From Bacteroidota bacterium (GTDB lineage Bacteria > Bacteroidota > Bacteroidia > UBA8524): 64,000 bases of DNA. The stretch is taken from assembly GCA_008933805.1 (NCBI GenBank), contig WBUH01000007.1, positions 1 to 64,000 of the forward strand, read 5' to 3'. Each line of letters begins with the position of its first letter. Within the stretch, counting starts at the first letter, position 1. The position numbers and the translations under genes were made by a program. Below are positions 1 to 64,000 of this stretch, piece by piece. The notes beneath the pieces were generated by a model. That model was not told where the DNA came from, ran no database searches, and was given only the letters and a program-made list of their open reading frames with translations.

Positions 1-2640
1 TCACATCGATGCTGTTAGTGCCCTGACCCGCTATGATCGTTCCGTTCGTTACGGACCAGTTGTAAGTATCCCCGCCGATGTTGGCAGTCGTATAGGTGTA
101 TATCTTATTGTGACAAGCCGTGTCGGTGCCTGTTATCACAGGTGCAGGGGTGTATAATATCGTAATGGTGCTATTTACAGTGCTGTCACAGCCCAGTGAT
201 GAGGTCTGGGTAAGGGTGATTGTTCCCGTTCCTGCTGTACCCCACAACACATCTACACTGTTAGTTCCCTGTCCTGAGATGATGGTTCCGTTGGCGGTGT
301 TCCAACTATAGGTGTCGCCGATGATGTTGGCTGTCGTATACGTGTAAATGTTGTTATGACAAGTCGTGTCGTCGCCCAAGATAATCGGAACCGGAGTATA
401 GATAACGGTTATTGTATCTCTTACTGTGCTGTCACAACCCAAGGGGCTCGTCTGGGTAACCGTTACTACACTATTGCCAACGGTGTCTAACATCACATCG
501 ATGCTGTTAGTGCCCTGACCCGCTATGATCGTTCCGTTCGTTACGGACCAGTTGTAAGTATCCCCTCCGATGTTGGCTGTCGTGTAGGTATATATCTTAT
601 TGTGACAAGCTGTGTCGGTGCCTGTTATCACAGGTGCAGGGGTGTATAAAATAGTAATGGTGCTATTTACAGTACTATCGCAACCGGCGGGGGATGTTTG
701 AGTTAAAGTTACTGTTCCGGTACCCACCGTATCGAATGCTACGGTAATGCTATTAGTGCCTTGTCCGCTAATAATACTGCCATTACTTGCTGACCATGTA
801 TAAGTGTCACCAACTACACTGGGTACACTAAAAGTATAGATATTATTGTGACAAGCGGTATCAGGTCCTGTGATTACAGGTGCAGGGGTGTAAAGTACTA
901 CTGTGGTTGCACTTATAGTACTATCACAACCGGCAGGGGATGTTTGAGTTAAAGTAACCGTTCCGGTACCCACCGTATCGAATGCAATGGTAATGCTATT
1001 AGTGCCTTGTCCGGTAATAATACTGCCATTACTTGCTGACCATGAATAAGTATCGCCAACTACATTAGGTACATTGAACGTATAAATCTTATTATGACAC
1101 GCCGTATCGGGACCACTGATAATAGGCGCAGGAGTATAAAGTACTACTGCGGTTGTACTTATAGTACTATCACAGCCGGCCGGTGACATTTGGAGGATAG
1201 TAACCGTTCCGGTACCCACCGTATCAAAGGCAACGGTAATGCTATTAGTGCCTTGTCCGCTAATAATACTGCCATTACTTGCTGACCATGTATAAGTATC
1301 TCCAACTACACTGGGTACACTAAAAGTATAGATATTATTATGACACGCGGTATCGGTACCACTGATAATAGGTGCAGGGGTATAAAGTACTACTGCGGTT
1401 GTACTTATAGTACTATCACAGCCGGCGGGGGATGTTTGAGTTAAAGTTACAGTTCCGGTACCCACCGTATCGAATGCAACGGTAATGCTATTAGTGCCTT
1501 GTCCGCTAATAATACTGCCATTACTTGCTGACCATGAATAAGTATCGCCAACTACACTAGGTACACTAAAAGTATAAATCTTATTATGACACGCGGTATC
1601 GGGACCACTGATAATAGGTGCAGGAGTATAAAGCACTACTGCGGTTGCACTTATTGTACTATCACAACCAGTCGGTGACATTTGGAGGATAGTAACCGTT
1701 CCGGTACCCACCGTATCAAAGGCAACGGTAATGCTATTAGTGCCTTGTCCGCTAATAATGCTTCCATTACTTGCTGACCATGTATAAGTATCACCTACTA
1801 CACTGGGTACACTAAAAGTATAGATATTATTATGGCAAGCCGTATCAGGTCCTGTAATTACAGGTGCAGGGGTATAAATAATAACTATACTATCGCTCAC
1901 CGTGCTGTCGCAACCTAAAAGGGATGTTTGGGTGAGCGTTACAACGCCCGTTCCTACAGTACCCCAAAGAACATCTATACGACGGGTGCCTTGCCCTGCA
2001 ACGATTGTTCCATTACTAACAGACCATAAATAAGTATCGTTATCAACAGCAGGTACGCTGTACCTCATAATACTATTATGGCACGCTGTATCAGGCCCCG
2101 TGATTACAGGTGCGGGGGTATATAATATAACTACCGTATCGGCTACTGTGCTATCGCAGCCAAAAGCTGAAGTCTGGGTTAATGTTATTACTCCCGTTCC
2201 AACAGTATCCCAAAATACGGTTACTGAATTAGTACCTTGTCCGGTAATTAAAGTTCCGTTTGAGATTGACCAGTTGTAACTATTTCCGGCAATGTTGGTT
2301 ACAGCATAAGTATATATTTTATTACTACATGATGAATCAAAACCGCTGATAGAAGGTGTTGGTTTTTGAACAATAAGAATACTATCACTCACGGTACTAT
2401 CGCAACCATTTGGATTGGTAACTGAAACAGTAATAATACCCGTGCCGTAACTGTTCCAAAAAACATTTACCGAGTTAGTTGATTGGCCGCTTGTAATAGC
2501 GCCGCCTGAAACCGACCATGAATATGTTTGTCCGGCGCTAAATGGTAAAGAATATACTACTGATTCAAACTCACAGGCTGAATCAGGTCCTGCTATGGAT
2601 GGTTTTGGAGTCTCGAACACCCAAACCGTGTCTATTACAG
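1..2640 (-). repeat. Tandem ~246-bp (82-residue) coding repeats, with a two-unit higher-order period
   Basis: The motif reading PAPVITG (on the plus strand, variants of cacaggtgcaggggtgtat) recurs near 130, 380, 613, 862, 1110, 1355, 1603, 1850, 2096 and 2343, which is a spacing of about 243-249 bp. Units between 660 and 1860 are nearly identical in DNA. The sequence beginning tcacatcgatgctgttagtg at base 1 returns at 493, exactly 492 bp later, and the residue pairs ILQMSP and LTQTSP alternate, so some copies were made two units at a time. Units to the right of 1900 are progressively more divergent. Confidence 0.9.
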
Positions 2641-4081
2641 TCGTATCACAATACGTTTGGTTTGAACGACGATAAAGGGTAATAGTTCCTATGCCTATTG
2701 TATCCCATTTAACAAAAACAGCATTCTGCGAATTCGACCCAACGATACTACCTCCGGTAACACTCCAAGTGAATGAATCGGTTAATGACGCACCAGTTAA
2801 ATAAGAGTGAGTTTCAAACTGACAAACAGTATCAGGGCCGGTAAAATTACCTAACGGATTTTCTTCAACAGTTATCACTACAATATCTGTATCCGCAGGG
2901 CAAGTACCATTACCCGTAGTAATCAAACTTAACGTGGCTTGGCCTAATAATAAATCTGCTGCGCTAAGCGTATAGTTTGCATTTAAGGTGGTGGCGGCGG
3001 GAGAAAATGTTCCCGTTCCCGACCAAATACCTCCGGTAGCTTGTTGTACTGAACCATTCAGTTGCAGCACCCCGTCACTTCGGCAAACAAAAGTATCAAT
3101 ACCGGCATGGGCCAAAATACTACTCGAATAGCCTGTAACAACTACGGTATCTCTTGCGAAGGAGCATCCTAACGAGTCGAGCAAAGAAACGATATAGGTT
3201 CCCGTGTCTACATATTGAACACTATCGCCTAAGCCACTACCTCCTATATGGCTCCAGTAAAATTTATAGGGTCTTAGCCCCCCCGTACCGTGGGCAGTGA
3301 TGGTAGTTGCGGTATCCCCAAAACAAATAGTTGGGTTTTGAGGTAATATCTGTACAGCTAAATCGGTAACAAAATATACAGTAACCGTGTCACAAAACGA
3401 AGTGCCGGCACAACCTCCTAATATGGGACCACACGCCCTATAATTAATTGAAGACGGGAAAGTTCCTGACGGTGTAACAGTTACACTATCGCAACCGCTT
3501 GTGCAATTTAAAAAACTATTATAGGTAGCATTGTAAGGAACCGACTCCCAGGTAATACTATCCTCCACCAATCCACTAACACTAATTCTACCTACACAGG
3601 CCATTGAAACGGTGATACCTGGTGAAATTTGCGGTGCCGGTATTGCTGTTATACTATACTCGTTTTGATTATTACCCGGCTTACAAAAAGTAAGAACGTG
3701 AGGTCCTACCCCATTCAAACATATATCAGCTCCAACGGCGTATGAAGGACCGCACCCTATTTGATAAAACAACGAACCTGAAGGAACCGCGCCCGAATGA
3801 AAATCGAAACGGATACCTTGAGATAAAGAATCTAAATAGACGGTGAACTTGATACAACGGTCAGGGTTGCTCGTACCACAACAGTTATCCTTTCTTGAAA
3901 CGCTAGGACTTATCCACACGCTATCAGGGTTGCCCCTTAAATCAGCCACAAAAGCAGGAACGGTAGTATCACATTGCCCATAAACACTTGTCATGGAGGC
4001 TATTAGCATAACCACCACAATTAAGTACAGTTTTTTTAGGCTCGTTTCCTCTTTCCGTGTCTGGAAGGTTTGTTTTATCAC
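1..4081 (-). CDS. Giant secreted PKD/Ig-like repeat protein, C-terminus cut by window edge
   Basis: The minus strand is open from about 4081 to base 1 without a stop, so roughly 1360 residues are visible and the C-terminus is missing. I chose the GTG at 4081: it gives a basic N-region followed by the hydrophobic stretch LYLIVVVMLIASMTSVYGQ, a good signal peptide. An in-frame ATG at 4009 would cut the hydrophobic core. The first 450 residues hold Cys-rich, mutually different domains. After that come about a dozen PKD-like repeats of 82 residues, each with TYxWS.SNGSIISGQGTNSI and a GCDST...DTACHN cysteine pair. Such modules build extracellular stalks or adhesins in Bacteroidota. A T9SS sorting domain would be expected beyond the edge but is not seen. 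It is transcribed divergently from the other giant surface protein at 4671. Confidence 0.85.
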   Translation of the reverse strand, partial: MIKQTFQTRKEETSLKKLYLIVVVMLIASMTSVYGQCDTTVPAFVADLRGNPDSVWISPSVSRKDNCCGTSNPDRCIKFTVYLDSLSQGIRFDFHSGAVPSGSLFYQIGCGPSYAVGADICLNGVGPHVLTFCKPGNNQNEYSITAIPAPQISPGITVSMACVGRISVSGLVEDSITWESVPYNATYNSFLNCTSGCDSVTVTPSGTFPSSINYRACGPILGGCAGTSFCDTVTVYFVTDLAVQILPQNPTICFGDTATTITAHGTGGLRPYKFYWSHIGGSGLGDSVQYVDTGTYIVSLLDSLGCSFARDTVVVTGYSSSILAHAGIDTFVCRSDGVLQLNGSVQQATGGIWSGTGTFSPAATTLNANYTLSAADLLLGQATLSLITTGNGTCPADTDIVVITVEENPLGNFTGPDTVCQFETHSYLTGASLTDSFTWSVTGGSIVGSNSQNAVFVKWDTIGIGTITLYRRSNQTYCDTTVIDTVWVFETPKPSIAGPDSACEFESVVYSLPFSAGQTYSWSVSGGAITSGQSTNSVNVFWNSYGTGIITVSVTNPNGCDSTVSDSILIVQKPTPSISGFDSSCSNKIYTYAVTNIAGNSYNWSISNGTLITGQGTNSVTVFWDTVGTGVITLTQTSAFGCDSTVADTVVILYTPAPVITGPDTACHNSIMRYSVPAVDNDTYLWSVSNGTIVAGQGTRRIDVLWGTVGTGVVTLTQTSLLGCDSTVSDSIVIIYTPAPVITGPDTACHNNIYTFSVPSVVGDTYTWSASNGSIISGQGTNSITVAFDTVGTGTVTILQMSPTGCDSTISATAVVLYTPAPIISGPDTACHNKIYTFSVPSVVGDTYSWSASNGSIISGQGTNSITVAFDTVGTGTVTLTQTSPAGCDSTISTTAVVLYTPAPIISGTDTACHNNIYTFSVPSVVGDTYTWSASNGSIISGQGTNSITVAFDTVGTGTVTILQMSPAGCDSTISTTAVVLYTPAPIISGPDTACHNKIYTFNVPNVVGDTYSWSASNGSIITGQGTNSITIAFDTVGTGTVTLTQTSPAGCDSTISATTVVLYTPAPVITGPDTACHNNIYTFSVPSVVGDTYTWSASNGSIISGQGTNSITVAFDTVGTGTVTLTQTSPAGCDSTVNSTITILYTPAPVITGTDTACHNKIYTYTTANIGGDTYNWSVTNGTIIAGQGTNSIDVMLDTVGNSVVTVTQTSPLGCDSTVRDTITVIYTPVPIILGDDTTCHNNIYTYTTANIIGDTYSWNTANGTIISGQGTNSVDVLWGTAGTGTITLTQTSSLGCDSTVNSTITILYTPAPVITGTDTACHNKIYTYTTANIGGDTYNWSVTNGTIIAGQGTNSIDV

Positions 4082-4670
4082 CGCGTGTTCTAAAGGCTTA
4101 ATTATTAACTACAAGCGCAAACGAAGGTACAAACTAAATACAATGCTTTAAATAAATAGTAAAAAATTTTACGAAAAATAACAGTCGAGTAACACGAAAT
4201 TACATTTAGATTTTTTGCTCTTGGAGTGAACTAAAGTGCTAAAAAGTAATGCTGGATTACATTTATCCACATTTTCAGCTACCACACTACAGTACCGAAA
4301 CCAGTGATTTATCTGCACCATTAATCACTAAAAGAACACCAACAATCTGCAAAAAACATACACACCTCCCCTATTGTAATTTTTTTGTCCAAATTTAAAA
4401 AAAAACAAACACTATAGTTCATTCGTTCTAATTACCCTTAATCACAAATTGAGAATTCCCGTTGCTATAGCGCGTATTTATTGAAGTTAAAGAAAAAAGT
4501 TTCGCTTTTATCAGGCATTATTCATTTCCAAATGCAATCCTCTAACTACGACTTTAGTATTACAAAAACCCGCACTTTCTTTTAAAAAATCATACAATAT
4601 GCGTATTTCTAGCCGATAGACTCAGGATAAATTTGTTGAGATATATAATGTCTAACCTATAATTCTTGAC
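4082..4670. other. AT-rich divergent intergenic region between two giant surface-protein genes
   Basis: There are 589 bases with no credible gene. The region must hold both promoters. On the minus strand a TACCTTCG, close to the Bacteroidota -7 element TAnnTTTG, lies near 4120, about 40 bases before the GTG at 4081, but I see no convincing -33 TTTG at the right distance. For the plus gene I see only AT-rich sequence and no clear element. No terminator is needed or visible. Confidence 0.5.
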
Positions 4671-7600
4671 ATGAAACACAAATTTTCTATTTTTAGCTGG
4701 CTTATGCTCTTCCTGCTGTTTACCCTGCAACCGCTGCGGGGAAACTCAGGATACTCCGAGAGGCTCGGGGTTGAATCTTACACTTTAATGGAATCGCCGC
4801 CCGCGGTGGGTTTCACTTACACTACCAACGGTGGTTGCGCACCGGTAATTGTGCAGTTTTACAGTCAACTCTCAGGCCCTTCCTACTCGTGGACTTTCGG
4901 CGATGGAGGGACAAGTCCGGATTGTAATCCCATACACACTTACACCACTCCGGGTACGTATACGGTAACCCTGACAGCAACAGGGGGAACCTATACCACC
5001 ACTATTACGGTGGGAGCTGTTCCGGTGGTTACATTTGGAGGCGACTCAGTTAGCTGCCAAGGCGATGTAAAATCTTACACCGCTACCAGTACAATTCCGG
5101 CAGCGTCATACAGCTGGAACCCTATCGGGGGAATACTGGGGCCTAACACTGCCTCATCGGCAACTATTACATGGACTTCTTACGGTATTAATTACATCGA
5201 TTACACAATAACCACAGCTCAAGGCTGTACCAAAGTTTTTAGGTATAAGGTAAAAGTAATCCCTCCTCCGATGGTGAATTTGCCTTGTTGCGAAGAACCC
5301 AAACGAGATACTATTAAAAACCCTAATTCGGTGGTTGTAAACCCTCCGCATAACGAGTTTGAGCCAGGCGGTAAAGAGCCTTGTTCGGTTTGTGCGGGTA
5401 GTTATTCATGCTATCAAGGCAGTGTTGACCCTTTGTTTGGTATTGCCGGCGACTTTACTTGGAACTGGAGTATTACCAATGGAACTATTGTTTCTATCAG
5501 TCCTGATTCTACCAAATGTTGTGTGGTTTGGGGATCTAGCGGTATTGGTAAAATAAAGCTAACCATTACCCACAAAATATACGGTTGCCAAACAGTAAGA
5601 GATTGTGAGGTGACTATAAACCCCGGTATTGTGCCTATGCTAGCAATAACAGGCGCTTGTATGTATACCCCTGTTGATTTTGATGCTTCAGGCACTACTC
5701 CTTTAAGTGATGTTGACCACTTCTTTTGGGAATTTGGCGACGGCTATACCCAAACCACCACTGATGCCTTTACTACCCATGAATATGATTTTGCAGGTAC
5801 TTACACTGCTACTGTAACTATTACTACCAAAGAAGGTTGCGAGTATAAGGTTAGTAAAACGTTTAAAATTAACTCAGGTTCAAGACCTGTTATTGAATGC
5901 CCCGGTACTGTTTGCGAAGGCAGCAGGCAATGCTATACTACAACGCATATTACAGGTGCTACATACATTTGGACGGTTACGGGCGACGTTTCACATACTG
6001 CTGTTGGTAATGAAGTATGCGTAACGTGGGGAACCGGCCCGGTAGGTAAAGTTGAGGTAAAAGTTTTAGGCGGCGGATACACTTGTACAAATACTGTGAG
6101 TGTTGAAGTTCCTATTGTTAGTTCAACAATACCTGTTTTTGGTCCCGACTATATTTGTTTCAGTTCAAGCTCGTTAGATGTTTCTACAACTAACTATTCA
6201 GGTGCTTGCTATATCTGGAAAGTAAACGGCATTATACAACCTGCCGCTACCAACGTACTTACATTTAACCCAATGTTTTATGGCACAGTATTAAACATTG
6301 AAGTTGAAGTTGATTTTGGATTAGGTTGCTGCCACGGAAAAGGCACAAAAACGGTAACCCGACTTCCTGAATATACAATGATACCACCCGGAGATGCCTG
6401 TATCGGGCAGATGGTAACCTATAACCTTTTCTTCCCCGCAGGTATACCTACCCCGCCTGTTGCATGGAGTGTTAAAGGCGGACATATTGTAGCTTCTTCA
6501 CCTACCTCAGTTACTATAGTATGGGATGAAGTTGGTACAGGCAAGATAACCGCCGGTAACAACACCCCTACCCAATATTGCAACGATAAAAACAACAACA
6601 CTTGGGATGTGAAAGTATGGGCAAAAGCTGTAGGTGAGGCCATTTCAGGGCCTAAGCTTGTGTGCGCCGGTACTACCGAAACGTATTACCACGGATTTGA
6701 ATCGCCAACGGTTTCAGCTGTAATGACTGTTGGGGGCGGACCTATTGTAACACCCGGTTTATACTCTTCGGATGTTTCATTCCCTGCATCAATCACAGTG
6801 CCTACTACCTACGTGCTTGCAGTTACTTATAACTTAGGTGCACTGCCAGGATGCGATAGTACTGTATATGATACCGTTGTGGCAATACCTATTGCCATTC
6901 CTACTTTTAGTACCATTGCTCACCAATGTGAGGGCGATATTGTTACTTATAATGCAAGTAATATTGACAGTAACTATTATGAATGGGAAGTAATAGGCGG
7001 TAGCGTGCTTTCGCACACTTATACGGGTACCAACCTATCAATAACTGTACAGTGGAATAGTACTGTAACCAGCAGTATTACGGTTAAAAACAAAGTGTGC
7101 GGCACCAGCAATTCACAGGCTGTAACAGTTAATGGCAAGCCCGTAGTTATTATTACCGCGAGCGATGTTGATTGTTCGGTTCCCTTTAGAACACTGCGTG
7201 TAGCTCCTGTTTGGGCTAGTTATTCGTGGAGTACAGGTTCAGTAACAAATACTACAAACATAGGGTTGCCCGGAACCTACTCTGTTACTATCAGCAATGG
7301 CGTTTGCTCTAATACAGGCAGTATTTCAATACCTGTAGTAGTGCCTACCCCTCCTGATATTACCTCATTCACAGTTACTTCATCACCGTATATGTTCTGC
7401 CCCAAATACAATACTATTTGCGGTAACGTAACACCCGGTACAGGAAGCATCGCTTCTTACTCATGGAGTTTCAGCGGATTCACCACTTCATCATCAAGTT
7501 TGCCTTGCCCGGCCGTAGCCTTGTCAGCAATGCCCGGTCCCAGCACAGGAACTTGGTTTTTAACAGTTACGGATATTTACGGTTGTCATGACACTATGAG

Positions 7601-10600
7601 CGGCAGCTTAATGGATAGCTGCGTAATTGACACCAGTGGTTACGACCCTTGGGATCCGGATACCCCATGTACATCAGTAGCTACTTTTGGAATTTCTTAC
7701 GACCCTTGTACAGGGCAGTTTACCAGCACCGGAACAAACTACTCTGCCGTGCTTTGGAATTTTGGGGACAATACTTGGGGCAGTGGTTTTAATCCGACCC
7801 ATTTTTATACCTCTCCTTGTTCAAAAACTGTTCTATGCTACGTTACTGATATATTCAATTGTACAAAAGTATTTACGTTTACAATATCCGTCCCCTATGT
7901 CTTCCACAACTTAGGTGTTACAGCCGCTAACTCACCTTGCACGGGGGCAACCTCCGTCTCCGCAACTGGACTTAGCATTTGTCCGGGTAGTGGTTTAACA
8001 CCTACCTACACTTGGTCGGTAATGCCAACGGGTACAACTTCAGTAATTTATAGTGTTACAACTACTTCGTCAACCCTTGCCGTTGGTTCAATTACTTCCA
8101 TACCCAATGGTAATTACGATGTAACGGTTGTAATGAATGTTTCAGGATGCACACGCACAGTGAACGGCCATTTCGACAAAGGCGGGCTGAAAGCTGACTT
8201 TGTAAGCTGTGGCGGATGTGATGGTTCACCACTTACATTTATTGACCAATCAATACCTTATACTGCACCGCTTATTAAATGGGAATGGACATTCACAGGG
8301 CCAACAACTGTAACATCATTCTTACGTAATCCAACAGTAATACTCTCTGCAGGATGGTATACCGTATCATTAAAGGTTACTGATAATGTGCCCTGTACCA
8401 ATACTCACACCACCTCTGTTTACATTGAACCTCCGTTTGTTCCGGGTGATATATTAGTTAATGGTATATCAACCCCATCAGGTACCAAGTTTACTATTTG
8501 CCCCGGTTCAAGTTATACACTTACCGCACCTCCGGGCCTAACTTACACATGGTCAAACGGCAGCATCATAAACACGACCTCTGTAACAGAACAGGGCGAC
8601 TACTACGTAACCGTCACCGATTCAAACAATTGCGTTGCCAAAGTAGGACCTATTAAATTCCGTTACAAACCCGCACCTGAAGCCATTATACAATACTCGG
8701 GCAACCAGTGTGCGCCCCGTTTGTTGCGTGCATTTACAGGTATCGGTTACACTTACAACTGGAGTTATCCCCCCGGACCATCTACATCAACACAGCCATA
8801 CATTACCCTGAATACCAGCGGACTTGTTACGCTTTCGGTAAGTAATTTACACGGATGTAGTGCCACAACCACTCAAAACTATACGGTGTACCCAACTCCT
8901 ACTGCGGTTATAAATTATCCGACCCCGTATTGCGGTACTCCGGTTACACTGAACGGAAACCCGTCAGGAGGTACAACTCCTTATACCCATGTATGGAACA
9001 ACGGCAGCACGGCTTCTACTACAGTTGCCAACCAACCCGGCTTGTACAAATACAAAGTAAAAGATGTAAACGGTTGCGTGGCCGAGGCTTCACTAGACCT
9101 TCAGCCTGCATTACCTCCCGGCATGGATTTGTTACCCCACGGTTGCTACGATGTTTGCGGCCCTGTTAATTTCTGTACAGGTACAATGCCTTGGGGCTGG
9201 ACCGGCCAATGGTTCTTGGGTGCAATGCCTTACGGACCTATGATACCTCAGGGGGGCACTATAGCTACAACGTTTGCATCATCAGGCACTTATGTCTTGC
9301 ATTACACTCCTGTAAACCCAATGATATCATGTCCTGCTGTATCTAAACCAATTACTATTAATATCACAGCACTTCCTACTTTCTCAATTATTGCTCCTTC
9401 TGCACCTGCCTACATTTGCGTTGGCGGTAGCGATAGTGTATTGTTGAAAGTAGACTCGTGCAACTACTTGCAGTTTACTTATACATGGTATAAAGGCACT
9501 ACAATAGTGGGCACAGGTTGTAATTTTTATGCTACCGACTCTGGCACATACACTGTTAGGATTGCCAAAAACCCTTGTTGCTATGTTGATTTAAGTATCA
9601 CCATTTATGGTCGCAATTGCTGTATCGAAACACCCAATGTTCCTTTCCACAAAATACTTGCTCCTGTAACTTATACGGGCAACATGTATTGGGAAGGCAC
9701 TTACTACATCGATTCTGTAGTAACTGTTTTAGGACCCAATGCGATACTTGATATCACCAACGTTGATTGCATATTCGGGCCAAACGGTACCATTGTGGTA
9801 ACACAAGGAGCTTTCTTACGTACCAATAACTCGGTATTGCGTCCTTGCAAAATTGATGATATATGGAAAGGTATTTCTTTCGTAGGCAGCTCTGCCGGAT
9901 GGATAAACCAAACTACCATCAAAAATGCAATTATCGGGGTTGATGTAATTGGTAACCCACAAGGTGTTAGGCTAACGGATAACTCGTTTATCAAATGCCA
10001 AATCGGGGCTCAACTTACCAACTCGTTCTTGCAGCAATCAATCAGCGGTAACACATTTGAAATTGATGAAACGCAATTGCCCTACCCTGCTACACCAAAT
10101 GATTATTGGGGTATCAAAATGTATGGCACCGATATGACCGGATTAATTGCCCAAAACGATTTCAGGCATGTGGAACCTCAAAACACATTGAACAGGTATT
10201 TTGGTGTCTATGGAGATGCGTCAAGCTTCACCGTTTCTGAAAATCATTTCAATGATATGTTCAGGTCTATTGATATTACCAATAACAGCAATGTGGTAAC
10301 CATAGAGGATAATACTATCAAGCTTAATAAATTAAAAACCAGCTATGATATTTATCAAATACGCAACACCAACTGCTTAAAACCTGTGCTTATTTATGAA
10401 AATGAAATGGATAACGGCCTAGCTGATAATTCATTTGCAGGTGCTATTTATTGTGCAAACACTATACGTACCCACATTAAAGACAATAAAATCAACGGGC
10501 ACTCGGTGGGTATTATGGCCTCAAATACTGATGATATTCATATTGCTACTAATGAAATAACCAATAGTATGAATTTGGGTATCGGGTTAATGAGCACCCG

Positions 10601-11876
10601 CGGTTCAATTGTAGGTTGCAATACCATTAACTCAATGGTTACCACCAGCAATGCGCCAATAGGTATCAGAGAGTATTATGGCGACGGAACTTCAAGTATT
10701 TATGCTAACTGTATATTTAATATGCACACAGCCATTGACTTGAAGGGTATAGGCGCTGCTCCACAATTACCAGCATTGTACAATAACTATATGTATAATT
10801 ATTCGACATTTGGTATACACAACAACAACTACGGTGGTGCCATTGGCGGCCCCGGTGGTGCTGTTAATGCCGGTAGAAATACATTTATGAGTAACGATGG
10901 TGCTTTAGGTGGTGCTATTGATATCTTCTCTGCACCGGGCATTACTGAGGGTGGAAACTTTGGGGTACTGTTTACTGTGGGCGTTGCAACAACCACAAAC
11001 CCTGACCAATTCTACTCTACAGCAGCCTGCGGACATCAAATCCAAAACACTTATGCTAATAACCAGCTGGATAAATACAACGTTTGCGATAACTACAACT
11101 TGCAACAATGGATATCTCCGTTGGTTGCCGGTGGATATACAGTAGGTACTCCGGCACAACCGTTTACTACAGCCACACTAAATGAAGCCTTGAAAAACGG
11201 TGAAAACCAAGTGATAGGCGGTATTACTGCCTTTATGCTAAAAGGCGGTGAGGTTGCCAAACAAACGGCCGATGCGGTATTAGCTTCTGAAATGGAGAAA
11301 AACTTAGCCGCTTCGCTAATTGTGTACAATTTCATCACAATTTCGCAACCGGCACTGGCTGCAACTTATCTAAACTCAGCAGAATTAAGCTCAATTGATG
11401 CTGACCTAAGGTTTGTGTTGAACACCGAAATAATGTTGGCTACAGATGCCAAACTTGACGGTGGCCAAGTGGGAAGGCTTAAACAAATTGATGATAGTGA
11501 AGTACGCTACAGTTCTCTTGCCAGAGAGGTAGTACAAGCCATTAACGGCGATCACGATTATAAGTTTGCAAAAATGCCCGACCCTGAGTTTGCAACCGTT
11601 GATAATAAGTTGGACCGTAAAGCAAACAGCATGGTTGTTTATCCTGTTCCGGCTTCGCAACAAATTACGTTGAAACATAATGTAAGAAATGCTAACGTAC
11701 AGGGCATTAAGATAGTTTCGGCTATCGGCACTGAAGTTACATCGTTTACATACACTACAAATGCAGGCGAAATAAGCATTGATATTTCAACGCTTTCTCC
11801 CGGTATTTATACCGTAATACTTGCTACTGATGATACTAATACTCCGTTTATGAACAGCCGCTTCATTAAGCAGTAA
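4671..11876 (+). CDS. Giant secreted PKD/beta-helix protein with T9SS C-terminal sorting domain
   Basis: This 2401-residue protein begins with a signal peptide (MKHKFSIFSWLMLFLLFTLQ). The first PKD domain (about residues 45-115) has the classical WTFGDGG and HTYTTPGTYTVTLTA. Many further PKD- and Ig-like modules follow to about residue 1640, several with paired cysteines. Residues about 1670-2100 look like a right-handed parallel beta-helix (short repeating I-x-N-N/D-x-I units such as ISGNTF and VTIEDNTIKL). A linker leads to a type-A T9SS sorting domain in the last 80 residues (VVYPVPASQQITL ... GIYTVILATDD ... RFIKQ). It is therefore exported through Sec and T9SS and anchored to or released from the outer membrane. 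The likely role is adhesion, or binding or cleavage of a polymer; no catalytic site is evident. A single-gene unit closed by the terminator at 11903. Confidence 0.9.
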   Translation: MKHKFSIFSWLMLFLLFTLQPLRGNSGYSERLGVESYTLMESPPAVGFTYTTNGGCAPVIVQFYSQLSGPSYSWTFGDGGTSPDCNPIHTYTTPGTYTVTLTATGGTYTTTITVGAVPVVTFGGDSVSCQGDVKSYTATSTIPAASYSWNPIGGILGPNTASSATITWTSYGINYIDYTITTAQGCTKVFRYKVKVIPPPMVNLPCCEEPKRDTIKNPNSVVVNPPHNEFEPGGKEPCSVCAGSYSCYQGSVDPLFGIAGDFTWNWSITNGTIVSISPDSTKCCVVWGSSGIGKIKLTITHKIYGCQTVRDCEVTINPGIVPMLAITGACMYTPVDFDASGTTPLSDVDHFFWEFGDGYTQTTTDAFTTHEYDFAGTYTATVTITTKEGCEYKVSKTFKINSGSRPVIECPGTVCEGSRQCYTTTHITGATYIWTVTGDVSHTAVGNEVCVTWGTGPVGKVEVKVLGGGYTCTNTVSVEVPIVSSTIPVFGPDYICFSSSSLDVSTTNYSGACYIWKVNGIIQPAATNVLTFNPMFYGTVLNIEVEVDFGLGCCHGKGTKTVTRLPEYTMIPPGDACIGQMVTYNLFFPAGIPTPPVAWSVKGGHIVASSPTSVTIVWDEVGTGKITAGNNTPTQYCNDKNNNTWDVKVWAKAVGEAISGPKLVCAGTTETYYHGFESPTVSAVMTVGGGPIVTPGLYSSDVSFPASITVPTTYVLAVTYNLGALPGCDSTVYDTVVAIPIAIPTFSTIAHQCEGDIVTYNASNIDSNYYEWEVIGGSVLSHTYTGTNLSITVQWNSTVTSSITVKNKVCGTSNSQAVTVNGKPVVIITASDVDCSVPFRTLRVAPVWASYSWSTGSVTNTTNIGLPGTYSVTISNGVCSNTGSISIPVVVPTPPDITSFTVTSSPYMFCPKYNTICGNVTPGTGSIASYSWSFSGFTTSSSSLPCPAVALSAMPGPSTGTWFLTVTDIYGCHDTMSGSLMDSCVIDTSGYDPWDPDTPCTSVATFGISYDPCTGQFTSTGTNYSAVLWNFGDNTWGSGFNPTHFYTSPCSKTVLCYVTDIFNCTKVFTFTISVPYVFHNLGVTAANSPCTGATSVSATGLSICPGSGLTPTYTWSVMPTGTTSVIYSVTTTSSTLAVGSITSIPNGNYDVTVVMNVSGCTRTVNGHFDKGGLKADFVSCGGCDGSPLTFIDQSIPYTAPLIKWEWTFTGPTTVTSFLRNPTVILSAGWYTVSLKVTDNVPCTNTHTTSVYIEPPFVPGDILVNGISTPSGTKFTICPGSSYTLTAPPGLTYTWSNGSIINTTSVTEQGDYYVTVTDSNNCVAKVGPIKFRYKPAPEAIIQYSGNQCAPRLLRAFTGIGYTYNWSYPPGPSTSTQPYITLNTSGLVTLSVSNLHGCSATTTQNYTVYPTPTAVINYPTPYCGTPVTLNGNPSGGTTPYTHVWNNGSTASTTVANQPGLYKYKVKDVNGCVAEASLDLQPALPPGMDLLPHGCYDVCGPVNFCTGTMPWGWTGQWFLGAMPYGPMIPQGGTIATTFASSGTYVLHYTPVNPMISCPAVSKPITINITALPTFSIIAPSAPAYICVGGSDSVLLKVDSCNYLQFTYTWYKGTTIVGTGCNFYATDSGTYTVRIAKNPCCYVDLSITIYGRNCCIETPNVPFHKILAPVTYTGNMYWEGTYYIDSVVTVLGPNAILDITNVDCIFGPNGTIVVTQGAFLRTNNSVLRPCKIDDIWKGISFVGSSAGWINQTTIKNAIIGVDVIGNPQGVRLTDNSFIKCQIGAQLTNSFLQQSISGNTFEIDETQLPYPATPNDYWGIKMYGTDMTGLIAQNDFRHVEPQNTLNRYFGVYGDASSFTVSENHFNDMFRSIDITNNSNVVTIEDNTIKLNKLKTSYDIYQIRNTNCLKPVLIYENEMDNGLADNSFAGAIYCANTIRTHIKDNKINGHSVGIMASNTDDIHIATNEITNSMNLGIGLMSTRGSIVGCNTINSMVTTSNAPIGIREYYGDGTSSIYANCIFNMHTAIDLKGIGAAPQLPALYNNYMYNYSTFGIHNNNYGGAIGGPGGAVNAGRNTFMSNDGALGGAIDIFSAPGITEGGNFGVLFTVGVATTTNPDQFYSTAACGHQIQNTYANNQLDKYNVCDNYNLQQWISPLVAGGYTVGTPAQPFTTATLNEALKNGENQVIGGITAFMLKGGEVAKQTADAVLASEMEKNLAASLIVYNFITISQPALAATYLNSAELSSIDADLRFVLNTEIMLATDAKLDGGQVGRLKQIDDSEVRYSSLAREVVQAINGDHDYKFAKMPDPEFATVDNKLDRKANSMVVYPVPASQQITLKHNVRNANVQGIKIVSAIGTEVTSFTYTTNAGEISIDISTLSPGIYTVILATDDTNTPFMNSRFIKQ

Positions 11877-11902
11877 TACACTCATCATCCTGCTTTGACA
11901 GT

Positions 11903-11934
11903 AAAAGCTGCCCTCAAAAGGGGCAGCTTTTTTT
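11903..11934 (+). terminator. Intrinsic terminator after the giant T9SS protein
   Basis: An 11-bp stem (aaaagctgccc / gggcagctttt) with a loop of about 7 nt is followed by a run of T, starting 27 bases after the stop codon at 11876. Confidence 0.88.
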
Positions 11935-12084
11935 ATACCCTATACTATCTTTTAGTATCAGCCGTTTGTTAAATTTGAATGACAATGATTTGAGTGATTA
12001 ACAAACAGATATTATCAAAATGCTAGCCAATATTTTCAATACCCAACACGCTGTATTACAAACCATTAACAAGTTGGTATCTTT

Positions 12085-12116
12085 TTTGTATTTCAATGTA
12101 AATTGATGTAATCTTG
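12085..12116 (+). promoter_or_regulatory. Bacteroidota-type promoter of the small secreted-protein gene
   Basis: TTTG at 12085-12088, a 20-nt spacer, then TAATCTTG at 12109-12116 (consensus TAnnTTTG, 7 of 8). It ends 10 bases before the ATG at 12127, so the leader would be very short. It may also feed the efflux operon downstream, since no terminator separates them. Confidence 0.65.
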
Positions 12117-12126
12117 CATACCTAAA

Positions 12127-12549
12127 ATGATAAGGGTACTGGCAAAATATCTCATATCTTTTTTTATCCTATTGTTGTGCGGCAATAGTAATCCTGCTAT
12201 TCCGTCACACCAAGACAGTGCGCAGTATTCTTCGGTAAATGATTACAGAACAGGCGAGTTTGTAAACCTTAACGAAGCCTTTCACAGCGCAACATTTTCA
12301 AAAAAACCTTATACACCAGGTACCAAAAGACTTCATCACGATTTAATCGCTCCGATTTTTGAAAATGAAGAAGAAGACAAACTAACCCACGCAAAAAAGT
12401 ATTTAAACAGTAATAACTACTTTATTCCTCTTTTCTCTATCAACACTTCTCCCTATCACATCAACTTCACAAGTCAAGTCTCTTATCCCAATAATAATCT
12501 ATCTGAACACACACACCGTCATATTGCATTCGGTGTATTCAGGATATGA
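12127..12549 (+). CDS. Small secreted hypothetical protein upstream of the RND operon
   Basis: This 140-residue protein has a signal peptide (MIRVLAKYLISFFILLLCGN) and a mature part rich in His, Ser and Asn with no motif I recognise. The start is set by the good promoter 10 bases upstream. It ends 172 bases before the efflux adaptor, on the same strand and without a terminator between. In Bacteroidota, short secreted proteins of this kind sometimes accompany RND systems, but nothing in the sequence assigns it a task. It could be a metal- or stress-responsive periplasmic protein (the His-rich end suggests this, weakly). Confidence 0.6.
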   Translation: MIRVLAKYLISFFILLLCGNSNPAIPSHQDSAQYSSVNDYRTGEFVNLNEAFHSATFSKKPYTPGTKRLHHDLIAPIFENEEEDKLTHAKKYLNSNNYFIPLFSINTSPYHINFTSQVSYPNNNLSEHTHRHIAFGVFRI

Positions 12550-12628
12550 TGATGTTAATCCATAAGGCTCAAACTTCAAGCCTTTAACTCCACTATCTAC
12601 GTTCATTTATAAGAGTACCTATTCGTCG

Positions 12629-12645
12629 TCGGTGTATCGCACCGA
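12629..12645. promoter_or_regulatory. Short inverted repeat in the RND operon leader
   Basis: TCGGTG-tatcg-CACCGA is a perfect 6-bp inverted repeat 77 bases before the adaptor start. A second weaker one (gtgtg...cacac) lies just downstream near 12656-12675. Either could be an operator or a leader hairpin. No regulator gene adjoins the operon. Confidence 0.3.
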
Positions 12646-12721
12646 GTGATGACGCGTGTGTTTATGCTTCACACCTCTTAAAAAGCATTCCAACGAAATA
12701 ACATCTTAAAAAATAAAATTT

Positions 12722-13804
12722 ATGAGAAAAACTCTCATGTTTATGGGCTTGTGCGCATTGTTGTGCTATACAAGCTGCAAAACAAAAGACGAAGTAAAAG
12801 AAGAGGAAACTAAGTTTATTGTAACCAGTGTATTGAAAAAAGATACGCTTACTACCAGAGAGTACGTGTGCCAAATCCATGCTATTCAACACATTGAATT
12901 AAGAGCCCTTGAAAGAGGTTACCTGCAAAAAATTTATGTTGACGAAGGACAGTTTGTAAAAGAAGGGCAAATGATGTTTCAGATTATGCCCGCTCTTTAC
13001 CAAGCTGAACAGCAAAAGGCGCAAGCCGAAGCCAACTTTGCTGAAATTGAATACCTGAATACCAAGGCATTGGCCGATAGTAATGTGGTATCTAAAAACG
13101 AATTGGCAATGGCAAAAGCCAAGTACGATGAGGCAAAAGCTAAACTATTGCTGGCAAGTGTGCATTTAGGATTTACTGAAATACGTGCTCCCTTTAGCGG
13201 TATTATGGACCGATTTCATGTGAGGCAGGGTAGCCTTTTAGAGGAGGGGGATTTGCTTACTATTCTTTCTGATAACAGTAAAATGTGGGTGTATTTTAAT
13301 GTGCCCGAGGCCGAATATTTGGACTACAAAAGCCATTTGACAAAAGATAGTTTGTTTAAAGTGAACCTGTTGATGGCTAACCAACAAAAGTTTGAATTTA
13401 CAGGGGTGGTTGAAACGATTGAAGCTGATTTTAATAACGAAACCGGAAATATTGCATTTAGGGCCACATTCCCCAACCCCAAAGCCCTGCTTAGGCATGG
13501 ACAAACGGGCAATATATTAATGACTGCCCCCATGAGAAATGCCTTATTAATTCCTCAAAAAGCTACGTTCGAAATTCTTGAAAAACGCTACGTGTTTGTA
13601 GTAGATAAAGACAATGTGGTGAGGCAACGCGAAATAACCGTTAGTGCTGAAATGCCCGACATTTATGTGGTGAAAAGCGGTTTAAAAGAAAACGAAAGAA
13701 TACTGCTGGAAGGCATACGGAAGGTAAAGGATAAAGATAAAATTACCTGCGAGTATGAAGAGCCAAACAAGGTGTTCCAACACTTGAAAGTATATGTTGA
13801 GTAG
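12722..13804 (+). CDS. RND efflux periplasmic adaptor (membrane-fusion) lipoprotein, MexA/AcrA family
   Basis: This 360-residue protein has a lipoprotein signal (hydrophobic segment ending in YTSC, then charged residues), which places it in the periplasm, lipid-anchored. The order of domains is typical: a first barrel/lipoyl half (about 45-90, LRALERGYLQKIYVDEGQ, the classical RVxGxLxKVxVxEGxxVKxGQ region), a short alpha-hairpin (about 95-145), the second lipoyl half (EIRAPFSGIMDRFHVRQGSLL), a beta-barrel, and a membrane-proximal domain at the end. It bridges the inner-membrane pump encoded 24 bases downstream to the outer-membrane channel. At 360 residues it is normal for the family. The substrate cannot be told from the sequence. 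Confidence 0.93.
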   Translation: MRKTLMFMGLCALLCYTSCKTKDEVKEEETKFIVTSVLKKDTLTTREYVCQIHAIQHIELRALERGYLQKIYVDEGQFVKEGQMMFQIMPALYQAEQQKAQAEANFAEIEYLNTKALADSNVVSKNELAMAKAKYDEAKAKLLLASVHLGFTEIRAPFSGIMDRFHVRQGSLLEEGDLLTILSDNSKMWVYFNVPEAEYLDYKSHLTKDSLFKVNLLMANQQKFEFTGVVETIEADFNNETGNIAFRATFPNPKALLRHGQTGNILMTAPMRNALLIPQKATFEILEKRYVFVVDKDNVVRQREITVSAEMPDIYVVKSGLKENERILLEGIRKVKDKDKITCEYEEPNKVFQHLKVYVE

Positions 13805-13827
13805 TGTAATGATAAAAGAAGAAGCAA

Positions 13828-16800
13828 ATGTTTAATAAATTTATTCATAGGCCCGTACTAGCTATAGTAATATCACTTGTTATTATATTCCTAGGTACGC
13901 TGGCCATTGAAACGCTGCCTACATCACAATTTCCCGAAGTTGCACCCCCCGTAGTAATGGTGAGTGCATCCTACCCCGGTGCCAGTGCAAAATCGCTTAC
14001 TGAATCAGTTATTATTCCCCTTGAGCAAGCCATCAACGGTGCTTGGGGTATGCGCTACATGGCCTCCGATGCCACCAGCGCGGGTGAAGCCAACATACAG
14101 GTGATTTTCAATCCCGGTACTGATATCAACCAAGCACTCGTGCAGGTATCCAACCGTGTGGAGCAGGTGAGAAACCGCCTCCCCGATTTAGTGCAGCGCG
14201 AAGGCGTGGTGATTACTCCTGTAATTCCCAGTATGCTTATGTATGTAAACCTTTACAGCAAGGATACCAGTGCCAACATGAAATTCCTGTTCAACTATGC
14301 AGGGGTAAACATGGTACCTGAACTGCAAAGGATAAACGGTATAGGCCAAGTAAGAATATTGGGTAGCCGCCAGTACGCAATGCGTGTATGGCTGAATCCC
14401 GACCGTATGCGTGCTTACAACATCTCTCCCGATGAGGTAATGGAAGCACTGGCCGACCAAAGTATTATCGGTAAGCCCGGTAGGATTGGCCGTGGCGACG
14501 GTAGCAGAGCCGAAGCCCTTGAGTATGTATTGGCTTACTCTGACCGTTTTAACGACCCTAAACAATATGAAAACGTTATTGTAAAAGCCAACCCCGAAGG
14601 TGAGATTTTAAGGCTAAAAGATATTGCCACGGTTAACTTAGGTAGTGAGTACTACGATATTTACTCCAACATGAACGGCCACCCCTCGGCTGCGATTGTA
14701 TTAAAGCAAACATACGGTAGTAACGCCAGCGAGGTAATTAAAGAAGTAAAAGCCAAGTTAGAAGAGTTAAAAGGCTCATTTCCTCCGGGTATGGAATACG
14801 AGGTGAGTTACGACGTTTCTAACTTCTTGGATGCCTCTATTGAAAACGTAATCCATACCCTGCGCGATGCTTTTATCCTTGTGGCGTTGGTAGTATTTAT
14901 TTTCTTGGGTGATTGGCGTTCTACCCTTATCCCAACCTTAGCCGTTCCTATATCACTGGTAGGAGCTTTCTTCTTTGTGCAGTTGTTTGGGCTAACCATT
15001 AACATGATTACCCTGTTTGCGCTTGTACTGGCCATTGGTATAGTGGTGGATGATGCTATTGTGGTGGTAGAGGCCGTCCATGCCAAAATGGAAGAAGAAC
15101 CTCACCTCTCCCCTTACAATGCAGTAAAAAAAGTGCTCGGTGAAATTAGCGGTGCTGTTATCGCCATTACACTGCTAATGGTATCTGTGTTTGTTCCTGT
15201 ATCCTTTATGACAGGCCCCGTGGGAACCTTTTACCGGCAATTTTCAATCACCATGGCCTCTTCTATCGTGCTCTCTGGTATTGTGGCCCTTACGGTAACC
15301 CCCGTGCTGTGTGCAATGATTTTGAGGAATACCCACGGAAAACCTAAAAAGAAAACTTGGCTTAACCGCGCACTTGACGGGTTTAACCGCGGCTTTGAAA
15401 AACTTACAGGCAAATACGTTTGGTTGCTGCGTTTAATTGCACACCGACGCATAGTTACCTTCGCGTTTTTTGCGCTGTTTGCATTAGGTATCTTCTTTAT
15501 ATCAAACAGCTTACCTACAGGGTTTATCCCAAGCGAAGACCAAGGGATGCTGTATGCCATTATACAAACCCCTCCGGGCTCAACCCTTGAACGAACCAAC
15601 GACTTATCGAACAAGTTAGAAGAACACATCTTATCGGTTGAGGGAGTAAAATCGGTTTCGTCCATTGCAGGGTATGAAGTACTTACCGAAGGACGGGGCT
15701 CAAACGCGGGTACTTGTCTTATCAACCTAAAACCTTGGTCGGAGCGAAAACACACAGTGGTTGAAATTATTGAAGAACTGGAGGAAAAAGCCAAAGACAT
15801 TCCCGGTGCGACCATTGAATTTTTTGACCCTCCGGCTGTACCCGGCTTTGGTGCTGCGGGCGGATTTGCTTTACAGTTGTTGGACAAAACCAACTCAGGC
15901 GACTACAAAGAGTTGGAAAAGGTTACCACTGATTTTATGAGCGAGTTGAAAAAACGTAAAGAGCTTACAGGCTTATTTACCTTTTTTATCGCCAATTATC
16001 CGCAATACGAAATTGAAATTGATAACCAACTGGCCATGCAAAAGGGTGTAACCATTGGCAATGCCATGAATACGCTCTCTATTTACGTGGGAAGTACCTA
16101 CGAGTTGGGTTTCATCAAATACCAACGTTTCTTTAAAGTGTTTGTGCAGGCCGCTCCCGAATACCGTAGGCTGCCAACGGATGTAATGAACCTGTTTGTG
16201 AAGAACGATAAAGAAGAGATGGTGCCCTTTTCAGCCTTTATGAAAATAAAGAAAACACAAGGGCCTAACGAGATTAACCGATACAACATGTACAATACCG
16301 CCGGTATTAGAGGGGGGCCTGCCAATGGATTTAGTAGCGGTGAAGCCATAAAAGCCGTACAAGAAGTTGCCGCCCAAACCCTACCCCACGGATATGATAT
16401 TGACTGGGCAGCATTGTCGTACGATGAAACAAGACGCGGAAACGAAGCCATTTACATTTTCATTATCGTGTTGGTGTTTGTGTACTTTGTACTGGCCGCA
16501 CAATACGAGAGCTTTATTATCCCATTGGCCGTTGTTTTCTCATTACCTGCGGGTGTTTTCGGTTCATTCTTACTGATTAAAGGTTTAGGACTGGCCAATG
16601 ACATTTACGCTCAAGTAGGGCTGGTAATGCTGGTTGGTTTGTTGGGTAAAAACGCGGTGCTTATTGTTGAGTTTGCCGTACAAAAACACCGGCAAGGAGC
16701 CTCCGTGCTCGAAGCTGCCATTGAAGGTGCTAAAGTACGTTTCCGTCCTATCCTTATGACCTCGTTTGCGTTTATCGCCGGCCTTATTCCGCTGGTGATT

Positions 16801-17037
16801 GCTCACGGTGCAGGTGCTATTGGTAACCGTACCATAGGGTCGTCAGCACTGGGTGGTATGCTTTTCGGTACCATCTTCGGGGTAATTATCGTGCCCGGTT
16901 TGTATTTCATTTTCGGCTCTCTTGCCTCAGGACGCAAACTGATAAAAGACGAGGAAGACGATTCGCTCACCGAAAACCTAACCCATTCATTAGACCATTT
17001 TCCGCAACCCGATAGTGAAGGCAATGACAATAAATAA
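13828..17037 (+). CDS. RND multidrug efflux pump, HAE1 family (AcrB/MexB-like)
   Basis: At 1069 residues this is full length for an HAE1 pump. It begins with the canonical first helix (FIHRPVLAIVISLVIIFLG), followed by a porter loop, TM2-6, a second half with the same plan, and a charged C-terminal tail. The proton-relay residues are in place: Asp408 and Asp409 in TM4 (GIVVDDAIVVVEA) and Lys941 in TM10 (LLGKNAVLIVEFA). The porter domain keeps PTSQFPEVAPPVV and the FIPSEDQG region. It therefore exchanges protons for hydrophobic or amphiphilic compounds across the inner membrane, taking them from the periplasm. It is the second gene of a three-gene operon; its end overlaps the start of the channel gene, indicating translational coupling. 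Confidence 0.96.
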   Translation: MFNKFIHRPVLAIVISLVIIFLGTLAIETLPTSQFPEVAPPVVMVSASYPGASAKSLTESVIIPLEQAINGAWGMRYMASDATSAGEANIQVIFNPGTDINQALVQVSNRVEQVRNRLPDLVQREGVVITPVIPSMLMYVNLYSKDTSANMKFLFNYAGVNMVPELQRINGIGQVRILGSRQYAMRVWLNPDRMRAYNISPDEVMEALADQSIIGKPGRIGRGDGSRAEALEYVLAYSDRFNDPKQYENVIVKANPEGEILRLKDIATVNLGSEYYDIYSNMNGHPSAAIVLKQTYGSNASEVIKEVKAKLEELKGSFPPGMEYEVSYDVSNFLDASIENVIHTLRDAFILVALVVFIFLGDWRSTLIPTLAVPISLVGAFFFVQLFGLTINMITLFALVLAIGIVVDDAIVVVEAVHAKMEEEPHLSPYNAVKKVLGEISGAVIAITLLMVSVFVPVSFMTGPVGTFYRQFSITMASSIVLSGIVALTVTPVLCAMILRNTHGKPKKKTWLNRALDGFNRGFEKLTGKYVWLLRLIAHRRIVTFAFFALFALGIFFISNSLPTGFIPSEDQGMLYAIIQTPPGSTLERTNDLSNKLEEHILSVEGVKSVSSIAGYEVLTEGRGSNAGTCLINLKPWSERKHTVVEIIEELEEKAKDIPGATIEFFDPPAVPGFGAAGGFALQLLDKTNSGDYKELEKVTTDFMSELKKRKELTGLFTFFIANYPQYEIEIDNQLAMQKGVTIGNAMNTLSIYVGSTYELGFIKYQRFFKVFVQAAPEYRRLPTDVMNLFVKNDKEEMVPFSAFMKIKKTQGPNEINRYNMYNTAGIRGGPANGFSSGEAIKAVQEVAAQTLPHGYDIDWAALSYDETRRGNEAIYIFIIVLVFVYFVLAAQYESFIIPLAVVFSLPAGVFGSFLLIKGLGLANDIYAQVGLVMLVGLLGKNAVLIVEFAVQKHRQGASVLEAAIEGAKVRFRPILMTSFAFIAGLIPLVIAHGAGAIGNRTIGSSALGGMLFGTIFGVIIVPGLYFIFGSLASGRKLIKDEEDDSLTENLTHSLDHFPQPDSEGNDNK

Positions 17038-18457
17038 CATATATAAACCCTTGGGGATTATCTGTATTGCGCTGATATACGCAAGTTGTAATATCCCCAC
17101 TATAGTTCAGAAAAAAGAGAATAAAACAGTGCCTGCCTCATACAACAGTGAGCAGGACACTGTTAACTCAGCAACGGTGAAATGGAAGGACTTTTTTACC
17201 GACCCTTACCTCATCGCCCTCATTGATACTGCAATAAAGAACAACCAAGAACTGAATATCACTTTGCAGGAAATTCAGGTATTGCAAAATGAAATACGGG
17301 CTAAACGAGGAGAATACCTACCCTTTGTTGGACTTGGCGGTGGTGCAGGTGCAGAGAAAACAGGCCGATACACCAGATTGGGAGCCATGGAAGCAACCAC
17401 CGAAATTGAACCCGGAAAGGAAATGCCCGACCCTGTGCCCGATTTCATGGTAACTGCAATGGCCTCGTGGGAACTGGATATTTGGAACAAGCTGCACAAT
17501 GCAAAAAAATCAGCGGTAACCAAATACCTATCGTCGGTAGAAGGAAGAAACTTCATGGTAACCTCGTTGGTGGCTGAAATTGCAAACTCATACTATGAGC
17601 TAATGGCATTGGATAACCAATTATCAATATTGCAAAGCAATATTCAGATACAGCAAGACGCTTTGGAAATTGTGAAACTGCAAAAAGATGCGGCCAAGGT
17701 TACCGAATTGGCAGTACGCAAATTTGAAGCCGAGGTATTTAAAAACCAAAGCCATCAGTTTTATATCCTACAAGCCATAAGGGAAACCGAAAACCGTATT
17801 AATTTTTTGGTAGGCCGATTCCCCCAGCCGGTGTTAAGGAACTCTCAATCGTTTAACGAATTAACTCCAACAATTGTTAAAGCCGGAATTCCATCACAGT
17901 TGTTGCAAAACCGACCTGATATTAAACAAGCTGAACTTGAACTGGTGGCTGCAAAGCTGGATATTAAAGTAGCAAAAGCCAACTTCTACCCTTCAGTAAG
18001 GCTTACTGCGGGTGTGGGGTTAAATGCCTTTAATCCGCAATATTTAGTAACCACACCGCAATCCCTTGCCTACTCGTTGGCCGGAGATTTGGTTGCCCCG
18101 CTAATTAACCGAAATGCCATCAAAGCCAGCTACAGCTCTGCCAACGCAAGGCAGGTTCAAGCTGCTTACAATTACGAGCAAACCATTTTAAAGGCTTACA
18201 TCGAGGTAGTGAACCAACTTTCTAACATCAACAACCTTGATACCAGCTATTCTCTAAAAGCATTGCAGGTGCAAGCCCTTACCCAATCCATCAACATCTC
18301 TACCAGCCTTTTTAAATCGGCCAGAGCAGATTACATGGAAGTACTGATGACCCAACGCGATGCCTTAGACTCAAGATTTGACCTTGTAGAAACCAAAATG
18401 CAACAAATGAAGGCAATGGTAAATATTTACCGCGCCTTAGGCGGCGGCTGGCGATAA
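17024..18457 (+). CDS. RND outer-membrane channel lipoprotein, OprM/NodT family
   Basis: This TolC-like channel protein has two repeated OEP modules of helical hairpins plus short strands (AKRGEYLPFVGLGGGAG in the first, AKANFYPSVRLTAGVGL in the second). The N-terminus ends in YASC, a lipobox. I prefer the ATG at 17024 (477 residues), which has GAAGG 6 bases upstream, over the in-frame GTG at 17015. Both overlap the pump gene, whose stop is at 17037. It completes the tripartite pump by forming the outer-membrane duct and periplasmic helical barrel. The last gene of the operon, it ends 22 bases before a terminator. Confidence 0.93.
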   Translation: MTINNIYKPLGIICIALIYASCNIPTIVQKKENKTVPASYNSEQDTVNSATVKWKDFFTDPYLIALIDTAIKNNQELNITLQEIQVLQNEIRAKRGEYLPFVGLGGGAGAEKTGRYTRLGAMEATTEIEPGKEMPDPVPDFMVTAMASWELDIWNKLHNAKKSAVTKYLSSVEGRNFMVTSLVAEIANSYYELMALDNQLSILQSNIQIQQDALEIVKLQKDAAKVTELAVRKFEAEVFKNQSHQFYILQAIRETENRINFLVGRFPQPVLRNSQSFNELTPTIVKAGIPSQLLQNRPDIKQAELELVAAKLDIKVAKANFYPSVRLTAGVGLNAFNPQYLVTTPQSLAYSLAGDLVAPLINRNAIKASYSSANARQVQAAYNYEQTILKAYIEVVNQLSNINNLDTSYSLKALQVQALTQSINISTSLFKSARADYMEVLMTQRDALDSRFDLVETKMQQMKAMVNIYRALGGGWR

Positions 18458-18479
18458 AGATTTATTGAATACACCTATA

Positions 18480-18514
18480 AGGGGCATTTTACGATTTTGT
18501 AAAGTGCCTCTTTT
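18480..18514 (+). terminator. Intrinsic terminator of the RND efflux operon
   Basis: The arms aggggcattttac and gtaaagtgcctct pair with a single mismatch around a 6-nt loop and are followed by TTTT. The right edge lies within 6 bases of the first fragment of the repeat family that starts the neighbouring cluster. Confidence 0.85.
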
Positions 18515-18518
18515 ATTT

Positions 18519-18549
18519 ATACGCAGGTGATAATTTTGAATACGACCCC
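18519..18549 (-). repeat. Fragment of the immunity-cluster repeat (outer 30 bp only)
   Basis: tatacgcaggtgataatttt plus a degenerate gaatacgacccc matches the outer end of the full repeat units found at 19238-19404 and later. It sits 10 bases beyond the stop codon of the gene at 18560, as in the other copies. It marks the left edge of the cluster and abuts the efflux-operon terminator. Confidence 0.7.
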
Positions 18550-18559
18550 ACCCGATTAT

Positions 18560-19198
18560 CTATTTTTTTCCTTTACTCCATTTATCAACCATAGCAAGAT
18601 AATCAATCTTTTTCCCTAGAAGATTATCTTTCCACTTGTTGTAATATTTTATTAATATATCTTCATCTGCTTCATTCCTATATATTTGACCCGTCAACGT
18701 CATTAAATTCCAATAGGGAGAAAATCCTTCATTTTTGGTTTGTGTATTTTTAATTATTTTAGGAACTCCATAATTTACTAAGTCAAAATCTCTTTCTATA
18801 TCCCAGCTTAGATTGGGAACCTCGGACAAGAGCAGTTCACCAATATAAATGCTCAAATCAAAAACCAATGAAAAAGTAGGCTCAACAAATTTGAACTCTT
18901 TATCCACATTAGTATTTAAATTCCTTACATGTAAAGGCAAGTTTTCTTTTTTTTGTTTTATTTCAACTTCACTTAATGGTTTCGTAGAAATATTATCCTT
19001 TAGAAAATAGTATATTGCTTTAAGCTTATCAATTGAGAAGTCAATTTTTTCTGTATTGAAAACTAATCCGTAAAACAATTGTAGTCGCCCATGCTTAATC
19101 GATAAAAACCAATTAAGGTATTCATCTAAATCCAAGCTCATTTCAACATTGCCTTCAACTAAATAAGAAGGTATCTTAATTTCCGAATAATTATTCAT
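18560..19198 (-). CDS. Putative orphan immunity protein, 212 residues
   Basis: A soluble, acidic, Trp/Tyr-rich protein with no signal peptide. The segment EPTFSLVFDLSIYIGELLL and YWNLMTLTGQIYRNEADED resemble small immunity proteins that I associate with Rhs-type toxins in Bacteroidota, but I cannot assign a named Imm family. Context supports the call: the codon before its ATG overlaps the end (stop at 19191-19193) of a 15-residue open stump, which begins right where a REP-bearing repeat ends. So a larger gene once stood directly upstream and was translationally coupled to it. It is followed by a fragment of the same repeat. Likely a cytosolic protein that neutralises a toxin whose gene is gone. 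Confidence 0.6.
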   Translation of the reverse strand: MNNYSEIKIPSYLVEGNVEMSLDLDEYLNWFLSIKHGRLQLFYGLVFNTEKIDFSIDKLKAIYYFLKDNISTKPLSEVEIKQKKENLPLHVRNLNTNVDKEFKFVEPTFSLVFDLSIYIGELLLSEVPNLSWDIERDFDLVNYGVPKIIKNTQTKNEGFSPYWNLMTLTGQIYRNEADEDILIKYYNKWKDNLLGKKIDYLAMVDKWSKGKK

Positions 19199-19237
19199 AT
19201 ATTATAATTACGCCTATTTTGTTACTACCTATTTTTG

Positions 19238-19404
19238 CCCCCCGCTCTCGTAAGTCTGTCGCGCAGGCTGTGCGGCAGCGACTTGTGAGAATATGTAAAA
19301 TAAGTTTGCAACTTATTCATTCTCTTAAAGTAAAACAATATGCTCCCAATTTTTCGGGACTTCCATAACTTTTTTATACAAAGGTGATAATTTGGGACAC
19401 GACC
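19238..19404 (-). repeat. Repeat unit with REP-like palindrome, copy 1
   Basis: About 167 bp, closely matched by the copies at 19835, 20443 and 47588. Read on the minus strand it has four parts: GGTCGTGTCCCAAATTATCACC just after a stop codon; a small hairpin around TCCCGA/TCGGGA (degenerate here); a second inverted repeat AATAAGTT-GCA-AACTTATT; and a near-perfect GC-rich palindrome of about 46 bp ending CTCACAAGTC...GACTTACGAGAG, in which GCTGCCGCACAG pairs with CTGCGCGACAG. A GGGGGG tract then joins it to a truncated gene. Confidence 0.88.
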
Positions 19405-19411
19405 CTGCCTA

Positions 19412-19711
19412 CTACAGCCTAATTAAATGTTGATTTTGCTTTGCTAATACTAATAACTCAGCTCCAAAAGTACTTATAACATCTTCTAAACTTGTTCCAC
19501 ACCATGGACAGTGTTTTATTACAATTTCACCGATTGTTATTTTTGAATCTGGCTCAATATTATCTTTAATACTTACAGTCCTAAACTGCAAAGTAAAATA
19601 AATATCCTTCTGATTATCTTTCAAACAAGGTATTATTGCAAATCCCCTTGTTCCTGCCATCAAGACCGTATAGTATAGTCTCTCACAACAATATTTATTT
19701 TCTTTTTCCAT
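19412..19711 (-). CDS. Putative orphan immunity protein with a CxxC-like motif, 99 residues
   Basis: A small soluble protein. KHCPWCGTSLEDV (near residue 70) is a CPxCG knuckle, and CC occurs at positions 8-9, so a bound zinc is plausible. It starts 5 bases after the stop of a 38-residue gene stump (19717-19834) and ends 7 bases before a repeat unit. This is the same order (repeat, stump, small gene, repeat) as in the neighbouring cassettes. That context, rather than homology I can name, suggests an immunity protein left behind when its toxin was lost. Not recognised otherwise. Confidence 0.5.
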   Translation of the reverse strand: MEKENKYCCERLYYTVLMAGTRGFAIIPCLKDNQKDIYFTLQFRTVSIKDNIEPDSKITIGEIVIKHCPWCGTSLEDVISTFGAELLVLAKQNQHLIRL

Positions 19712-19716
19712 AACAA

Positions 19717-19834
19717 CTATGGTTTTTTATATATACTCTTATAGTTATTCAATTCTTGTGTAATTGGTGGAACAAATCTTATTTCTTCATTCATTACTTT
19801 TGTATCAAAATCAAGATCAGTTAAACTTTCAACG
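19717..19834 (-). pseudogene. 3' stump of a lost gene, fused to a REP repeat
   Basis: Reading on the minus strand, the open frame leaves the repeat and continues as VESLTDLDFDTKVMNEEIRF and on to NNYKSIYKKP, then stops 5 bases before the next gene. The longer frame from 19977 uses an ATG inside the repeat, whose coding sense is incidental because every copy carries it. The 38 residues look like the C-terminus of a toxin whose body was deleted. Confidence 0.5.
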
Positions 19835-20000
19835 CCCCCCGCTCTCGCAAGTCTGTCGCGCAGGCTGTGCGGCAGCGACTTGTGAGAATATGTAAAATAA
19901 GTTTGCAACTTATTCATTCTTTTAAAGTAAAACAATATGCTCCCGATTTCTCGGAACCTCCATAACTTTTTATACACAGGTGATAATTTGGGACACGACC
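19835..20000 (-). repeat. Repeat unit with REP-like palindrome, copy 2
   Basis: Full-length unit almost identical to copy 1, from the cccccc tract and the CTCTCGCAAGTC palindrome to gggacacgacc. Its outer end lies 27 bases from the stop codon of the gene at 20028. The 45 bases after it (20001-20045) recur at 47856-47899. Confidence 0.88.
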
Positions 20001-20027
20001 AATTTAGACAGTTAAAAAAACCACCAA

Positions 20028-20309
20028 CTATTTTTGACCACTGCCTTTTTCATCTTCGCCATCTTTATGTTCTAGTTCCGGTGTCCTTAGTAATCTCCCC
20101 ATATAAGTTGAACACCCATATTTCTTTCTGACTTTTTCAGCATAAAGTATACCCAAACAAACTCCAATTGAGATGAGTAATAAGCAAAACCAAATTAAGT
20201 CCTTATTTTCAGCATATATGAAAATTGAAATTAATGTGAAGATTAAAACAGGGGAGAAAAATATCATTAACCAAAATATGCTTTCTATTATCCACTTAAA
20301 AAATTTCAT
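20028..20309 (-). CDS. Small two-helix membrane protein, possible orphan immunity protein
   Basis: A 93-residue protein with two clear membrane segments (IIESIFWLMIFFSPVLIFTL and, after a short charged turn, LIWFCLLLISIGVCLGILYA), then a basic and finally an acidic hydrophilic tail (ELEHKDGEDEKGSGQK). Membrane-embedded immunity proteins commonly protect against pore-forming or membrane-acting toxins, but no family is recognised. Its upstream neighbour is a 31-residue coiled-coil stump cut by a repeat. The last codons of this gene and 28 bases beyond it are duplicated near 47.87 kb, so a second copy of this cassette once existed there. Confidence 0.5.
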   Translation of the reverse strand: MKFFKWIIESIFWLMIFFSPVLIFTLISIFIYAENKDLIWFCLLLISIGVCLGILYAEKVRKKYGCSTYMGRLLRTPELEHKDGEDEKGSGQK

Positions 20310-20347
20310 AGTTTAATTTTTGTAATATAAAATTTATTTTTCGTCTT

Positions 20348-20442
20348 CTACATTTTCGGTTTGGTTACTGGATTTTCTAAATCTGCATTAGTTTTTTCCA
20401 TTTCAGCAACTTTATCCTCTAGTACTTGAATTTGTCGAGTTT
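20348..20442 (-). pseudogene. 3' stump of a lost coiled-coil gene, fused to a REP repeat
   Basis: Directly after the repeat on the minus strand, the frame RQIQVLEDKVAEMEKTNADL continues to ENPVTKPKM and a TAG at 20348-20350. It is clearly coding (heptad pattern) but has no start; the body of the gene is missing. It ends 38 bases before the start of the membrane protein. Confidence 0.5.
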
Positions 20443-20609
20443 CCCCCCGCTCTCGCAAGTCTGTCGCGCAGGCTGTGTGGCAGCGACTTGTGAGAATATG
20501 TAAAATAAGTTTGCAACTTATTCATTCTCTTAAAGTAAAAAAATATGCTCCCGACTTCTCGGGACTTCCATAACTTTTTTATACGCAGGTGATAATTTGG
20601 AACACGACC
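20443..20609 (-). repeat. Repeat unit with REP-like palindrome, copy 3
   Basis: Full-length unit with the same parts as copies 1 and 2 (tcccgacttctcggga hairpin, aataagtttgcaacttatt, GC-rich palindrome with a gtgtgg variant). It ends 9 bases short of the stop codon of the gene at 20619. Confidence 0.88.
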
Positions 20610-20618
20610 AAACTACCC

Positions 20619-21206
20619 CTAATACGCAGCCTCAGCACCCCAAACCCAGTTTACAACATAAGGATAACTATTCAATTTGTAAGTATAAGTTGATACATGT
20701 TTCAGAATAGATATTTGTAGGTGTTCTCTTATTTTATCAACATCATGCTTGTGTATACTTCTAATTATCTGTCGTTTTTTAATGGGTGTAAAAAAAATTT
20801 TCTTATGCTCGTTGCTCATGTATTCCCAGCCTATATTTCTTGTTGCAAGAATCTCAGAACACATGAATCCATTAATTTTAAGCAACCTATTCTTCGTTTT
20901 ATAAACCACATACGTGAAACTGCTGTCAAGAATATCCATATAATACTCGTTAGGCATCAAAAAAATTGTAAATTTGACTTTAATTACAAAAAAGTTCCTG
21001 TAAACCGTATCGACCTCAATAATATCAACATACTTACTATAATTTATGCTATCACTTACGGTTGAATGAGGTGCTTGAAAAAACACCTTATTATATGTAT
21101 TGTTTAACAACACAAGATCATTGTATATGATTTTTTTAAACAACGAATCTTGAGCTGATAAGACTTGAAATGTTAGCAGTATGAATAATGTTATCGTGCC
21201 TCTCAT
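20619..21206 (-). CDS. Periplasmic hypothetical protein, possible orphan immunity protein
   Basis: A 195-residue protein with a signal peptide (MRGTITLFILLTFQVLSAQ), so exported to the periplasm. The mature part is rich in beta-branched and aromatic residues, with no motif I know. It follows, by 12 bases, the stop of a 33-residue gene stump and is followed by repeat copy 3. By position it is equivalent to its immunity-like neighbours, and a periplasmic location would suit protection against a toxin that acts on the envelope. That role is inference from context only. Confidence 0.5.
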   Translation of the reverse strand: MRGTITLFILLTFQVLSAQDSLFKKIIYNDLVLLNNTYNKVFFQAPHSTVSDSINYSKYVDIIEVDTVYRNFFVIKVKFTIFLMPNEYYMDILDSSFTYVVYKTKNRLLKINGFMCSEILATRNIGWEYMSNEHKKIFFTPIKKRQIIRSIHKHDVDKIREHLQISILKHVSTYTYKLNSYPYVVNWVWGAEAAY

Positions 21207-21218
21207 GTTTTATATTAA

Positions 21219-21334
21219 TTAATTATTATGGATTATATAGCTTAAATTATCTACATCCTCTATGGGATAATTCTTTTTTATTTTATTGAAATCGGCTTCA
21301 AATTTATATTGATATTTATAATGACTGTTGACCA
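21219..21334 (-). pseudogene. 3' stump of a lost gene, fused to a REP/RAYT remnant
   Basis: After the palindrome, the minus strand reads LVNSHYKYQYKFEADFNKIK and on to NLSYIIHNN with a TAA at 21219-21221. It shows good coding character, no start of its own, and lies 12 bases before the next ATG. It is in a different frame from the RAYT remnant upstream. Confidence 0.5.
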
Positions 21335-21561
21335 GCCCCCACTCACACAACTCTGTCGCGTAGGCTGTGTGGCAGCGACTTGTGAGAATAAATCTGTCCA
21401 GTCCACAGTAGCAAAGGTTACAAAATACAGATCATCTGTGTTGTAAAATTTGTAGGTACGACTCATACTGCAAATTACTATTTCGAAGTGACAAACTACG
21501 CTTATTTGCCTTCAAAAGTCCCTACCGCTGCTAACCAAGCCATAGACTTGCGATAGCGGGG
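21335..21561 (-). repeat. REP palindrome pair enclosing a RAYT 5' remnant
   Basis: Two palindromes with the same ends (CTCACAAGTC type and CTATCGCAAGTC...AGGGACTTTTG) flank about 110 bp that contain a promoter-like stretch and the first codons of a transposase. This is a different arrangement from copies 1-3, which carry the GGTCGTG end and one palindrome. The inner palindrome is GC-rich and near perfect. Confidence 0.75.
21386..21466 (-). pseudogene. N-terminal remnant of a REP-associated tyrosine transposase (RAYT)
   Basis: The minus strand from ATG at 21466 reads MSRTYKFYNTDDLYFVTFAT followed by VDWTDLF. This matches the typical start of Bacteroidota RAYT (TnpA-REP, Y1 HUH superfamily) proteins, where Y-FVTF-T is the first core strand. 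After 27 residues the frame runs into the REP palindrome; the HUH motif and catalytic Tyr are absent. RAYTs act on REP palindromes, so finding the two together supports naming the palindromes REPs. Confidence 0.7.
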
Positions 21562-21597
21562 CATTTTTCAATTTTGTATTATACCCCTTGGAGATTG

Positions 21598-21984
21598 CTA
21601 AAATTTAGTTGGGAAATTAGCCGGACTCCAAATCATCATCAGTTGAAATATGGTTACCATCACAGTCATTATTAATGCAGTAAGATAAAACATAGAATTA
21701 CCCCGCTCCCTTAGCTTTGAGTCAAGTTTTAGCATAGACGGATTTAGATTTATCGCTCGCAAAACTCGAATTCCAATAATTCCACACGAAAACATTATCA
21801 AAAAACTATTCTCGCTTTTCAAAAAAAGTTCATTTTCAAACCTTATCGAAAACGAAATCAACATAAATAACAAAGAAAGTATTAACAACACTTTACTTTT
21901 AAAACCAAACTGTGTAAAAGCTATCAAGTACAAAGAGAGGTTTACTAAAATAACTGTTACCGAATATAATACTTGTTCAATCAT
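21598..21984 (-). CDS. Hypothetical four-helix membrane protein
   Basis: A 128-residue protein with about four membrane segments: VLYSVTVILVNLSLYLIAFT, then VLLILSLLFMLISFSI, FLIMFSCGIIGIRVL and YLTALIMTVMVTIFQLMMIW. No family is recognised. It lies between the GNAT gene (10 bases upstream on the same strand) and the REP cluster. It may form a two-gene unit with the acetyltransferase, or be a membrane immunity protein; neither can be decided here. Confidence 0.55.
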   Translation of the reverse strand: MIEQVLYSVTVILVNLSLYLIAFTQFGFKSKVLLILSLLFMLISFSIRFENELFLKSENSFLIMFSCGIIGIRVLRAINLNPSMLKLDSKLRERGNSMFYLTALIMTVMVTIFQLMMIWSPANFPTKF

Positions 21985-21994
21985 AGCTTAACTG

Positions 21995-22567
21995 TTATCT
22001 GATTGCAGGATTGTGGATATGATAAAGTACACATTCTTGCAAACGTTCGTTACCCAGCATTCTGGAATGCATAAAGTTTTTTACCCTGTGCATACCGGCT
22101 TTCTTCATCACATTTTCTGACTTTTCATTAATTACGGGGCAGGTAGCATAAACGCTTAGCAAGTTTAAATCATTAAACGCATACTCAAGGCACCTTAACG
22201 CCCCTTCTGTAGCATATCCCCTATTCCAAAATTGCGGCGACAACCGCCATCCAATATCAACACAGGGGGTAAAATCAGCCTTATAGGTTTGTTCACTAAG
22301 ACCTATAAAACCAATAAAAGCTCCGGTTTCAAGTTCATCAACCGCAAAGTAGCAATGCCTTTTTTGTTCCAACTGATATCGCATCCGTGCAATAAAGTCC
22401 GCTGTTTCACTTGCGCCAACCAGCGAAGGGAAAAACTCCATTGCTATTGGGTCGGCATTTATAGCAACCATTTTCGGAATATCCTCCTCCCTCCAATCCC
22501 TAAAGCCCAATCGGGTTGAACGAAACAGGTACTTTTGTTCCTTGTTATCTCTTTCCATTGCCCACAA
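21995..22567 (-). CDS. GNAT-family N-acetyltransferase, RimJ/RimL-like
   Basis: A 190-residue cytosolic enzyme. The fold signature is clear: TRLGFRDWREEDIPKMVAIN at the start, then FIGFIGLSE (beta4), VDIGWRLSPQFWNRGYATEG (the acetyl-CoA-binding R/Q-x-x-G-x-G/A region) and NEKSENVMKKAGM near the end. Members transfer acetyl from acetyl-CoA to N-termini or small amines; the acceptor is unknown. An alternative start four codons in (22558) is possible. It is the last intact housekeeping-like gene before the REP array resumes to the right. Confidence 0.88.
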   Translation of the reverse strand: MWAMERDNKEQKYLFRSTRLGFRDWREEDIPKMVAINADPIAMEFFPSLVGASETADFIARMRYQLEQKRHCYFAVDELETGAFIGFIGLSEQTYKADFTPCVDIGWRLSPQFWNRGYATEGALRCLEYAFNDLNLLSVYATCPVINEKSENVMKKAGMHRVKNFMHSRMLGNERLQECVLYHIHNPAIR

Positions 22568-22709
22568 AATATCTATTTTTTGGCAGTGTATGAAAACCGT
22601 CGTTATTTTATCGCTTAATATTTAAAGAAATTAGCGAAGGGATAAAAGGTCACATCGCCTTACTAGTCAATGTAAATCTTTAATTAAGCACCTAATAATC
22701 TTTACAAAA

Positions 22710-22969
22710 TCAATTCTTAAATCGGTAATCATGCGGTCGATAGGAAGCACTAAGAAATTTTTCAACCATGGTATTGAACAAGTCAGGGTTTTGCCTTGCT
22801 AAGTGGTGAGTCTCTACCGGCAACATTGCCAAATGTGCCTTGGGAATATGCTGATAAATAAACAACGAGTGCTCTTCTCTAATCACATCCCTGTCAGTGG
22901 TCATTACAAGCACCGTTGCCCTAATTTTAGCTAACTGTTCAGCAGTAATATGCGGCTGAAACTCTATCC
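22710..22969 (-). pseudogene. 3' end of an alpha/beta-hydrolase gene, truncated by a REP element
   Basis: The minus strand reads, from the edge of the palindrome, FQPHITAEQLAKIRATVLVM, then TTDRDVIREEHSLFIYQHIP, THHLARQNPDLFN and a stop at 22710. This is the C-terminal fifth of an alpha/beta hydrolase: the strand-7 Asp (TTDRDVI) and the catalytic-His neighbourhood (ETHH) are present, but the nucleophile and N-terminal lobe are missing. The remaining ATG at 22913 is internal to the fold. It is cut exactly where the REP palindrome begins. Confidence 0.75.
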
Positions 22970-23178
22970 ACTCTCACAACTCTGTCGCGTAGGCTGTGTG
23001 GCAGCGACTTGTGAGAATTATCTGTCCAGCCCACAGTAGCAAAGGTTCCAAAACACAATCTCTTTGTATGTAAAGTCTGTTGTCGCGGCTCATCGAGTGT
23101 TACCATTGCAAAGGTACAAACTTAGCGTATTTGCCCTCACAAGTCCCTGCCAACCAAGCTACAGACTTGCGAGAGCAA
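22970..23178 (-). repeat. REP palindrome pair with decayed RAYT 5' end
   Basis: Palindrome 1 (22971-23017, ctctcacaactctgtcgcgt...), then a RAYT start (ATG at 23093, frameshifted; FGTFATVGWTD is still readable in another frame), a promoter and palindrome 2 (about 23135-23175, cctcacaagtccc...gacttgcgagag). It has the same layout as 21335-21561. Confidence 0.75.
23109..23143 (-). promoter_or_regulatory. Promoter inside the REP/RAYT element
   Basis: On the minus strand CTTG (23143-23140), a 23-nt spacer, then TACCTTTG (23116-23109), a perfect -7 element, 16 bases before the decayed RAYT ATG. The same element is conserved at 46930-46923 (TATCTTTG). It presumably drove the transposase; here it reads toward the hydrolase fragment. 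Confidence 0.5.
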
Positions 23179-23879
23179 AGTGGAGTTGTCAATATACGGC
23201 AGTTTCAGGAGGTCAAAGAACTTGTAAGATAAGTAGTAACTGGAAACGGCTATAAATAAAGACGTCTCGATTTCTCAGGATTATAATTTGTAGAACTGAC
23301 ATACAAATTGCAAAAACCTGTTTCCAAGTAGCAGTTAGTATGCATGGCTTAGCAGGCGTTTCATAACATCATGTAATTAATTCGTCACGTCAATCTCGTA
23401 ACCGTTATTGTTGCGAAATAAAAGTCTAATCTCTCAGAATTCCGCAAAAGGGCTTACACTATACGGGGAGAAACCAAAAAAACACATGTAAAATTAAACG
23501 ATAGTGCTTAGGTAAGTTCTCAATCACTACTCTAGGCAAATGTGTGGTCACAAAAATAAGACCTCCACTTAGTAAGAAAACAGGTTTCAAGTTAAAATCA
23601 TAAACAGCTAAAAATCAGCAAAATAAAAAACGACTGGAGTTTTTTCGTCGAAAAGTGGTAACCTTTACAATAACTTCAAATTACAATTCGTATGATTGAT
23701 GTATAATTTTCAATCCACGCTTAAATTTTAAAACTATGACTACTTATGTTTTTCCTAAAAAAAATTAAACCAAAAAGGTAAAACTTCGTGTAAAACGCTT
23801 CGATAAGTGTCATACATGCAGTTAGCTTCTATATTGCTCAATAACATATTCTACCAATTACAAATAAACTATCACAATT
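23179..23879. other. Non-coding stretch upstream of the giant operon
   Basis: Seven hundred bases with no supported gene. Near 23262-23280, gacgtctcgatttctcagga is a worn copy of the tcccgatttctcggga hairpin of the repeat family, so the left part is decayed repeat DNA. The right part is AT-rich and must hold the promoter of the 23880 operon; I see no clear TAnnTTTG at a suitable distance. Confidence 0.5.
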
Positions 23880-26800
23880 ATGCATTTTTTTATTGATCAT
23901 ACAAACTTACCCAATCAAACTACAAGCGATATGAAGTTTGGTCCTGACCCATCAAACCCAACAAATAAGTTTAATATTTCAACACAATTTAAATTAACCA
24001 AAGAAACTAAGGCATTTGCCTGCCAGTCAGGAACAATGGTTGTCCAGCAAAATGCCCTATACCCAAACCTGGTTAACTTAATAATTAAACCATCAAAACC
24101 AACAACGGTAAATGGTGTAAATGTAAGGTACTATATATACCGGGGAATAAAGTTCGATAACTTTTTTACAAAGTCAGGAACAACGGTGAGTATAACTGCT
24201 GAAAATGCAAATACTAATTCAGAGTTCATGACTTATTATTGGAAAATCAAAAAAGCCGTTATGGCTAAAATCCCAGCTATAAAATCATCGCCTCTTGACA
24301 TTGGTTACGGCAATAAAAATTTACCTACAAATGATCCCAATTATCTTAGTGATCAAACTTATATTAGAGATATTTTTAACGGCAAGATAAAAGCAAAATC
24401 TTTTACAGTTAAAGAAGGGATGTGGATAGGAAACTTTAACAGCAGCTCACAAATTTCTTTTGAAATTGAAGTTGAATCAGAAATAAGTTACCCCGGTCAA
24501 TTATTCACATATCAGAGTTGGGCAGTGCTTTGGAACGCAACTGGTCTAACAAATTTCGCATTGAAACGCAAGAAAGAAGAGGTTTATATAAATATTGATC
24601 CCGCTGCATTTTTTGGAATGCATACAGATGTAGGAGTAAAAGCTCACGGTGTTACTAATCCACTCAAAGGTGCTACTTTGTATACTACCTTAATTTCCAA
24701 GTTTTCCAATAAAAATAGGGTATACCTTGATATTAAAAGCGAAAGAGGGATGTCGTATAATTTTTATAACAATTATAAAATCGGCACCAATGATCCCGAA
24801 AACATAGTGTTAAATCAGGCTAACGGGCTCACGGCCGTGCAACTTAATAACCTTGCTGTGCATTATGGGAGTAATGGATGGCCGATTTATTATTTTGACA
24901 CAGCAACTCATCAGGCAAATACTTCAAAAAATAAAATCAGTTTCAGATTACGGATAGGTGGTAATACAATACCTGTTGTATTTATTCAAAACAATAAATA
25001 CAGTAGCAGTAATGCAAATAACAGAAAGTGTTTTTTCAAAAATATTACCGAAACTTCTCAAACCGAGTGGACTCAAAATATAACACTATATTACCCAGAC
25101 GATGGTAGCACAAACCATCTCAATATGGCTACGCATTTAACCGTATATTATTATGTTGGGCAGGCCGTAACTTCAGGAACTTCTCGCCTGTTAAACAAAA
25201 AATACTATGATTCTGCATTTTGTTCAATTGATATGGAAGGGCTTGGTGATACCACTATTAAAAATGGACATGTTGAAAATGTAAGTCCGGTATACATTAA
25301 AGAACCTTTGCAAACAGACGGAACAGGCAACTTTTCATTTGCTTCGCAATCAGGAGCTTATTGGGATCCAAATAAAGTTCTCTTTTATTCCAAAGTTTTA
25401 GAAAAACGTACTGAAGATAGTTCAGGTAAAACGTATTTAAACACTCATTTAAGACGAATGAACATTGGTAATAGCCAGTTTTATTCAGATCTTTGGAATG
25501 ATTTTTACATAGTATGCAAGCAATACCCAACTGCTACCGGAACACTTAAAATACCAGGTCTTAATAGTTATCATAAAGCACTTGTAAAAAAGGAAAAAGA
25601 AGATTTAATTCTATTAGGTTTAACAACCTCTGAACTTCAGCAAATAAAAAATACGACTACTGGTCTATCTTCATTTCATCCAAGGCATATTTTTCTTGAG
25701 AGAGACCACACTTATCCCCTTGTTGATACATCTGCTGATCACAGGCGATATTACAAATACACCGTAAAAGTTCAAGGAGTAAACGATAGCGGAGTACCGA
25801 CAATGGTAACACCTACTGCAAACATAAAAGTTTACAGCCGTGACAATCAGTTTTTCACATCTTCAGCCTTTGCTGCAGACCAATCAGTGAGTGCCGGGGC
25901 TAACAGGATTGAGTTTCGTATCTTCCGTGATGGAAATATTTTCATAAACGATAATATAGATTTAAGCTTAGTAAGAAAGAAAACCATAACCGATTTGCAA
26001 GAAGTCGGTGATGAACCTGTATATACATTAGCAAATGACAGCTCCATCCCAGGAGACACTAGTGCTGCCCAAACAATTACTTATATTTACTACAATAGGG
26101 ATACACCATTTTTATTACCTGTACTTCAGCCACAGGCAAACCAATGTTCTTTAGATATAGTTATGGAAGATCGTAAAGAGTTTGTCAGTCCTTCGTCCGG
26201 GATGACACAAGCAGAAAAAAATGCCGCTACTGCAACTGATTTTAGTAATTTGGGATATACAAATCACCTTAGGGATTATTCTGATTTCAACGATAATAAT
26301 GTGTGGATTAAAAACGCATATAAAGATAATACTACTGGCAATGTTATGACACGTGGAAAAATACCAGGAAGCTCCGCTGGGAATAGAAAATATAAAAAAA
26401 TAAACAAGAAGATATTTATGGTTCATGTAGATAGTGATATTGTAAATGCTTCAGTACATATAAACAATAGGTTTGTTTATGAGGCAACAGTAAGGTTTTT
26501 TGCGAGTCCTGATTTATTTGCAGTTTTCCTTGGGGCTTTAATAAAAGTGTCTATTGATGTAATAACACCAAATACAGCGTTAAATAATCACAATGTTATA
26601 TGTGAAGGTTTTGCTTTTCCTGATGCCACATCTCACCCAAGTCAATACCATGTGAATGGTGATGCATTTGATATACATTATTTCCAACAGGAGGATGGAA
26701 ATGAAACTGATGATATTAATTTTATTAAGGCGCTATACAAATTTGGAGGTGGACTGTTTAGAATCGGCCCAAGTTTACTAACAACAAATCTGAAAACACA

Positions 26801-26924
26801 ATTAAACGCGGCCGGAATGAGATATGGAGCCAAGGCGGGACCCAATTATGACTATATAAATGGTGGTGAACTTCACGATGATCATCTTCATACTGAAAGA
26901 ATAAAAATAAAAGTAACTGTTTAA
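23880..26924 (+). CDS. Giant protein with C-terminal M15-like metallopeptidase signature (first gene of 22-kb operon)
   Basis: A 1014-residue protein without a signal peptide or membrane segment. The first ~250 residues (VNGVNVRYYIYRGIKFDNFF is typical) look like beta-rich structural domains, and the middle like further beta-sandwiches. The last ~100 residues carry a D,D-carboxypeptidase/M15-type zinc signature: QYHVNGDAFDI (His924, Asp931; family pattern SxHxxGxAxDI) and DDHLHTE (His1002, His1004; family HxH). M15 enzymes cut peptidoglycan stem peptides or cross-links. The Ser of SxHxxG is replaced by Gln, so activity is not certain. The next gene starts 4 bases on. It could be a peptidoglycan-cleaving effector or a self-wall remodelling enzyme for a large assembly. 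Confidence 0.65.
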   Translation: MHFFIDHTNLPNQTTSDMKFGPDPSNPTNKFNISTQFKLTKETKAFACQSGTMVVQQNALYPNLVNLIIKPSKPTTVNGVNVRYYIYRGIKFDNFFTKSGTTVSITAENANTNSEFMTYYWKIKKAVMAKIPAIKSSPLDIGYGNKNLPTNDPNYLSDQTYIRDIFNGKIKAKSFTVKEGMWIGNFNSSSQISFEIEVESEISYPGQLFTYQSWAVLWNATGLTNFALKRKKEEVYINIDPAAFFGMHTDVGVKAHGVTNPLKGATLYTTLISKFSNKNRVYLDIKSERGMSYNFYNNYKIGTNDPENIVLNQANGLTAVQLNNLAVHYGSNGWPIYYFDTATHQANTSKNKISFRLRIGGNTIPVVFIQNNKYSSSNANNRKCFFKNITETSQTEWTQNITLYYPDDGSTNHLNMATHLTVYYYVGQAVTSGTSRLLNKKYYDSAFCSIDMEGLGDTTIKNGHVENVSPVYIKEPLQTDGTGNFSFASQSGAYWDPNKVLFYSKVLEKRTEDSSGKTYLNTHLRRMNIGNSQFYSDLWNDFYIVCKQYPTATGTLKIPGLNSYHKALVKKEKEDLILLGLTTSELQQIKNTTTGLSSFHPRHIFLERDHTYPLVDTSADHRRYYKYTVKVQGVNDSGVPTMVTPTANIKVYSRDNQFFTSSAFAADQSVSAGANRIEFRIFRDGNIFINDNIDLSLVRKKTITDLQEVGDEPVYTLANDSSIPGDTSAAQTITYIYYNRDTPFLLPVLQPQANQCSLDIVMEDRKEFVSPSSGMTQAEKNAATATDFSNLGYTNHLRDYSDFNDNNVWIKNAYKDNTTGNVMTRGKIPGSSAGNRKYKKINKKIFMVHVDSDIVNASVHINNRFVYEATVRFFASPDLFAVFLGALIKVSIDVITPNTALNNHNVICEGFAFPDATSHPSQYHVNGDAFDIHYFQQEDGNETDDINFIKALYKFGGGLFRIGPSLLTTNLKTQLNAAGMRYGAKAGPNYDYINGGELHDDHLHTERIKIKVTV

Positions 26925-26928
26925 AAAT

Positions 26929-27759
26929 ATGAAATATTATTTAATGTTTTTTTGTATAGGTTTATTTGTATACTCCTGCAAACAACCCCAGGATAAAAAA
27001 GGTGTTAATCCAGATACACTTTATAAAAAATCTGTGGGAGTCGATAGCAAACAGTTTCAAGAATCACCACTAGAAAACACAGATACCTTAATCTCTGATG
27101 GAGAACCGGAAATAAGCCCCTTGCCTTTTCAAGCTAATTTTGAGTTCAAACAGCTGTCTAAATTAATTTCAAAAAGTAAAAAAATATACCGATTACCTGA
27201 AATTAAAAAATTAAACTACATAACTATTGACGTATCACCATGGCATTTTAAAAAATGCAAGAACGAGATTCCAATTGAAACAGTTTTTAATTTTACAAAG
27301 TATAGATATAAATTACCAAATGTTTCTATCTACAATGTATACTTAGTATGTGACACAACGCATTCAAATTATACAAATAATAATAATATTCTTAAAAATT
27401 GTTTGGCAGTTACACATCCTATTCACGGTTATCTCATTTTTTATAATAAGAAGGATAAAATGGCGCACATTCTTGCTGCATATTATTCTGATAACTCTGG
27501 AGAGGGCATAGGTTACAGAAATTTTAGTATTGATAAAAAATATACGATTCATTTTCAAGACCATGAATTGTCGCGCAAAGATGATAATTCGCCGTCTATT
27601 GATATTCTTAAATATAAATATTCTATTAATATATTACCTGAAGGAGAAATAAAAATTAATTACCCTAAAATTGAAGAACGAGATGAGTCTACAGGAAAAA
27701 TATTAGAGAAAGCGCCGCCAAAAACTAAAATAATTTCTTCAACCGGAGAACAAAAATAA
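26929..27759 (+). CDS. Lipoprotein partner of the M15-like protein
   Basis: A 276-residue protein with a lipobox (FVYSC at residues 13-17) and a Lys/Asp-rich linker, so lipid-anchored facing the periplasm. The mature domain (ITIDVSPWHFKKC ... VTHPIHGYLIFYNKKDK) is not recognised. It is coded 4 bases after the M15-like gene and 23 before the next. Because it is the only member of the operon with an export signal, and sits directly after a predicted wall hydrolase, a protective (immunity) or envelope-docking role is plausible. This is inference. Confidence 0.65.
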   Translation: MKYYLMFFCIGLFVYSCKQPQDKKGVNPDTLYKKSVGVDSKQFQESPLENTDTLISDGEPEISPLPFQANFEFKQLSKLISKSKKIYRLPEIKKLNYITIDVSPWHFKKCKNEIPIETVFNFTKYRYKLPNVSIYNVYLVCDTTHSNYTNNNNILKNCLAVTHPIHGYLIFYNKKDKMAHILAAYYSDNSGEGIGYRNFSIDKKYTIHFQDHELSRKDDNSPSIDILKYKYSINILPEGEIKINYPKIEERDESTGKILEKAPPKTKIISSTGEQK

Positions 27760-27782
27760 ATATTTACTAATTATCAATTGTA

Positions 27783-30700
27783 ATGGCAGAAAACTTAATT
27801 CCATTAAACGAAATAATATCAACAGATGAAATTCCAGACAGTTTAGGGTTCATCAAAGATGCCCTAAATGATGTCTTCTCTGAATTATTTGTTGCAGATA
27901 TACAAGCAAACATAAGCTTGTATAAAGAAAACGTAAATTATGAATTCAGTCTCATCAGCTCAGTACGACTGGAACTTGAAATACCTGGCTCAAATGGTCT
28001 AAAGCTAGTTCTTAATCCTGGTATAATTGAAAATGATACTTCGGAGTTCCCAATGTCCTTAGGATATTCCTGGCCTATTATAAAATACATTGAGGAGTTC
28101 AATTTAGCCAACTTTGATTTTCAGCCCCGTTCATTCTATGATATCTTAATTAATATTTGCAGGGCTACAGAGGCTGATTTACTCGCTGCTTTAGTTAATT
28201 CCTTTTATGAGTGGACAATATCTGATCGTGAACCCACTAACCCTGATGATGAAAGAAGCCCGGCTGAGAAATTTGTTGACGCATTCAATCTGAATTATAG
28301 CCCAACGACTCCCCTAGTCCTGCTTGATGATCCTGACGACTTAATAGTTTACGAAGATTTATTTAATCAACTAATAAGCAACGGGAATGAATTTGAAATA
28401 ATTGAAATTCTCTTCTCAGATTTTATTTTAGATTCAAATGTTGATGAAACTGTTCGAAAAATAGAAAAAGTTTTTAGTTCGTTTCTCGGGAATTTTACTC
28501 TTGACTATATTGAAAAACTAATCACGCCACATTTTTCGGCCTCATTACAGGATATTAATATCGCACTTGAGTTTCCGCGAACTATGTTACAACCTTTAGA
28601 TGAGAATGGAGAGGTGATTGAAGATGAAAATACTAAGGCTAGCCTCGTTTTTAATGTTGGCTCATTATTCTACAGCACCAAATCAGGTTTTGATTTTGAT
28701 AATGTTTCCAGCATATCAACTTCAACGCCGGTAATGATAGGCAAAACAGGATTAATTGCTAATATTAAAAATTTAAAATTTGACATCAATGATGACAAAA
28801 ATATTCCCGAAATAGACCAAGATGGCCGTGCACCCAGTTTTAAAGGGATTTATGTCGAATCATGCGATATCACGCTTCCAAAAAACTGGATAAAAAATGG
28901 GGGCACAAACAAAATAATTGTTGAAGATCTAATTCTTGGTTCAGAAGATGGAATCTCAGGCAAATTTAGCATTGCCAATTATCCTTTTGAATACCTTGTT
29001 AATTTTGAAGTTAGTAATAGCAGTAACATTAATGTTAACCAAGCTGAAGAAAAAATAACCATATCAGGCCCCAACTCAACTGAAGTCATTATCCCGTTCA
29101 ACGGCACAAAAGATGTATACATCAGGGATACTCCCATCTATCCTAATCTTTCTCATTACCATAAAGTAGATAAAACCACCGGGGCTATAACAACTCCCAT
29201 GGCCCCGGCTGGACTTTTAAATTACAAGTTTAATGATAACCTTTCAATTTCATTAGACTCATTTAATATAGAGTTTTCAAAAAATGAAGTAATATCAAGC
29301 AATATTACAGGTACTCTGATAGTAAAAGATACACCAGTTAGAGTAACTGTAATTATTGATGACGGATTTATTATTAAAGCCGATATTCCTAATGGACTGT
29401 CCCTTGTTGATAATAAAAATGTTACCATTATACTAAATGGCCTTACTCTTGGCAGGTCGAATGACATATCATTATTTGGCTTTGCAGGAAAAGCGCTGGT
29501 AAAATCAGATAATCCCTTTGTTGAAAAATTCATACCCAATTCAATAGTCGTTAATCGGTTATTATACCAATCGGATAACACATTAGAATTTGATATTGGT
29601 ATAGGCTGGAAAAGCGGTTTTAGCGTGACAGGAACCGACGAAAATGGTTTGCAAATAGTAATTCCCATTTCTAGGAAATCTGATAAAGACCCTGCGATCA
29701 AAATCGATAGTATAAAAATTGTTGCCAAAAAACAAAACGGTGAACTTGATATCAATACCAGTCTTATTGGTGCCACCTTTAATATTGGCGTTGTTACTGC
29801 AACAGTAAACGGGCTTGGATTTAAAACCGAAATTACATTTCCTGAGGGTGGCGGAAATCTTGGCGATGCGAATGCAAAACTTGCACTATTACCCCCCACG
29901 GGCATAGGTATCAGAGTAGAAGGAGGAGCAGTTACCGGTGGAGGCTTTTTAGATTTCGATTCAGAAAATGGCCGTTATTCAGGTGCACTTGATTTAGCAT
30001 TCACTGAGTTATCACTGGCAGCAATTGGTATTTTGGTTACAAAACTGCCAAGTGGAAAAAAAGGCTTTAGCTTTTTGGCAATTATTAGTGTGAAGTTTAC
30101 CCCCGCCGTACAATTAGGTTATGGCTTTACACTTAATAAAGTAGGTGGCATATTAGGCCTTCATAGGGTAATGGATGCTGATAATATACGAACCGGTGTA
30201 AGGGATGGCAGCATGTCCAAAGTAATGTTCCCAACAGAACCAAGTAAAAATGCCCCTGCCATTATCAGCCAGCTTGAAAGTTATTTCCCTACCGCTGAGG
30301 GTAGTTTTGTTTTCGGCCCTATGGCTGAAATAGGTTGGGGAACTCCTACCCTTATTTCTCTTGAACTGGCGCTAATTATCCAAATAAACCCATTCAATAT
30401 TGGGATTGCTGGTATTCTCAAATCATTGCTCCCATCTGCTGAAGAAGCATTACTAAAATTGCAGGTCGCATTTTTTGGGGAAATTAATATTCCTAAAAAA
30501 TTCATAAAATTCGATGCCAGCATCTTTGATTCCACACTACTCACGTTCTCGCTCTCTGGCGATATGGTGGTTCGTGTTTTCTGGGGCGATAAAGGCGGAT
30601 TTTTAATTTCCGTGGGAGGTTTCCATCCCAGTTTCACCGTGCCGGCTGAAATGGAAGTGAAGCATCCTGTACGAAGATTATCAATTACACTGATTGATAC

Positions 30701-31913
30701 CCGCAATTTCAGGATTAAGTCAGAAACTTATTTTGCCGTTACATCAAATACTGTACAATTCGGCACCAAGGTTGATTTGTTTGCAGGTTTTTCAGAGTTT
30801 TCAATTAGCGGACTGGTGCAGTTTGATGCATTAGTATACTTCAAGCCAAAATTCAGCTTTGAAGTGGATTTACATGCTTCAGTAGCGGCTAAAGCATTTG
30901 GCAAAAAACTAATGGGTGTTGATGTGAGTCTTCACCTTAGTGGCCCCAATAACTGGAATGCAAGAGGCACTGGTAAGTTTGAGATACTGTTTATTGATTT
31001 TGAAATTGACTTTAACGAAACCTGGGGTGAAAGAAAAGCCGATGAAGAACCCCCAGCAATAAATGTCTATAACCTTTTTGAGAATTCAATAAAAGAAAAG
31101 AACAATTGGGAACTGGTGTATGAACAGCATGATAGCACATTAGTAAGTTTCCGTAAAGTTGATAGTTCAGATTTGATATATCTGCCCGGTTCAATATTAA
31201 CGTTTAATCAACGGGCTGTTCCTTTGGGCGTACCTATTGATAAATATGGCAACCATAAGGTTGAACGTCAAAACCCAGTTGATGGAAAAGATAAATTTGA
31301 AATTACAAGAGTAGAATTATGGCTTGCCGATGTAGCCCAAATTACCCCTTCAACTACTAACTTTCCATTAGTGCTTGAGGACCTAAAAGAACAGTTTGCT
31401 CCCGGCGAATTCTTCACACTAAGCAATGCAAACGACAGTAGTGCAAAAGCACAGGGCTTTCTCAAAGCTCCTTCGTTCCAATTATACAAATCAGGAGCAA
31501 CAACACAATTGCCTGATGCATTTGTGAACCCTTACGAATTCAGTTACATCCGACGAAAAAGCCTGAAACTACAAGAAATTTACGTTGATTCAACAGAAAA
31601 TGATGCGAATAATATTGCTGTTGTAGTTCCGGAAAAGCAAGAAAGCTTTAATAATAGTCTGTGGAATAATTCAGCCAGTTTATCCCCTCTTTCACAATTT
31701 ACAGATGCTGCAGTAGCATTTTCACCATTCGATTCTTACTCTGTAACAGGCGAGAAATTCATCATTGTAAGTACAGAAACATTTGAGCTATATAACCAAC
31801 TAGAATATGGAACAGAGAATGAAGCAGCACAGGCATTAAAATATTTAATAAACGATAATATAATACAAGCAGGCGATTACATGGTAGTACCTGATTATGA
31901 GTTGGCTATTTAA
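27783..31913 (+). CDS. DUF6603-like giant protein
   Basis: A 1376-residue protein with no signal peptide and no membrane helix. The N-terminal ~250 residues are acidic and helical. Then comes a long region of repeating beta-strands, with a glycine-rich centre (LLPPTGIGIRVEGGAVTGGG near residue 705, LHRVMDADNIRTG near 795, FGPMAEIGWGTPTLISLELA near 845) that I associate with DUF6603, an uncharacterised family; this assignment is from memory. The C-terminal ~250 residues hold a further beta domain. It is coded 14 bases before the next gene. The extended beta layout would suit a large hydrophobic-groove or barrel-like assembly, but no function is known. Confidence 0.6.
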   Translation: MAENLIPLNEIISTDEIPDSLGFIKDALNDVFSELFVADIQANISLYKENVNYEFSLISSVRLELEIPGSNGLKLVLNPGIIENDTSEFPMSLGYSWPIIKYIEEFNLANFDFQPRSFYDILINICRATEADLLAALVNSFYEWTISDREPTNPDDERSPAEKFVDAFNLNYSPTTPLVLLDDPDDLIVYEDLFNQLISNGNEFEIIEILFSDFILDSNVDETVRKIEKVFSSFLGNFTLDYIEKLITPHFSASLQDINIALEFPRTMLQPLDENGEVIEDENTKASLVFNVGSLFYSTKSGFDFDNVSSISTSTPVMIGKTGLIANIKNLKFDINDDKNIPEIDQDGRAPSFKGIYVESCDITLPKNWIKNGGTNKIIVEDLILGSEDGISGKFSIANYPFEYLVNFEVSNSSNINVNQAEEKITISGPNSTEVIIPFNGTKDVYIRDTPIYPNLSHYHKVDKTTGAITTPMAPAGLLNYKFNDNLSISLDSFNIEFSKNEVISSNITGTLIVKDTPVRVTVIIDDGFIIKADIPNGLSLVDNKNVTIILNGLTLGRSNDISLFGFAGKALVKSDNPFVEKFIPNSIVVNRLLYQSDNTLEFDIGIGWKSGFSVTGTDENGLQIVIPISRKSDKDPAIKIDSIKIVAKKQNGELDINTSLIGATFNIGVVTATVNGLGFKTEITFPEGGGNLGDANAKLALLPPTGIGIRVEGGAVTGGGFLDFDSENGRYSGALDLAFTELSLAAIGILVTKLPSGKKGFSFLAIISVKFTPAVQLGYGFTLNKVGGILGLHRVMDADNIRTGVRDGSMSKVMFPTEPSKNAPAIISQLESYFPTAEGSFVFGPMAEIGWGTPTLISLELALIIQINPFNIGIAGILKSLLPSAEEALLKLQVAFFGEINIPKKFIKFDASIFDSTLLTFSLSGDMVVRVFWGDKGGFLISVGGFHPSFTVPAEMEVKHPVRRLSITLIDTRNFRIKSETYFAVTSNTVQFGTKVDLFAGFSEFSISGLVQFDALVYFKPKFSFEVDLHASVAAKAFGKKLMGVDVSLHLSGPNNWNARGTGKFEILFIDFEIDFNETWGERKADEEPPAINVYNLFENSIKEKNNWELVYEQHDSTLVSFRKVDSSDLIYLPGSILTFNQRAVPLGVPIDKYGNHKVERQNPVDGKDKFEITRVELWLADVAQITPSTTNFPLVLEDLKEQFAPGEFFTLSNANDSSAKAQGFLKAPSFQLYKSGATTQLPDAFVNPYEFSYIRRKSLKLQEIYVDSTENDANNIAVVVPEKQESFNNSLWNNSASLSPLSQFTDAAVAFSPFDSYSVTGEKFIIVSTETFELYNQLEYGTENEAAQALKYLINDNIIQAGDYMVVPDYELAI

Positions 31914-31927
31914 TTGCAAAAACAACT

Positions 31928-34900
31928 ATGAGTTCAGCATATTATAATTTCATTTCGTATATAAGAGAAGGATTCTCTAATACAATAACCGAACAGGACA
32001 TATTGGGTATACCTGATACCGGCTCCCCCCTTGTTCAGTATACCGCTCGAATATACCTGAATGGTGACGAAAATACGCCTAAACACAACCTGCCTATAAT
32101 GTTAGCAGGCCCTGGCGAAATTACCGGGATAGACGAAAAGGTAATTGTTAAAAAAGCGCCTCTAGCGGGCGATACAAATTTTAGTCCAACATTTGTCCCA
32201 TTTATTGAATTTTATTCACCCGATTTCCCATGGCGTTACACTGCTGCTGCTCCTGCACCAGCTGAAGAAAACGGAACACATGCCAAACGCTTAAGACCAT
32301 GGCTTACCCTTGTTACCCTTGAAGAAGAAGAGTTTACCCTGCTCGAACCTGCCGCCGAAGGTTTACCCTCGAGATTTAAATTAAACAACGCTGGAAACCT
32401 TTCAAAGTTAATTCCATCAGAACAGGAAATTTGGGCATGGGCGCACATACAGGTAAACAGTGATATTACCGATGATGGTCTATCCGAAACTACTAATATA
32501 ATTAATGATTATGCGGATTTAATACAAGACTCTCCTGATAAAGTAATATCAAGGATTATATCGCCACGTAAACTGAAGCTGAATAAAAACTATCGGGCCT
32601 TTTTAATACCTACTTTTAAAAGAGGGATACAAGCTGCATTAGGCCAAGAAGTACTGGCAGGTAAGCAAGAACCTGGCTGGTATCACAACCCTGTTAGTCC
32701 AAATACCAATCCTGATTACTTCCCATACTATTATAGCTGGGGATTTAGCACAGGCGAATATGGCGATTTTGAAAGTCTTGCGAGAAAAATCACCCCATCG
32801 GTGCCTTCTCCGGATATGGGTAAGATGAAAATGGACATGACCCGACCCAATCATGGATGGCTCGATAATATCGTTATTGAATCTCAGGAAGACTGGGATG
32901 GCCACCTGGATATGGAAGGGGTACTAAAACAACCTCTCCCGCTAACACCTGAATTGCCTATTGAAATCGAAACAGTTTATACCGACTTGGTGAACTTGGG
33001 TGATGACTTCCAAAACACTGCCAGCGGAACTATTACTGACCCAACTCTTACTATCCCCTTTTATGGACAGTGGTATGCAGGTGTTAGTAGGCTTGATGAA
33101 TTAAATAACAGGCCATGGTTAAACCTGATGAATAAAGACCCGCGTTTTAGGTTGATGGTTGGTGCAGGTCAGGAAGTGATACGTAACAACAGCCAGTCTT
33201 ATCTCGATAAAGCTTGGGGACAGGCAGGCGGAAAAGCAGGTGGCGGAGCAAGCACAAGTTTAGGTGGAGGTATTGGCAGTGGAACAGCTTTCAGAAGTGG
33301 CGGTGGCTTGCAACAATCCAACAAAACATTGCGAAAGCTGCAAACAGCCTATTTAGTTGCTGATAGGTTTTTCAAAAAACATACCCAGCAACTGCCTGAC
33401 GATGAATTCTTATCAGTATTTGGCCGTGTGCTCAACCGTATTAAACATAACTGTGGATGCACTGGAACATACGACCCCCCATTTGAATATATACCCAACC
33501 CACTCCCGCCAATGGTGCCTACCGTTCAATTTGTTACTACATCTTTTACACCTATTGTAACAGGAGGTTCCGCAAATATTGATTGGCAGTTTAACCAAGG
33601 TGCTCCTACAAATCCTTACATGTTAAAGGTACAGCAAACACACCTGGGTGCAACAATCGTGCATGATATTTATATGCCGGGTACACCAACTCATATCGTC
33701 ACATTAACCTATGCCGTGCTATCAAGTACCGAAATGGTTACCATGCAAATACTACCTTCAGCCCCTTATCTTATAGGTGAAAATGTAATTGCAACGGCTG
33801 AAATACCGGGAAGTGATGAAGGTGGCGGCGGTGAAACCCCTACCGTTGAGTTTTCATTTCTAACTTTCAACCCTGTAAGTTCAGGACCGTCAGCTAATGT
33901 GGATTGGATTTTTACACAAGATACTCCCTCCCTCCCTTACACATTGAATGTGGAGCAAACATACATGGGTCAAGTTACCGGGTTTACTATCGATATGCCG
34001 GGCAGTACACCATACACACACCCAATTATCTACGATGCCGGCTCCATGCCTGAAATTGTTACATTGATGATATTACCAGGCTCTGGTTATAATATCGGCA
34101 ATATAAGTGCTGCTGAAGCAGTTATACCACCTTACAATGTTGTAGGTGAAGGCGGAGGAGGTATAGGCGGAGGTGAGGGTGAGAGTTTCAACGTGCAGAT
34201 GACTACTGAAAGAAGTATTAAAGCCTGTGTAAAATGTAGTAGTGCATCCGTTAAAATCATAGATCCGGCATTCAGATCTCTAACGCGTAGAGGTAGCACC
34301 ATAATGCGTGTAATGGGATTTCACAAAAACAACCCCCACAATACAATTACCCAGGTGGGTAACGGAACAGTGAAAACAGTTCCGCCGTATACTTATCCCG
34401 GTAGTCAGCTTTCAGTTTCGTATGGTATTATGATGACTTATCCCATAAGTGATACTGATTTTGTACTCACCCATATGGAATACTCGTCTGGCAATTATGA
34501 TTGGAACGCTTACCCATATGACCCCAACTCAAACTTTAGGATTACCGCCAAAGTGATGAACGACATGCTAAATGCGGTTAACGAAACTATTAGCTTGTAT
34601 GACACTGAGTATACCCCCGACCCATTAGACGTAATCGATCTTGCCATCACTGCAAAAGAGGCTTTGCAGCCTTATAAAAACCTTAAAGCACTGGCCGATG
34701 CAAGAATCAAGGTGAATGGCGATCAACCTATAAGCCAAGCTGTTGAAGATTTTGAGTTCAACCCTGTAAAAACTGCACCGGTATTTGATATGCCGATGAT
34801 TAAACCACTGATTGAGTTTTATGATGAATTCTTCTGCCCCAACATATCTGAAATAGCAGATAATAGTATGACGTTGATGGAAGTGAATCGGCCATTTATT

Positions 34901-35737
34901 GAAGCCTATATGGTGGGTATTAACCACGAGTTGAACCGCAGGCTGTTATGGGACGAATATCCAACCGACCAACGTACGACCTTTTTCCGCTCTTTCTTTG
35001 AATCAAGCATGTATCCGCCACGCCCTGGTGAATATTTGACAGGGGCTGAAAGTAATAAACGTAGAGACATTACGGATATACATACGTGGGAGGATAAAGA
35101 ATTAGGTGAAAATAACCCCCGCTTACCTGCTGATGACGCCAGCATAGTACTGGTACTAAGGGCCGAATTACTACGTAAATTTCCCAACCTTGATTTGTAT
35201 GCGCAGGAAGCCGAATGGAAAACCGTGGGAGATAAAAAATATAGGGTTTTAAAAGAAGATACTGTGGAAAACCCTGTGAAACCCAAACGGCCGATATTTT
35301 TTGCCGATGCAAAACCCGATGTAAAAATGTTTGGCTTTGCGCTTACTCGCCAACAAGTAGAAGGTAGTGCAGACCCTGAAGATAATGAGCCTGGATACTT
35401 TTTTGTATTTCAGGAGCGTGGTGGAGAAGTTAGATTTGGCTTCAGTATTCCAACAGATGAAAGCGAGTTCAGTAATGAGCCGGAAAACTGGGAAGACCTT
35501 AACTGGGGTCATATAGCCGGAAGCCTTGAAGCTATCGATGAAATGACCTACATACCGATTGAACAAGCAAACTGGCTACCGGGGAATAATATACCCGTTG
35601 GCCTTCCTATAGAAGACGGTCCAAGCAGCAACCCAGACTTGTTTTGGGGTAATAACTCAGCTGATATGGCTTACATACTGTATGATAAGCCGGTAAAACT
35701 ATCATTCCACGCATCTACAATGCTGGCTAATGTTTAA
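31928..35737 (+). CDS. Conserved giant protein with two inserted Ig-like domains
   Basis: A 1269-residue protein, no signal peptide. The body has motifs that look strongly conserved: PDFPWRYT and RLRPWLTLVTLEEEEF (residues ~97-138), IPFYGQWYAGVSRLDELNNR and NKDPRFRLMVGAGQEVIRNN (~375-430). A Gly/Ser-rich linker follows near 440-465. At ~530-740 two tandem ~105-residue beta domains (PTVQFVTTSFTPIVTGGSAN and PTVEFSFLTFNPVSSGPSAN) are clear duplicates separated by EGGGGE-type linkers. The conserved body then resumes (KACVKCSSASVKI, with a CxxC). I recall comparable LRPWL-type proteins in other phyla but cannot name a family. Fourth gene of the operon. Confidence 0.65.
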   Translation: MSSAYYNFISYIREGFSNTITEQDILGIPDTGSPLVQYTARIYLNGDENTPKHNLPIMLAGPGEITGIDEKVIVKKAPLAGDTNFSPTFVPFIEFYSPDFPWRYTAAAPAPAEENGTHAKRLRPWLTLVTLEEEEFTLLEPAAEGLPSRFKLNNAGNLSKLIPSEQEIWAWAHIQVNSDITDDGLSETTNIINDYADLIQDSPDKVISRIISPRKLKLNKNYRAFLIPTFKRGIQAALGQEVLAGKQEPGWYHNPVSPNTNPDYFPYYYSWGFSTGEYGDFESLARKITPSVPSPDMGKMKMDMTRPNHGWLDNIVIESQEDWDGHLDMEGVLKQPLPLTPELPIEIETVYTDLVNLGDDFQNTASGTITDPTLTIPFYGQWYAGVSRLDELNNRPWLNLMNKDPRFRLMVGAGQEVIRNNSQSYLDKAWGQAGGKAGGGASTSLGGGIGSGTAFRSGGGLQQSNKTLRKLQTAYLVADRFFKKHTQQLPDDEFLSVFGRVLNRIKHNCGCTGTYDPPFEYIPNPLPPMVPTVQFVTTSFTPIVTGGSANIDWQFNQGAPTNPYMLKVQQTHLGATIVHDIYMPGTPTHIVTLTYAVLSSTEMVTMQILPSAPYLIGENVIATAEIPGSDEGGGGETPTVEFSFLTFNPVSSGPSANVDWIFTQDTPSLPYTLNVEQTYMGQVTGFTIDMPGSTPYTHPIIYDAGSMPEIVTLMILPGSGYNIGNISAAEAVIPPYNVVGEGGGGIGGGEGESFNVQMTTERSIKACVKCSSASVKIIDPAFRSLTRRGSTIMRVMGFHKNNPHNTITQVGNGTVKTVPPYTYPGSQLSVSYGIMMTYPISDTDFVLTHMEYSSGNYDWNAYPYDPNSNFRITAKVMNDMLNAVNETISLYDTEYTPDPLDVIDLAITAKEALQPYKNLKALADARIKVNGDQPISQAVEDFEFNPVKTAPVFDMPMIKPLIEFYDEFFCPNISEIADNSMTLMEVNRPFIEAYMVGINHELNRRLLWDEYPTDQRTTFFRSFFESSMYPPRPGEYLTGAESNKRRDITDIHTWEDKELGENNPRLPADDASIVLVLRAELLRKFPNLDLYAQEAEWKTVGDKKYRVLKEDTVENPVKPKRPIFFADAKPDVKMFGFALTRQQVEGSADPEDNEPGYFFVFQERGGEVRFGFSIPTDESEFSNEPENWEDLNWGHIAGSLEAIDEMTYIPIEQANWLPGNNIPVGLPIEDGPSSNPDLFWGNNSADMAYILYDKPVKLSFHASTMLANV

Positions 35738-35767
35738 TTCTATTAATTCATAAACGTATTTAAAAAA

Positions 35768-38700
35768 ATGTCAATAATTGCAGGACCCGATAAAACACAA
35801 GCACTTGATGTAGTTTGTTATGAGCTTCCACAAGTGCCGGGATGGAATTTCAACTGGATGGTGCCGCCTAATGGAGTCATCCTCTCCCCAAACGATAAAA
35901 ATTCAATTGTTGTTCAATGGCTATCACCCGGAACAGGCTCTATTATGGCCACCGAACCGGGAGGCACCGTCAATCTGAATATTGATGTACTACCTCCTTC
36001 ACTCATTAGCGGACCTTGTCAGGCAAAACTGACAGAATATTCCACTTACTCTATACCCTTTAGTCCCGGCTCCAATTATAACTGGCAAATAATTGGCTCA
36101 GGCACAGTCATATCGTCGATTAATGAAAATGGAATAATAGTGCAGTGGGGAGGAACCGGCTCTCAAAAGGTGATGGTATCCGTAAACGGAGGGCCTTTTA
36201 ATGAACTTGAGGTATATGTTGACCTATACAACGATATTGATACACGCGGTATAGTAAACTACAACGATATAAGCATCGCAAAACTCAACACAGGTTCAGG
36301 CTCACCCCTCAACTGGTTTACTTTCAACGGGGGCTCAAATATAATAACCACCGGAACCGATAATAGTGCAATTGCATGGACAAATAATGGCCCAGCGGCA
36401 ATATACATTGAAGATACAGGAACTGGTGTATCCTATTGCCATCCCGTATATGTATCTGCACCAAACGTATTTATGGGGCCTTCTGAAGTTCAGGTGAGCC
36501 ATACCAACAGGTATTGTGTTCAACACTCAGGCTCCCCTAATACACCATATCCTTGGAATATTACCGGCAATGGCACCGTACACCCAATTACCAGTAATAC
36601 GGCATGTATTCAATGGGACAACCCCGGCAAAGTGGTTGTAATGATTACAGATATTACAATGGGTGTACTTTTCAAACACATACAAATAACCGACTCTTCC
36701 TTTATAAGTGGCATTTCGCAAGGTGTGCAACTAGAAAGTTATCCATTTCGTATAATAACTTCAGGAGCAGATTATACTTGGAATACATACGGAGCAGTAT
36801 CACAAATATTCTCTGTTACAGACGATTTGTTTATTGCCGGACTAAGCTCAATAGGCGTTGGGCTTGTATGGACGGAAGACACCGCAGGAGTAAAAAATTT
36901 TAAGCCCATTTGGGCTGAAGCCGATCAGGTTGTAGGCCCCCCGGTTTGTAATAACGGCGAAATCGCCACCTATTGGTTACCATATATTCCGGACGAAACA
37001 TACAGCTGGTATGTTATTGGCGGTGAAATTGAGGAAACATATAAAAATAAAGTAAAAATACATTGGACAACAGTTGGAACCAAAGCAGTTATAGCCGTTC
37101 GCGAATCTATAGGCGAAACACTTGCAGTGCCTGTGTATGTAGTTGAACGCCAGATTGACGGAGTCAAACAAGTTCCGATAAACTCAGCTTATGACTATAA
37201 CGTAACAGATACAGATTCAAGCGAACTTTTTGACTGGTATATTAGTGCCTCAAACGCAAGCTTCACAGGAGATTCCCAAGGTATAAGCCTCACCAACATT
37301 GATTATAGTGTTGCAGGGGTATGCTGGGTAATAGCTAAAGACTCAAGCAATAATAGTTTCACTAGTATTGTGAGAGTTTATGAAATTCCTGCACCTGTCA
37401 TAAGCGGAAACTTGCAGGCCTGTGCAAATGGCCCTGCAACACAATATACTTCGGCGTATGTTGACTCTGACTTTATGTACTGGTCGGTTGATGGAGGCGA
37501 TATTATTAATGAAACTCCCGGAGAAATTATAGTACAATGGAATACCGAAGGCACTGGCAAAGTAATGCTACGCCAAACCAATGACGCCTTTCTTACAGAA
37601 GCTGAACTAAACATCTCCCTACTGTTAAAACCCGAGCCTGAAATTTTAGGCCCGGCCAATGTGATTGGTGGCAAAATTGAAACCTATAAAGCCGCCAGTA
37701 CCGATAATGAATACATTTGGAGTGTTAGCAGCAGTGGCCAATTAATATCAGGACAGGGTACGCCCGAAATTATGATATTATGGCAAGTAGTTACTATTGA
37801 ACACAATGGCACTATCACGCTGGAAGAAAGCAATAATTATTGCAGTGCCGTGACTACTGATTTTGATGTAGTTATCTCACCCATTCCTGTACCTGAAATA
37901 CAAGGTGAAGATGAGGTGTGCGAGATGACAACCCATACTTACTCGGTTTTTGATAGTGCGAGTACTTTTTTGTGGGAAGTAGAAGGTGGAACCATCACTG
38001 CAGGACAAGGCTCACATTCAGTTTCAATCTTGTGGAACAATATGCTTTCCAACTCAACAGGCAAAGTAAAAGTAACTGAAACAAATGCCCTGTCAATTTC
38101 ACAAATAGCCGAGCTTGAAGTAAATGTATTTGTAATACCTGAGCCTGCAGTTGTAGGACCTTTAAATGTTGGTGCTACCAGTATTGCAACATATGAAGTA
38201 TATGACACAGGAAACTCTTTTATCTGGAGTGTGGTAGGAGGCAGCATTCTCTCAGGACAACACACACACCGTATTGAAGTGCAGTGGAATAATGTTACTA
38301 CACAAACATTAGGCGAAGTAGAGCTTGCAGAGGAATGCCTTGTTTGCAACAGCAACCCTGTGATTGATTCAAAAACAATTACTATAAAAGCTATACCCAA
38401 CCCTGTTATTACAGGTGATGACGAAGTGTGTAGTGGAAGTATTAGTAATTATGCTGCCGTTGACCATGGAAATGATTTTGTATGGGAAGTAACAGGTGGT
38501 TCTATTGTAAATACTCTAACCAACCCGCCTTCCGTAAATGTAAAATGGGATACAACAGCTGAGAAAACATATGGCGCTGTAAAACTAATCGAAAGCAGCC
38601 CTTATACAAATCCGGGTACTGTGGCATTAACCCACGAAGTAAAAATAGTACCTGTCGCTGCCCCCAATGTTACCGGCCCCCTGCAAATGGTATCCAATGC

Positions 38701-41700
38701 CTATTGTGCTTACAAAACTCCTGCAAGTGGCAATAATTTTGTCTGGGGATTGCCGACCGGAGGCGGAACAATAGTAGCAGGGCAAGGCACTAACTGCATA
38801 TGCGTCCAATGGAATAATTTCTTAAGCGGCTCAAATACTTACACTGTTCGTGTAACCGAATCTAATGGAATTTGCAGTACAGATAATATCCCTTCTCAAA
38901 TCAATGTAACCGTATATGGAAGTGCTGCATCAAACTTTATTGAGTTACAGAAAAATATTACACTAGCCCGGATTGGCCGAGATAGTCTGTTGGAGAACAT
39001 TATTCTTAAAAATGAACGGGGAAAAATTATCAACGAAGATTTGTTTGCTCTTGACCGAAAAAAGCTCCCTGCTCTCGACCCGCGTAGGCTGGAACTTGAT
39101 AATGAAAAACAACAGATCACTAACGACATTACTGATTTCACTTCATCGGTAGAGTCTAATAACAGTCTGCTGGAAACTTATTTAGCTGACTTAAATAATA
39201 GTAACCCTTCAGAGTTGGTTGCCAACCATGATAATGGTATTCCTCACGCACTTTTCCCTGTAAGGCTTGAAACCAAATTCAAAAAGTTTGACGATGGCGG
39301 AACAGATAAGTATAAAATACGTGTACGCTTGTACCCTGATGATTTGATGGTGCATACCCACGAAGAAAGCCTTACTCCTTGGGAAATAAGCACAGCTAAG
39401 GATTACTGGTTGAAGGTATGGGCAAGCAATACCACACAAACACAGAAAGATGCGTGGGCATTTGTAGCCAAACGTTTTAGTTCACAAAGAGCTGCTTGGA
39501 TTATAAAAAAATTAACTCCTACAAATATTACCCAAATTGGTTTAGCACCTATCCCACTATTTCCTTTGGTCGATATAAAAACATCAGGGTGGACTCAACA
39601 GCCCGAAGTACGCATTATGCCTGATAAATTTCAGGTAAATGTGTATTACAAAGCCACGCCCGAAGCCGATTACACCCACCTTGCAGGAGAATTCTTTAAC
39701 CAGATTGAAGACAGGCTGAAATGCGGTATTGATCCATTTAACGACGAAAGTCTGAAACTAAACGACACAAACCCTGATGATGAAAAACTTGAGTTTGGTG
39801 GTGGTATTGAATGGATGAGCGAGTTTAATGATGCCTTGGATAAAGGGATGGCCGGAGAAATTGTGTTAACTGGCATTAACAGTCTAACCAATACTGATAT
39901 TGAAGATGGAATATTTAAAGTTGTAGCTATAGGCGTACGATACACAACCGATGCCACCAACTCTGCCACTAAAATAGGAGAGTTTATAGATGCCAAGCAC
40001 TACACCTCAACAGGAATTGAAGTTCTGGGTAAAAACTATCAGGTAGGCAATAGCGGAGGCAAAGACGCTAGCTATGTACGTGATGAAAATATTGAAAAAA
40101 CATTTGAGACTGAACTAAATCCCCCCCTTTTCTCCCAACAAACCGCTTATGCCGATAAGGCCGATGGCCAACGTATAGCTGAGTTACTTGGCATCAGTCC
40201 TGAAAAATTCTATCACGTTAAAAACAGTAATCTTATCTCCCACCTTGGCTCAATTCGCACCAACAACGCTTTGTGGGCATCTACAATGGGTTATTACCTG
40301 GGAGACCTATGGCATGAAACAGTTTCCAGACAGGAACTTGACCTTACCCGTCAGTTTTTTGTGAATCACGTTAACGGTGCAGGAACCATACCTTCGCTTC
40401 GCATTCACAATAACATTTATGGCATATTACCTATAAGCGATTATGATACATGGCAATGGGAAAATACAGACCCTGATAGCGTTTACCTTACCAAACTTAC
40501 CCAAACATCAAACACTTTTAAAACTGCCTGGCGAAATAACATTAACGGTGTTGAATATGCCAGCAAGCCAGAGCCTTCAGGATTAAATAAAAACCAGCGA
40601 CTGTTTGATATTATCAGCCTACAACCCGTATCCATGAGTTATTATCACAGGTTTGCTATTGGGCTTGACTTTTTGTGGAACCACAAATCATTTTCAAATG
40701 CAATGAGTGATGCATCGCTATGGTACGACGAAAGGTATACAGAAATACAGAATTTGTGGAATGAAATGCACTTTAGCAATTCAGGCAAAAACATTCCTTA
40801 CGATTACCCCAAAATGATGCGTTTGAGGTTTTTTAACGAAGCCAAAGGAAAAATGCGTCAAGGACTGGTGCAAAATCAAAAACTATCGTGGATTGATCCT
40901 ATTCTCCCTATTAATGATAACTACCTTCACTGGATTGCCAATGCTGATTTTGATACACTAACCGACGAAATTTTTGCTACACCTAATACACCACCTAATA
41001 ACCTGCTATATCTGCTGGGTCGCCACGCGCTACTATTAGAATACTGGCGAGCAGCAATGGATGTATATACTCTAAACGGGCTGCCTCCCTTGCAAAATGG
41101 CTGGACAGATGCTGAGTTTCTTGATTTTGGTAACTTAAGCACAACGCACCCAATGCCCACAACGCTGGATATTATGAAAACCGGCGTTAGTAAATGGAAA
41201 GTGCTTAGCGACACCTCCATTATGCCGCCGCTTAGCATGGCAAAAAACCTTGATAACAGTCCAACTGCCGATATATCAAAAGTGAGGGCTGATTTAGAAT
41301 ATCTGGCTAATTTACCATCAGCTGAAGTAGATTTGCTTTTGCGTCAGCATCTTGATTTATGCTCATACCGTCTTGATGCATGGCAAACAGGTATGGCCAA
41401 CCGCCGCATCTATACTTACAAAGACCCACAATCATCTTCATATAAACCAGGTGTTTATCTTGGTGCCTACGGCTGGGTTGAAGACCTAACCGTAAAAGAA
41501 AGGACCTACCTGCCTGCTAACACTGTTGACGGCATTACCGGCGATGTCGAAGATACCGAAGGCAGACTGGGCTACATATTCGCCCCAAGCATGAACCAAG
41601 CTTCGGCTGCAGCACTGCTAAAAAGCGGCTACGACTCGGTAAAAGATAACGAATGGGGTAGCGATTATGGCTATCCACGTCGCATAGGGTTGAGTTCAGA

Positions 41701-43855
41701 ACGCGTTCGTAAAGCGATGCACATTTTCGAAGCCTTAAAAAACGGACAGGAACTGGGTGTAATACTAGGCAATGAATTTGAACGAAATGTACGCGAACGC
41801 ATTAGTTCACAAGGGGTTGATGTTGTAGAAGGTCTGCTGGATATTTTCAGGTCAAACTTCCTGTTTGATCCGGTAACATCTGCTGAATCAGGACAACCGC
41901 TTGAAAAATCACAAGCAAAAGTAAATATTAACGGTTTCAGGCTATACAAACGTACTCGCATGGATGCCGATTCTGAATACCCATATCAAATTATCGGAAG
42001 CTTACCAGCGCCAAGCACTTCTGACCCTGTCGAAATAGCTCAAATTGAAGCTATTGAAACCTCGCTTGACCTGATGACCGAATCTATTGATGCACTGGGT
42101 GATTTGTGCATGGCCGAAGCTTCATACCAACTCTTACTTGAGAATTTTGATGCAAGCAGTGCAATTGCCAACTTGGTACAAAAGGGTGAAGATTTTCCAA
42201 AACGTATGGATATTGTCGAAGGTGAAGACACAGGAGCAGCATTACAACAACGCTACGCCCTTACTTTTGATAATAATGATGTAAACAACATTACAGGATG
42301 GCCATCTTCGCTCACCTTGCGTGCCAAAGCCGAACCGTACCTAAACAAATGGATAGCCTCAAAACTCCCTGAAGGAGAAAATATTTTCTGTACCGTTCAA
42401 TTCCTGCAATTAAACACAAATACTCCGGTTGATTTAAATGCTTCGGGAGCTCCGTCAAATATATACGCAACAGATATAGTAACCTCTAAAGATTTGGGAT
42501 TACATCCTATTGACCTCTTATACCTCACCGAAAACGACTACAACAATGATGGCACAGCATTGTGCCAGCTCATTAGGTACTATGTCCGCAAACAATTTAG
42601 CTTGCCAGAAACAACGGATATATTTGTTGATTTCCAGAACAAACAAGGCTTGCCCGGAGGAGCCTACACATTTTATGATGTCCTCCCCACACTAAGGCAC
42701 ATAACAAAACTGGTTACCGAAAGCCGTCCGCTTACGGCTCTTGACTTCATGTTCGGACACGAGCTAAAAGACGGTATTGACAATGGCTGTGATGTAAATG
42801 AACTATATGGCCGCCTCAATAATGCACTAGCTTCATTAAATAGTATTTACTCAACGCTTGAGCTTATTAAAGCCAGAATTACTGAAGATAAAGCCCTTGC
42901 TGAAGACTACACGGTACTGCAAAACACAATGCTGCAGGCAGCTAAAGCTGGAATACCTGCAGCAACTCCCAATTATGCCATTGAGACAAACAACACCGTT
43001 AAAAATAACTGGCTGGCACAAGTGAATGCTGTACTGGAAGATTTAAGCAAGCGTATTGCACCAGCAACTGACAAATTCAACGCATTAACCCCCGTATTAA
43101 GCAGTATGCCTGTAGCCGATGCAACAACCATTTTGAAAGAAGTTGTGCAGCTATTGTTTGGCAAACAGTTTATGATTATTCCAAGATTTAAACTGTTCAA
43201 CCCTGCTGAAATTTCAGCCGCTTACACAGCAGCCCCCCTTATTCTGCCAGCAAATATCCCGCTACCGATGGAAGAATGGATGCAGGGCATCTCAAAAGTG
43301 CGTACAAAGCTCACAACAGTTGATAACCTAAACACCTTTACTGAAATATTACTGGGTGAAGAGCCTGAATTTAAGCCCTTACAATTACCATACATGGCAA
43401 ACGATAAGTGGTATGGAATGGCACACAACGCTATTAATCACGAAGCTAGCAAACTTTCTGTTGTTGTGCAGCCATTTAGTTCAGAAGTAGATGGTTCTGA
43501 TTTTGCCGGATGGTGCACAGGTATTATGGCTGATGAATGGGACGAGATTATCCCGTATCCCAAACAAACAGCCGGACTTGCTTTCAACTATGATAAGCCG
43601 GTGGCCAAAGCTCCTAACTGCATCCTATTGGCGGTATCGCCGGTTGTAGACAGTAACGGCTGGAATTTCGACCACCTATTGGGCACTGTAAATTCGGCAC
43701 TTGAATTATCAAAAATACGTGCAGTTGACCCCAAATTACTTGGAGAATCTGAATACGGACATATCCTGCGCGCTGTTGTGACTCCTTATCAGCCAGATAA
43801 AAAAACAATTACTTCAGACATTGAAAGGGCTTTTACTATCAACCCCCAAAATTAA
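35768..43855 (+). CDS. 2695-residue fusion: PKD-like repeat arm plus conserved giant body
   Basis: Residues 1-1050 are about a dozen PKD-like repeats of 80-90 residues (NYNWQIIGSGTVI, SFIWSVVGGSILSGQ, FVWGLPTGGGTIVAGQGTN), the same module as in the secreted proteins at 1-11.9 kb. Here, however, there is no signal peptide and no T9SS tail. A charged helical linker (~1055-1150) leads to a body beginning LFPVRLETKFKKF and KIRVRLYPDDLMVHTHEESL, followed by ~1500 residues of mixed alpha/beta with many helices. I recall bodies of this kind (VRLETRF ... YPDD ... HTHE) as separate proteins elsewhere, so the repeat arm looks like a Bacteroidota addition. It is coded 30 bases after the previous gene and 6 before the next. 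Confidence 0.7.
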   Translation: MSIIAGPDKTQALDVVCYELPQVPGWNFNWMVPPNGVILSPNDKNSIVVQWLSPGTGSIMATEPGGTVNLNIDVLPPSLISGPCQAKLTEYSTYSIPFSPGSNYNWQIIGSGTVISSINENGIIVQWGGTGSQKVMVSVNGGPFNELEVYVDLYNDIDTRGIVNYNDISIAKLNTGSGSPLNWFTFNGGSNIITTGTDNSAIAWTNNGPAAIYIEDTGTGVSYCHPVYVSAPNVFMGPSEVQVSHTNRYCVQHSGSPNTPYPWNITGNGTVHPITSNTACIQWDNPGKVVVMITDITMGVLFKHIQITDSSFISGISQGVQLESYPFRIITSGADYTWNTYGAVSQIFSVTDDLFIAGLSSIGVGLVWTEDTAGVKNFKPIWAEADQVVGPPVCNNGEIATYWLPYIPDETYSWYVIGGEIEETYKNKVKIHWTTVGTKAVIAVRESIGETLAVPVYVVERQIDGVKQVPINSAYDYNVTDTDSSELFDWYISASNASFTGDSQGISLTNIDYSVAGVCWVIAKDSSNNSFTSIVRVYEIPAPVISGNLQACANGPATQYTSAYVDSDFMYWSVDGGDIINETPGEIIVQWNTEGTGKVMLRQTNDAFLTEAELNISLLLKPEPEILGPANVIGGKIETYKAASTDNEYIWSVSSSGQLISGQGTPEIMILWQVVTIEHNGTITLEESNNYCSAVTTDFDVVISPIPVPEIQGEDEVCEMTTHTYSVFDSASTFLWEVEGGTITAGQGSHSVSILWNNMLSNSTGKVKVTETNALSISQIAELEVNVFVIPEPAVVGPLNVGATSIATYEVYDTGNSFIWSVVGGSILSGQHTHRIEVQWNNVTTQTLGEVELAEECLVCNSNPVIDSKTITIKAIPNPVITGDDEVCSGSISNYAAVDHGNDFVWEVTGGSIVNTLTNPPSVNVKWDTTAEKTYGAVKLIESSPYTNPGTVALTHEVKIVPVAAPNVTGPLQMVSNAYCAYKTPASGNNFVWGLPTGGGTIVAGQGTNCICVQWNNFLSGSNTYTVRVTESNGICSTDNIPSQINVTVYGSAASNFIELQKNITLARIGRDSLLENIILKNERGKIINEDLFALDRKKLPALDPRRLELDNEKQQITNDITDFTSSVESNNSLLETYLADLNNSNPSELVANHDNGIPHALFPVRLETKFKKFDDGGTDKYKIRVRLYPDDLMVHTHEESLTPWEISTAKDYWLKVWASNTTQTQKDAWAFVAKRFSSQRAAWIIKKLTPTNITQIGLAPIPLFPLVDIKTSGWTQQPEVRIMPDKFQVNVYYKATPEADYTHLAGEFFNQIEDRLKCGIDPFNDESLKLNDTNPDDEKLEFGGGIEWMSEFNDALDKGMAGEIVLTGINSLTNTDIEDGIFKVVAIGVRYTTDATNSATKIGEFIDAKHYTSTGIEVLGKNYQVGNSGGKDASYVRDENIEKTFETELNPPLFSQQTAYADKADGQRIAELLGISPEKFYHVKNSNLISHLGSIRTNNALWASTMGYYLGDLWHETVSRQELDLTRQFFVNHVNGAGTIPSLRIHNNIYGILPISDYDTWQWENTDPDSVYLTKLTQTSNTFKTAWRNNINGVEYASKPEPSGLNKNQRLFDIISLQPVSMSYYHRFAIGLDFLWNHKSFSNAMSDASLWYDERYTEIQNLWNEMHFSNSGKNIPYDYPKMMRLRFFNEAKGKMRQGLVQNQKLSWIDPILPINDNYLHWIANADFDTLTDEIFATPNTPPNNLLYLLGRHALLLEYWRAAMDVYTLNGLPPLQNGWTDAEFLDFGNLSTTHPMPTTLDIMKTGVSKWKVLSDTSIMPPLSMAKNLDNSPTADISKVRADLEYLANLPSAEVDLLLRQHLDLCSYRLDAWQTGMANRRIYTYKDPQSSSYKPGVYLGAYGWVEDLTVKERTYLPANTVDGITGDVEDTEGRLGYIFAPSMNQASAAALLKSGYDSVKDNEWGSDYGYPRRIGLSSERVRKAMHIFEALKNGQELGVILGNEFERNVRERISSQGVDVVEGLLDIFRSNFLFDPVTSAESGQPLEKSQAKVNINGFRLYKRTRMDADSEYPYQIIGSLPAPSTSDPVEIAQIEAIETSLDLMTESIDALGDLCMAEASYQLLLENFDASSAIANLVQKGEDFPKRMDIVEGEDTGAALQQRYALTFDNNDVNNITGWPSSLTLRAKAEPYLNKWIASKLPEGENIFCTVQFLQLNTNTPVDLNASGAPSNIYATDIVTSKDLGLHPIDLLYLTENDYNNDGTALCQLIRYYVRKQFSLPETTDIFVDFQNKQGLPGGAYTFYDVLPTLRHITKLVTESRPLTALDFMFGHELKDGIDNGCDVNELYGRLNNALASLNSIYSTLELIKARITEDKALAEDYTVLQNTMLQAAKAGIPAATPNYAIETNNTVKNNWLAQVNAVLEDLSKRIAPATDKFNALTPVLSSMPVADATTILKEVVQLLFGKQFMIIPRFKLFNPAEISAAYTAAPLILPANIPLPMEEWMQGISKVRTKLTTVDNLNTFTEILLGEEPEFKPLQLPYMANDKWYGMAHNAINHEASKLSVVVQPFSSEVDGSDFAGWCTGIMADEWDEIIPYPKQTAGLAFNYDKPVAKAPNCILLAVSPVVDSNGWNFDHLLGTVNSALELSKIRAVDPKLLGESEYGHILRAVVTPYQPDKKTITSDIERAFTINPQN

Positions 43856-43861
43856 AAACAC

Positions 43862-46288
43862 ATGGCAAACGACTATAGATCATCAGTAATTTGGGCCGCA
43901 ATAGAGGCACAATTGCGTTCAAAAGACCTTGAACATACCTTACCCGCCATTGTGCACGATCCGTTATGGACACTAAGCACACAATGGAGGATGGGAGAGT
44001 TTAAAGGCGAAGACACTGGTTTCCCCCTGATGGCACAGGCTCATGTGCAAAATACCCGTGCCACACGATATGGCCCAAAGTATGGCGACGTTCAACCCAT
44101 TAGCCAGGATGCTCCTATGGAGTGCATTATAGAACGTGAACAGATTGAAATAGACCTTTCTACACGCCTTCAAATGGGCAGGTATTGGTTTAAGTTGTTG
44201 GCATTGCACGGTATGAAGGGCAAATACGAAACGTTGTTTATTACTTATTTTCCTGTTGACGAAGCAACAACACCTGAGCAAATTTGTAATACAGAAGCCC
44301 TACAAGTACGGCTACTGGCAGGAACAAGAGCAATTGACGGTTATAAATTGTATGATTATTTAACCAGTTCAACCCCTAATAAAACTGCCGCCGACCTTGA
44401 AGCCTATTTACAAAGTGAAACAACCAATTTTCTATCTGGCGACATAACTGGTATCAATACCGCTATTGGGGAGTTCATTACGTTTTATAATCGCCTATAC
44501 TCGCAACCCGAAACCGATGAATCAGCATGGGATGCCAGCAGGATGGAATACGAGGCGAAACTATCAATGCCTGTCCCCGTTGGTAGCGGTACTGAACAAA
44601 AAGTGGTAAAAACGCACCGCTTTTCTGGCGGTAGGCTTAACTGGTATGAATTTGATGCCGATCCTGATACCAACGAATTGATTGAACCTGTGGGTGTAAC
44701 CATTGATGATAATGTGATTACTGAATTTAAAGCTCAAAGGGTACAAGCCAGTGTTAATTTTTCGGGCATTGCTCCTGAACGCTGGTATAAGGTGCAACAA
44801 GGCAATTACAACTATGCGGCAGTACAGCCTGATAAAACAGATGTTTTCAGCATGATAGTGAACGATTTTATTTTTGGCTATAGCAACGATTGGAGTATAC
44901 TGCCTTTTGAAGTAGATAAAGGCAGTTATAGCAAGGTAAAAAGCATTGTGGTTAAAGATGTGTTTGGCGATTACGTATATGCTGGTGGCGAATATGAACA
45001 AAGTCAACCGGGCTATAACGAACTCTGGACTATTTTTACTCTGAACGAAAGCGGCACGCCCAATAATTTTGAGCATAACCTGTTTATCCCGCCCGTATCA
45101 GCCAAACTGCTCACCAGTGAACCAATTGAACAAGTGAATCTGTTGCGCGATGACGCTGCGGCAATGGCTTGGGCAGTAGAGAAAAGAATATCAAACGAAA
45201 TTGGTGGCTCAATGGATGGTAGTGTTGCTGCACTTAAATTATCAGACTACTTGCATCTGCAAGCAATGCTCGACCCCATTACAAGTACTGAAGATCCAGG
45301 TCCTGAAGAAGGCATGTTTGATTTTGAAGCCTATGATAAAGCCAAAATACACTACAAGCTCATGAACCAAGCTCCCGAGCATTGGATACCCTTAATCCCA
45401 AAACATGTGCCCGGTAGCGATACCAAAACTGAATACTGGCGTTCAAAAGTGCCTCGAATACTGCACAGTAAGCTGGTTGATGAGGAAGAACTAGAATACA
45501 TTGAACCCCGCACCCGTATTATGCGCTACGGACTTGACACCCCTTTACCACAAAGGCTTTCATTCAAAAGTAACGACGTGCCAAGCGAGGGAGTGCTTGT
45601 TAGCCGCTCATATCGTCGTACCCGCTGGTATGATGGCAGTATATGGGTTTGGATGGGCCGCAATCGCAATGCAGGCAGCGGTACCGGACTAAGCGGACTT
45701 GAATTTGACATTTTCTTAAAAACAAACGATCGTACACCATTAAAAGAAATAGACATGGCAAACTTATCAGATGCCCAAAGAAGACAGCTATTGCAATCGC
45801 TATCACCTTCTTTTATTTACCAAAACCTTACCGAGGCGCAACGTACGGTATTATTACAAGCACTGCCCTCTGCTGAATACTATGAAGCTCAATCGGCAGC
45901 TAACCTTGTAGCCGGTTACGACAGCATTGCTGATAACAGCAAAAAACTGGATGTGTATTTTGGCACTGCCAATCATCCCGTGTTTGAATTTACCTACACT
46001 ACTACGGGTAATGACAACGAAACAATGGCAGGCATCTCTGATGAGGTAGCAAACACCATTGATTTTGTGAGAATTGATACCGATTACTCACACAATTATG
46101 CAACTCCAACATTTAAAATCATTAATCCTGCAAATGCTGAGTTTGATGTTACACTTCCTTTTACAGCCCCTGCCGGATTTAAAGTACAAGTTACTTTTAC
46201 ACGACCCGATGGTGATAACGATGCTTTGGTTAAACTGCTGGGTAAATATCAGGATGATCCTATTGAAGTCCAAGCGTCATTACTCTAA
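43862..46288 (+). CDS. 808-residue conserved protein, last gene of giant operon
   Basis: No signal peptide or membrane helix. The N-terminus holds an unusually conserved-looking block (VIWAAIEAQLRSKDLEHTLP, PLWTLSTQWRMGEFKGEDTG), then a helical middle, SGGRLNWYEFDADP near 258, and RTRWYDGSIWVWMGRNRNAG near 580. After a short helical linker (AQRRQLLQSLSPSFIYQNL) the last ~100 residues form a separate beta domain. No enzyme motif is seen. It follows the 2695-residue gene by 6 bases and is closed by the terminator at 46312. Together with the two genes before it, it appears to be a co-conserved set of unknown function. Confidence 0.65.
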   Translation: MANDYRSSVIWAAIEAQLRSKDLEHTLPAIVHDPLWTLSTQWRMGEFKGEDTGFPLMAQAHVQNTRATRYGPKYGDVQPISQDAPMECIIEREQIEIDLSTRLQMGRYWFKLLALHGMKGKYETLFITYFPVDEATTPEQICNTEALQVRLLAGTRAIDGYKLYDYLTSSTPNKTAADLEAYLQSETTNFLSGDITGINTAIGEFITFYNRLYSQPETDESAWDASRMEYEAKLSMPVPVGSGTEQKVVKTHRFSGGRLNWYEFDADPDTNELIEPVGVTIDDNVITEFKAQRVQASVNFSGIAPERWYKVQQGNYNYAAVQPDKTDVFSMIVNDFIFGYSNDWSILPFEVDKGSYSKVKSIVVKDVFGDYVYAGGEYEQSQPGYNELWTIFTLNESGTPNNFEHNLFIPPVSAKLLTSEPIEQVNLLRDDAAAMAWAVEKRISNEIGGSMDGSVAALKLSDYLHLQAMLDPITSTEDPGPEEGMFDFEAYDKAKIHYKLMNQAPEHWIPLIPKHVPGSDTKTEYWRSKVPRILHSKLVDEEELEYIEPRTRIMRYGLDTPLPQRLSFKSNDVPSEGVLVSRSYRRTRWYDGSIWVWMGRNRNAGSGTGLSGLEFDIFLKTNDRTPLKEIDMANLSDAQRRQLLQSLSPSFIYQNLTEAQRTVLLQALPSAEYYEAQSAANLVAGYDSIADNSKKLDVYFGTANHPVFEFTYTTTGNDNETMAGISDEVANTIDFVRIDTDYSHNYATPTFKIINPANAEFDVTLPFTAPAGFKVQVTFTRPDGDNDALVKLLGKYQDDPIEVQASLL

Positions 46289-46311
46289 TACAATTGTTGA
46301 TTTAACCCTAC

Positions 46312-46346
46312 AAATGAGTTGACTCTATTTTGAGTCAACTCATTTT
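46312..46346 (+). terminator. Intrinsic terminator of the giant operon
   Basis: A perfect 14-bp stem (aaatgagttgactc / gagtcaactcattt) with a 6-nt loop and T-rich tail, 24 bases after the last stop codon. Confidence 0.9.
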
Positions 46347-46905
46347 CTGTAAATAATATGTTTTGCAGTTGGTATTAGTTTCAACTTGCTCATTTTTGTC
46401 TGGTGAACATCACTTTATTGACATGCTCAAGTATCCTTCTTTTTTAAAAAAATCAGCGAAGCTGGCCGACAAATTATTTAACACTTTTCTGTAGGTGTGT
46501 ATGAAGGTTTTGTCAATCCATATTCAGCTGTAAAAAGGAAAAGCAGATAACATAGATTGTATGGGGCAAGACTTAGCGATACAGACTTTAATACCCCATT
46601 GTGCCGCACCAGCCTTAATGGGCCAGTTAAAACTGCCGTTAAGTCATCAAATAGTGTTACTTTTGTAGCGAGTCTGGTTACTATTTGAAAAAATTAACAC
46701 TATTTTCATCACGGCTCAACCGCCCTTCAAAATCAGGTTTTTTTTACCCTTGAGGGATTTTTAAAAGTAATTTTAAAGACGTTTGAAGATTGCGAAATAT
46801 GCGGAGGCTAAATCCTTAATTTATTATGGATTTTATCAAATACCGGACTCTTTTTACCTTATTATATCTATACGTAAACAGGTCAGAAGTCTGCACTTTG
46901 GGAGT
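46347..46905. other. Gene-free stretch between giant operon and second REP cluster
   Basis: About 560 bases. A short frame near 46783-47001 runs into the REP element and lacks coding character. Local features are gttacttttgtagcg near 46655 (promoter-like) and ggttttttttacccttgagggattttt near 46735. I see no protein or RNA gene that I can support. Confidence 0.4.
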
Positions 46906-47099
46906 GTAGCGTGTTACCATTGCAAAGATACAAACTTAGCTTATTTGCACCCCTCTTCCGCTACAAGCCAAGCTACAGACTTGCGAGAGAGGGATATTTG
47001 AACGTTAAAGAAGCTGTAACTGTTGGCTAAACAAAAAGCCCCGATTTCTCGGGACTTCTATAACTTTTTTATACAAAGGTGATAATTTGGAACACGACC
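46906..47099 (-). repeat. Composite repeat: RAYT upstream region joined to outer half of the cassette repeat
   Basis: The left part, gtgttaccattgcaaagatacaaacttag to gacttgcgagaga, equals the promoter and upstream palindrome of the RAYT elements (TATCTTTG -7 at 46930-46923). The right part, from ccccgatttctcggga to ggaacacgacc, equals the outer half of copies 1-3, with the REP palindrome of that unit missing. It ends 6 bases before the stop codon of the 47106 gene. Confidence 0.75.
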
Positions 47100-47105
47100 G
47101 TTCGC

Positions 47106-47471
47106 TCAATGCTGGAGGTCTCTTTTTTCCATCAAACTTAATTTGGGAGACTTAAAAAACAGTGTAATATATTTACTGTCTACTGTATTTACAAGCATTT
47201 CCAACTCCTTATTATCGTTATATTTCATATACAAAATTAAACTGAAAATACTTATATACTTATTTAAGTCATGTCGCTTTTGCTCATCTCCAAGCATACA
47301 TTTTGCGTACTCCCAATCTTCAATAATCCAAATACAAGGAGCATCTATGTATTCATCCTTAACCTGATCATAGTGCCCCCCAAAATGAACTTCAATTTTT
47401 TTATTATCTAAATCATAGCAAAATTTGCATACTCGCTCGTCGTCAAACGAATATCCTATTTTTTTTTTCAT
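47106..47471 (-). CDS. Putative orphan immunity protein, 121 residues
   Basis: A soluble protein whose middle reads KKIEVHFGGHYDQVK and PCIWIIEDWEYAKCML, a pattern (h-x-V-x-F-G-G ... I-x-x-W) that I associate with small immunity proteins near polymorphic toxins, though I cannot fix the family. It begins 11 bases after the stop of a gene stump (47483-47587) and ends at a repeat unit, the same order as in the 18.5-21.5 kb cluster. Likely cytosolic. Confidence 0.55.
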   Translation of the reverse strand: MKKKIGYSFDDERVCKFCYDLDNKKIEVHFGGHYDQVKDEYIDAPCIWIIEDWEYAKCMLGDEQKRHDLNKYISIFSLILYMKYNDNKELEMLVNTVDSKYITLFFKSPKLSLMEKRDLQH

Positions 47472-47482
47472 ATTATACTCAT

Positions 47483-47587
47483 TTATTTTCTAAAAATATG
47501 AGCCGCAGGGCTTTTATAATTAACTTTATTCAAGAAAATATCATAACTATTTCTCTCATATTCCAAGTGCATATGATTGAAAGGTGT
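47483..47587 (-). pseudogene. 3' stump of a lost toxin-like gene, fused to a REP repeat
   Basis: After the repeat the minus strand reads TPFNHMHLEYERNSYDIFLN then KVNYKSPAAHIFRK and stops 11 bases before the next ATG. The NHMHLEY...N pattern would suit the end of a nuclease toxin. The longer frame from 47821 passes through the repeat and is not a real gene. Confidence 0.5.
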
Positions 47588-47755
47588 TCCCCCCACTCTC
47601 ACAACTCTGTAGCGCAGGCCGTGCGACAGCGACTTGTGAGTGTATCTAAAATAAGTTTGCAACTTATTCATTCTTTTAAAGTAAAACAATATGCTCCCGA
47701 TTTCTCGGGACTTCCATAACTTTTTTGTACGCAGGTGATGATTTGGGTCATAACC
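47588..47755 (-). repeat. Repeat unit with REP-like palindrome, copy 4
   Basis: Full-length unit like those at 19238-20609 but more diverged (gtagcgcaggccgtgcgaca in the palindrome; gggtcataacc at the outer end). The hairpin tcccgatttctcggga and the aataagtttgcaacttatt repeat are intact. Confidence 0.85.
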
Positions 47756-47802
47756 CTTCTTTAGAGCCGTTTTAAGAAACTTTCTCGTGCACAGACATGA
47801 AA

Positions 47803-47838
47803 AACCATCCTTAAATTTCATGAAACTTAAGGATGGTT
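47803..47838. repeat. 36-bp near-perfect palindrome
   Basis: aaccatccttaaatttca followed directly by tgaaacttaaggatggtt: 18-bp arms with one mismatch and no spacer. It is flanked by As on the left. It could be a bidirectional terminator, or an insertion-site end in the debris between cassettes. Confidence 0.7.
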
Positions 47839-47855
47839 GAAGTATAGTCTTTTGA

Positions 47856-47943
47856 AATTTAGACAGTTAAAAAGCCACCAACTATTTTTGACCACTGCCC
47901 GGGACTTCCATAACTTTTTTATGCTCAGGTGATAATTGGAACA
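47856..47943 (-). repeat. Duplicated gene tail plus outer half of the cassette repeat
   Basis: Bases 47856-47899 match 20001-20045 with one substitution and one missing A; that segment is the last codons (GSGQK-stop) and 3' flank of the membrane-protein gene at 20028. It runs straight into gggacttccataacttttttatgctcaggtgataattgg, the outer half of the repeat unit, which ends at the stop of the 47944 gene. Confidence 0.8.
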
Positions 47944-48474
47944 CTACCCGATAGCGGTATATTCTACTTTGCCTATCTTTTTAAATACTTCAATATTACC
48001 ATTTTGGTTAAATTGAGATGTTTCCACAGTATTACCATCTGAAATTGGTGTGGAAATAATATAATCATTTTTAAAATGGATTTTTACACCAAACGGAGCA
48101 TCATTACCTTCTATCCCAATTAACTCTATTCCTATAATTTCAGATTCTACAATTTCTTTGAATAGTTCACAATCTGTTACATCAAAATACTCATTTACTA
48201 TTATACAACTGTCATCTTCAGAATTCATCCACATTTTAATTTTAGGATAAAAATCTTTCCAAGAATATTTATTCTCAGGTAACGACTGATGAAATATATG
48301 CGGTAACCAAAGTTCATCTTTATCTACGCTTATTACAAATAATTTACTTGGTTCATCATTGAATACAAAACCAAATGAAATATCAATATCGGCTTCCTTT
48401 TCTTCTCCCCACGGTGTCCAAACAACAAGAAATAACCTGCTAACTGTTTTTCTAAGAAGTTCTCTAAATTCCAT
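47944..48474 (-). CDS. Immunity protein for the adjacent Rhs-tip toxin
   Basis: A 176-residue acidic soluble protein (FGFVFNDEPSKLFVISVDKD, LPHIFHQSLPENKYSWKDFY, SEIIGIELIGIEGNDAP). It starts 6 bases after the toxin stop on the same strand, the usual arrangement for a polymorphic-toxin immunity gene. It should bind and block the toxin in the cytosol. I do not recognise a named family. It is followed immediately by the repeat fragment, as the orphan immunity genes are. Confidence 0.65.
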   Translation of the reverse strand: MEFRELLRKTVSRLFLVVWTPWGEEKEADIDISFGFVFNDEPSKLFVISVDKDELWLPHIFHQSLPENKYSWKDFYPKIKMWMNSEDDSCIIVNEYFDVTDCELFKEIVESEIIGIELIGIEGNDAPFGVKIHFKNDYIISTPISDGNTVETSQFNQNGNIEVFKKIGKVEYTAIG

Positions 48475-48480
48475 ATAAAA

Positions 48481-49665
48481 CTATTTTATTGGTTTCGCAA
48501 GATTATACCAGTTATTTGATGTTTTATTAAGCAATGTAATAAAAGTACCATTGGCTTCTGTAACCAACATCTTACCATTACTAATATACATCATTGCTTT
48601 CTGATGTCCATGCCATTGACCAACACGTGTCAGGGCTGGGTTAGCACTATTTAAAAGCTTATTTGCAGCACCCCTTAATTGAGGTAACATCATTTGAAGC
48701 TGTTGTGGCGTATAGCCACCAAATCCTAAAGCATCAGCATGTTTTATTAGATGTCCTTTTGCATTATTTCCCCAACTTAATATTTTACTACTCGGCATAG
48801 CAATATTTCGTCCTAATGCCTTTGCCATAACATTCCCTAGTAGCTGTGCTCCTTTAGTTACAGGAGGTATAGGCACAAACCACAACTCAGGGTATACTGG
48901 TTCCATACGCCCGCTTGCAGGCCCTTTATTTACATACTTACCTGAAAAGACGTTATAATCTCCATTAGCTAACCCACTTTCGTAAATACTTTCAAAATCT
49001 TTATCAGGGTCATAATCATCATCACGACGATCTTGTTCAAAAATAAACCCTAGATATTCTTCAATTACATCAAGTGTTTCAAAATTATTTTGAAAGTCAC
49101 TTGGGTTATAATCTGGGTTTGGCGCGCTGTATGAATACTTTACCGAAAATGTTATCTTTTCTCCTTCATAATTAACATTTGACACCTTACCACCTGCAGA
49201 ACTTACTTTTTCTTTAAAATCTGCAAAACGGTTATACCTACTCCTTCCTGTAACACTGTTCCAAAATCGTTGAAACCCATTCTTTGGTTCTTCATAGTCT
49301 CCATTTGGATCAACAAAATAGATTGGATTATCAAAAAATGCCCGATAGGGACTCCAGCCCGGGGCGATGGAAGATTTAGGGTCAACATTCCACCTTCTAC
49401 CCAGCCTTGTATCATACTGCCAATACTCTGCTGTATTACTATTACCCGCACCGGAAACCTCATTATCCTTCTCTTGGCCATTAAAGCCGAACCGATACGA
49501 CTTCGTGCGTTTTTTAGCCTCAAATAAGCCGCCCTTCACAAATAATAGTTGCGGCTGTACAGAATTATATTTGATAGCTGGGCATCCCATTTTGAAGCAA
49601 TGTAATAAAAACTTATGAAATACATATCTTGCTACATCAGTTAATATCCAACAAAAAATGAGCAT
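48481..49665 (-). CDS. Orphan Rhs-tip toxin (Rhs core end plus C-terminal toxin domain)
   Basis: Residues ~50-120 are the end of an Rhs repeat-associated core: YRFGFNGQEKDNEV, YDTRLGRRWNVDPKS, WSPYRAFFDNPIYFVDPNGD. The hundreds of YD repeats that normally precede this are absent, and the first ~45 residues are unrelated, so this is a displaced tip. The longest frame starts at 49665, overlapping the divergent neighbour by 8 bases; an ATG at 49590 is an alternative. The C-terminal ~90 residues (GHLIKHADALGF, His305-Lys308-His309, then MLVTEANGTFITLLN) resemble the plan of BECR-fold RNase toxins; this is a tentative reading. The immunity gene follows. Without an Rhs shell it may be silent until recombined onto a full-length rhs gene. 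Confidence 0.75.
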   Translation of the reverse strand: MLIFCWILTDVARYVFHKFLLHCFKMGCPAIKYNSVQPQLLFVKGGLFEAKKRTKSYRFGFNGQEKDNEVSGAGNSNTAEYWQYDTRLGRRWNVDPKSSIAPGWSPYRAFFDNPIYFVDPNGDYEEPKNGFQRFWNSVTGRSRYNRFADFKEKVSSAGGKVSNVNYEGEKITFSVKYSYSAPNPDYNPSDFQNNFETLDVIEEYLGFIFEQDRRDDDYDPDKDFESIYESGLANGDYNVFSGKYVNKGPASGRMEPVYPELWFVPIPPVTKGAQLLGNVMAKALGRNIAMPSSKILSWGNNAKGHLIKHADALGFGGYTPQQLQMMLPQLRGAANKLLNSANPALTRVGQWHGHQKAMMYISNGKMLVTEANGTFITLLNKTSNNWYNLAKPIK

Positions 49666-50554
49666 TGAATTTATACAAGACAGTCATTCAAAAGGGTTTC
49701 TTAAAGAGATAGATGTAAAAGGCAAGAAGTTATTAGTGTTAAATACTCCCTGTTCTTTCAAAATCAGGGACAAGATTATACAGCAATTAAAAGATAGTTA
49801 CTTACCAAATGAAGAATTAGGGGGTATTCTTTGGGCAAAGCCTACAATAGAGGATGGAACCACAGTATTTGTTGTAGATAAAGTGTCATTCATTAGAAAC
49901 GCCATTGAGGATAAAGAAAGAACAGATAACCGAAAAAAAACCAATGCGTATCTGCCTGATAATTTAGAATATCTAAGCACCTTTAAAAGCGTAATTGACT
50001 CCTATTACTTTCCTATTAAATTTCATACGCATCCAACAAAGAACGATAACCATTTGTCAGAAGTTTTATCGCATATTTACCAGACCGATACCTCTGAACA
50101 AGACAGAAGGGAATCAGAAAATCATCATTTAATAGCAAATACAAATTTATTGTTACCAAGAGCCTTAGTGGTCGGAAGCACATTAAGTGCTGAGATTTTT
50201 ATCGGATTGTATGATGGTTTTATAACCCCCAAAGGGTTTGAGGACAGTAAAGTCATCCTTCAACGACAAAACTTTGATAAGCTATCAAAGCATGTAGCAA
50301 ATATTACCTTTACGGATAATCAAAAAATAGTTTTGGCTCTTATTTTGGGAGGCTTACTGTTCTTAACCATCAAATACCCCCGATTCAGTATTCCAGTAAT
50401 TATCAGCATTTTTATTGCCGCCCAGCTTCTCTCACAAAATACTGATTCTGTTGAAACCCCTTATTATTTTAATCGATTAAGACACGGAGAGGGAAAAATA
50501 TTTATTCCTGATGAAGCCACCGTCAAAGAGATGTTTTCAACTTGGGGAGCATAG
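49658..50554 (+). CDS. Membrane-anchored JAB/MPN (JAMM-like) protein
   Basis: A 298-residue protein. Residues ~45-190 fit a prokaryotic JAB/MPN domain: EELGGILWAK (Glu52/53), FHTHPTKND (His123, His125) and TSEQD (Ser146, Asp149), i.e. the E...HxH...SxxD zinc set, though the HxH-to-SxxD interval of about 20 residues is longer than usual. Two membrane helices follow (~223-240 and ~244-260), and a short C-terminal tail. JAMM proteases remove ubiquitin-like tags or process peptides; a membrane form may act on tagged envelope proteins. No E1/E2 or ubiquitin-like gene is nearby, and the substrate is unknown. Its start overlaps the divergent Rhs-tip frame. Confidence 0.65.
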   Translation: MSIEFIQDSHSKGFLKEIDVKGKKLLVLNTPCSFKIRDKIIQQLKDSYLPNEELGGILWAKPTIEDGTTVFVVDKVSFIRNAIEDKERTDNRKKTNAYLPDNLEYLSTFKSVIDSYYFPIKFHTHPTKNDNHLSEVLSHIYQTDTSEQDRRESENHHLIANTNLLLPRALVVGSTLSAEIFIGLYDGFITPKGFEDSKVILQRQNFDKLSKHVANITFTDNQKIVLALILGGLLFLTIKYPRFSIPVIISIFIAAQLLSQNTDSVETPYYFNRLRHGEGKIFIPDEATVKEMFSTWGA

Positions 50555-50556
50555 GC

Positions 50557-50588
50557 ATTGATGAATTGGTGGGGTTGTGGTATATTTG
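50557..50588 (+). promoter_or_regulatory. Promoter of the toxin-antitoxin pair
   Basis: ATTG (50557-50560), 20 nt, then TATATTTG (50581-50588), a perfect TAnnTTTG -7 element, 40 bases before the antitoxin ATG at 50629. Confidence 0.6.
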
Positions 50589-50628
50589 AGGTACAGTAAA
50601 CGGTAAAGTTTTTGCTCCTTATAAAAGT

Positions 50629-50874
50629 ATGACTACCATAGAACTAAAACAATCGCTACAAAACTCAATAGATACCATTCAGGATGAGAACTTTCTAAAA
50701 GCTGTCTATGCTATGGTGAAAGAGTATCTGAACGGTGAAATTGTCGGTCATATTGGCCGCACTCCGTTAACCCGTGCAGATATACTAAAAAGGGAAAAAC
50801 AGGCAGATGAAGATATTAAGGCCGGACGTGTTCACACACTTGATGAAGTAAAACAGCGCTTGCTTAAAAAATAG
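50629..50874 (+). CDS. Antitoxin of a ParE/RelE-type pair
   Basis: An 81-residue, mostly helical protein (MTTIELKQSLQNSIDTIQDE ... ADEDIKAGRVHTLDEVKQRL). The C-terminal half, with ADEDIKAGRVHTLDEV, resembles the toxin-wrapping tails of small antitoxins common in Bacteroidota. It lies one base before the toxin gene. It should bind and neutralise the toxin and may repress the shared promoter, although no DNA-binding fold is obvious. Confidence 0.75.
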   Translation: MTTIELKQSLQNSIDTIQDENFLKAVYAMVKEYLNGEIVGHIGRTPLTRADILKREKQADEDIKAGRVHTLDEVKQRLLKK

Positions 50875-50875
50875 T

Positions 50876-51190
50876 ATGCAGGTATTTTTCTCTGACCAAG
50901 CTTTTCTTGACATGGAAGGGGTACGTGAATACTTTGATGAAGTAGCCCCACATAAAACGGATGAAATAGTCCTCTCAATAGTTGACCGGGTTTTTCTACT
51001 CGAAGAATACCCATTATCCGGCCCCGAAGAACCATTTTTAAAAAGCATAGGCTTAGACCGCAGATTTTTGGTAGAAGGGAACTATAAAATAATTTACAGG
51101 ATTGAGGATAACATCTACATTACCCAAGTATTCGATGCGCGACAAGACCCCTTAAAAATGGTTGATAATGAGAATGCTCAACCTATTTAG
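50876..51190 (+). CDS. ParE/RelE-family toxin
   Basis: A 104-residue protein with the RelE/ParE fold: VFFSDQAFLDMEGVREYFDE at the start, a helix pair, FLLEEYPLSGPEE, then strands RRFLVEGNYKIIYRIEDNIY and ITQVFDARQDPLKM. The R-x-x-x-V-x-x-Y-x-I-x-Y core and the final DARQDP motif are typical. Family members cut ribosome-bound mRNA or poison gyrase; which of the two cannot be told. Its stop codon overlaps the convergent gene by 4 bases. Confidence 0.88.
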   Translation: MQVFFSDQAFLDMEGVREYFDEVAPHKTDEIVLSIVDRVFLLEEYPLSGPEEPFLKSIGLDRRFLVEGNYKIIYRIEDNIYITQVFDARQDPLKMVDNENAQPI

Positions 51191-51684
51191 TGGGATGTAA
51201 CTTTATGCATTACTTTAGTGTCTTTCACAGAAAGATAATTTGATTTATAAATCACATCCATAGTATCTCTAATAAGAAATCTAAACTCGTTTTCATCTGT
51301 TGTATGCGGGAATACATCTTCAATTAGTGATATAACATCAACGCTATAAGAAAACGTATCACCTCGCTTTAGTTCTTTCGGGTAAGTCCCTATCATATCT
51401 ATTGGGGTAAACTGCATAAAGCGCCCCTTATTTCCAATGGATTGTTTGAACTCAATATAAGGCTCCGTAACCGTTCTGCTATTTTCACTTTTATTGGTTA
51501 ACTTTATTCCAATAACTGTTCGTTGTCCTGTTATCTTACCAGTTCCTCCATAAGCATCAAAAGCATAATTTAAATTGACAGAAATCTTAACCCGTCCTTG
51601 TCTGTTTCTTATTACTGTTACAATATTCCACGCTAATGCTGCTGTGGCGACTATTGCTGCATAAATTGATATATAAACGGTCAT
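51187..51684 (-). CDS. Hypothetical single-pass membrane protein
   Basis: A 165-residue protein with one N-terminal membrane helix (ISIYAAIVATAALAWNIVTV), then a basic stretch (IRNRQGRVK) and a beta-rich soluble domain (TVIGIKLTNKSENSRTVTEP, YSVDVISLIEDVFPH). This one-helix-plus-beta-sandwich design recurs in small proteins of accessory islands, but I know of no function. It is convergent with the toxin gene. The basic residues just after the helix place the domain in the cytoplasm. Confidence 0.6.
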   Translation of the reverse strand: MTVYISIYAAIVATAALAWNIVTVIRNRQGRVKISVNLNYAFDAYGGTGKITGQRTVIGIKLTNKSENSRTVTEPYIEFKQSIGNKGRFMQFTPIDMIGTYPKELKRGDTFSYSVDVISLIEDVFPHTTDENEFRFLIRDTMDVIYKSNYLSVKDTKVMHKVTSH

Positions 51685-51773
51685 TATATTTTTTATGCAA
51701 AGTACTCAGTAGTTATTATTCATAAACAATTACTTTTCCACTATTTTCGCATTAGATTAATTCAATACACTCT

Positions 51774-52196
51774 ATGAATATTACTGATATTGCATCAACC
51801 CAATACGATGATTTCAAAGGTTTTGTGGCTATGGATTTCCATGATGCCACTAATTACCATGAACTTTGCAAGGATAATGGTATAGAAACGGACGATATTT
51901 TTATCCTCGGTATAAAATTCAGTGAACATACTATATCCGGTATAGGTGATAGAGGGAAGTTACACTTTACTATGTATGGCCTGTATAAATCAGAAGCGGG
52001 TGATAACTTTGAAGCAATAGAGAGGTATTTAGACGCAAACCGTTCAGTAAAACTAATAGAGCGTGGCGGCTATGTTTCCTATGCCTCATTAGGAAAATAT
52101 ATTAAACGATTTGAAGTTGCCGCTTTCAATAAAGGATTATTAGATAAGTTATCCAATACCAATATAAAGCTCGAAGAAAATAGCGATGAAGAATAA
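51774..52196 (+). CDS. Hypothetical soluble protein, 140 residues
   Basis: No signal peptide or membrane segment. Acidic, with an alpha/beta pattern (GFVAMDFHDATNYHELCKDN, IFILGIKFSEHTISGIGDRG, YASLGKYIKRFEVAAFNKGL). Not recognised. It lies alone between an oppositely oriented membrane protein and the integrase operon, and its end is 17 bases from the convergent integrase stop. Confidence 0.5.
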   Translation: MNITDIASTQYDDFKGFVAMDFHDATNYHELCKDNGIETDDIFILGIKFSEHTISGIGDRGKLHFTMYGLYKSEAGDNFEAIERYLDANRSVKLIERGGYVSYASLGKYIKRFEVAAFNKGLLDKLSNTNIKLEENSDEE

Positions 52197-52214
52197 TAAT
52201 TTTTTAAAATTATT
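52195..52214. terminator. AT-only palindrome between convergent genes
   Basis: aataatttt-tt-aaaattatt, 9-bp arms, lies exactly between the stops of the 51774 and 52214 genes, so it could end transcription in both directions. The stem is weak because it holds no G or C. Confidence 0.4.
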
Positions 52215-53128
52215 CAATCACCCAACGGATGAAACCTATCTATAATCTCCTTTGCTTGGTCATCATCCGTTCTCTTATATTTCACTGTAGTGCTGGGGTA
52301 TTTATGGCCAGCCATTAGCTGCACCTCATCCAACGGGTGCTTATATACATTCAGCCAGTTGGCAATAACACTTTTGCGTATTTCCTGCGGGGATAATACC
52401 TTATCAGGAAACAATACCTTTAAGGGTTCTATCATACCATGCACACCGTCCGGCGTTTCAACCTGCCCGCGAATAGTAATAAACAACGTGTCGCTTTGTA
52501 AAAGCTGTAACAGGTGCGGGCGTTCTTCGTGGATATACCGATACAATAAAGTAGCCTGCATAGGGGTAAGCGGTAATCTGCGCGATGCGGTTTTACGGCC
52601 TGCCGGAAAATATACCGTGCCGTTATCAAAGTTAATATGTGCTACCTTCATCCGGCATAATTCATCACTGGCAGGGGCTTGATATATCAACAGGGAAAGT
52701 ATGGCCTTGTTGCGTAGTTCCAAATGGGTGTACCTATTCTCCCGTGCATCAAGCAACGAGTGTAATTCTTCGGGAGTAAACAATACATTGAAGTTTACAC
52801 CTTTTGCCCGTGTGCCCTTTATTACTATCCCTTTACACGGGTGGTCGGTGCGTACCCCTGTCTCATAGAGATAATCGTAATACCGTTTGAGCGAAGCGAG
52901 TTTACGGTTCACAGAATTACTCACCCTGCCGTCTTCACGCGTGTAATTGCGCTTTATAGAAGACAAGTAACGTACAATATCCTGGTACTTGTATTGTTCT
53001 GCATTGGGATTGGTACGCAAAAAGTGGTTGAGGTCAAACAAATAACCGTCTGCGGTTTTTGGGGTATGAAAGGCCAGTAAATACTGCCGTAACGTATGCA
53101 AAAGTTGTTCGAGTTGTATGTCGGTCAT
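52214..53128 (-). CDS. Tyrosine recombinase with degenerate active site
   Basis: A 304-residue protein of the phage-integrase/Xer family: SAM-like N-domain (to ~105), then a catalytic domain. Retained: Lys179 (AGRKTASRRLPL), Arg251 (PQEIRKSVIANW), His275 (LMAGHKYPST) and Tyr284 (TTVKYKR). Missing: the first Arg, where QAPASDELCRM replaces the usual GLRxSEL, and the His of HxxR (Gln248). It may be catalytically impaired and act as a DNA-binding partner of the intact recombinase encoded 5 bases upstream on the same strand. Two adjacent recombinases are known in Bacteroidota mobile elements. Confidence 0.85.
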   Translation of the reverse strand: MTDIQLEQLLHTLRQYLLAFHTPKTADGYLFDLNHFLRTNPNAEQYKYQDIVRYLSSIKRNYTREDGRVSNSVNRKLASLKRYYDYLYETGVRTDHPCKGIVIKGTRAKGVNFNVLFTPEELHSLLDARENRYTHLELRNKAILSLLIYQAPASDELCRMKVAHINFDNGTVYFPAGRKTASRRLPLTPMQATLLYRYIHEERPHLLQLLQSDTLFITIRGQVETPDGVHGMIEPLKVLFPDKVLSPQEIRKSVIANWLNVYKHPLDEVQLMAGHKYPSTTVKYKRTDDDQAKEIIDRFHPLGD

Positions 53129-53133
53129 AGGGT

Positions 53134-54060
53134 TTATTTTTGGGATTGTATGAGTAGCTTTTGTTTCCTACGTTGGATGTATATATGAGAACTATCAATA
53201 TTGGAATGTCCTAAGAAACTTTGCACAAAATCTATATCTGCCCCTCTATCTACCAAGTGCGTGCTGATGCTTGCCCGCAAGCTGTGCAGGGACAACTCTT
53301 TTTTAATCAGTTCCTCGCTACCTGTTTTTTCTATCAGTTCTTTTAAGCGTTCGTTCATGTGGTCGCCTGTCATTCGTTTACCTCTGTCGTTTACTAAAAA
53401 CGCATGGGTAGGTATTTTGCCGTTCTCCACATAGCGGGTGCGTTCTGTATTGAGGTAGGTTTTAAAGTCCTGTATAACGGCTTCGCACAATACCACACTC
53501 CGTGTTTTTCTGCCTTTACCTTCCCGCACGGAAAGCCGTGCTTTGGATAACTGCACATCGTACATATCCAGCCAATGTATTTCTGTGCGGCGTAAACCTG
53601 CACCATAAGCACAGGATAGAAGGGAACGGTCGCGATACGTTTCGCAGACTGCGTATATCTTTTTTATTTCTTCTTCGGTTGCTATTTGGCGGGGCTGGTA
53701 TTTCGCCCGCAGTTTTTTAGGAAGCAGGACAATGGCATCAAGCGCACCTGTTTCCAATAAAAATTCAAAGAAGCTGCGGATGGCTAAAAAGTGTGTGCCT
53801 ACAATACTGCTTTGGCTCAGTCCTCCCTCCCGTCGCCTATTGGGGCGGGTTTCTAAATACCCTGCATACAGGTTTACATGGCGGGGCAATATATCCTGTA
53901 CCTGTTCTACTTGGTTTGTTTCCAACCATGAGAGGAATTCAAGCAGGGCGGATTTATACGCACGGGCTTGCCCACCGCTTAAATTCTTCGCATCAATCAT
54001 CACCAAAAAATCAGCAAGGTGTTTTTTATACTGGGGATTTTCTATTGTAAAGTGTGCCAT
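53134..54060 (-). CDS. Tyrosine recombinase/integrase, complete active site
   Basis: A 308-residue protein with all expected residues: Arg157 (YGAGLRRTEIHWL), Lys182/Lys185 (GKGRKTRSV), His259-x-x-Arg262 (SLHSLRASISTHL), His285 (LGHSNIDSSHIY) and Tyr294. The N-terminal SAM-like domain (residues 1-110) is normal. It cuts and rejoins DNA at an attachment or recombination site through a 3'-phosphotyrosine. It is the middle gene of a minus-strand operon (small ORF, primase/AAA+ protein, this gene, degenerate recombinase), so it is the probable integrase of the accessory region. Confidence 0.93.
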   Translation of the reverse strand: MAHFTIENPQYKKHLADFLVMIDAKNLSGGQARAYKSALLEFLSWLETNQVEQVQDILPRHVNLYAGYLETRPNRRREGGLSQSSIVGTHFLAIRSFFEFLLETGALDAIVLLPKKLRAKYQPRQIATEEEIKKIYAVCETYRDRSLLSCAYGAGLRRTEIHWLDMYDVQLSKARLSVREGKGRKTRSVVLCEAVIQDFKTYLNTERTRYVENGKIPTHAFLVNDRGKRMTGDHMNERLKELIEKTGSEELIKKELSLHSLRASISTHLVDRGADIDFVQSFLGHSNIDSSHIYIQRRKQKLLIQSQK

Positions 54061-54113
54061 GTGGTGTACCGGGTTTGAGTAATTGGCGTATATATTTTTA
54101 AAAACACGGGACG

Positions 54114-56351
54114 CTACGCCTCCGACTCTTTGGGGTCAAAAGAGTTAGCGTCTCGCGGCGGTGTTCTGAGGACCTCAATCTGTGCATACAGGTTAGATTT
54201 GATGCTTTCCCGTAATTGTTGATAGTCGTCTGTATTAGTGAGGTAATAGAAGTATTGTTTGTTCTTATAACCGCCTGTAACGGTGATGTATTCAAGGCTA
54301 CGCAACTCAAACAAGAAGCGCGAAACGTGGGCTTTGGATAATCCAAAAGCCAAGCGGATTTCCCGCTGGGTAAAAGCTGCCTGCTGTCCACCTTGTTTTT
54401 CTTTCAGGTAGGTTTTTAAACGTTCATAAAACTGGCGCAGGGAATTATCAAAATCATCGGCCTTTAATACAATGGCATCAAAAAATATCCTGACGGCAAG
54501 CTGTATGTCGTCTATTTCAGCAATGATGCGGTTTTTATCATCGCTTTTTCGTTGGTACTGGTTCACGTTCGCCACTAACCCGATGAAGGAGTTAAACATC
54601 GGCGCCAGCCTGCGCTGGTCTTTCAACTCTTTGGGTAGGGTAATATATTCGGCGTATGGGTTAATGACTTCACGGGCCTGCAACATCCGAACGATGTCAC
54701 GGATTTGTTGCCGGGCAAGGTATTGTTCTTCTTTGTCTATTTTTCCTGCTGATAGTTTGGCTAAATAGGCATTGATGCGTTCGGTCTGCTCCGGGCTTTC
54801 ATCCACACTGAAAAGCAAGGAACGGGAAGCGTTATCGAAGTAAATGGTTGGGTTGGTAGTGGCTGCCAAACTGGAAAAGTGCCCCTGTACCAGTTTTACT
54901 TCTGCCCTGACGTTGCCGAATTTGTCTTTTTTCGATAGGGAAGAATACAGCTTTTTAAAGCTGATAAGTTCCCGTAAGGCATACAATGCTTCGCGCGGCA
55001 TCCCGTCCATGTCCTGTATCACCATTATTTTGTTTACCAGTTGTTGCTCGTCAAAATGAAAGAAGGATTTAGCGCTGGCTCGGGTGATTTGTAAAATATC
55101 ATCTGTGGGCATACAGGCAGCAATACCGTTAATTAAATGGCTTTTGCCACTCCCACTTACCGATACAATAACAGCATGCAACGGCTCAGGCATTTTGTAG
55201 GACAGGGCGATTAAAAACAATGCAAGGCGTGTGTTTTCTTCGCCTACAATACCGCTTTTCTCTAACAAGGTGTTGATGGTTTCAAGCAGGTTGTTTTTTT
55301 GCAAGACTTCAACAGCATGGGATTGCCGTTCTGGGGTAATTTCTTCTTTAGCCCTGTTGCCTTCGGGTCTATAATCTTCAAACTGCTTTTCGCGGTGGGC
55401 TTCAAGCAGTGCAGTAAGGTCTACAAGGTCAAGGGCGATTAATTCTTCTGGTATAAACTCTTGACTGCTTAACCCCTCACTATATTTTTGCACCTGCGCC
55501 GTATCAAACAGGTCGAGTTTGCCTCTGAATTTTTTAAGGTGGGCGTTTTGGTAAAACAGGGTTACTTTCAGGGTAGCCAGGTCTTTGTCGAGATTACCGA
55601 CCACCTGCCACTCTCCGCCAAAGCTCGCCTCCAGTGTGAGTTTATGGGGGTGTACTATATAAAGGGTTCTTTGCTCTGTTTCTTCTTCTGCAAGTGCGGG
55701 GGCTTCTTGCTTTTCATCAACAGTCCCTAACGCATTAATAATGATTTCTTTCTGCACCATTGAAATGCTTTCATCAAATACCAGGCTGCCGTTTTGATAA
55801 AACGGTTTTGCTATACCGATTTGCAGGGGATTGAGCTTTGCGCCGATGGCAAACATACAAGCGGTATCAAGGTTTATCTTTCCGTCTGCGATGAAAGCAA
55901 GGCAAGCGGTAAGCTCACCGAATAGGTGCAAGGTTTTGGCGTGTGGGTTAACTGCGGGATAGGTTCCCTGTACCTTATTTAACAAGGTATCAATGGCAAG
56001 CCCTGTTTCGGTTACTTTAAGAGCCATCAGGTTTACAGGGTTGTGGTCTGTATCGTACAGTGGTAGCACCAACTGCTTTTTACCAAACCAGCGGTAGCCG
56101 CTGTTCATCACCCGAAGTAGTCTGGCGGCTTTAAGTTCTAAAGCGTACTCATCGTCTTTGCTGTGATGGGCTTTTCCGTTGTTGTAGCCTATGTCTTTAA
56201 TAGCCAAAACGTGGATGCGACAGGTATGCAATACTTCCTCCCGCACTTTATGAAAACCACTGAGTGCCTTCCTAAAGTGAGGCAATAGCTCCTTCAAAAG
56301 TTTACTAGTGTGATAAGGATTTTCTTCTGAATCGGGTAAAAGTGTTTCCAT
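54114..56351 (-). CDS. Primase-like/AAA+ ATPase of a mobile element
   Basis: A 745-residue protein. Residues ~85-200 (FGKKQLVLPLYDTDHNPVNL, LHLFGELTACLAFIADGKIN) look like a degenerate TOPRIM/primase region. No CHC2 zinc finger is present. A P-loop ATPase follows: Walker A SVSGSGKS at 397-404 and Walker B KIMVIQDMDG at 441-450, with an SSLAATTNPT sensor-like segment. Near 665-705 there is a winged helix (FTQREIRLAFGLSKAHVSRF). I recall similar proteins upstream of paired integrases in Bacteroidota, often with a CHC2 finger. A replication-initiation or strand-opening role for the element is likely. The next gene starts 53 bases on. Confidence 0.75.
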   Translation of the reverse strand: METLLPDSEENPYHTSKLLKELLPHFRKALSGFHKVREEVLHTCRIHVLAIKDIGYNNGKAHHSKDDEYALELKAARLLRVMNSGYRWFGKKQLVLPLYDTDHNPVNLMALKVTETGLAIDTLLNKVQGTYPAVNPHAKTLHLFGELTACLAFIADGKINLDTACMFAIGAKLNPLQIGIAKPFYQNGSLVFDESISMVQKEIIINALGTVDEKQEAPALAEEETEQRTLYIVHPHKLTLEASFGGEWQVVGNLDKDLATLKVTLFYQNAHLKKFRGKLDLFDTAQVQKYSEGLSSQEFIPEELIALDLVDLTALLEAHREKQFEDYRPEGNRAKEEITPERQSHAVEVLQKNNLLETINTLLEKSGIVGEENTRLALFLIALSYKMPEPLHAVIVSVSGSGKSHLINGIAACMPTDDILQITRASAKSFFHFDEQQLVNKIMVIQDMDGMPREALYALRELISFKKLYSSLSKKDKFGNVRAEVKLVQGHFSSLAATTNPTIYFDNASRSLLFSVDESPEQTERINAYLAKLSAGKIDKEEQYLARQQIRDIVRMLQAREVINPYAEYITLPKELKDQRRLAPMFNSFIGLVANVNQYQRKSDDKNRIIAEIDDIQLAVRIFFDAIVLKADDFDNSLRQFYERLKTYLKEKQGGQQAAFTQREIRLAFGLSKAHVSRFLFELRSLEYITVTGGYKNKQYFYYLTNTDDYQQLRESIKSNLYAQIEVLRTPPRDANSFDPKESEA

Positions 56352-56422
56352 AAAAAGGTAAAAGCAAAAATAGTAAATATTCTCTATAGAGAATATTTGC
56401 TATTTAAAATATTCAAATAAAA

Positions 56423-56836
56423 TTACAGGTAGTTTTCCATGCCATCAATGCATTCAAAGCGTTCAAGGCATTTAGTGTACCGGGCGTGCAGTTCTTGCAG
56501 GTGGGTTGCCCCGGGTTCCTCGCCGTTGTGATAAGCGATGTGCAATTCTAATTCACTGATGAATTCTTTTACAGCATTTGCAGGCCCTGCCACACGGTAG
56601 GGTTCGTTGTGGCGTTCTGATAGGTCTTCAAAGGTTTTCACCATTTCAGTGGCTTTTGCAATAAGAGCGTTGGTGCTGGTGAACTTAGAGTTTGGCACTT
56701 GCCTTACATTTTTAGAGACGGTAAAGAGACCAGTAGGACGTTCAAGGTTCAAATGCCTTTCACTGGCAACCCGGTAAAAGTTTACAGGGTCAGGTTCAGG
56801 TTTTTCATCTGGATGGGGAGTAGATGTAGTATTCAT
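56423..56836 (-). CDS. Small hypothetical protein heading the integrase operon
   Basis: I chose the ATG at 56836 (137 residues, MNTTSTPHPDEKPEPDPVNF) over the longer frame from 56950, whose first 38 residues have poor coding character. It is mostly helical (STNALIAKATEMVKTFEDLS, NAVKEFISELELHIAYHNGE) with no motif recognised. It ends 71 bases before the ATPase start on the same strand. It could be a DNA-binding or accessory protein of the element. Confidence 0.55.
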   Translation of the reverse strand: MNTTSTPHPDEKPEPDPVNFYRVASERHLNLERPTGLFTVSKNVRQVPNSKFTSTNALIAKATEMVKTFEDLSERHNEPYRVAGPANAVKEFISELELHIAYHNGEEPGATHLQELHARYTKCLERFECIDGMENYL

Positions 56837-56959
56837 AATAGTATTGATTGAGAAATCATAGGATTTGACGGCGGCAGCTTTTGTGCCTTTATATAAGATA
56901 GTATGCTTATACGCGTCACTCAGATTTCCACATTTGATTGTGGTCTGCAATTTGTTATA

Positions 56960-57152
56960 TTGTACTCAGAACTTAAAGAGGTTTGGGGCACTTATCTTTA
57001 GCAAGCCCGATAAGATTTCACCTGACACTGTGCCCGTCTGCAATCAACATCCAGGGGTTAACGCCCTTTAAACAGGTGCGTTGCAATTGCTTCAGTGCCC
57101 CCTCCTCACAAGTTTCTTTATACTTTACGCCGCTTACCAAGCGGCTTTTTTG
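56960..57152 (+). ncRNA. Candidate structured RNA with its own terminator
   Basis: The region ends in a strong plus-strand terminator but holds no plausible plus-strand gene. GGGCAC (near 56985) can pair with GTGCCC (near 57030), enclosing CTTATC/GATAAG; ggtgcgttgcaattgcttc lies further on. catttg...tatattg near 56930-56960 is a partial promoter match. I checked it against tRNA, tmRNA, SRP and 6S landmarks and found no fit. The right boundary is set by the terminator; the left one is a guess. Confidence 0.35.
57129..57152 (+). terminator. Intrinsic terminator without an upstream plus-strand gene
   Basis: GCCGCTT-acc-AAGCGGC followed by six T. On the minus strand there is no U-run after the stem, so it acts on plus-strand transcripts only. 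Confidence 0.8.
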
Positions 57153-57279
57153 TTTCAAAGAGCAATACAAAGATAAGAGGTAAACTTTAACAATCAATAG
57201 AATAGTACAAAAATCAACTAAATAGTTTTTTATTGTATGTATCATAAATTTTTATCAAATTTGTACTAAATTATAAGAA

Positions 57280-58467
57280 ATGGCAAATTTTAAAAATCCC
57301 ATGACTGTATCCTTTGGGCTTGCTCTGAAAAAAACCAGAGACCTTTTGGCAATTTCAAATGCAGATGAATTTGCTAGGGTACTTAATCTTGGTACAACCT
57401 ACTATCGGTCTGTTGAAGCGGGGATAAATAATTTATCGCCTTTCCACAGTTTAAAAATCATTGAAGCTTTTCAAAGAAGTACCAGCAACCGTAAAATCAG
57501 CTATGAAGCATTATCAATATTTTTGACTACCCTTTCTTATATTGAATCTTTGGTAAAAGCGGATGAAAATAACATTACGACTGAGGAAAAATATATCTTT
57601 TATATAAAAACCATTAAAGAGCAGGCAGATTTAAAACTCAGCGCATTACTTAGTCTTTTTCAATTAATTATTGAAAAAAGCCTTCAAGGAGATGCGGAAA
57701 TGGATACTTTAATCCATGAAACAAAAACTGAAAAACAAGTATGGGAATATCTCACCAATTACCACTCGTTTAATAAATCATCTAGTGAAATACAAAGCTC
57801 GATAAGTGAAAATTTCTTGAGCGACGTTCCTACTATATATTTTGACTTTTTAAGTGATACTAAAGAAAGCCTAATGCGCTTACCTGTGAGAATAGGGTTT
57901 AAGGGGTTATGGCAATGGGAAGAGCGCAATCAGGATAATTTTGTTGAAATGATTTGTCTCATTAAAAATGCTGAAAATGTCGTCAGTTGGGAGAATCTAA
58001 AACGGTATAAATACAAACACCTATGGAAGGATTTTGAAATTGCTAAATTCATGTGTGTTACAAACCTCCCAAAATCAAAGCTTTACTCTGATTTTAAAAA
58101 AAACCTGCATAAATCATTAAATGACAGTAACGAAATAACTCTATTGAAAGAGTTTGATGACAAAGTGGCTAAAGTTAAGTTTGAAACACTCCCTGACCCA
58201 TACTTGAAAAATAACACTGAACAGATAAACGACGTTCTCACAGGTAATAGTTACGACCCAGATGAACCAGGAAAAAAAACTTACGATGCTATTTGGATAT
58301 TCACAATGAAAAATAAGCAAAGTATAGGATTTTTGGCGGTAATGGATGACAAAACCAAGCAACTTGTGGAAGGAATAAGTTTAACATATAATGAATCAAT
58401 AAACAAATTGGAGAGTTTAAATTCTTTATGGGCCTCGATTTCTGAAACAAACAATGGCAACAAGTAA
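57280..58467 (+). CDS. HTH-containing protein, first gene of the cyclodipeptide operon
   Basis: A 395-residue protein. The N-terminus (FGLALKKTRDLLAISNADEF, ARVLNLGTTYYRSVEAGINN) resembles an XRE/Cro helix-turn-helix. The remainder is a long helical-to-mixed region with no family recognised (LPVRIGFKGLWQWEERNQDN; DAIWIFTMKNKQSIGFLAVM at the end looks like a GAF/PAS-like strand pair). It is translationally coupled to the cyclodipeptide synthase (14-base overlap). It probably regulates the operon, perhaps sensing the product; this is inference. It lies 128 bases after the terminator at 57129. Confidence 0.6.
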   Translation: MANFKNPMTVSFGLALKKTRDLLAISNADEFARVLNLGTTYYRSVEAGINNLSPFHSLKIIEAFQRSTSNRKISYEALSIFLTTLSYIESLVKADENNITTEEKYIFYIKTIKEQADLKLSALLSLFQLIIEKSLQGDAEMDTLIHETKTEKQVWEYLTNYHSFNKSSSEIQSSISENFLSDVPTIYFDFLSDTKESLMRLPVRIGFKGLWQWEERNQDNFVEMICLIKNAENVVSWENLKRYKYKHLWKDFEIAKFMCVTNLPKSKLYSDFKKNLHKSLNDSNEITLLKEFDDKVAKVKFETLPDPYLKNNTEQINDVLTGNSYDPDEPGKKTYDAIWIFTMKNKQSIGFLAVMDDKTKQLVEGISLTYNESINKLESLNSLWASISETNNGNK

Positions 58468-59152
58468 ATATAAAGTGAGAATATATGATGTTGTTCCTGA
58501 AGATAAGCGAAAGGAAATCTATGAGTATAGTGCTTGTTTAGGGGTAAGTATAAATAATGTTAATTATTGGGATAACGAAAAACTAACGGCACTATTATCT
58601 TGGATAAATTCAAGATTTAGTGAATGCGCTATCGTAATTGCCGATAAATTACACAGGCACAATGTTAAAATATTTAATAATAATAGTGAAGAAGAAGGGA
58701 TAGAAACAGGTTTAAAATTAGGAAATGAACTTAGTAAAAATTTCTTGACAATAGTGTCTTCATTGACAGACTGTAAGTTTAGAATATATAGATGGCAAGA
58801 TATAGCTAACGAGAAGGGAACTAAAGATGAATTAACAAAAGTTTATCAGGCGTATAGTACTAATTCAAGTTTTGCCAGAGTAATTGAAAAATCTGCTGAG
58901 GAATTTTTATTTCGGCAAAAAGAGAAAGGACTTGAACTTAAAGTTCGTCATGAGGAGGCCATTAAATTATCGTGTGATTATATCTTAGAGGAGATGGCGT
59001 ATTTTGGAGTTGCTGTAAATTTAGGTTATGTGGTACAGCTTTATCCGGGTACACAGTTGCAAATTCTAAAACTTTTAGGTAATGGTAGATATCAAGATAT
59101 TAATCTTCACTTAAGTAACGGATTTTTTGTTGATTTAAAAATAAAAAAATGA
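58454..59152 (+). CDS. tRNA-dependent cyclodipeptide synthase (CDPS)
   Basis: A 232-residue, cytosolic, class-Ic-aaRS-like protein. Key parts align with AlbC: SACLGVSINNVNY holds the nucleophile Ser32 (AlbC Ser37), LLSWINSRFSECAIVIADKL matches the next helix-strand, and CDYILEEMAYF holds Tyr176 and Glu180 (AlbC Tyr178, Glu182). VVQLYPGTQ has Tyr197-Pro198 at the subfamily site. The enzyme takes two aminoacyl-tRNAs and makes a cyclic dipeptide (2,5-diketopiperazine) through a Ser-linked intermediate. Length is normal. It overlaps the HTH gene by 14 bases and the transporter gene by 4 (ATGA). The amino acids used cannot be read from the sequence. Confidence 0.85.
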   Translation: MATSKYKVRIYDVVPEDKRKEIYEYSACLGVSINNVNYWDNEKLTALLSWINSRFSECAIVIADKLHRHNVKIFNNNSEEEGIETGLKLGNELSKNFLTIVSSLTDCKFRIYRWQDIANEKGTKDELTKVYQAYSTNSSFARVIEKSAEEFLFRQKEKGLELKVRHEEAIKLSCDYILEEMAYFGVAVNLGYVVQLYPGTQLQILKLLGNGRYQDINLHLSNGFFVDLKIKK

Positions 59153-60624
59153 CAACAATAGTACTGGTAGCAATTCTCCTTTCCTCAATTTTTTATATAG
59201 GAATTGGGCTTGTTCTTGGCAAGAACAACAAATCTTTGGGTGATTTATTCCCTATACTTGGTAACCGAAACGCACGGGTCGAAACCTCTAATGAATTTAG
59301 TAAAAGTACAGTCGCAACGACCGTCAGCCTCGCTACTATTGTTTTAGCATATTTTGAGTTAGCAGGATATTTTGGTTTATACCTCTTATGGACGGCTGTT
59401 ACAACGGCAATAGGAATGCTGCTGCTCCAATTATTTATTAACCGTATATGGGAAAAGCTCAATAAATTTGACCACCGGCCAACAATGCATGAGTTTCTTG
59501 GCAGAGAATACAATTCTCCGTCAATGGCCTTTATTGCATCATTGTGTACCAGCTTGGGTTTTTTGCTTATTTATGCCACTGAGTTAATTGTGGGCTCAAA
59601 ATTTCTCGCGGGCCTTGTTCCCCAAATACCCGAATGGACTACTGTTATTTTTTTATCCTTAGTGGGCTTTGCTTATACAATGATTGGCGGTTTCAGGGCT
59701 GTTATTAAAACCGACCAATGGCAAATGGTCTTTATCTGGTTCCTTATAATATCATTGGGCGGGTATTACATTTACCACCTCATACAAGTCCCCGATATGT
59801 CTGCTGAATTTGCAAAAGCCCCGAAAGGGGTTTTTGACTTGTCTTACCGACCGGGTCTTGTTTATTTTCTTTTTGGTATTGCAATAATGAACATTCCTAC
59901 ACACATCGCTAATATGTCTGTATGGCAGCGCATTAGCGGAGCCCAAAATCCTGAAACGGTTACTGAAGGTGTCAAAAAAAGTATTTGGGAAATTTTCTTT
60001 TCGTGGAGCTTGATTTCGTTATTAGCTTGCTTTGCCTATTTAATTGTAACTCCTGCCAGTAACCAGTCTCTTTTAATGGAACTTCTTACTGTACTTTCAA
60101 CCACCATAATTGGGAAAATTATATTGTTCATAGTAGTACTAGGACTTTTCGGCGCAATGTTATCAACTGCCTCAACAAATTTATTAGTAGTGTCCCATAC
60201 ATTATCTGAGGATGTATTTTCTAAATTCAAAAACAAAACTGTAATTGAAAGGGCCGATTCTAAACAAGAGTTGATTAAGTCAAGAATACTGTTGGTTGTA
60301 TCGGCGTTATTGGCGGTTTTTCTTGTAGAAGGTCTAAAATATTTTGATTTCAGTATTGCAGATTTGGTGTTTGCCATTTATGGTGGCTCACTGTCCTTAT
60401 TCCCGCCAATTTTATTTGCATTACTATTAAATGAAAATAAGCTTAAAACTTTGTCTTCATTTGCAAAATACTCGGTAATACTTGGCTTTTTATGCGGTTG
60501 GGGTGCTGCCATCTATGGAAAAATAATTGGTGATGGCAACCTGATTTTTCTCTCTCCGTGCCTGAGTATAGCTGCCTCAGCTTTGGTGTTGGGTATTGGA
60601 TATTGGCTCAAAAAAAATAAATAA
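59149..60624 (+). CDS. Sodium/solute symporter (SSS) family transporter coupled to the CDPS
   Basis: A 491-residue protein with about 13 membrane helices. The SSS hallmark MIGGFRAVIKTDQWQMVFIW (the GG-x-x-A-V-x-x-T-D-x-x-Q motif) is clear, and FGAMLSTASTNLLVVSHTLS in TM8 has the conserved Ser/Thr residues of the sodium site. Its ATG overlaps the CDPS stop, so both are translated together. SSS proteins normally import small solutes with sodium. Here it may take up the precursor, recapture the cyclic dipeptide, or export it; family knowledge favours import. It ends 4 bases from the convergent repressor gene. Confidence 0.9.
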   Translation: MTTIVLVAILLSSIFYIGIGLVLGKNNKSLGDLFPILGNRNARVETSNEFSKSTVATTVSLATIVLAYFELAGYFGLYLLWTAVTTAIGMLLLQLFINRIWEKLNKFDHRPTMHEFLGREYNSPSMAFIASLCTSLGFLLIYATELIVGSKFLAGLVPQIPEWTTVIFLSLVGFAYTMIGGFRAVIKTDQWQMVFIWFLIISLGGYYIYHLIQVPDMSAEFAKAPKGVFDLSYRPGLVYFLFGIAIMNIPTHIANMSVWQRISGAQNPETVTEGVKKSIWEIFFSWSLISLLACFAYLIVTPASNQSLLMELLTVLSTTIIGKIILFIVVLGLFGAMLSTASTNLLVVSHTLSEDVFSKFKNKTVIERADSKQELIKSRILLVVSALLAVFLVEGLKYFDFSIADLVFAIYGGSLSLFPPILFALLLNENKLKTLSSFAKYSVILGFLCGWGAAIYGKIIGDGNLIFLSPCLSIAASALVLGIGYWLKKNK

Positions 60625-60628
60625 GCAA

Positions 60629-60976
60629 CTACCGTTTCTTTCTACCTCTTTTAAGGTCGCTGTGTTCCTTCAAAAACACATCAATGGTCATTAACAGGCT
60701 TTTGCGTTTTTCTTTCGGCAAAGCTTCAATGGCCTGTAACTTATCTAATAAAGATTGATTTGCCTTTGTCGTATCTCTAAAAAGTTCGGCAAGGGGAATA
60801 GCCAAGGCAACCGCCACTTTTTCAAGTGTTTTCACATTCGGCGGTGTTTTGCCGTTCTCAAGTTCGGAGAGCCTGGCTTGCATTAAGTCCGCTTTTTCAC
60901 ATAACATCTTTTGGGTTAACCCCTGCGATTTGCGTATGCGCTCAATGTTTTGCCCGATGATTTTCTCAATCTCCAT
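60629..60976 (-). CDS. XRE-family repressor
   Basis: A 115-residue protein with a textbook helix-turn-helix: IGQNIERIRKSQGLTQKMLC, EKADLMQARLSELENGKTPP, NVKTLEKVAVAL. A helical C-terminal tail follows (LLDKLQAIEALPKEKRKSLL) and ends in a basic patch. I start at the ATG at 60976, because a perfect -7 element (60989-60982) lies directly before it; longer frames from 61054 or 60994 would begin upstream of or inside the promoter. It probably represses its own gene and the divergent one at 61076 through the inverted repeat at 60989-61013. Confidence 0.88.
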   Translation of the reverse strand: MEIEKIIGQNIERIRKSQGLTQKMLCEKADLMQARLSELENGKTPPNVKTLEKVAVALAIPLAELFRDTTKANQSLLDKLQAIEALPKEKRKSLLMTIDVFLKEHSDLKRGRKKR

Positions 60977-60981
60977 TACGG

Positions 60982-61013
60982 CAAAGATATTCATTCTTAC
61001 CTGTTGAATGAAT
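60982..61013 (-). promoter_or_regulatory. Repressor promoter with inverted-repeat operator
   Basis: On the minus strand TATCTTTG (60989-60982) is a perfect TAnnTTTG -7 element only 5 bases before the ATG at 60976, implying an almost leaderless transcript. Next to it ATTCATTC (60989-60996) and GAATGAAT (61006-61013) form a perfect 8-bp inverted repeat with a 9-base spacer, well placed for binding by an XRE dimer. A -33 TTTG is not seen. Confidence 0.55.
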
Positions 61014-61075
61014 ACGCCCTCAATCCGGTAAACCGATTTCCATTTTCTAAACAATCACTTTATAAATCAAATTTT

Positions 61076-61489
61076 ATGAAAACCACAACAAACACCGAAC
61101 TACTCCACCGGGAGCTAACCCAAAACACACTGGCGTACTTGTACGAATCCCTCGAAACCATCCGCCACGAAATCCAAACCGAGTACACCTATAACATCGA
61201 TGAAAACGGCTTTTTGACAAAAGAAGCTCGCGAACGCATTTTGCAACTGGAACAACAAGAGCGCGATGCAAAAAAGAATATAAAAGTATTAGAAATGCAG
61301 CGTGATGGATTTAGTCCTGCAAAAAATATCCCAAGCTACACACCCGATATAGAAGATAACGAATTCGATTTTGTCCGGCTGCTTGACCAGCTTGAAGAAG
61401 AAAGGCGCACTGAGCTTGCCCTAAAAGAAATTCAGGAAGCTCGTGACCGAAGCCAATCAATAGAAAAAGACTATGAATTAACCCGCTAA
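61076..61489 (+). CDS. Coiled-coil protein, divergent from the repressor
   Basis: I chose the ATG at 61076 (137 residues, MKTTTNTELLHRELTQNTLA), since the longer frame from 60950 runs through the repressor promoter. The protein is highly charged and helical (LEQQERDAKKNIKVLEMQRD, LLDQLEEERRTELALKEIQE), so a coiled coil is likely. No family is recognised. It heads a four- to five-gene plus-strand run (61076, 61501, 61857, 63725, 63959) and is probably controlled by the divergent repressor. Confidence 0.6.
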   Translation: MKTTTNTELLHRELTQNTLAYLYESLETIRHEIQTEYTYNIDENGFLTKEARERILQLEQQERDAKKNIKVLEMQRDGFSPAKNIPSYTPDIEDNEFDFVRLLDQLEEERRTELALKEIQEARDRSQSIEKDYELTR

Positions 61490-61500
61490 TACAAACCAAT

Positions 61501-61836
61501 ATGAAAAACGAAACCGCACAGCAGGTACAAAAATTAACAGAAGAATATGACATGGCAGCCCTTAGAGTTGACGAATTGCTCATGGAAATCCACAGCAGCG
61601 AAGGACATATGGGCACACCTGAGCAGTCCCGTGAATTAGAACTGTTAGTGAAGAAGACTGAAATGCTCCTTCAAACCATTGAAACTTTAAACGAGCAAAT
61701 TGAAGAAGAACAGCAGATTGACCCGCACACTCTGCTTGAAGGGCGGGAAAGACTTGAGTTTAACCGCGCAGTCCTTGACGAGCTAAAAGAAGTCAGGGCA
61801 CGGGGTGCATCCCAAGACCTAGAAATCGAACGATAA
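61501..61836 (+). CDS. Small coiled-coil protein, 111 residues
   Basis: Almost entirely heptad-patterned (QQVQKLTEEYDMAALRVDEL, LELLVKKTEMLLQTIETLNE) and acidic. It starts 11 bases after the previous stop and ends 20 bases before the large membrane protein. Not recognised; by design it may pair with the coiled coils of its neighbours. Confidence 0.6.
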   Translation: MKNETAQQVQKLTEEYDMAALRVDELLMEIHSSEGHMGTPEQSRELELLVKKTEMLLQTIETLNEQIEEEQQIDPHTLLEGRERLEFNRAVLDELKEVRARGASQDLEIER

Positions 61837-61856
61837 ACCATTAATAAAATACATCT

Positions 61857-63623
61857 ATGAAAAAGCTCTTTCAAAAATCTAAGCAAGCTGCCCAGAAGCT
61901 CATCGCAGCCACCTTTCAAAAGGAATTGCTCACAGCAAGAGCCGCAGCAGCAAGAGAAGCATTGTTCACCGATACCGGAAAAAGAACCCTTGCCGATGGC
62001 ATCGGCAGTATCGCGGCGGCGTTCAATTCGTTATTGGTAAACTGCTACCAGCTCCTCTTTTCTTTTACAGTTTTTACGTTATCCCAAGTACAGGCACAAA
62101 TAGAGGACTTAAAAACACTCCGCGATGAATACGAACGGGAACGGGCACTACATCAGGCCAACCTAAACGGCTATGCATCTTTGTCGGGTGTACTGTTGCG
62201 GTCTTTCCTGTTTGTACTGACGGCAGTGGTTATCGCCACTGGAGACGTAACGATACTTTCAAGTGCTTTACAACTGTTTACTACAAACCTGCTTTCTGCT
62301 CTATTACTTTCCATAGGGGTATGTGTCTCGTTGCTACTTCTGCCCGCGCTTTCCTGCATCCTTGCACAGCGTGCCTCATCGGTTAGGTGGCGAAGACTTA
62401 TAGAATGGGGAAGCTTCTTATTTGTATCACTAATTTTCGTTTTGCTTATTTATGCACGAAGAAGTTTTGATGAGGCGACTGGGCAAGAACAAGATGGGTC
62501 AGCCTACCTGTTTTATTACGGGTTCAATTTACTCAGCTACGTGGTGTTACACCTGATGGCCAAGCTGTTGTTGCTACCTGTACTTAATGATTTGAAGGAA
62601 GCCTGGGCGCGCCATCTGGAAAAAAGGAAAATAAAAAAACTGACCCACACCATCAATCACATTAACAACCAAATCGCAGCCAAACAGGAAGAAGCCGACC
62701 TGCTTATTAATGCCGATGCTGTGGCCGTTTTAATGGAAGAACAAATCGCCCGCCTGTATAGCCAGGTGGTGGCAGCTTTCCGCGAAGCCTACCGCACCCA
62801 TGCACGTTACGGTTTTCCCGATTGGATGGCTGATGAAGAACCCAATCTTGATTTTATCGTAAAAGGCAAACAGCCGTTGAAAGCTACTTCGGCTTCGCAG
62901 GATAGGTTTACCAATACCCGTACGTCTATTGGCTTTAAAATAATAGGGCTTACTGCTCTTATCGGGCTTTCTTCCTGTTCCCTAAATGAACCCAAACCGA
63001 CACGATTTGTAGGGATACTGTATGACCAAACCGCCTACGATACGTTGCACGTAACAGGTAGGGATGTACTAAAACTCTCCGGCCTGCATGAAGACCACGA
63101 CCGCGGCGTGGAAGTGCGCATAGTAACAATAACTGCCAAACAGTTTTCGTCTATGTGCACGTATTCACTTGAAAGCGTATCAGCCCTCACCTCTAATGCT
63201 ACAAAAAGGCCCGGTGCGGTAGCTTTGTTTGAGCGAGGGATAGATTCTTTGATGGATGCTATACCTTCTGTAAGTAACGCATTAAAAGACAGCTCACGTA
63301 TTTTTTATAAACTCTCGCAGGTGGTACGGGAGTTTGTAGCTTGTTCTTTATGCAGTGAAGGGGTGATAGTTGCGCAAACGGATATGATGGAATTCACGGG
63401 GTTATTTTCTTCGTATGCTGATATAAACTCCCTCACAAGTCATCACCCACAGGTAGTTGAGATATTGCAAACAGCCTATCCGTTGCCAAAATTTACAAAA
63501 CCGCTCCGAATTATAATTACCCATAACCCGCCGCTTTCACAGGAGGCTGTGTTTGCGTTTATGATTGGCGTGCTTAAAGACTACTTTGCCCGCTCGAATG
63601 TAACAGTGGAAGTCACTCCGTAG
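61857..63623 (+). CDS. Membrane/coiled-coil protein fused to a lipoprotein-like domain
   Basis: A 588-residue protein. Residues 1-110 are helical (coiled coil TLSQVQAQIEDLKTLRDEYE). Four or five membrane segments follow (~115-135, 140-170, 180-200, 218-240), then a coiled coil (~250-290, KLTHTINHINNQIAAKQEEA). At 357-376 a second hydrophobic stretch ends LIGLSSCSLNEP, an excellent lipobox (Cys374) placed mid-protein, followed by a globular domain (RFVGILYDQTAYD, somewhat like the first strand of a VWA fold, to the end). This looks like a lipoprotein gene joined in frame to a membrane protein, although no internal Met restarts it. Not recognised as a whole; likely part of the element's envelope machinery. 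Confidence 0.6.
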   Translation: MKKLFQKSKQAAQKLIAATFQKELLTARAAAAREALFTDTGKRTLADGIGSIAAAFNSLLVNCYQLLFSFTVFTLSQVQAQIEDLKTLRDEYERERALHQANLNGYASLSGVLLRSFLFVLTAVVIATGDVTILSSALQLFTTNLLSALLLSIGVCVSLLLLPALSCILAQRASSVRWRRLIEWGSFLFVSLIFVLLIYARRSFDEATGQEQDGSAYLFYYGFNLLSYVVLHLMAKLLLLPVLNDLKEAWARHLEKRKIKKLTHTINHINNQIAAKQEEADLLINADAVAVLMEEQIARLYSQVVAAFREAYRTHARYGFPDWMADEEPNLDFIVKGKQPLKATSASQDRFTNTRTSIGFKIIGLTALIGLSSCSLNEPKPTRFVGILYDQTAYDTLHVTGRDVLKLSGLHEDHDRGVEVRIVTITAKQFSSMCTYSLESVSALTSNATKRPGAVALFERGIDSLMDAIPSVSNALKDSSRIFYKLSQVVREFVACSLCSEGVIVAQTDMMEFTGLFSSYADINSLTSHHPQVVEILQTAYPLPKFTKPLRIIITHNPPLSQEAVFAFMIGVLKDYFARSNVTVEVTP

Positions 63624-63624
63624 G

Positions 63625-63659
63625 TTGCGGTATGCTGACGGCGTGTTATGATACCGCAA
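63625..63659. promoter_or_regulatory. Inverted repeat between two genes
   Basis: TTGCGGTAT and ATACCGCAA, 9-bp perfect arms with a 17-base spacer, 2 bases after the stop of the membrane protein. There is no T-run, so it is not a classical terminator; it may be an mRNA processing or attenuation structure, or an operator. Confidence 0.45.
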
Positions 63660-63724
63660 GCAATCCGGCATCCCGGTAAAATCTCCAACGTTTCGGCAAT
63701 TACAGTTCTAACTCTATTTAATAC

Positions 63725-63916
63725 ATGAAAAGCCCTCTTGCATGGGTGTTTAAATCCCGTTTATTTATGGGGAAACACCTGTTAATCGGCATCATCAAAG
63801 ACAGTACGACAAAAACCTACAGCACTCAAAAAGTAACAACCAATACAGGTATCGCAACGGAAACAATTATCCTGCTTTTTGCTATTGCAGGCTATATCTA
63901 CCTGAACGTTCATTGA
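63725..63916 (+). CDS. Small membrane protein, 63 residues
   Basis: A basic N-terminal half (MKSPLAWVFKSRLFMGKHLL) and one C-terminal helix (TETIILLFAIAGYIYLNV). Not recognised. It lies 101 bases after the membrane-lipoprotein fusion and 42 before the next start on the same strand. Short proteins like this are frequent in element-encoded membrane complexes. Confidence 0.45.
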   Translation: MKSPLAWVFKSRLFMGKHLLIGIIKDSTTKTYSTQKVTTNTGIATETIILLFAIAGYIYLNVH

Positions 63917-63958
63917 CAATTATTCTCTAAAACATTCACTTTCTAAATAATATCAATT

Positions 63959-64000
63959 ATGAAATTCGAAGACTTCTTAAAACTACTATATGAGATTATC
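63959..64000 (+). CDS. Start of a gene cut by the right window edge
   Basis: ATG at 63959 opens MKFEDFLKLLYEII and continues past base 64000. The codon usage and AT-rich leader fit the preceding genes. Nothing can be said about function. Confidence 0.45.
   Translation, partial: MKFEDFLKLLYEII

Follow-up and report, generated by a model that had tools for sequence, protein, structure and literature searches.

The window analysed here, the whole stretch of 64,000 nucleotides, carries on its plus strand between positions 57280 and 60624 three uninterrupted, co-directional open reading frames (hereafter referred to as the trio), all of which are intact. These encode a predicted regulator, a cyclodipeptide synthase (CDPS) and a sodium:solute symporter (SSS). 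The three genes and the features preceding them are as follows.

57129..57145, plus strand: terminator-like hairpin followed by a run of T, ahead of the trio (consensus scan; 7 pairs, 5 of them G-C)
57203..57268, no strand assigned: candidate operator, TAGTACAAA at 57203-57211 with its exact inverse TTTGTACTA at 57260-57268, just upstream of ORF1
57280..58467, plus strand: ORF1, predicted regulator or sensor, 395 aa (sub-cut-off HTH_3 match; orphan C-terminal part)
58454..59152, plus strand: predicted tRNA-dependent CDPS, apparently of the XYP subfamily, 232 aa (TIGR04539, PDB relatives, alignment)
59149..60624, plus strand: divergent SSS protein, 491 aa, 13 transmembrane segments (PF00474)

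ORF1 overlaps the CDPS gene by 14 bp, and the CDPS gene overlaps the SSS gene by 4 bp (ATGA). The coupling of the three genes through these overlaps, proposed in the first-pass annotation, was confirmed from the ORF coordinates and, as both overlaps run in one direction, the trio is argued to form a joint operon, the genes of which would be translated together. The G+C contents of ORF1, the CDPS gene and the SSS gene are 33%, 31% and 38%, respectively, whereas the recombinase and ATPase genes to the left of the trio have 45% and the membrane-protein gene at 61857-63623 to its right 46%. With values of 31-38% against about 45%, the trio therefore looks like a separately acquired cargo.

Family scans of the neighbouring genes detected no tailoring enzyme on either flank of the trio, as the first-pass annotation had also reported. 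This lack holds for the neighbourhood of the trio, and a tailoring enzyme could possibly be encoded elsewhere in the genome. According to a review of 2014, sodium solute symporters and regulators have been recorded near CDPS genes, and bacterial CDPS genes as a rule have one or more tailoring-enzyme genes beside them (PMC4159871). The trio shares with such clusters the proximity of the CDPS gene to an SSS gene and a regulator, and differs from them in lacking the adjacent tailoring enzyme.

Features of the three predicted proteins

The CDPS scored 69.7 bits against the NCBIfam model TIGR04539 (curated cut-off 45) and 31.4 bits against Pfam PF16715 (cut-off 27). Its best relatives of solved structure, 5ocd (1.8e-21), 9j61 (4.2e-18) and 9gun from Porphyromonas gingivalis (1.2e-9), are without exception CDPSs; 5mlq is a further PDB relative. 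In the alignment with 5ocd, 9j61 and 9gun, to which it is 26-29% identical over the aligned length, residues Ser32, Tyr176, Glu180, Tyr197 and Pro198 are invariant, which upholds the earlier assignment of the first three as conserved positions. The catalytic residues of AlbC are Ser37, Tyr178, Glu182 and Tyr202 (PMC7566563), and correspond to Ser32, Tyr176, Glu180 and Tyr197 in the window CDPS. XYP enzymes are marked by basic beta2 and beta7 strands and by an L(R/K)FKK tRNA-binding consensus (PMC7566563); the C-terminus of the window CDPS reads LKIKK, which is near this consensus as judged by eye, and the Tyr-Pro pair that replaces Tyr-His in this subfamily is present as Tyr197-Pro198. The catalytic residues, the Tyr-Pro pair and the basic C-terminal strand together place the protein in the XYP subfamily, of which it is apparently an intact member. 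It has in common with the three solved enzymes the catalytic Ser, Tyr and Glu, the Tyr-Pro pair, a length of about 230 aa and the basic C-terminal strand, and differs from them in being set in a mobile element without a tailoring enzyme. Prediction of the product from pocket motifs was abandoned, as these are poorly defined for XYP enzymes: the positions used for the pocket come from NYH enzymes, with the warning that they may not be valid in the XYP subfamily (PMC5816076). Single-sequence structure predictions gave mean pLDDT values of 38 for ORF1 and 35 for the CDPS.

The SSS protein matched PF00474 with 39.2 bits (cut-off 22.8) and has 13 hydrophobic segments, in line with the approximately 13 transmembrane segments taken as the mark of the family, and the earlier designation of this gene as a solute symporter is thus borne out. 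It is nevertheless a divergent member: one of its own relatives scores 174 bits where it reaches 39. Members of the SSS family act as importers, with transport coupled to cations. A Ser-Thr pair in an LSTAS stretch of the protein resembles the Na2 site of PutP and is treated as a lead only. The best relatives among 375 Bacteroidia genomes are 24-29% identical over most of the length, and no other relative of the protein was detected elsewhere in the same genome. Several of the nearest relatives (L007-L020) are encoded beside an M20 peptidase, or else beside an Ala-racemase-like protein together with a GNAT acetyltransferase, neighbours that hint, loosely, at amino-acid-type substrates. This association recurs in Bacteroidia as a conserved operon of its own, perhaps for N-acylated or D-amino acids.

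ORF1 matched PF01381 (HTH_3) with 19.7 bits, below the cut-off of 23, and over residues 16-68 only; the remaining approximately 325 aa had no match in Pfam, NCBIfam, PADLOC or PHROGs, and the match of the HTH-like stretch in PADLOC was negligible (E 0.0039). Neither the 375 Bacteroidia genomes nor the 223 Bacteroidota genomes searched contained a homologue, the single weak match (in G506) being located inside a TonB receptor and rejected as chance. The label of predicted regulator given by the first-pass annotation is a fair one, while the evidence behind it amounts to one sub-cut-off HTH_3 match. At the curated cut-off the protein does not fall into the XRE family, and it is best called HTH-like, a weak assignment. 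The sequences TAGTACAAA and TTTGTACTA upstream of it lie 48 nt apart and have no further copies in the 64-kb window; as two copies were seen against 1.1 per window expected by chance, and were noticed post hoc, they may at best be weak candidates for operator half-sites. Terminator-like sites number 7 in the region against 2.9 expected, a count which by itself is no evidence of function.

Distribution of the synthase and search for further trios

Searches with the CDPS models in draws of 395 genomes from the phylum and 395 from the class matched the genome of the window only, which is consistent with horizontal acquisition, and none of four relatives of this genome from the same family has a CDPS. 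The pattern scans, which covered about 85,000 genomes and, separately, viral contigs, yielded no confirmed relative; such scans need near-exact short stretches and miss distant CDPSs, and none was recovered by an alignment that included the P. gingivalis CDPS. Phages and plasmids had no CDPS detectable with the window's own query. These searches found neither a homologous trio nor a close homologue of the CDPS or of ORF1, so that the gene order is the sole link between the three proteins.

This bears on an alternative in which the SSS protein is functionally unrelated to the synthase (an amino-acid symporter, for example), the three genes are chance neighbours within a cargo, and a tailoring enzyme acts in trans. 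The unequal G+C contents of the SSS gene (38%) and the CDPS gene (31%) are in keeping with it, as are the failure to find a recurring trio and the lack of a CDPS in the short flanks fetched with the nearest SSS relatives. The co-directional overlaps of 14 and 4 bp favour a joint operon instead, and the genome has no other detected relative of the SSS protein; chance association is considered unlikely.

One plasmid was inspected for a second trio. The plasmid of Ca. Endohaliclona, the renieramycin symbiont (MK748464.1; L082:3896-4708), encodes a CDPS-like protein annotated as 'hypothetical' and 43% identical to the 5ocd CDPS (tblastn). An HTH protein and a PAS histidine kinase are encoded next to it, with no tailoring gene directly adjoining. 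As no SSS gene is among these neighbours, the plasmid was rejected as a second trio; the SSS protein and ORF1 of the window are unlike the neighbours compared. Signalling roles were proposed for CDPS clusters with PAS domains in a survey of 2018 (PMC5767969).

The surrounding mobile element and its relatives

The trio is flanked by genes of a mobile element, some of which lie beyond the window on the same contig.

52214..54060, minus strand: two tandem tyrosine recombinases, XerB-like (52214-53128) and XerA-like (53134-54060) (PF00589, 8e-17 and 4.9e-31)
54114..56351, minus strand: ATPase/replication-type backbone protein, 745 aa (relatives in Bacteroidia, beside Xer-type recombinases)
60629..61054, minus strand: XRE-type regulator of the backbone, transcribed towards the trio (HTH_3, 1.2e-13)
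61857..63623, plus strand: backbone membrane protein with no family match worth naming (Pfam, NCBIfam and PHROGs scans)
63959..64000, plus strand: start of a type IV coupling protein gene that runs to contig position 65425 (L037:7959-9425; PF02534, 3.5e-54)
contig 65813-66709, beyond the window: MobA/VirD2-type relaxase (L037:9813-10709; PF03432, 1.2e-12)

The first-pass annotation had placed the trio beside an integrase module. The integrases are indeed nearby, and this description understates the setting: with integration and replication genes to its left and the coupling protein and relaxase to its right, the trio lies inside the element. A small protein occupies the MobC position between the coupling protein and the relaxase. 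Integrative mobilizable elements are defined by an integrase and a relaxase, usually with a coupling protein, and lack the complete set of type IV secretion genes. Two recombinases, a T4SS-DNA_transf match and a Relaxase match were seen here, and the element is predicted, from these gene families, to be integrative and probably mobilizable. No direct att repeat of at least 15 nt was found between the likely flanks in the stretches compared. The backbone XRE-type regulator and ORF1 are unrelated by BLASTP. Beyond the relaxase, the contig encodes an SF1 helicase and an ArdC-like protein; the helicase (791 aa; L037:10900-13275, contig 66900-69275) has a PADLOC match (1.8e-41) to the helicase part of MkoA.

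Relatives of the 745-aa ATPase were present in 21 of the 217 Bacteroidia genomes, this one included, and adjoin one or two Xer-type recombinases in the loci examined. The same three-gene XerA-XerB-ATPase backbone occurs in many Bacteroidia genomes with other cargo, several copies carrying defence genes, and no CDPS is present in those copies against which the trio proteins were compared. The module (52214-56351 in the window; L059-L067 and L073-L081) extends over many Bacteroidia families, often beside Rhs/YD-repeat C-terminal fragments, and may represent a widespread family of elements for which Rhs arrays are targets or travelling companions.

In the closer relatives, the ATPase side, which is the side of the trio, often holds genes of defence type. 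Next to the ATPase gene, one locus (L061:2027-12903) encodes an RmrA-like protein and a type II restriction-modification pair as well as two CD-NTase-like, CBASS-type oligonucleotide cyclases and a 4TM effector, and others have a cytosine methylase with PDC-M41B (L062), PDC-S06 (L059) or CARF6 (L060). PADLOC matches below 1e-20 were obtained for 10 of 20 proteins on the trio's side and for none of 10 on the opposite flank, where weaker matches comprise three defence candidates (1e-11 to 1e-17) and one TPR protein; the 20 proteins were picked partly by eye, 6 of the 10 matches come from L061, and the scan did not take in the upstream side of L063-L066. The defence genes on this side are accordingly to be read as a lead, without statistical weight, that makes a defence role for the trio worth testing.

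An anti-phage or anti-mobile-element system of this kind would have ORF1 sense invasion, the CDPS make a messenger or drain aminoacyl-tRNAs, and the SSS protein act as the effector, a layout like that of synthase-plus-membrane-effector signalling defence. It is favoured by the cargo of the relatives, subject to the selection of flank proteins and the weaker matches on the control flank described above. Against it, no trio protein gave a meaningful PADLOC match or could be assigned to a defence family, no paper found connects CDPSs with phage defence beyond one incidental mention of both terms, and mobile elements hold many kinds of cargo. Such a system is judged quite improbable. Were the place of the trio among the cargo indeed a sign of defence, bacterial immunity would gain a new type of small molecule. 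A related reading, in which the CDPS would be the messenger-maker of mobile defence or signalling, with ORF1 as an HTH sensor of invasion or of a ligand, an unmodified cyclodipeptide as the messenger and a symporter-fold receptor or effector, is given a very low probability; if true, it would represent a peptide-based counterpart of the cyclic-nucleotide signalling systems.

Probable function of the trio

The best explanation for the locus as a whole, which is given about an even chance, is that of a self-contained accessory operon, carried as mobile-element cargo, for an unmodified cyclodipeptide with its own recapture and regulation. The trio would constitute a cargo operon of an integrative, probably mobilizable, Bacteroidota element. 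The XYP-type CDPS is predicted to join two aminoacyl-tRNAs drawn from the translation pool into an unmodified cyclodipeptide, both activity and product being deduced from sequence. ORF1, the product of the first gene, would control expression of the operon, probably through binding immediately ahead of its own coding sequence, and might respond to the cyclodipeptide or to another cue. The sodium-driven SSS protein, to go by its family, would carry the cyclodipeptide, or a product of its breakdown, across the inner membrane, import or recapture being likelier than export given the cation-coupled uptake typical of such proteins. The simplest function would be that of a small diffusible signal or metabolite with recapture and regulation, and the suggestion in the first-pass annotation that the free cyclodipeptide is itself the signal or nutrient, recovered or exported by the symporter, is plausible.

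The cyclodipeptide could instead be an antimicrobial or growth inhibitor, with the SSS protein and/or ORF1 serving in self-protection or control, as in a competition cassette borne on a mobile element. Toxic CDPS products are usually tailored in the cases described, whereas the trio is without a tailoring enzyme; it has no MFS or ABC efflux pump either, and SSS proteins are normally importers. Carriage as cargo of a mobile element would suit such a cassette, and a Rhs-like fragment lies a few kb from the trio at 48481-49665; among resistance-type genes near CDPSs, those for efflux pumps are the most frequent (PMC5767969). On balance a competitive role appears rather unlikely, and the accessory operon with recapture of an unmodified cyclodipeptide is preferred.

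The CDPS family is already known; what is unusual is the minimal mobile set, in which tailoring is lacking and the regulator is an orphan. As nearly all the CDPS clusters studied modify their product, a minimal, movable unit of regulator, synthase and transporter would make the role of a bare cyclodipeptide in its producer testable with three genes in a laboratory host.

Two minor features were observed to the left of the integrases. A ParE-family toxin-like gene is located at 50876-51190 (PF05016, 3.7e-6), and a 64-nt repeat occurs in three copies, 69-84% identical to the reference copy, at 47040-47953, lying inside or next to small ORFs close to the Rhs-like fragment.
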